The translations under genes were made by a program, and so were the position numbers. A stretch of DNA of 20,930 nucleotides. Origin: a virus. The number at the start of each line of letters is the position of its first letter. Position 1 is the stretch's first letter. Of the stretch, positions 1 through 20,930 are shown piece by piece. The stretch spans positions 1-20,930 of IMG/VR virus record IMGVR_UViG_3300017719_000279, one strand, 5' to 3'. The notes beneath the pieces were generated by a model. That model was not told the origin of the DNA and searched no databases. It saw only the letters and a program-made list of their open reading frames with translations.

Positions 1-1
1 G

Positions 2-100
2 AGAAGAGAAGGAGGGAAGGATAAGCCCATTCTTTTTGTAGCGACAGACCATTACTATTCATCGGATTTATATCTCATTGATACCAGCCCATTAAAGTAA
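2..100 (+). CDS. Possible C-terminal end of an upstream gene (partial)
   Basis: The frame beginning at base 2 is open from the window edge to a TAA at 98-100 and would encode about 32 residues, with a central stretch reading KPILFVATDHYYSSDLYLID. The composition looks protein-like, but an open stretch this short can arise by chance. The frame beginning at base 1 closes at 22-24. No function can be assigned. It would be the last part of a gene lying just upstream of the terminase operon. Confidence 0.3.
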   Translation, partial: RREGGKDKPILFVATDHYYSSDLYLIDTSPLK

Positions 101-183
101 TTTACCTTCACCCTAAATGTTTTGTTTTTAGATTTTTGGTGTGATATATTTATATTTATGAGTATTAAGAAATTAAATTAGCG
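101..183 (+). promoter_or_regulatory. Non-coding leader of the late operon
   Basis: This AT-rich stretch precedes the small terminase gene and holds the promoter-like element listed separately. A seven-codon mini-ORF (ATG at 158-160, TAG at 179-181) ends two bases before the TTG start of the terminase gene. In lambda-like phages the packaging (cos) site lies just before the small terminase gene, so part of 1-183 could be cos, but I see no diagnostic repeats. Confidence 0.4.
122..150 (+). promoter_or_regulatory. Sigma70-like promoter with extended -10
   Basis: A -35-like TTGTTT (122-127) is separated by 17 bp from TATATT (145-150), which is preceded by TGA, giving an extended -10 box. Predicted transcription start is near 157, immediately before the ATG of the mini-ORF at 158. 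It is well placed to drive the packaging and structural operon. AT-rich DNA yields such matches often, so this is a candidate only. Confidence 0.4.
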
Positions 184-708
184 TTGGCTACACAAAGAGA
201 AGTTGCAGATCATTTAGATTTATCTGTTAAGAGAATATCTGAATTAATTAGGGATGGAATATTGCCCTCTAAAATGGGTAGGAGTCCTTTAAATTTAGAT
301 GTTTGCAGAGTTGCATATATTTCCTATCTAAGAAAACTAGGTGGATATCATAAAAGAAGTGGCACTGGTGATATTGCTGAAGAGAAAGCTAAACTTACTG
401 CTGCTCAAGCTAGAAAGGCTGAGTTAGAGGTAGAGCAGTTAGAAAAGTCTTTAATACCAGCACAACTTGTTGAAGACACTTGGATTGATTATGTTTCAAA
501 TGTAAGGGCTAGGCTATTAGGACTACCATCAAGGGTTGCTCATCAAGTAATAACAGTTGACAAATATGCAGAAGCGGAATTAATAATAAAAGAACAAGTG
601 CATGAAGCACTAAATGAGTTAGCACAAAATGGAATAACTAAAGAATATAGAAAAGGTGATACAGGAGACGAATCAGACATGGACTCCTCCACCGAACTTG
701 AAGATTAG
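184..708 (+). CDS. terS: Terminase small subunit, Nu1-like
   Basis: The small terminase subunit recognises the packaging site on phage DNA and directs the large subunit to it. The 174-residue protein begins with a winged-helix/MerR-like DNA-binding region (about 1-50, ATQREVADHLDLSVKRISEL), as in phage lambda Nu1. A charged helical stretch at about 65-92 (EEKAKLTAAQARKAELEVEQ) probably forms the oligomerising coiled coil, and an acidic tail follows. The start is a TTG with no clear ribosome binding site. The reading frame is closed by a TAA at 166-168, so no ATG is available upstream. Its end overlaps the large subunit gene by 53 bp, the usual terminase order. Assignment rests on the N-terminal motif and the position before GpA. 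Confidence 0.8.
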   Translation: MATQREVADHLDLSVKRISELIRDGILPSKMGRSPLNLDVCRVAYISYLRKLGGYHKRSGTGDIAEEKAKLTAAQARKAELEVEQLEKSLIPAQLVEDTWIDYVSNVRARLLGLPSRVAHQVITVDKYAEAELIIKEQVHEALNELAQNGITKEYRKGDTGDESDMDSSTELED

Positions 709-2449
709 CGACTGGGCTGATAACTACAGACGATTATCTCCTGAATCCTCAGCAGAGGCTGGGGCATGGCGTACAGATCGTGCACCATACCAAAGAGAGA
801 TTATGGATTCTTTCAATGATCCTGACATTCAAAGAATAATATTTATGAAGTCTGCTCAGGTTGGTGCTACGGAGATACTTTTAAATGTGATCGGTTACTA
901 TATAGATCAAGACCCAGCTCCAATGTTAGTAATGCAGCCGACATTGCAGATGGGTCAAGCATTTAGTAAAGATAGACTTGCTACTATGATTCGTGATTCT
1001 GAAAAGATAAGAAATTGTGTTAAAGACCCTAGAAGTAGAGATAGTGGTAATACAGTATTATCTAAGAAGTTTGCTGGTGGTAATTTAACTATAACTGGAA
1101 GCAACAGTGCAAGCTCGCTTGCTTCACGTCCTATCAGATGCGTTCTCGCGGATGAAGTTGACAGATATGAGGCATCTGCTGGCTCTGAGGGCGACCCAAT
1201 ATCACTAGCAACCAAAAGAACAACTACTTTTTGGAATAAGAAGATATATCTATGTTCAACCCCAACAATAAAAGGACTATCAAGAATAGAAACTGCTTTT
1301 GAAGAGTCAGATAAACGCTATTATCACGTTCCTTGCCCTGAATGTAATGAAAAACAGGTTTTAAAGTGGAAGAATGTGGTTTGGGAAGAAAATCAACCTG
1401 AAACAGCATCTTATGCTTGCGATCATTGTGGTTCTGTAATAAATGAGTCTAAAAAACAGTGGATGTTAAAGCATGGTGAATGGATAGCAACTGAAACAAA
1501 ATCTAATACAGCAGGATTTCATATATCAGAGCTATATTCTGTTTGGTCTACATGGGCTGATATGGCTAAATCATTTCTTGAAGCCAAAAAGAATCCTGAA
1601 ATGTTAAAAACTTGGATTAACACTGCTCTTGGCGAATCTTGGGAAGAGCAAGGTGAAGCTGTTGAATATGAAACTTTGCTTGAAAGAAGATTAAATTATG
1701 ATTACACAACTATACCTGAAGATGTTTTAGTCTTAACTGCTGGAGTAGATACGCAAAAAGACCGATTGGAGCTACAGCTTGTTGGTTGGGGTAAGAACTA
1801 TGAGGCATGGGTGTGTGATTATAAGATATTTTGGGGTGATCCTAATGCTTTAAATGTTTGGTCAGACTTAGATTCTTATTTAAAACGTAGATTTAAAACT
1901 GAGTCAGATAGAATGATTCCTATATCTTGTTGCACAATTGATAGTGGTGGACATCATACAAATCAAGTTTATCAATTTACAAAGCCTAGACAGGCTAGAA
2001 GAGTCTTTGCTGTTAAAGGTTTATCGACAGCAGGCAAACCAATAGCCAATAAACCAACATTTGTAGGTAAAAATAAGGCTGTTTTATACGGAATTGGTGC
2101 TGATTCAGCAAAAGAGGCTATTTTTGCTCGTTTGTCTGTTGAAAATGAGCTTACTACCTTGCATTTTTGCTCAGACCTTGATGAAGAGTATTTTAAACAG
2201 CTTACAGCAGAAAAAAGGATTACAAAGTTTGTTAGAGGACGTAAATCACTAATTTGGAAGCAAATAAGACCAAGAAACGAGGCTTTAGATACTTTAGTAT
2301 ACAATTTTGCTGCTATTTACATATTAAATCCAAATTTTGACTCTATTGAAGAAAAAATACTAAATCAACAAATAAAACCCAAAGAAAGTAAACAAAATAA
2401 GCCACAAAAAGGCATAAATAGGGGTAATTTTGCTACTTCTTGGAAGTAA
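656..2449 (+). CDS. terL: Terminase large subunit, GpA family
   Basis: This is the DNA-translocating ATPase and nuclease that packages the genome through the portal. The 597-residue protein matches the lambda gpA layout. The deviant Walker A KSAQVGATE is at 65-73, Walker B VLADEVD at 163-169 (acidic pair D166/E167), and a CSTPT coupling motif at 200-204. A zinc-ribbon-like pair CPEC...CDHC lies at 227-258. The C-terminal nuclease shows candidate acidic residues D365 (AGVDTQKD), D429 (TIDSGGHH) and D545 (ALDTLVYN). The start is taken as GTG at 656, overlapping the small subunit gene. No good ribosome binding site is visible; a TTG at 698 is the main alternative, and conserved sequence begins soon after it (ISDWADNYRRLSP). 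Confidence 0.95.
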   Translation: MIQETNQTWTPPPNLKISDWADNYRRLSPESSAEAGAWRTDRAPYQREIMDSFNDPDIQRIIFMKSAQVGATEILLNVIGYYIDQDPAPMLVMQPTLQMGQAFSKDRLATMIRDSEKIRNCVKDPRSRDSGNTVLSKKFAGGNLTITGSNSASSLASRPIRCVLADEVDRYEASAGSEGDPISLATKRTTTFWNKKIYLCSTPTIKGLSRIETAFEESDKRYYHVPCPECNEKQVLKWKNVVWEENQPETASYACDHCGSVINESKKQWMLKHGEWIATETKSNTAGFHISELYSVWSTWADMAKSFLEAKKNPEMLKTWINTALGESWEEQGEAVEYETLLERRLNYDYTTIPEDVLVLTAGVDTQKDRLELQLVGWGKNYEAWVCDYKIFWGDPNALNVWSDLDSYLKRRFKTESDRMIPISCCTIDSGGHHTNQVYQFTKPRQARRVFAVKGLSTAGKPIANKPTFVGKNKAVLYGIGADSAKEAIFARLSVENELTTLHFCSDLDEEYFKQLTAEKRITKFVRGRKSLIWKQIRPRNEALDTLVYNFAAIYILNPNFDSIEEKILNQQIKPKESKQNKPQKGINRGNFATSWK

Positions 2450-2538
2450 TTTGACTTTTCTTTGCTTATGTGTTGACTTTTTAGCAGAAAACCATAGTGT
2501 GATATTAGATATATCTAAAACATTTATGAGGTTTTTGC
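2450..2538 (+). promoter_or_regulatory. 89-bp intergenic region with palindrome and promoter-like pieces
   Basis: This is the largest gap between genes inside the window. It contains two TTGACT hexamers (2451-2456, 2473-2478), the sequence GTGTGATAT (2497-2505) also found before the small terminase gene (139-147), and a perfect 14-bp palindrome TTAGATATATCTAA (2505-2518). No -10 box sits at a good distance from either TTGACT. It may be a secondary promoter or an operator for the head genes. Confidence 0.35.
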
Positions 2539-3156
2539 TTGAGCAACAAATTTGATTCAACAAATTATCCACCACAAGTTCCTACTGAGCTTCAGTTAGG
2601 AGACTTTTGGGCATGGAAAAGAGAAGATTTATCAGATGATTATCCAATAGCATCTTATTCATTATCTTATGAGTTCAATTTAGTTGATGGTGCTACAGCT
2701 TCTAATTTTACATTAACAGCTACAGAATCAAACGATAACTACATTATTGAGGCAAACAATACTGCTTCATATACAAAAGGTAATTACAACTGGGTTTCTT
2801 ACATGACTAGAAGCTCTGATTCTGCAAGAGTCAAGCTAGAAGAAGGTTTTGTAGAAGTTCAGGATAATTATGCAACTACAACTGCTTCAGTTAGAAGTCA
2901 TGCAAAAATTGTTTTAGATAGCATAGAAGCAGTAATTGAGAATAGGGCAAATATTGACCAATCATCTATGTCTATAGCTGGCAGGTCATTATCAAGAATG
3001 TCCATAGATGAACTGTTGACTTTTAGAGACAGATACAAGGCTGAATATCTTAAAGAAGTCAAAATCCAACGAATTAAGAATAAACGAGGGTCAGGAAATA
3101 CTATTAAAGTAAACTTTGGTAGAACCACTGGCTCTAATCCCAAGAGTTACACATAA
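2539..3156 (+). CDS. Head-tail joining protein, gpW-like C-terminus with an extra N-terminal domain
   Basis: The C-terminal part (about 118-175, including SMSIAGRSLSRMSIDELLTF and RDRYKAEYLKEV) has the helix-loop-helix pattern of gpW-type head completion proteins, small proteins that plug the portal and form the tail docking site. Ordinary gpW is only about 70 residues long. Here roughly 115 residues rich in beta-forming and aromatic residues precede it (QLGDFWAWKREDL onward), with no family I can name. The end is basic (KIQRIKNKRGSGN). The start is TTG with GAGG at 2528-2531, 7 nt upstream; no in-frame ATG fits better. Its position between terminase and portal agrees with a gpW-type role. 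The gpW relationship is inferred from pattern and position. Confidence 0.65.
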   Translation: MSNKFDSTNYPPQVPTELQLGDFWAWKREDLSDDYPIASYSLSYEFNLVDGATASNFTLTATESNDNYIIEANNTASYTKGNYNWVSYMTRSSDSARVKLEEGFVEVQDNYATTTASVRSHAKIVLDSIEAVIENRANIDQSSMSIAGRSLSRMSIDELLTFRDRYKAEYLKEVKIQRIKNKRGSGNTIKVNFGRTTGSNPKSYT

Positions 3157-4649
3157 TGGCATGGTATAACAGAATATTAGGCATTAATGAGCCTAAAAAG
3201 AAAAAAAGACAAGCATATAGAAGAAGCTACACTGGAGCTAACACTGGAAGATTGTTTGCAGATTTTGTTACCACGTCTACAAGTGCCGATGCTGAGATAA
3301 AAGATAACATAAGAATTTTAAGAGATAGAGCAAGAGAATTAGCAAGAAACGATAGCTATATTGCTAGATACCTTAACCTGATGGTGTCTAATGTTATCGG
3401 TAAGCATGGCATAAGAGTTTCCAGTAAAGGACGTGACGATAATGGGTCATTGGACATTGCTGGAAACCAGCTCATTGAAAACGCTTGGAAAGAATGGGGT
3501 CAGGTCGGCAATTGCACAACCAACGGAAGATTATCATTTTTAGATTGTCAAAAAATATTTATTGAATCTCTATGTAGAGATGGCGAAGTATTAATAAGAA
3601 AAATTAAAAAGAAAGATTCACCTTTTGGTTTTGAATTACAGTTTTTAGAATCAGATCATTTAGATGAAAATAAAAATGATGTTTATAAAGCTACTGGCAA
3701 TCGTATTAAGATGGGTGTAGAAGTAGATAAATATGATAAACCAGTTGCTTATCATTTATTTAAAGACCACCCTTACGATAGAGTTTATTTAGCTCAAGCA
3801 CAACACATTAGAGTTCCTGCTGATGAGATTATCCATGCTTACCTGCCTGCTAGAGCAGAACAAACTAGAGGCGTTTCTTTGGTTGCTACAGCAATGGCTA
3901 ATGTGAAAATGTTGAATGGTTATTTAGAAGCGGAGATAGTTGCAGCAAGAGTTGGTGCATCTAAAATGGGTTTCTTTACATCAGGTGATGGTGATGGTTA
4001 TGTTGGTGATGGTGAATATGAAGATACCTTTAATCCAACAATGAACGCACAGGCTGGGGTCTTTGAACAATTACCAGCAGGTATGGATTTTAAAGCATTT
4101 GATCCAACTCACCCAACCTCTGCATTTGAATCATTTACAACTAATGTTTTAAGAAGTATCGCATCAGGTTTAAATATTTCTTATCATTCTTTAAGTAATG
4201 ACCTTACATCAGTGAATTACAGCTCAATAAGACAAGGTGCTTTGGAAGATAGAAGCATGTATCAAATATATCAGCAATTTGTTATAGATCATTTTGTAGA
4301 CCCAGTTTTTAAATCTTGGTTAGAAATGTCTATATCAAATGGCTATATCAATTTGCCTATGAGTAAAGTTGATAAATTTTCTAAGGCTGTTAATTACATA
4401 CCAAGAAGTTTCGCTTGGATTGATCCTTTAAAAGAAATGCAGGCTAATGTAATTGGTTTGCAAAATGGAACATTAAGCTATTCAGACATTGCTGGTGCTT
4501 ATGGAAGAGATACAGAAGAGCTTTTTGAACAACATCAAAAAGAAATTGAATTAGCTAAACAATATGGTATTGAATTAGCATATCAACCATTTGGTCAAAA
4601 AAATCCAGTAGAAGCAAATATAAATGGCGGAGATCAGGAAGATGAGTAA
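3156..4649 (+). CDS. Portal protein, lambda gpB family
   Basis: The portal forms the ring at one capsid vertex through which DNA enters and leaves and to which connector and tail attach. The 497-residue protein shows the lambda-type portal N-terminal signature (RARELARNDSYIARYLNLMV, about 59-78) followed by SNVIGKHGIRV. It also has the later conserved LTSVNYSSIRQGALEDRSMY stretch near 350, and an acidic C-terminus. The length is near lambda gpB (533). The ATG overlaps the preceding stop (TAATG), indicating translational coupling. Its last 8 bases overlap the next gene, which matches the usual portal-protease-capsid order. Confidence 0.93.
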   Translation: MAWYNRILGINEPKKKKRQAYRRSYTGANTGRLFADFVTTSTSADAEIKDNIRILRDRARELARNDSYIARYLNLMVSNVIGKHGIRVSSKGRDDNGSLDIAGNQLIENAWKEWGQVGNCTTNGRLSFLDCQKIFIESLCRDGEVLIRKIKKKDSPFGFELQFLESDHLDENKNDVYKATGNRIKMGVEVDKYDKPVAYHLFKDHPYDRVYLAQAQHIRVPADEIIHAYLPARAEQTRGVSLVATAMANVKMLNGYLEAEIVAARVGASKMGFFTSGDGDGYVGDGEYEDTFNPTMNAQAGVFEQLPAGMDFKAFDPTHPTSAFESFTTNVLRSIASGLNISYHSLSNDLTSVNYSSIRQGALEDRSMYQIYQQFVIDHFVDPVFKSWLEMSISNGYINLPMSKVDKFSKAVNYIPRSFAWIDPLKEMQANVIGLQNGTLSYSDIAGAYGRDTEELFEQHQKEIELAKQYGIELAYQPFGQKNPVEANINGGDQEDE

Positions 4650-7203
4650 ACCTAATCAAGGCATGAAAGAAGAAGCTCGTAAAGGCTTGGACTGGAGAAA
4701 AGAATTTGGTAGGGGTGGAACTAGAATTGGAGCTGAAAGAGCAAACCAAATATTAAATAACGAAAATTTGTCTGATGAAACTATTAAAAGGATGTATAGT
4801 TTTTTCAGTAGACATGAAGTAGATAAAAAAGCAGAAGGATTTAGACAAGGTGAAAAAGGCTATCCATCAAACGGAAGAATAGCTTGGGCTTTATGGGGTG
4901 GAGATGCTGGATTTAGATGGTCTAAAAAATTAGTCAATCAAATGAAAGATGATAGAAGTCTTGAGGAAAGGGGTACTGAAGACACATTAAGAGAGAAAGC
5001 TAAAGAACACAATGAAGATGTTGGAGATAATCCAGCAAAAAGAACAAGCTACTCAACATTACAAAAAGTTTACAACAGAGGGATTGGTGCTTATAACACA
5101 AACCCTTCAAGTGTTAGACCTAATGTTACATCAAAAGAACAATGGGCAATGGCACGAGTTAATAATTTTTTACGAGTCTTAAGGACTGGTAAATACAAGT
5201 CAGGGAAGCATGACACTGATCTGCTACCTGAAGGACATCCTTTATCAACCAAAAACAAGGAGAAAGCTATGGAAAATAAAGAAGATAGACATATCCTTAA
5301 TGTTAGCGAAACTGATGATAAAGTTATCGTTGAATTTGCGAAGCATGAGGGTGTCGAACATGAAGGTGAAGAAGTAGAGATGACTGATGAGGTTTCTATG
5401 ACTGCATCAAGTGAAGATGAAAGGAAAGTAATTGATATGCCTATGAAATATAGAACTATTGATTTATCTAAACATTCTTATCTTGATGAAGAAAATAGAA
5501 CTGTTCGTGTAGGAGTTTCTTCTGAAGAACCTGTTGAAAGAAGTTTTGGGATGGAAGTCCTAGGACATTCTGCTGGCGATATAAACATGGAGTTTATAAA
5601 CAGTGGACGTGCACCTCTTCTCTTGGATCATGATATGACCAAGCAAATAGGTGTAATTGAAAGATTCGAACTAGATGAGACTGCTAAAAGGTCTTTAGCA
5701 GTAGTCAGATTTGGAAAATCTGCTTTGGCTCAAGAAGTGTTTGAAGACGTAAAAGATGGGATAAGGATGAACATATCGGTAGGTTATCGCATCGACAAAC
5801 TGGAAAGAATGAATAACAAAGATGAGAATTACTATAAAGCTCAATGGACACCTATGGAAGTTTCTTCTGTAAGCGTTCCTGCTGACCAGTCAAGACTTGT
5901 TGGAGTTGGTCGTTCTGAAGATAAAAATAATATTAACTTTAAGGAGATTAAAATGTCAGAAAATAAAGACATAAACCTAGACGAAGTTAGAACTCAAACT
6001 ATTGATGATGCTAAAGCTGAATTTAAAAGAAACTCAAAAGAGATTATAGATTTAGCCGCTAGACACAATAAAAGAGATTTAGCTGACAAAGCAATTAGTG
6101 ATGGTATCTCTGTTGAAGAATTTAGAGGCGTATTATTAGAAAATATTTCTAATGACACACCTTTAGAGACTCCTTCAGAAATCGGCATGACTAAAGAAGA
6201 AGTAAGAGAATTTAGCTTGGTAAAAGCGATTCGAGCAATGGCAAACCCTTCAGACAGAAGAGCACAACAAGATGCTGCTTTTGAATTTGAATGTTCTGCT
6301 GAGGCTGCAAGACAGTATGGTAAAGATGCACAAGGCATTATGTTACCTGCTGAAGTCCTAAGAACTTGGGGCAAAAGAGATATCAACTCATCTGATGATT
6401 CAACTTTAATAGCTGAAGATTACAGAGGAGATTCTTTTATTGATGTACTAAGAAATGAATCTAGCGTAATGCAAGCTGGAGCTACTATGCTTAGAGGATT
6501 ACAAGGAAATGTTGTAATACCTAAGAAAACTGCTGCTTCATCTGCTGGTTGGATTGCTACAGAAGGTAGTGCTGCTGCTGAAAGTGAATTTACTTCAGGT
6601 TCAGTAACAATGAGTCCTAAAGTAATTGGTGCTTTCACTGATGCAACAAGACTATTACTACAACAATCATCATTAGATGTTGAGAACTTAATCAGAGACG
6701 ACCTAACAAAATCAATCGCTACTGCAATTGACTTAGGTGCTTTAGCTGGTTCAGGTTCAAGTGGTCAACCAACAGGTATTGCTAATACTTCAGGTATTAA
6801 CACTACTACATTTGCTGCTGCAAACCCAACATGGGCTGAGATCGTAGCAATGGAAAGTGCTGTCGCTAATGACAATGCTTTAAATGGTTCTTTAGCTTAC
6901 ATCTGTAGACCTGCTGATTTTGGTACTTTGAAAACAACTGAAAAAGCAACTAATACTGCTCAATTCGTTGTTTCTCCTGACAATAGCATGAATGGCTATA
7001 ACGTTGTCAGAAGTAACCAAGTAACAAGTGGTGATTTCTACTTTGGTAATTTTGCAGACCTATTAATTGGTATGTATGGTGGACTAGATATTACTGTTGA
7101 TCCTTATGCGTTATCAACTTCAGGTGGAGTAAGAATTGTTGCTCTACAAACTGTTGATGTTGCTGTAAGACATGCAGTATCTTTCTGTAAATCATCTGAC
7201 TAA
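4642..7203 (+). CDS. Fused unknown N-terminal region, S78 prohead protease and HK97-type major capsid protein
   Basis: One 853-residue frame covers three modules. Residues 1-209 hold two small conserved-looking regions: WRKEFGRGGTRIGAERAN to LWGGDAGFRWSKKLVNQM, and RTSYSTLQKVYNRGIGAYNT to DTDLLPEGHPL. I associate the second with the DUF5824 family, but cannot confirm this. Residues 210-437 are an HK97-type prohead protease with candidate catalytic His330 (LLLDHD) and Ser379 (NISVGY). Residues 438-853 are the major capsid protein. The start chosen is ATG 4642, with GGAG at 4629-4632, 9 nt upstream; an ATG at 4624 adds six residues. Perfect internal start signals precede the protease and capsid modules (listed separately), so the full-length product may be a minor species. 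Confidence 0.9.
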   Translation: MSKPNQGMKEEARKGLDWRKEFGRGGTRIGAERANQILNNENLSDETIKRMYSFFSRHEVDKKAEGFRQGEKGYPSNGRIAWALWGGDAGFRWSKKLVNQMKDDRSLEERGTEDTLREKAKEHNEDVGDNPAKRTSYSTLQKVYNRGIGAYNTNPSSVRPNVTSKEQWAMARVNNFLRVLRTGKYKSGKHDTDLLPEGHPLSTKNKEKAMENKEDRHILNVSETDDKVIVEFAKHEGVEHEGEEVEMTDEVSMTASSEDERKVIDMPMKYRTIDLSKHSYLDEENRTVRVGVSSEEPVERSFGMEVLGHSAGDINMEFINSGRAPLLLDHDMTKQIGVIERFELDETAKRSLAVVRFGKSALAQEVFEDVKDGIRMNISVGYRIDKLERMNNKDENYYKAQWTPMEVSSVSVPADQSRLVGVGRSEDKNNINFKEIKMSENKDINLDEVRTQTIDDAKAEFKRNSKEIIDLAARHNKRDLADKAISDGISVEEFRGVLLENISNDTPLETPSEIGMTKEEVREFSLVKAIRAMANPSDRRAQQDAAFEFECSAEAARQYGKDAQGIMLPAEVLRTWGKRDINSSDDSTLIAEDYRGDSFIDVLRNESSVMQAGATMLRGLQGNVVIPKKTAASSAGWIATEGSAAAESEFTSGSVTMSPKVIGAFTDATRLLLQQSSLDVENLIRDDLTKSIATAIDLGALAGSGSSGQPTGIANTSGINTTTFAAANPTWAEIVAMESAVANDNALNGSLAYICRPADFGTLKTTEKATNTAQFVVSPDNSMNGYNVVRSNQVTSGDFYFGNFADLLIGMYGGLDITVDPYALSTSGGVRIVALQTVDVAVRHAVSFCKSSD
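5257..5271 (+). promoter_or_regulatory. Internal ribosome binding site and ATG for the protease module
   Basis: AAGGAG at 5257-5262 lies 6 nt before an in-frame ATG at 5269, exactly at the junction between the unknown N-terminal region and the protease. Initiation here would give a 644-residue protease-capsid fusion beginning MENKEDRHILN. In the longer product the same bases encode NKEKAM. The signal is as strong as any true start in the window. Confidence 0.7.
5941..5955 (+). promoter_or_regulatory. Internal ribosome binding site and ATG for the major capsid protein
   Basis: AAGGAG at 5941-5946 lies 6 nt before an in-frame ATG at 5953, at the junction between the protease and the capsid module. 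Spacing and hexamer are identical to those of the internal protease start. Initiation here would make a free capsid protein beginning MSENKDINLDEV, the species needed in hundreds of copies. Confidence 0.8.
5953..7203 (+). CDS. Major capsid protein, HK97 fold (nested product)
   Basis: This is the 416-residue protein expected from the internal ATG at 5953. Residues 1 to about 100 are charged and helical (DEVRTQTIDDAKAEFKRNSK and following) and fit the delta/scaffold domain that HK97-type capsid proteins carry and lose on maturation. The shell domain begins near EDYRGDSFIDVLRNESSVMQ. It continues through VVIPKKTAASSAGWIATEGS, ALAGSGSSGQPTGIANTSGI and the C-terminal VDPYALSTSGGVRIVALQTV, all familiar in HK97-like capsid proteins. 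It assembles the icosahedral shell around the portal, and the protease encoded just upstream in the same frame should trim it. The fold call is firm; separate expression is inferred from the start signal. Confidence 0.85.
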   Translation: MSENKDINLDEVRTQTIDDAKAEFKRNSKEIIDLAARHNKRDLADKAISDGISVEEFRGVLLENISNDTPLETPSEIGMTKEEVREFSLVKAIRAMANPSDRRAQQDAAFEFECSAEAARQYGKDAQGIMLPAEVLRTWGKRDINSSDDSTLIAEDYRGDSFIDVLRNESSVMQAGATMLRGLQGNVVIPKKTAASSAGWIATEGSAAAESEFTSGSVTMSPKVIGAFTDATRLLLQQSSLDVENLIRDDLTKSIATAIDLGALAGSGSSGQPTGIANTSGINTTTFAAANPTWAEIVAMESAVANDNALNGSLAYICRPADFGTLKTTEKATNTAQFVVSPDNSMNGYNVVRSNQVTSGDFYFGNFADLLIGMYGGLDITVDPYALSTSGGVRIVALQTVDVAVRHAVSFCKSSD

Positions 7204-7224
7204 TTAGCTGATGCTTAAATGGAA

Positions 7225-7244
7225 TGGGGGTAGTAATACCCCCA
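7225..7244 (+). terminator. GNRA-capped hairpin after the capsid gene
   Basis: GGGGGTA (7226-7232) and TACCCCC (7237-7243) form a perfect 7-bp stem closed by the tetraloop GTAA (a GNRA loop). A T-A pair (7225/7244) extends it to 8 bp. It begins 22 bases after the capsid stop codon. No T-run follows, so it is at best a partial terminator; it may instead protect the 3' end of the capsid message. Confidence 0.55.
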
Positions 7245-7252
7245 ACTTAAAT

Positions 7253-7468
7253 ATGAAAAAATATAAAATCTTAATAGATACAATGGCTGGCGGTTCTAAA
7301 GTACATGCTGGTGATATAGTTGAACTGCCTGAGCATGAAGGTCATTCTTTATGTAGTTATGGTAAAGCTGAAGCTCATACAGCTAAACCTAAAGCAAAAA
7401 AAGAAGATAGAAGCGTAGGTTTAAAAACCTCAAAAGTAAAAGCTCCTAAGACTAGAGCTAAAAAGTAA
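7253..7468 (+). CDS. Small basic phage protein of unknown function
   Basis: The 71-residue protein has a compact N-terminal part (MKKYKILIDTMAGG, then VHAGDIVELPEHEGHSLCSY) that reads like a small beta domain. A Lys/Ala-rich tail of about 30 residues follows (KPKAKKEDR...KTRAKK) and could bind nucleic acid or acidic capsid surfaces. An upstream ATG at 7211 is in frame but would run through the 7225-7244 hairpin, so the ATG at 7253 is preferred, although it lacks a clear ribosome binding site. Small proteins of this layout often sit between capsid and connector genes in phages. I do not assign a function. Confidence 0.65.
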   Translation: MKKYKILIDTMAGGSKVHAGDIVELPEHEGHSLCSYGKAEAHTAKPKAKKEDRSVGLKTSKVKAPKTRAKK

Positions 7469-7471
7469 ATC

Positions 7472-7876
7472 ATGCCTTTAGAGAGTGCATTAGATTTTAA
7501 CGCCTATGTTGATACAACAACAGGTCATGGTGTTACTGCTACATTCTTTGAAGTGCAATCTTCACTATGGGATTCAAGACAAGGATTAATTGATACTTGG
7601 TTTGATATTGATTCAGGAGATGCCTATAGTGTAAACATCATTATTGACCAAGAATATTTTAATATAGAGGGCGGTAGTGTTCCTGTTGCTGGTTATCAAC
7701 CAAGAGCAATTATAAAATCATCTGATGTTCCTTACATATCTCAAGAAGATAGATTGGTTGTAGATGCTATTACAACTGATAAAGGTAGCGTATTAAAACC
7801 TGAAACAACATTTCTAGTTAAAACAGTAGAGCCTGATAATACAGGTTTAGTTTCATTGGTTTTAGAGGAGCAATAA
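7472..7876 (+). CDS. Head-tail attachment protein, FII-like (copy 1)
   Basis: The 134-residue protein has the pattern of lambda FII-type attachment proteins, which join the filled head to the tail. An N-terminal helix is followed by beta strands (HGVTATFFEV, YSVNIIIDQEYF, QPRAIIKSSDVPYI, LVVDAITT) and ends in TFLVKTVEPDNTGLVSLVLEE. It is clearly homologous to the next gene; it carries about 18 extra residues near position 40 (WDSRQGLIDTWFDI). Its stop overlaps the next ATG (TAATG). Position after the capsid gene and before a gpU-like gene supports the connector role. The family is inferred from layout rather than strong identity. Confidence 0.6.
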   Translation: MPLESALDFNAYVDTTTGHGVTATFFEVQSSLWDSRQGLIDTWFDIDSGDAYSVNIIIDQEYFNIEGGSVPVAGYQPRAIIKSSDVPYISQEDRLVVDAITTDKGSVLKPETTFLVKTVEPDNTGLVSLVLEEQ

Positions 7877-8226
7877 TGTCTCAATTTAGATTAGAAACTG
7901 AATTAGATATGGCTGGATATTTAGATATAAATTTTGGTCATGGTGTTTCTGCTGTTTATACAAATTCAGGTACTTCTACAACAATTAATGTAATCTTAAA
8001 TAATGAATATGTAGAACAAGAAGAGGGTATTGGTGTAGAAGCATTAAAACCAGTAGCCTATTGCAGAACTATAGATGTTCCTAATATTGCATTTGGAAAT
8101 ACTTTAGATGTATCTGCAATAAAAGATACAAATGGTAATATACTCAAAGCAGCACAAAATTATACTGTTGTTAATATACAATCAGATAGAACAGGTTTTA
8201 GTGCATTAATGTTAGAGGAAATATAA
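7876..8226 (+). CDS. Head-tail attachment protein, FII-like (copy 2)
   Basis: The 116-residue protein is a paralogue of the preceding one. The shared pattern is [AG]Y[VL]D...GHGV[TS]A, then N[IV]I[IL][DN].EY, then [IT]DVP.I, and it ends [TS]G[LF][VS][SA]L[VM]LEE. The size is close to lambda FII (117). A strong GAGGAG (7865-7870) lies 5 nt before the ATG, which overlaps the upstream stop. It likely forms a ring of the head-tail connector. Which copy keeps the ancestral role is not visible; this one is nearer the classical length. Confidence 0.65.
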   Translation: MSQFRLETELDMAGYLDINFGHGVSAVYTNSGTSTTINVILNNEYVEQEEGIGVEALKPVAYCRTIDVPNIAFGNTLDVSAIKDTNGNILKAAQNYTVVNIQSDRTGFSALMLEEI

Positions 8227-8666
8227 TGGCAAACCATATAAGACAACAAATAAGAGAAAAGTTTGGTACTACTTTAACTGGTTTAACAACAACTGGATCA
8301 AGGGTTTATGAATCTAGGGTTTATCCATTAGAAACAGTACCAGCATTAGTTATCTATACTAAATCAGAAACGTCTGAGCCAATAGTGATAGGTACTGATC
8401 GTGTTATGAGTAGAGAGTTGTCAGTAGTAGTAGAAGGATATGCAAAAGCTACTAGTGACTTTGATGATACTATTGATACAATAAGCAAAGAAGTTGAAGA
8501 AGCAATAGCATCAGACAGAACTTTAGATGGATTAGCTAAAGACTGCTATTTAGAGTCAACTGAAATAGAGTTTAACGGAGAGGGAGAAAAACCACTAGGT
8601 TATGTCTCTCTTACATTTTTAACTAACTATTATGTCAAGGAAACCAATCCTGACGTGGCAGTTTAA
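8226..8666 (+). CDS. Tail terminator protein, gpU-like
   Basis: The tail terminator caps the growing tail tube at its head-proximal end and joins it to the connector. The 146-residue protein has the gpU-like order: an N-terminal helix (IRQQIREKFGTTL), a RVYPLETVPALVIYT strand region, ELSVVVEGYAK, an acidic helix (FDDTIDTISKEVEEAIASD), and a last strand YVSLTFLTNYYV. It follows the FII-like pair with a TAATG overlap and precedes the tube protein, as expected. Similarity is by pattern and context, so a related minor tail protein of the Z type is possible. Confidence 0.65.
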   Translation: MANHIRQQIREKFGTTLTGLTTTGSRVYESRVYPLETVPALVIYTKSETSEPIVIGTDRVMSRELSVVVEGYAKATSDFDDTIDTISKEVEEAIASDRTLDGLAKDCYLESTEIEFNGEGEKPLGYVSLTFLTNYYVKETNPDVAV

Positions 8667-8679
8667 CAGGAGGCAAATT

Positions 8680-8847
8680 ATGAAAATGATTAGTCCAAAT
8701 GGCAAAGTTTCTATAGATGCTCACCCTTCTAAGGTTGAGTCTTTATTGAATATGGGTTGGAAAGAGGAAGCAGTCCATTCGCAAGATAAAATTAAATCTT
8801 CTTCTAAGAAAAAGTCGAAAGACGAGGTAGAAAATGGCAACACATAA
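8680..8847 (+). CDS. Small basic protein of unknown function
   Basis: The 55-residue protein starts at ATG 8680 with a perfect AGGAGG (8668-8673) 6 nt upstream; an in-frame ATG at 8632 lies inside the previous gene and is not preferred. The N-terminal part (ISPNGKVSIDAHPSKVESLL, then NMGWKEE) looks like a small folded domain ending in a conserved-looking GW. The C-terminus is Lys/Ser-rich (KSSSKKKSKDE). Like the protein at 7253, it pairs a short domain with a basic tail. It overlaps the tube protein gene by 14 bp. No function is assigned. Confidence 0.7.
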   Translation: MKMISPNGKVSIDAHPSKVESLLNMGWKEEAVHSQDKIKSSSKKKSKDEVENGNT

Positions 8848-9223
8848 AGGAAGTGAAGGTACTGTAAAAGTCGGTACTAATGCTGTGGCTGAAATTAGAT
8901 CATACTCACTTGAGGAAACTGCTGATACTTTAGAAGATACTTCAATGGGTGATTCTGCTAGAACTTATAAATCATCACTGACTTCTTTCTCAGGAAGTAT
9001 AGATGTATTTTGGGATGAGACTGATACTAGTGGTCAGGGTGCTTTAAGCATTGGCTCAGAAGTAACTCTTAATGTATATCCTGAAGGAGATACAGCAGGT
9101 GATACTTATTATACTGGTTCAGCTATTGTTACTGGAGTAACAAGAAGTGGATCATTTGATGGTCTAGTTGAAGCAAGTGTTTCAGTTCAGGGAACTGGTG
9201 CATTAACATCAACAACAGTATAA
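8834..9223 (+). CDS. Major tail tube protein
   Basis: The tube protein stacks as rings to form the tail shaft. The 129-residue sequence shows the typical tube pattern: GTVKVGTNAVAEIRSYSLEE at the N-terminus, then TADTLEDTSMGD and YKSSLTSFSGSIDVFWDETD, with a C-terminal GSAIVTGVTRSGSFDGLVEA strand region. It lacks the extra C-terminal Ig-like domain seen in lambda gpV. GAGG (8824-8827) lies 6 nt before the ATG. Its place between the terminator and the tail chaperone pair is as expected. Confidence 0.88.
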   Translation: MATHKGSEGTVKVGTNAVAEIRSYSLEETADTLEDTSMGDSARTYKSSLTSFSGSIDVFWDETDTSGQGALSIGSEVTLNVYPEGDTAGDTYYTGSAIVTGVTRSGSFDGLVEASVSVQGTGALTSTTV

Positions 9224-9227
9224 GAAA

Positions 9228-9566
9228 ATGTCAGTTATAGATAACGCAAAGAAGCATTTTGATAGCCTAGAAACTAGAATTATAGAAGTCCCTGAATGGG
9301 GTGAGGATGAAGATAGTCCTTTAAAGATTTATTGCAAGCCAATAACCCTTTCAGAGACTTCTAAATTTATGAAACTAGCCCAAGATGATGACGTACAGCT
9401 TTTAGCTTATGTTTTAATTTATAAAGCATTAGATGAAGCTGGAGAAAAGTTATTTACTATCGCTGATAAGAAAACCTTATTGGAGAGGGTTGATAGAGAT
9501 GTATTAATTAGAGTTTCTAGCGAAATGATGAATAATGTTTCGCAGGAAGAAGTTAAAAAAAAGTAA
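9228..9566 (+). CDS. Tail assembly chaperone, gpG-like (zero-frame product)
   Basis: The 112-residue acidic protein (SPLKIYCKPITLSETSKFMK, then LLAYVLIYKALDEAG and IRVSSEMMNNVSQEEV) has the style of siphovirus tail assembly chaperones. These coat the tape measure and recruit tube subunits, and are not part of the virion. It sits between tube and tape measure genes, the fixed place for this family. It ends in KKK-stop immediately after a canonical slippery site, and the -1 frame continues. There is no strong ribosome binding site before the ATG. Confidence 0.85.
   Translation: MSVIDNAKKHFDSLETRIIEVPEWGEDEDSPLKIYCKPITLSETSKFMKLAQDDDVQLLAYVLIYKALDEAGEKLFTIADKKTLLERVDRDVLIRVSSEMMNNVSQEEVKKK
9557..9563 (+). 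promoter_or_regulatory. Programmed -1 ribosomal frameshift site (A AAA AAG)
   Basis: The heptamer A AAA AAG is in register with the zero frame (AAA AAG codons). In the -1 frame a TAA ends at 9556, and the zero frame stops at 9564-9566, so a switch is only possible within these 7 nt. AGGAAG at 9544-9549 lies upstream like a stimulatory Shine-Dalgarno element, and a stem-loop follows at 9578-9605. Confidence 0.85.
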
Positions 9567-9715
9567 TACAAGATAAGCAGCTATACATAAAATATGCACT
9601 AGCTGAAAAACTTAATAAGACTTTAACTGAAATTGAAGAAATGACAGTTGAGGAATTTCAAGGATGGTTGGCTTATCTTGAAATAAAGGAAGAAAAGAAT
9701 GGCAGCTCTAACTAA
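9563..9715 (+). CDS. gpT-like extension made by -1 frameshift
   Basis: After a -1 slip on the heptamer at 9557-9563, the ribosome reads 50 more codons to a TAA at 9713-9715. These encode VIQDKQLYIKYALAEKLNKT, then LTEIEEMTVEEFQGWLAYLE and IKEEKNGSSN. The EEMTVEEFQGWLAYLEIK stretch closely resembles the T domain of lambda-like GT proteins. The long product would have 162 residues and is expected at a low ratio. The extension overlaps the tape measure start by 17 bp and has no start signal of its own. Confidence 0.85.
   Translation, partial: VIQDKQLYIKYALAEKLNKTLTEIEEMTVEEFQGWLAYLEIKEEKNGSSN
9578..9605 (+). promoter_or_regulatory. Stem-loop downstream of the frameshift site
   Basis: CAGCTA (9578-9583) pairs with TAGCTG (9600-9605), and inside it CATA (9586-9589) pairs with TATG (9593-9596) around an AAA loop. 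The structure starts 14 nt after the slippery heptamer. A downstream structure commonly stimulates -1 frameshifting; this one is AT-rich and modest in stability. Confidence 0.5.
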
Positions 9716-11480
9716 ATCAGATATTCATTTTAATTTTGTTGGAAATGATAAATCTGCTAAAGCGGTTAATAGTTTTAAAAAAAATATTAATGGTACGAAT
9801 CAGGCTTTAGCAAGTCTGAGAAATACTATTGTTGCTGCTTTTAGTGTTAGAGAAATAGTTAATGCTGCTAACGTGATGATAGGCGTTGAAAATAGAATGA
9901 ACGCCTTGACTGGTAGTGCAGATAAGACAGCAATAGCCATGAATCACATGAGAAGAATCGCTTCTGATTCAAGATCAGATTTTGATGCGGTTGCCATGTT
10001 ATATACAAGGCTTGCACTAGCTACAGATCATTTGGGTGCAACGCAAAAAGATGTTGCTGATGCTACACAAACAGTAGCAAATACCTTTATTATTGCTGGT
10101 TCTCATGCTCAAGAGGCAAATAACTCTGCTAGACAGTTAGCACAGGGTTTAGCTTCAGGAGCTTTAAGAGGTGATGAGCTTAGATCAGTAATGGAAAACA
10201 ATACCATTCTGACAAAAATGTTAGCTGAAGGATTAGGTAAAACTATTGGTGAACTTAGAGAGTTTGGTCATGCTGGTAAATTAACAGCCGAGGTCGTAAT
10301 GCCAATATTAATAGCTGGCATGAAAGAAACTAATGACCAAATTAAAGACATGCCCATGACACTAGGACAGGCTGGCGTAGCTTTAAGAAATAACTTTCAA
10401 TTTATTGTTGGTGATGTGCAAAAAGCCACTAATGGTTTTTCAACTTTTGCTGCTGTAGTAAATAAATTTGCTGAGAATTTAGATGTAATATTGATACCAG
10501 TTCTTGCAGGAACTCTTTTGGCTGTAAATAAATTAAGATTAGGTTTTGTTGCATTAAACGTAACCATGAGAGCAAATCCAGTTATTGCTTTAATAAGCGG
10601 TTTTACTGCTGTGCTTTCTGCGGCTTATATTTTTAGAAATGAAATAGGAACAGTCTTTCAAGAGGTATTTAAAAGAATGTTACCAAATATGATTGATAGA
10701 TTTAAAATAAAATTTAAAGAGCTGCAAAAAATGATTAGCTTCAAAGAAAAGGATAAAGAGCTTGATGCAGAAATAGTACAATTAACAAAAAATATAGAAA
10801 AAAGAACAAAAGCAGAATTTAAAAAAATTAATATACCATCTTTTATGGACATGCTTCTTGGTAGAGATCCTAATGGTGGTGGTGGAGATGGTAAGACTGG
10901 ATTTACACCATTAACAGCACTAGAACAATTCTTAATGGATGCTGAAAAGGGTTATAAGGATTTCTTTACTAATATCAAAACCATGCAAGAAGAAATGCAA
11001 GGTGTATTTAAAAAATCTTATGATGGTCTTACTCAGTTGACTATGGATTTCTTAAAAACAGGTAAAGCATCATTCAAAGATTTTGCTACTTCTATTGTTA
11101 CAGAATTAATAAGAATTGCAGTACAAAAATTAGTTATAGATAAAATGTTTGCATCATTTGGTAGTTTTTTTAAACCAAAAATAGACACATCAGGTTTAAG
11201 CATACCTACAACAATACCTTCAGGTGATGGTGGTGGTTTTACAGGATTTGGTGCAAGAGCAGGTGGTGTAGATGGCAAGGGTGGATTCCCAGCAATACTG
11301 CATCCTAATGAATCTGTTATAGATCACACCAAAGGTCAAGGTATGGGAGCTACAGTCAACTTTAATATATCAACAGTAGATGCTGCTGGATTTGATCAGT
11401 TATTAGCATCAAGAAAAGGATTGATAACATCAATCATAAACAATGCCATGAATAATCAAGGCAAGATGGGAGTAGTATAA
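9699..11480 (+). CDS. Tail tape measure protein
   Basis: The tape measure sets tail length and leaves the tail during DNA injection. The 593-residue protein has the conserved tape measure N-terminal domain (about 40-220, including TGSADKTAIAMNHMRRIASD, LASGALRGDELRSVMENN and GHAGKLTAEVVMPILIAG). Two hydrophobic segments follow near 258-280 (VILIPVLAGTLLAV) and 297-315 (VIALISGFTAVLSAAYIF). A lambda-type C-terminal region comes next (SYDGLTQLTMDFLKTGKASF, FATSIVTELIRIAVQKLVID), then Gly-rich sequence and LHPNESVIDHTKGQG. AAGGA lies 8 nt before the ATG. At about 0.15 nm per residue the tail would be near 90 nm. No lysozyme or peptidase motif is visible. Confidence 0.95.
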   Translation: MAALTKSDIHFNFVGNDKSAKAVNSFKKNINGTNQALASLRNTIVAAFSVREIVNAANVMIGVENRMNALTGSADKTAIAMNHMRRIASDSRSDFDAVAMLYTRLALATDHLGATQKDVADATQTVANTFIIAGSHAQEANNSARQLAQGLASGALRGDELRSVMENNTILTKMLAEGLGKTIGELREFGHAGKLTAEVVMPILIAGMKETNDQIKDMPMTLGQAGVALRNNFQFIVGDVQKATNGFSTFAAVVNKFAENLDVILIPVLAGTLLAVNKLRLGFVALNVTMRANPVIALISGFTAVLSAAYIFRNEIGTVFQEVFKRMLPNMIDRFKIKFKELQKMISFKEKDKELDAEIVQLTKNIEKRTKAEFKKINIPSFMDMLLGRDPNGGGGDGKTGFTPLTALEQFLMDAEKGYKDFFTNIKTMQEEMQGVFKKSYDGLTQLTMDFLKTGKASFKDFATSIVTELIRIAVQKLVIDKMFASFGSFFKPKIDTSGLSIPTTIPSGDGGGFTGFGARAGGVDGKGGFPAILHPNESVIDHTKGQGMGATVNFNISTVDAAGFDQLLASRKGLITSIINNAMNNQGKMGVV

Positions 11481-12079
11481 TGGCAGGACAATTTCCCACA
11501 GACCCAAATTTTAGAAGTTTAAATTTTCAAGATAATAGACCTACATTATTGAATCAGACTTTATCAGGTAAAAAACAAGTCAGACAAATAGGTAGTCAAT
11601 ATTTTTCTTTTACAGTTGCAATGCCACCCCTAGAACAAGATAAGGCTCAAGAGGTATTTGCATTTTTACAAAAACAAAAAGGTTCTTTTGAGGACTTTAC
11701 TATACAAGCACCAATAGATAATTTAGGTGCAAGTAAATCAGAAACAGATATATTAGTTAATGGTGTTCATTCAGCAGGCGATAATACAATTGCTATGGAT
11801 GGATTTTCACAAACAACAGGTGCTTTAAAAGCTGGTGATTTAATTAAGTTTGCCAATCATTCTAAAGTATATATGGTTTCTGAAGATGCTAATGCATCAG
11901 GTGGTGCGGTTACAGTTACTATATCACCAAATCTAATAGCATCTCTATCAGATAATGAAGCTGTTACTGTAAACAAGCCAAGTTTTACTGTTTATTTACA
12001 AAACAATGAAATCATGTATTCAACAGACGCTAGTGGTTTTTACAGTATTTCATTTGACGTTAGAGAGGTTATAACCTAA
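11480..12079 (+). CDS. Tail tip protein, DUF2460/gpM-like (distal tail role)
   Basis: The 199-residue protein combines LSGKKQVRQIGSQYFSFTVA and LEQDKAQEVFAFLQKQKGSF with EDFTIQAP, a pattern typical of the minor tail proteins that follow the tape measure in lambda-like phages and of the DUF2460 distal tail protein of gene transfer agents. The middle (about 85-170) is an inserted beta-rich stretch, and YSISFDVREVIT closes the chain. It probably forms the ring linking tube and tip. The gene overlaps its neighbours by TAATG on both sides. Family naming is by pattern. Confidence 0.65.
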   Translation: MAGQFPTDPNFRSLNFQDNRPTLLNQTLSGKKQVRQIGSQYFSFTVAMPPLEQDKAQEVFAFLQKQKGSFEDFTIQAPIDNLGASKSETDILVNGVHSAGDNTIAMDGFSQTTGALKAGDLIKFANHSKVYMVSEDANASGGAVTVTISPNLIASLSDNEAVTVNKPSFTVYLQNNEIMYSTDASGFYSISFDVREVIT

Positions 12080-12627
12080 TGCCTAGAAGTTTATCTGCTG
12101 CTTTACAAACTCAAGTATCATCAACAGCAACTAAAACAGCTTTCTTGGTTGAGCTTAATTTATCATCTACTATCAGATTAACTGATTGGTATTCTAATGT
12201 TACTTATGATTCTAATAGCTATGAGGCTGGTGGATCTTTTCTCACTGTTGATTCAGTTACAGAAACAGGTCAATTACAAGTTGATGAAATTAATTTAGGT
12301 TTTTCTAATATTACAAATGAGGTTAGGTCTTTAGTTCAAGACGGTGCTTTTACAGACAAAACTGTAGAAATATATATTGCTTATTTCGATGATAATGAAA
12401 CTATAGTTGGTGCAGTAAATTATTTTACTGGGGTTATAAGAAATGTAGCAATATCGGAAAATATAAGTGCCTCTAATTTAAGCGTTACTGTTGCTTCTCA
12501 TTGGGCAAATTGGAATCTTACAAAGGGCAGACATTATTCTGATGAATCACAACAGGCATTTAGTACAGGTGATAAGGGTTTTGAATTTGCTACTCAGGTC
12601 AAATCAGATGTTAGGTGGGGTTCATAA
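12079..12627 (+). CDS. Tail tip hub-like protein, DUF2163/gpL-like
   Basis: The 182-residue protein begins RSLSAALQTQVSSTATKTAF and continues SVTETGQLQVDEINLGFSNI and YIAYFDDNETIVGAVNYFTG, then VTVASHWANWNLTKGRHYSD. This resembles the N-terminal hub domain of DUF2163/gpL-type proteins, which sit at the tail tip between distal tail protein and J. Classical members have a longer C-terminal part (lambda gpL 232 residues with an iron-sulfur Cys cluster). Here that part is absent and no Cys cluster is present. The gene abuts the J-like gene with no spacer. The exact family is uncertain. Confidence 0.6.
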   Translation: MPRSLSAALQTQVSSTATKTAFLVELNLSSTIRLTDWYSNVTYDSNSYEAGGSFLTVDSVTETGQLQVDEINLGFSNITNEVRSLVQDGAFTDKTVEIYIAYFDDNETIVGAVNYFTGVIRNVAISENISASNLSVTVASHWANWNLTKGRHYSDESQQAFSTGDKGFEFATQVKSDVRWGS

Positions 12628-15321
12628 ATGTCTAATCCGTTTATTACATTTTTTAGCTGGATCAAAACAGCATGGGATGCTGCTAATACTATACAAAAAA
12701 TAAACATGGTATTAACTGCTGCTACTCTTGTGGTGGGTGTTAAGGGGTTCTTACAAGCAAGACAAATGCTTGCAAAAGGACAAGACATATTAGCCAACAA
12801 AACCTCTGCTGGTGGAAAGCTACCAATCATATATGGAAATAGAAGGGTTGGAGCACAGGTTATTTACATGGATGTTAATGCTAATAATTCGCAAGAACTA
12901 TATGTAGTTTATGCTTTATCAGTTGGTGAATGTGATGAAATACTTGGAAGAACTATTGAACTTGATGGTAATCCTTTAACTGATTCTGCTAGATTTAGAA
13001 TCGGTGGTTATATAGGTTCAGACAAAATATCTTCAGGCTCAGGTTCACTTAATACAGTTTCACAAAATGGTGATCCTGTAGAAGTTACTGCTGGTGGTTT
13101 TGGTACTGACCCTACAGATAGATATATGTATGTAATGAATTTACATCACGGAGCTGCATCACAAACAGCAGACCCAATGCTTGTTGCTTCTATGTCTAAC
13201 TGGACTTCTGCACATAGATTAGATGGAGTTTGTTATATAGCTGCTCATTATAATTTTGATACTAGAGGTATGTGGAAAGGTATTCCACAATTAACAGTTC
13301 AAGTAAGAGGTAAAAAAGTATATGACCCTAGATTAGATTCTACTGCTGGTGGTAGTGGTTCACAAAGACTTGGAACTCCATCTACTTATGCATTTTCTGA
13401 TAATCCGTCTTTAACTTTTTTAGATTACATTACTAATAATGAATATGGTAAAGGTTTAACAGCATCACAATTAAATTTATCTACATTTAGCACTGCTGCT
13501 AATACAGCAGATACTTTAGTTGATAATCCTTTTTACAATGGAACTGCTCAAGCATTTACTTGGAGTGGTAACGCAGGACAAAATTTTATAAGCACAACAT
13601 CTTCAAGTCTCCATTGGTGGAGTAATAAAATAGGTGAAACACTTACTCTTACCGACTCAGGTGGTAATACTGTATTAAATAATGCAGAAATAATAGACGT
13701 TCAGAGATATAAACCTTATGGTGGGTCTATATCATATTTTATTTTTTTTAATCAAACACTAAGTTCTTCTTATGCTTCACAAACAGGAACTTCTTTAAAC
13801 AAAGTAAAGAGATTTCATTGTAATGGTTATGTTGATGGCAATAAGACTGTTATGGAAAACTCAAAAGAATTACTTGCAAATATGCGAGGTATATTTCTTT
13901 ATGTTGATGGTAAGTATGAATTAACTATAGAAGATACAGGTACTTCTACATTTAGTATTACAGATAATCATATTATTGCTGATGCTGGTATTTCAGTTGA
14001 TTATGGTAATAAAGATAAAAAAGCAAATAAAGTTATTGTTGAGTTTTTTAATGGTAATAAAAAATATGAATTAGATACAGCAACAGTTTTACATGATGCT
14101 TCTCCTGAATATTATTCAGATGATGGTGATGAGATATTAGAAATAAAAGCTGAATTTCCTTTTGTTAGTGATCCTTATATAGCCTATAACATGGCTAAAG
14201 CAATACTTGTTAGAAGTAGAAATCAGACTACTATGCAGTTCTTAGGAACTCCTGAGATGTATAAACTTAATGTAGGAGATATAGTTGATTTAACTTATGC
14301 AGGTCTTGGATTCTCAGGTAAGGTTTGTAGAGTAGAAGCTCTTGAATTGCAATCCGATGGTTTAGTTTCGGTTAGTTTAATAGAATACTTTGATGTTTAT
14401 ACATGGGAAGTACCACCTCAAGAAGCATTAGAAGAATTATCTGATATTCCTTCTGCCTACGCAGTTGAAAAGCCAGCCAATGTCATTTTTATAGATACAG
14501 ATTCTTCTAATATAGATAGACCTGTACTAACTTGGGATGCACCAACAGATTATCCATCAAAAGAATTTAGAGTAGATGTTGTAGATAGTTCTGCAAATCC
14601 TGTATTTAGTAAAATAGTAGATACTAATTCTGCTGACTTAGCATTTATACCAAAAGCAAATGACTATGTTGCAAGTGTTACATCTATTAATACTTTAGGT
14701 GTTGAATCTGATGCAACTGATTTAACCTTTACTGTTGGAGATGAGCCTGTTGCTGTTGGTGATGTACAAGCAAATGCAATTACTGCCAATGAAATAAATG
14801 TAACTAATTTATCTTCTATATCAGCAGACTTTGGAACTATGACTGCTGGAACTATAAATGCACAAAATGTAACAGTTAGCAATTTTACAGCAGAAAAAAT
14901 ATCAGGAGATATAGATAAACTAGAACCTGTAAGTCTTACGCCTAACCAAAGTATAGGTACAAGTTATACAACATTAGCAATCATTACCTTACCTGCTCCT
15001 GATTTAACAACAGCAGGAAATGGTCATACTCCATTTTTTAGTTTAGTTTTATCTGCCACATTGTCAGGTGGTGGAGCTCAAATGGACATACAATGTCAAC
15101 TATTAGGAACTCCCATTGGTGGCACTTCTACATTTTATACTGCTGCTGAATCAGGACAAGACCATAATTTTAGTAGTGGCTCTATATCACAATCTGTATC
15201 AGGCTCTTTTAATCAAAAGGTTGGTTCTGCTTGTTATTTATATGTAAAAGCGAAAAGAAATGCAGGAACAATAACAGTTAATAAGATACAGGGTATTTAT
15301 GCAGGATTAAGAGGTGGGTAA
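12628..15321 (+). CDS. Tail tip J-like protein (central fibre base, with fibronectin-type domain)
   Basis: The 897-residue protein forms the tip to which receptor-binding fibres attach. A hydrophobic N-terminal segment (about 25-41) is followed by the J-type signature AGGKLPIIYGNRRVGAQVIY (61-80). The central region (about 200-590) matches tail tip proteins (VQVRGKKVYDPR, ITNNEYGKGLTASQLNLSTF, VGDIVDLTYAGLGFSGKV). A fibronectin III-like domain lies at about 612-704 (PVLTWDAPTDYPSKEFRVDV). It is followed by the repetitive NAITANEINVTNLSSISADF linker typical of J C-termini, and a beta-rich end domain. It is smaller than lambda J (1132). The gene begins directly after the upstream stop with AGGTGGGG as ribosome binding site. 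Confidence 0.85.
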   Translation: MSNPFITFFSWIKTAWDAANTIQKINMVLTAATLVVGVKGFLQARQMLAKGQDILANKTSAGGKLPIIYGNRRVGAQVIYMDVNANNSQELYVVYALSVGECDEILGRTIELDGNPLTDSARFRIGGYIGSDKISSGSGSLNTVSQNGDPVEVTAGGFGTDPTDRYMYVMNLHHGAASQTADPMLVASMSNWTSAHRLDGVCYIAAHYNFDTRGMWKGIPQLTVQVRGKKVYDPRLDSTAGGSGSQRLGTPSTYAFSDNPSLTFLDYITNNEYGKGLTASQLNLSTFSTAANTADTLVDNPFYNGTAQAFTWSGNAGQNFISTTSSSLHWWSNKIGETLTLTDSGGNTVLNNAEIIDVQRYKPYGGSISYFIFFNQTLSSSYASQTGTSLNKVKRFHCNGYVDGNKTVMENSKELLANMRGIFLYVDGKYELTIEDTGTSTFSITDNHIIADAGISVDYGNKDKKANKVIVEFFNGNKKYELDTATVLHDASPEYYSDDGDEILEIKAEFPFVSDPYIAYNMAKAILVRSRNQTTMQFLGTPEMYKLNVGDIVDLTYAGLGFSGKVCRVEALELQSDGLVSVSLIEYFDVYTWEVPPQEALEELSDIPSAYAVEKPANVIFIDTDSSNIDRPVLTWDAPTDYPSKEFRVDVVDSSANPVFSKIVDTNSADLAFIPKANDYVASVTSINTLGVESDATDLTFTVGDEPVAVGDVQANAITANEINVTNLSSISADFGTMTAGTINAQNVTVSNFTAEKISGDIDKLEPVSLTPNQSIGTSYTTLAIITLPAPDLTTAGNGHTPFFSLVLSATLSGGGAQMDIQCQLLGTPIGGTSTFYTAAESGQDHNFSSGSISQSVSGSFNQKVGSACYLYVKAKRNAGTITVNKIQGIYAGLRGG

Positions 15322-15322
15322 T

Positions 15323-15727
15323 ATGTGGGCAACATGGGATTATGAAAACAACAAGATTCTAATTGGTGAACAAAAGAATAAGGGTGATGATAGCAACGAT
15401 TGGATTCCTGTTGATAAACAATTTACAGATATAAATTTAGATACACATAAAGTACAAACAACTTTTGATGAAGAAAATAATTTAATTACAATAAAATCTA
15501 TAGAAAAGTCTGAAGCTGAACTTATAGAAGTATCATTGTTTAAATTAAGAAATATAAGAAATAATAGACTAGCATCTAGTGATTGGACTCAAGTTAGCGA
15601 TAGTCCACTATCAGATGCTAAAAAACAAGAATGGGCAACATATAGGCAATCATTAAGGGATTTACCATCCCAACATCAAGCAACTAATAATATTGATGAT
15701 GTGATATTTCCAACTTACCCTGAATGA
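15323..15727 (+). CDS. Tail fibre assembly chaperone-like protein
   Basis: The C-terminal half (LRNIRNNRLASSDWTQVSDS, then PLSDAKKQEWATYRQSLRDL and NIDDVIFPTYPE) is the signature of the phage tail assembly chaperone family found next to fibre genes (PF16778-like). Such proteins help fold or attach the fibre and usually do not stay in the virion. The N-terminal half is a short beta-rich domain (MWATWDYENNKILIGEQKN). The start is ATG 15323 with GAGG at 15311-15314, 8 nt upstream; a GTG at 15314 in the same frame coincides with that site and is rejected. The protein has 134 residues and directly precedes the fibre gene. Confidence 0.75.
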   Translation: MWATWDYENNKILIGEQKNKGDDSNDWIPVDKQFTDINLDTHKVQTTFDEENNLITIKSIEKSEAELIEVSLFKLRNIRNNRLASSDWTQVSDSPLSDAKKQEWATYRQSLRDLPSQHQATNNIDDVIFPTYPE

Positions 15728-15755
15728 TTTAAGATATATAAAATAGGATTTTATT

Positions 15756-18700
15756 ATGGCACAACACGATTACAACTTAGCAAACCAATCAGGTGCAGAC
15801 TTTAGAGCAGATTTAAACAATGCTTTGTCTGCTATTGCAACTACAAATAGCGGTTCAACTGAACCATCAACTACTTTTGCTCATCAATTATGGGTAGATA
15901 CATCAAGCAATGTATTAAAAATAAGAAATGGTGCTGATAATGCTTGGATTACTACAGGTATTAGTATCACTACATCTAATATATTAACAGGTGATCTAAC
16001 AGGTGATGTCACTGGGAATGTAACAGGTAATGTTACTGGTAATGTTACTGGAGATTTAACAGGTAATGCAGATACAGCTACAACACTTGCAACTGCAAGA
16101 ACCATATCTTTATCAGGAGATGTAGTAGGTTCTGCTTCATTTGATGGTAGTGGTGATATTAGCATATCAACTACAGCACAAATTAATTCTATTGCTTTAG
16201 GAACTGATACTACAGGTGATTATGTACAATCTATTTCAGGTGGAACTGGAGTAACAATAACAGGTGGAACTGGTGAAAGTTCTACTCCTAGTGTTGCTAT
16301 AGGACAAGCTGTAGCTACAACCGATGATGTTACTTTTAATATTGTTACAGCAAGCGAAGAATTTATAGGTGATATTGATGGTGCTGTTAGATTCACAGCT
16401 AAAGCTGATGTAGCTTTATCTAAAGGTGATGTAGTTTATGTATCAGGTGTTTCAGGAAATACAACTACAGTTGGTAAAGCAAAAGCTGATGATGCTTCTA
16501 AAATGCCTGCATTCGGTTTGGCTATAGAAGACGCTAATGCTAATAACAATCTGCAAATAGTTACTTTTGGTAATTTAACATCTATAGATACTTCTAATGA
16601 ATCTGTAGGACAAATACTTTATGTATCCACAACAGCAGGTGAGTATACAACTACAGCTCCAACAGGTGAATCAAGTCAAATACAAAACATAGGTAAGATA
16701 TTAAGAAGTCATGCTGTTAATGGTTCTATCAAAGTAGGTGGTGCTGGTAGAAGTAATGCAACGCCTAACTTAGATAATGGCAAGATATTTATAGGTAATG
16801 GCTCAAATCAAGCAACCACTTCAACACTTGATACTTCTATAGTTGTTGAGAACACTAATTTATATTACACGTCAGCAAGATTTGATTCTGCTTTTACATC
16901 TAAATCAACAAGCGATTTATCAGAAGGAACTAATCTTTATTATACGGATGCTAGATTTGATACTAGACTAGCCACAAAAGACACAGACGATTTAAGCGAA
17001 GGTACAACTAATCTTTACTACACAGATACAAGAGCTAATTCAGCTATAGATGCTAGAGTAACAAAAGCATTTGTTGATGCATTAGGAATACAAGCAACAA
17101 GTGTAGCTGCTAATTCAGTAACATTAGGAACTGATACTACAGGCAACTATGTTCAAACAATTACTGGAACAGCTAATAAGATTACAGTGTCAGGAAGTGG
17201 TAGTGAGTCTGCAGACATAACGCTAACACTACCTGATGATGTTCAGATTGCAGATAGCTTAACAGTAGCAGGTAATCTTACTGTTAATGGAACTCTAACG
17301 TCCTTAGACACAACGAATCTTGATATAGAAGATAATCTATTCCAGCTTAATGCAGGATTAACAGGAAGCCCTGTAAATGACTCAGGTATGCTGATCAATA
17401 GAGGTACTGCTGATAATGGTATCTTTATGTGGGATGAATCAGTTGATAAGTTCACACTAGGATTAACAACAGCAGATGGTAGTGCTACAGGAAATATTAC
17501 TCTTAATTCACTTGGTACTTTAGTTGCTAATATAGAAGGTAATGTTACAGGTACTATACAAACAGCAGCTCAACCTAATATTACAAGTCTTGGTACTCTT
17601 ACAGGTTTAACAACTACAGGCGATATCAACTTTGGCGACAACGACAAAGCAGTTTTTGGTGCTGGTTCAGATTTACAGATTTATCATAATGCTAATACTT
17701 CATTCATTACAGAAAGTGGTTCTAGTAATTTAAAAATTGGTGGTGAAAATTTATACTTACAAAATACAGCACATAATGAAAACTATTTAGAAGGTATAGC
17801 CAATGGTGCAGTAACTTTATATCACAATGGTAATGCCAAAATCGCCACAACCTCAACAGGTATAGACGTAACAGGTACAGTAACAAGTGATGGTTTGGTT
17901 AGTGATGGCAATGTAGTTATTGATGGATTATTACAATTTGAAGATAGTGGTGGCTCTAATCGTACAGTTATGGAGTACGACTCTAATGATGATTTACTTA
18001 TTAAAACAGGAACTTCATCAGGTACTAGGTCTATAAGATTTCAAACTGAAGCAAGCGAAGCTGCAAGAATAACATCAGATGGAAAATTAGGACTCGGAAC
18101 ATCTTTACCAGCCTCTAAACTATCCATTGAAAACACTGGTTCATCTACAGTAGATGCTATCACATTAGACTGGGAGCATTTATCAACAACAACAAACATT
18201 GAGCAAAGGATTCAATGGAGATTTGGCGATGATGCTACAGCAGATACATTTTTAAATGCAGGTTATATTGGCTCTGGTAAACAGGGTTCTTGGCAGAGTG
18301 GGTCTGAAAGGGATTCTTATTTATCTTTTGGTACTACAAACGATAATACACAAACAGAGGCTATGAGAATATCAGCAGATGGCTCGGTTGGAATTGGAAC
18401 GACTTCGCCAAGTTCTAATCTACACATAAAAACTTCTGTAGATAACAGCTTAGCTCAAGGATTGGTCATTGAAAGAAGTGCAAACACTGACAAAGGTTAT
18501 ATCAACTATAATGGCGGTGGTTTTCAATTTAGGTGTACTGTTGGTGACCCAATAGTATTTGGTGACACCAGTAATGAGCAAATGAGACTAACCTCAACAG
18601 GTTTAGGTATCGGAACGAGTTCGCCAACAGGTGACGGAACTGCTTTACACATTCACGGCTCAGCTCATTCAACTTTACATCTTACCAATTCAACTACAGG

Positions 18701-20930
18701 TTCAACAATCACAGATGGATTTGATATTATCACAGATGGCTCAGATGCTTTGTTAAGAAACAGAGAAGATGCAGCAATAAAGTTTAGAATAGGCAGCTCT
18801 GAAGTTCTTAGAATGAACTCAACAGGTGTTGGAATCGGAACTGATTCGCCAAGTACAGCTTTATCCATAGAATCTTCAGGTGCAAACGGAATTGATTTAG
18901 AAGCAGACTCTTCAGCTACAACTAATAGTAATAGATTATTCTTTAGCACGTCTGCTGGTTCAAACTCAATTATGGGTGTTTCAGGAGCTTTAACATTTAG
19001 AACTGGTGCAACAGCAGGTTCCGCTTCAGGAACAGAACGCATGAGACTGGATTCGTCTGGACGATTAGGACTGGGAGAAACTGGAATGTCATCTTATGAT
19101 GGCGATGCAGATGATTTAGTTATAAAAACTGGTGGTAACACAGGTATAACTTTAAGAACATCAAGCACAGGCACTGGAAGTATCTACTTTGCTGACGGAA
19201 CATCTGGAACAGAAAGATACCAAGGAACTATTCGCTATTCTCACAGCGATAACGCAATGACTTTTGGCACGTCTGCTGCAGAACAAATGAGACTAACCTC
19301 AACAGGTTTAGACGTAACAGGCACAGCCACAATGGATGGTTTGACAGTTGATGGTACAAATGGAACATTTGCTATAGCTGCTGATGGTAATACTGTTACT
19401 ATGTCAAGAGCAGGAAGTAATTATTTTTATGCTTCAAATGCAAGTGGTGATTTATTTTTAGGTGCTGGTGGTAGTGCTTCCTTTTTAAAAATAGATAATA
19501 GCGGAGACATCTCCTTCTACGAAGACACAGGCACAACAGCTAAGTTATTCTGGGATGCAAGTGCTGAAAGATTGGGAATCGGAACGACTAGTCCTGAAAA
19601 ACCTTTACATGTTAATTCATCTACAGGAAACATTGGTATAAGAGTTGAAAGCACAGATGCTACATCTTCTATTGAGTTTATAGATAGTGGAACGACATCT
19701 ACTGGAACGTCTGCAAGAGTTGGTGGAATAAGTAACGACTTCTTTGTGCAAACCAACGGCTCTGAAGCCATGAGAATTGATTCTTCTGGAAACGTTGGAA
19801 TTGGAGAGACTAGTCCTGATAGTGTTCTTCACGTTTCAGACACATCCCAACCAAAAATAACCATTGAGGATAGTACAAATAATTCTTTTGGTCGTATTAC
19901 AGGAGGAGGTAGCACTGGCTCACTTACGCTTGAAGCAGATTTTGACAACGCTAAAGCAGGAACAGTAATGACATTCAATGTGGACAACACAGAAAGAATG
20001 CGTATTACTGATGCTGGTACTGTCCTTGTAGGTAAATCATCAGCTAATACAAGCACAGTTGGAGTTGAAGCAAGAGAAAATGGTCTTTTAGTTGCAACAA
20101 GAGATGGTGGTCAACCTCTTCTACTTGATAGATTTACAAGTGATGGAGATTTAATTTTATTTAGAAAAGACAGTACAAATGTTGGAAGTATTGGTACTAA
20201 TGGTAGTCGTTTAAGTATTGGTTCAGGTGATGTTAATTTAAACTTTAATGCTTCTGCTAATTCTATTTACCCAATTTCTAATGTTGATGGTACTTTATCC
20301 GATAATCTTGTTGACCTAGGTGCAACCGCAGCTAGATTCAAAGACATCCACCTAAGAGGAAGTGTTTATGCAGACCTTGTAAGGGGTTATGATGATACAG
20401 ATACTTATGTTAATTTTGCTGGTAGTAATGTATTAGGTTTTATTACTGGTGCTAGTGAGAGAGCTAGAATAGATTCGTCTGGAAATTTATTAGTTGGAAC
20501 TACAACTGTTAGTCTTTACAACAGTAGTTCTGAAGTTGGTACTCGTATAGGCGATGGTGTTCTTATGGTTAATAGGAGTGCTAACACTCCAGCTTATTTT
20601 AATAGGCTATCAACAGATGGAACTATTGCTGACTTTAGAAAAGACGGTACTTCAGTTGGAAGTATTGGTACTTTTGTAAGTCGTCTTTTCATTGGTAATA
20701 ACGATACGTTTTTAACTTTTGAGGGTGCTGCTGATAAAATTTACCCAGCTACTAGCACTGGTGCAGCCAGAGACAATGCTATTGATTTAGGTGGTTCTAC
20801 TGCAAGATTTGATGATATCTATGCAACTAACGGAACTATCCAAACCTCAGACATAAACGAAAAACAAGACATAGAAGATTTAACAGATGCAGAAACTAGA
20901 GTTGCAGTTGCAGCTAAAGGCTTACTTAAA
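15756..20930 (+). CDS. Giant tail fibre protein with C-terminal S74 intramolecular chaperone (partial, runs off the window)
   Basis: The frame opens at ATG 15756 (AGGA at 15745-15748, 7 nt upstream) and stays open for 1725 codons to the window end. The N-terminus (MAQHDYNLANQSGADFRADL, then TTFAHQLWVDTSSNVLKIRN) is a virion-attachment domain common in marine phage fibres. Then come 7 tandem TG[DN]x units, a beta-rich domain (about 200-340), three NLYYTxAR units, and at least seven G[IL]GTxSP-type units between residues about 778 and 1355. Two paralogous modules start near 1469 and 1627. Residues from 1697 (TSDINEKQDIEDL) begin an S74 endosialidase-type chaperone, which helps trimerise fibres and then cleaves itself off; Ser1698-Asp1699 is the expected cleavage dyad. 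It is very likely the host-recognition fibre. Confidence 0.9.
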   Translation, partial: MAQHDYNLANQSGADFRADLNNALSAIATTNSGSTEPSTTFAHQLWVDTSSNVLKIRNGADNAWITTGISITTSNILTGDLTGDVTGNVTGNVTGNVTGDLTGNADTATTLATARTISLSGDVVGSASFDGSGDISISTTAQINSIALGTDTTGDYVQSISGGTGVTITGGTGESSTPSVAIGQAVATTDDVTFNIVTASEEFIGDIDGAVRFTAKADVALSKGDVVYVSGVSGNTTTVGKAKADDASKMPAFGLAIEDANANNNLQIVTFGNLTSIDTSNESVGQILYVSTTAGEYTTTAPTGESSQIQNIGKILRSHAVNGSIKVGGAGRSNATPNLDNGKIFIGNGSNQATTSTLDTSIVVENTNLYYTSARFDSAFTSKSTSDLSEGTNLYYTDARFDTRLATKDTDDLSEGTTNLYYTDTRANSAIDARVTKAFVDALGIQATSVAANSVTLGTDTTGNYVQTITGTANKITVSGSGSESADITLTLPDDVQIADSLTVAGNLTVNGTLTSLDTTNLDIEDNLFQLNAGLTGSPVNDSGMLINRGTADNGIFMWDESVDKFTLGLTTADGSATGNITLNSLGTLVANIEGNVTGTIQTAAQPNITSLGTLTGLTTTGDINFGDNDKAVFGAGSDLQIYHNANTSFITESGSSNLKIGGENLYLQNTAHNENYLEGIANGAVTLYHNGNAKIATTSTGIDVTGTVTSDGLVSDGNVVIDGLLQFEDSGGSNRTVMEYDSNDDLLIKTGTSSGTRSIRFQTEASEAARITSDGKLGLGTSLPASKLSIENTGSSTVDAITLDWEHLSTTTNIEQRIQWRFGDDATADTFLNAGYIGSGKQGSWQSGSERDSYLSFGTTNDNTQTEAMRISADGSVGIGTTSPSSNLHIKTSVDNSLAQGLVIERSANTDKGYINYNGGGFQFRCTVGDPIVFGDTSNEQMRLTSTGLGIGTSSPTGDGTALHIHGSAHSTLHLTNSTTGSTITDGFDIITDGSDALLRNREDAAIKFRIGSSEVLRMNSTGVGIGTDSPSTALSIESSGANGIDLEADSSATTNSNRLFFSTSAGSNSIMGVSGALTFRTGATAGSASGTERMRLDSSGRLGLGETGMSSYDGDADDLVIKTGGNTGITLRTSSTGTGSIYFADGTSGTERYQGTIRYSHSDNAMTFGTSAAEQMRLTSTGLDVTGTATMDGLTVDGTNGTFAIAADGNTVTMSRAGSNYFYASNASGDLFLGAGGSASFLKIDNSGDISFYEDTGTTAKLFWDASAERLGIGTTSPEKPLHVNSSTGNIGIRVESTDATSSIEFIDSGTTSTGTSARVGGISNDFFVQTNGSEAMRIDSSGNVGIGETSPDSVLHVSDTSQPKITIEDSTNNSFGRITGGGSTGSLTLEADFDNAKAGTVMTFNVDNTERMRITDAGTVLVGKSSANTSTVGVEARENGLLVATRDGGQPLLLDRFTSDGDLILFRKDSTNVGSIGTNGSRLSIGSGDVNLNFNASANSIYPISNVDGTLSDNLVDLGATAARFKDIHLRGSVYADLVRGYDDTDTYVNFAGSNVLGFITGASERARIDSSGNLLVGTTTVSLYNSSSEVGTRIGDGVLMVNRSANTPAYFNRLSTDGTIADFRKDGTSVGSIGTFVSRLFIGNNDTFLTFEGAADKIYPATSTGAARDNAIDLGGSTARFDDIYATNGTIQTSDINEKQDIEDLTDAETRVAVAAKGLLK
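15987..16070 (+). repeat. Seven tandem 12-bp units in the fibre gene
   Basis: Seven consecutive 12-bp units, each near AC(A/T)GG(T/A/G)(A/G)ATxTx, encode TGDL, TGDV, TGNV, TGNV, TGNV, TGDL and TGNA. Such short Gly/Asn repeats form a thin extended stalk and can change copy number by slippage. Confidence 0.85.
16857..17058 (+). repeat. Three NLYYTxAR repeats in the fibre gene
   Basis: The motif NLYYT[SD][AT]R begins at 16857, 16932 and 17010, giving units of 25 and 26 residues joined by [ST]xDLSEGT linkers. This module recurs in many fibres of environmental phages. The DNA of the three units has diverged in third positions, so the duplication is not recent. Confidence 0.8.
18087..19817 (+). 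repeat. G[IL]GTxSP fibre repeats
   Basis: Eight-residue cores of the type VGIGTTSP start at 18087, 18387, 18603, 18828, 19065 (variant LGLGETG), 19572 and 19794, most 72-100 residues apart. Each is preceded by [AE]xMR[IL]xSxG and followed by L-x-[IV]. More degenerate copies (LVGKSS, LVGTTT) follow near 20030 and 20490. They are beta-structured building blocks of the shaft. Confidence 0.85.
18579..19311 (+). repeat. Exact 28-bp direct repeat (18579-18606 and 19284-19311)
   Basis: The 28-bp sequence beginning CAAATGAGACTAACCTCAAC occurs at both positions in the same reading frame and encodes QMRLTSTGL. The flanking bases differ. The copies are 705 bp apart and could support in-frame recombination that removes or adds fibre repeats. 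Confidence 0.85.

Follow-up and report, generated by a model that had tools for sequence, protein, structure and literature searches.

The tail-gene region of a 20,930-nt viral sequence (IMG/VR record IMGVR_UViG_3300017719_000279, positions 1 to 20,930; hereafter the window) contains the following features, all located on the forward strand:

8834..9223 (+): major tail (tube) protein gene, the upstream neighbour of G (phrog_1407, major tail protein, E=3.5e-16; Pfam Phage_tail_2 below the cut-off, 20.7 vs 23.8 bits)
9228..9566 (+): G, the predicted tail assembly chaperone and zero-frame product of 112 aa (tail assembly chaperone families phrog_344, E=2e-7, and phrog_16513, E=1.8e-5)
9543..9547 (+): CAGGA, a Shine-Dalgarno (SD)-like word and possible stimulator, 9 nt 5' of the heptamer (codon -7 is CAG in 34/34 rows, codon -6 is GAA in 33/33 Glu rows)
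9554..9556 (+): -1 frame TAA, the upstream edge of a seven-base box (81/81 in clade A; at a varying distance in clades B-D)
9557..9563 (+): slippery heptamer A_AAA_AAG (81/81 in clade A; A_AAA_AAG or A_AAA_AAC in 328/328 sites of four clades)
9563..9715 (+): T, a -1 frame extension of 50 aa without a start codon near its beginning (dN/dS 0.066 in clade A; phrog_337, E=1.1e-3)
9564..9566 (+): zero-frame stop TAA adjoining the heptamer (a stop adjoins the heptamer in 328/328 sites; TAA, TAG and TGA are all used)
9578..9605 (+): possible weak hairpin CAGCTA..TAGCTG, 14 nt 3' of the heptamer (MFE -7.6; doubtful)
9699..11480 (+): tape measure protein gene, starting inside T (Pfam TMP_3, E=4.7e-48)

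The resulting gene order is tube, G, T and tape measure, and the tape measure gene comes next in all 10 phage records examined for the G/T gene. The AlphaFold model predicted for G (pLDDT 86) matched the HK97 tail assembly chaperone 2OB9 in Foldseek (E=4.8e-4), with a VIA-align Z of 9.5 and an rmsd of 3.5 over 100 residues; pLDDT was below 50 for the last nine residues, those over the slip site. Among the sequence families, Pfam Phage_TAC_13 scored below its cut-off on G (19.1 vs 28.8 bits), the G of HTVC112P gave no PHROG match at E<=1, and the Pfam families of lambda, Phage_TAC_2 and Phage_tail_T, were matched by none of the tested relatives' proteins, including those of the window. Elsewhere in the window, an 859-aa ORF at 4624-7203 carries a DUF5824 match (residues 139-198) and a Phage_capsid match (602-856), an apparent fusion in the head module. 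Scans of host genome contigs with the G proteins of phi3LM21 and of the window found no relatives, and thus neither a prophage nor a host for the window. Cultured members of this phage family infect Pelagibacter and Roseobacter.

The family phrog_337 was matched by the T of the window (E=1.1e-3), of Roseobacter phage CRP-823 from clade D (2.3e-6) and of lambda (4.7e-7), which suggests, weakly for the window alone, a T-like domain related to lambda T. In phrog_16513 (160 positions), G aligned over positions 6-111 (E=1.8e-5) and T, weakly, over 120-155 (E=0.14), in the fused order; the T of RcCronus matches the T part of the same family at 3.6e-22. The T of HTVC026P had no PHROG match at E<=1, and Pfam Phage_tail_T was matched by lambda T alone among the proteins tested. 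The predicted T model is a small helical domain (pLDDT 83). When it was compared with BFVD using Foldseek, no match fell under 0.001; the best had E=0.012, and the RcRhea tail chaperone ranked fourth with E=0.28.

Both reading frames were read directly. The zero-frame codons from ATG 9228 close as GTT (9552-9554), AAA, AAA, AAG (9561-9563) and TAA (9564-9566), and the -1 frame has TAA at 9554-9556, followed by AAA AAA GTA ATA and so on up to a stop at TAA 9713-9715. Only positions 9557-9563 are open to a -1 shift, and A_AAA_AAG stands there in the X_XXY_YYZ slippery phase, placing an in-phase heptamer in the G/T overlap. The bracketing of these seven bases by the two stops, claimed in the initial annotation, is exact. 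A -1 shift would join the 112 aa of G to the 50-aa extension (from GTA 9563) in a 162-aa fusion. Screening 18 ORFs of the window for ten slippery types gave seven in-phase heptamers, and only A_AAA_AAG at 9557-9563 adjoins the zero-frame stop. An in-phase A_AAA_AAA occurs at 7396-7402 within the ORF 7211-7468, 63 nt before the ORF stop; its -1 frame closes after four codons and gives no long product.

Relatives of the site were gathered by four single-protein queries, namely the window (clade A), HTVC026P, with 202P (clade B), HTVC112P, with 111P (clade C), and Roseobacter phage CRP-823, with 811 and 821 (clade D). Clade A comprises the window and 80 loci (81 sites), and clades B, C and D contain 82, 82 and 83 sites, respectively, for a total of 328 (the window, 320 IMG/VR loci and 7 isolates). 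The distinct GT DNAs numbered 48, 66, 65 and 67 in clades A-D. Each clade represents the best 80 of its confirmed relatives (158 in A, 427 in B, at least 593 in C and 93 in D); the clade counts are thus biased toward close relatives of the respective query, and sites of one clade are not independent. For phi3LM21, one usable relative was obtained (L331), with a second (L332) left out because its match covered 26 residues only, and RcCronus had one copy (L333, 100% identical).

At all 328 sites, a slippery heptamer immediately precedes the G stop; it is AAAAAAG in clades A (81) and C (82) and AAAAAAC in clades B (82) and D (83). The G stop is TAA in A and B, TAG (71) or TAA (11) in C, and TAA (75) or TGA (8) in D. 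The A-run measures 8 bases in 81/81 sites of A, 9 in 82/82 of B, 7 in 82/82 of C and 6-7 in 83/83 of D. The upstream -1 stop lies at 10 nt in 81/81 sites of clade A and at 16-55, 10-97 and 10-100 nt in clades B, C and D, where the 10-nt spacing was found in 0/82, 14/82 and 8/83 loci, respectively. The seven-base box formed by both stops is a fixed trait of clade A, and the heptamer adjoining the stop is common to all four clades. The description of the site as fixed to exactly seven bases therefore holds for clade A (81/81) and fails in B-D, where the upstream -1 stop wanders. A zero slip-to-stop distance was also observed in CRP-406 and in the more distant RcCronus; the distance is 3 nt (one extra codon) in phi3LM21 and L331, and 15 nt in lambda. 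Against the mean slip-site-to-stop distances given for PRFect, 26 nt in the SEA-PHAGES set and 36 nt in the Xu set (PMC10885494), zero is a mild variant.

Read in the -1 frame, T showed dN/dS values of 0.066, 0.196, 0.154 and 0.109 in clades A, B, C and D, indicating purifying selection. Reading this DNA in its zero and +1 frames gave values of 0.68-5.11 and a mean of 2.6-6.8 stops per sequence. These estimates follow a simple Nei-Gojobori procedure with at most 1500 random pairs over the first 42 T codons (33/53/45/43 distinct rows, A/B/C/D), leaving out loci with an incomplete T (1 in C, 3 in D) and taking G at its modal length only. At the junction itself, the 13-mer TAAAAAAAAGTAA is present in 81/81 of clade A (the window and 80 loci; 48 distinct GT DNAs), kept despite a mean synonymous divergence (pS) of 0.42 in T. 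From codon use alone, KKK written as AAA-AAA-AAG is expected at about 14%.

The codon table was compiled from 34, 60, 54 and 47 distinct rows (A-D). Codon invariance sets the slip site apart from other parts of G only in clade D; in A, B and C, invariant codons are common elsewhere too, with 14/34, 8/33 and 13/37 conserved two-codon residues, respectively, keeping a single codon. Clade D is the most diverged set (T pS 0.68), and 3 of its 14 conserved two-codon residues in G have an invariant codon, namely the two slippery codons and Glu -6. Over 300 nt of clade D (59 distinct), the sole invariant run of at least 7 nt consists of the heptamer and the first base of the stop, and the bases immediately 5' of the heptamer vary while the heptamer is constant. 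In the other clades such runs are more numerous (two in B, four in C and eight in A), and one of them covers the heptamer. The entropy profile was based on 42, 65, 59 and 59 distinct rows (A-D) long enough for the span. Concerning possible initiation within T, a start codon that would keep all but 8 T residues occurs in 0/81 A, 0/82 B, 0/81 C and 11/80 D loci, and ATG, GTG and TTG are wholly absent from the open T frame in 11 A and 10 D loci.

Based on these sequence comparisons, the locus is best explained by programmed -1 ribosomal frameshifting at A_AAA_AAG, which would yield G (112 aa) and, at low frequency, GT (162 aa); we assign this reading a probability of about 0.93. Some ribosomes would slip back one base at the heptamer and produce the longer GT, and the rest would stop as G. 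By analogy with lambda, G would bind the tape measure protein and the T part would recruit tail-tube subunits. What we infer is that the shift takes place, that it takes place on the ribosome, how frequent it is and what G and GT do. The G/GT reading proposed in the initial annotation is well supported by the gene order, the fold, the T homology and the purifying selection on the -1 frame, and it is further backed by the lack of a start codon near the T beginning and by a heptamer that is invariant within each of the four clades. Measured shifting in an HK97-like phage-chaperone cluster was 6% and 7% for two genes (PMC3711429), and in lambda a 30:1 ratio of the two products is described as crucial for assembly (PMC5009743). 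In E. coli, A_AAA_AAG with stimulators reportedly ranks with the heptamers most prone to shifting, and A_AAA_AAC is called inefficient (PMC4066793). The use of A_AAA_AAC in clades B and D counts against the reading, although this E. coli ranking may not hold in the phage hosts.

The statement that the sequence requires a programmed -1 frameshift was too strong, since slippage of the polymerase from A8 to A9 gives the same protein. In this alternative, RNA polymerase adds one A to the A8 run, and part of the mRNAs is then read into T. A-runs of more than 7 are described as serving transcriptional slippage (PMC3711429), and both the A8 of the window and clade A and the A9 of clade B are above this bar. 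However, the runs of 7 in C and 6-7 in D do not reach it, and the phased heptamer is nonetheless kept there. The heptamers of phi3LM21 and RcCronus are AAAAAAC and GGGAAAC, respectively, and in clade D the bases immediately 5' of the heptamer change and the heptamer does not. Ribosomal slippage is thus favoured over polymerase slippage, because the phased heptamer is constant across A-runs of 6 to 9 and a relative carries GGGAAAC; we consider the transcriptional route highly improbable. Mass spectrometry of the 162-residue product cannot tell the two apart, because the protein is identical either way, and trypsin would be expected to cut at the KKK junction of GT.

T could also be made separately, by reinitiation or from an internal start past the G stop, and its position directly past that stop would suit such a route, as would the ATG at codon 27, which is the first start codon of T in 39/81 A loci. 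Nevertheless, no start lies near the T beginning in A, B and C, nor in 69/80 loci of D, and 21 loci lack one entirely. An ATG stands at codon 27 in just 18/34 distinct A rows, and a separate T start leaves the invariant heptamer unexplained, making separate synthesis scarcely credible.

Within the ribosomal frameshifting reading, the stop codon adjoining the heptamer might itself be a working part of the recoding signal, a tentative and rather doubtful proposal drawn from its placement. The ribosome would pause with TAA, TAG or TGA in the A site, and the tRNAs in the E and P sites would slip back. A weaker inference than the frameshift itself is that some slips may take place while the stop codon occupies the A site and release factors compete for it, because the stop lies directly 3' of the heptamer at every site examined in the four clades. 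If true, the G:GT ratio would be set by release-factor competition and would follow the termination capacity of the host. A bacterial study using the HIV heptamer reportedly found that a stop directly 3' lowered shifting and that additional RF2 abolished it; this was interpreted as slippage while the stop occupies the A site (PMC4373837). Because the stop lowered the shift in that measurement, it would tune the ratio here rather than drive the shift.

We give about an even chance to the adjoining stop having no recoding role, with the frameshift untouched: G would end where a stop costs nothing, and selection would keep G short. Stop codons of genes are conserved anyway, and the extra codon before the stop in phi3LM21 and L331, together with the 15 nt in lambda, agrees with this explanation. 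It is harder to reconcile with a stop whose zero distance is kept in four clades, even where G identity falls to about 25-30%, and through changes among TAA, TAG and TGA. It also leaves aside the third base of T codon 1, which is free for Val/Leu and is always stop-keeping. In this four-fold degenerate codon, the third base is A in 34/34 rows of A, 60/60 of B and 54/54 of C, and A or G in 47/47 of D; therefore, coding for the T protein does not account for the stop.

The possible stimulators vary from clade to clade, and none is common to all four. The CAGGA at 9543-9547 is invariant in the 20 rows of the clade A alignment A2, and an SD-like word was found in 34/34 A, 0/60 B, 45/54 C and 46/47 D distinct rows. 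A codon-resampling test of this word was not significant in any clade (0.54, 1.0, 0.31 and 0.46 for A-D). A general SD-like stimulator was rejected, given its absence in B and the non-significant resampling everywhere. In clade D, codon -6 of G is the Glu codon GAG in 47/47 distinct rows, with the other Glu codons of G varying, and this GAG mostly yields GAGGA six bases before the heptamer.

Downstream folding was tested in all 26, 39, 39 and 36 distinct sequence windows (A-D), with 25 control windows per clade. Mean folding z values were -1.31 in A (control -0.71), -0.39 in B (-1.16), -2.52 in C (-1.04) and -0.46 in D (-0.81). A downstream hairpin stands out clearly in C only, and in B and D the controls are more structured than the tested windows. 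The hairpin at 9578-9605 is absent from the RNAalifold consensus of 20 clade A rows. A common downstream structure was also rejected; RNAalifold on these rows returned a long-range fold with one compensatory pair of 28, which we do not believe. Clade C (L171-L250) carries a near-invariant hairpin, AGCGACC/GGTCGCT, located 3-25 nt after the G stop. Both arms are nearly invariant (36 distinct sequences), so that covariation neither supports nor rejects the pairing. The codons of the arms are fixed (Ser AGC in 53/53 Ser rows, Arg AGG in 54/54 and Ser TCG in 54/54) whereas other codons vary, which is consistent with a constraint at the RNA level.

T is unannotated in all eight marine isolates examined (HTVC026P, 202P, 111P, 112P, CRP-811, 821, 823 and 406), showing that annotation misses this domain. 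Two of them, HTVC111P and HTVC112P, carry an annotated "hypothetical protein" gene antisense to T (L084 1906-2058 (-) and L085 1906-2052 (-)). These antisense genes are probably spurious, because the T frame on the opposite strand is under selection in clade C. The annotation of Sinorhizobium phage phi3LM21 places a 36-aa "hypothetical protein" within T (L086 1896-2006), and there the whole T and the frameshift are unannotated. No published account of this site in these phages was found in the open-access literature searched. The locus is a well-supported example of a recoded tail gene from a phage group that is mostly uncultured and has pelagiphages and roseophages as relatives. The clades with A_AAA_AAC offer useful natural material, as the junction residue, Asn or Lys, would report the timing of the slip.

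Several known systems resemble this site in part. The window G model has the same fold as the HK97 chaperone 2OB9 (Z 9.5) at 12% identity. In the Rhodobacter phage RcCronus (NC_042049), the tail chaperone is annotated as a joined two-piece gene, its zero-frame stop adjoins the heptamer and its G is 26% identical; it differs in its heptamer (G_GGA_AAC), its stop (TGA) and a -1 stop 70 nt upstream. The E. coli dnaX gene uses the same A_AAA_AAG, but there the -1 product is the shorter one and the protein is unrelated. The dnaX site has an SD-like upstream element and a downstream hairpin (PMC3711429), and most of clade C has elements of both kinds. In Rous sarcoma virus and barley yellow dwarf virus, a stop occupies the "intercodon" after the -1 slippery heptamer, as here (PMC4373837), although these are viruses of eukaryotes with unrelated proteins.

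Among tailed phages, G/GT -1 frameshifting has long been known (PMC5009743). It is treated as usual in most phages of a Rhodobacter phage paper (PMC8601537), and a pelagiphage paper guesses that a phage-coded S21 may aid such frameshifting in phage Kolga (PMC8163748). The lambda G/GT site is likewise located between the tail tube and tape measure genes, with T in the -1 frame and an in-phase X_XXY_YYZ heptamer, and phrog_337 is common to lambda T and window T. It differs in that G_GGA_AAG lies 15 nt before the G stop, whereas the A_AAA_AAG of the window adjoins it; in the length of T, which is 139 codons in the -1 frame from the G stop in lambda and 50 codons in the window; and in the Pfam families of lambda G and T, which the window proteins do not match. 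Overall, the window site is an ordinary, well-supported member of the G/GT type, with a stop-adjoining layout that is kept throughout the sample.
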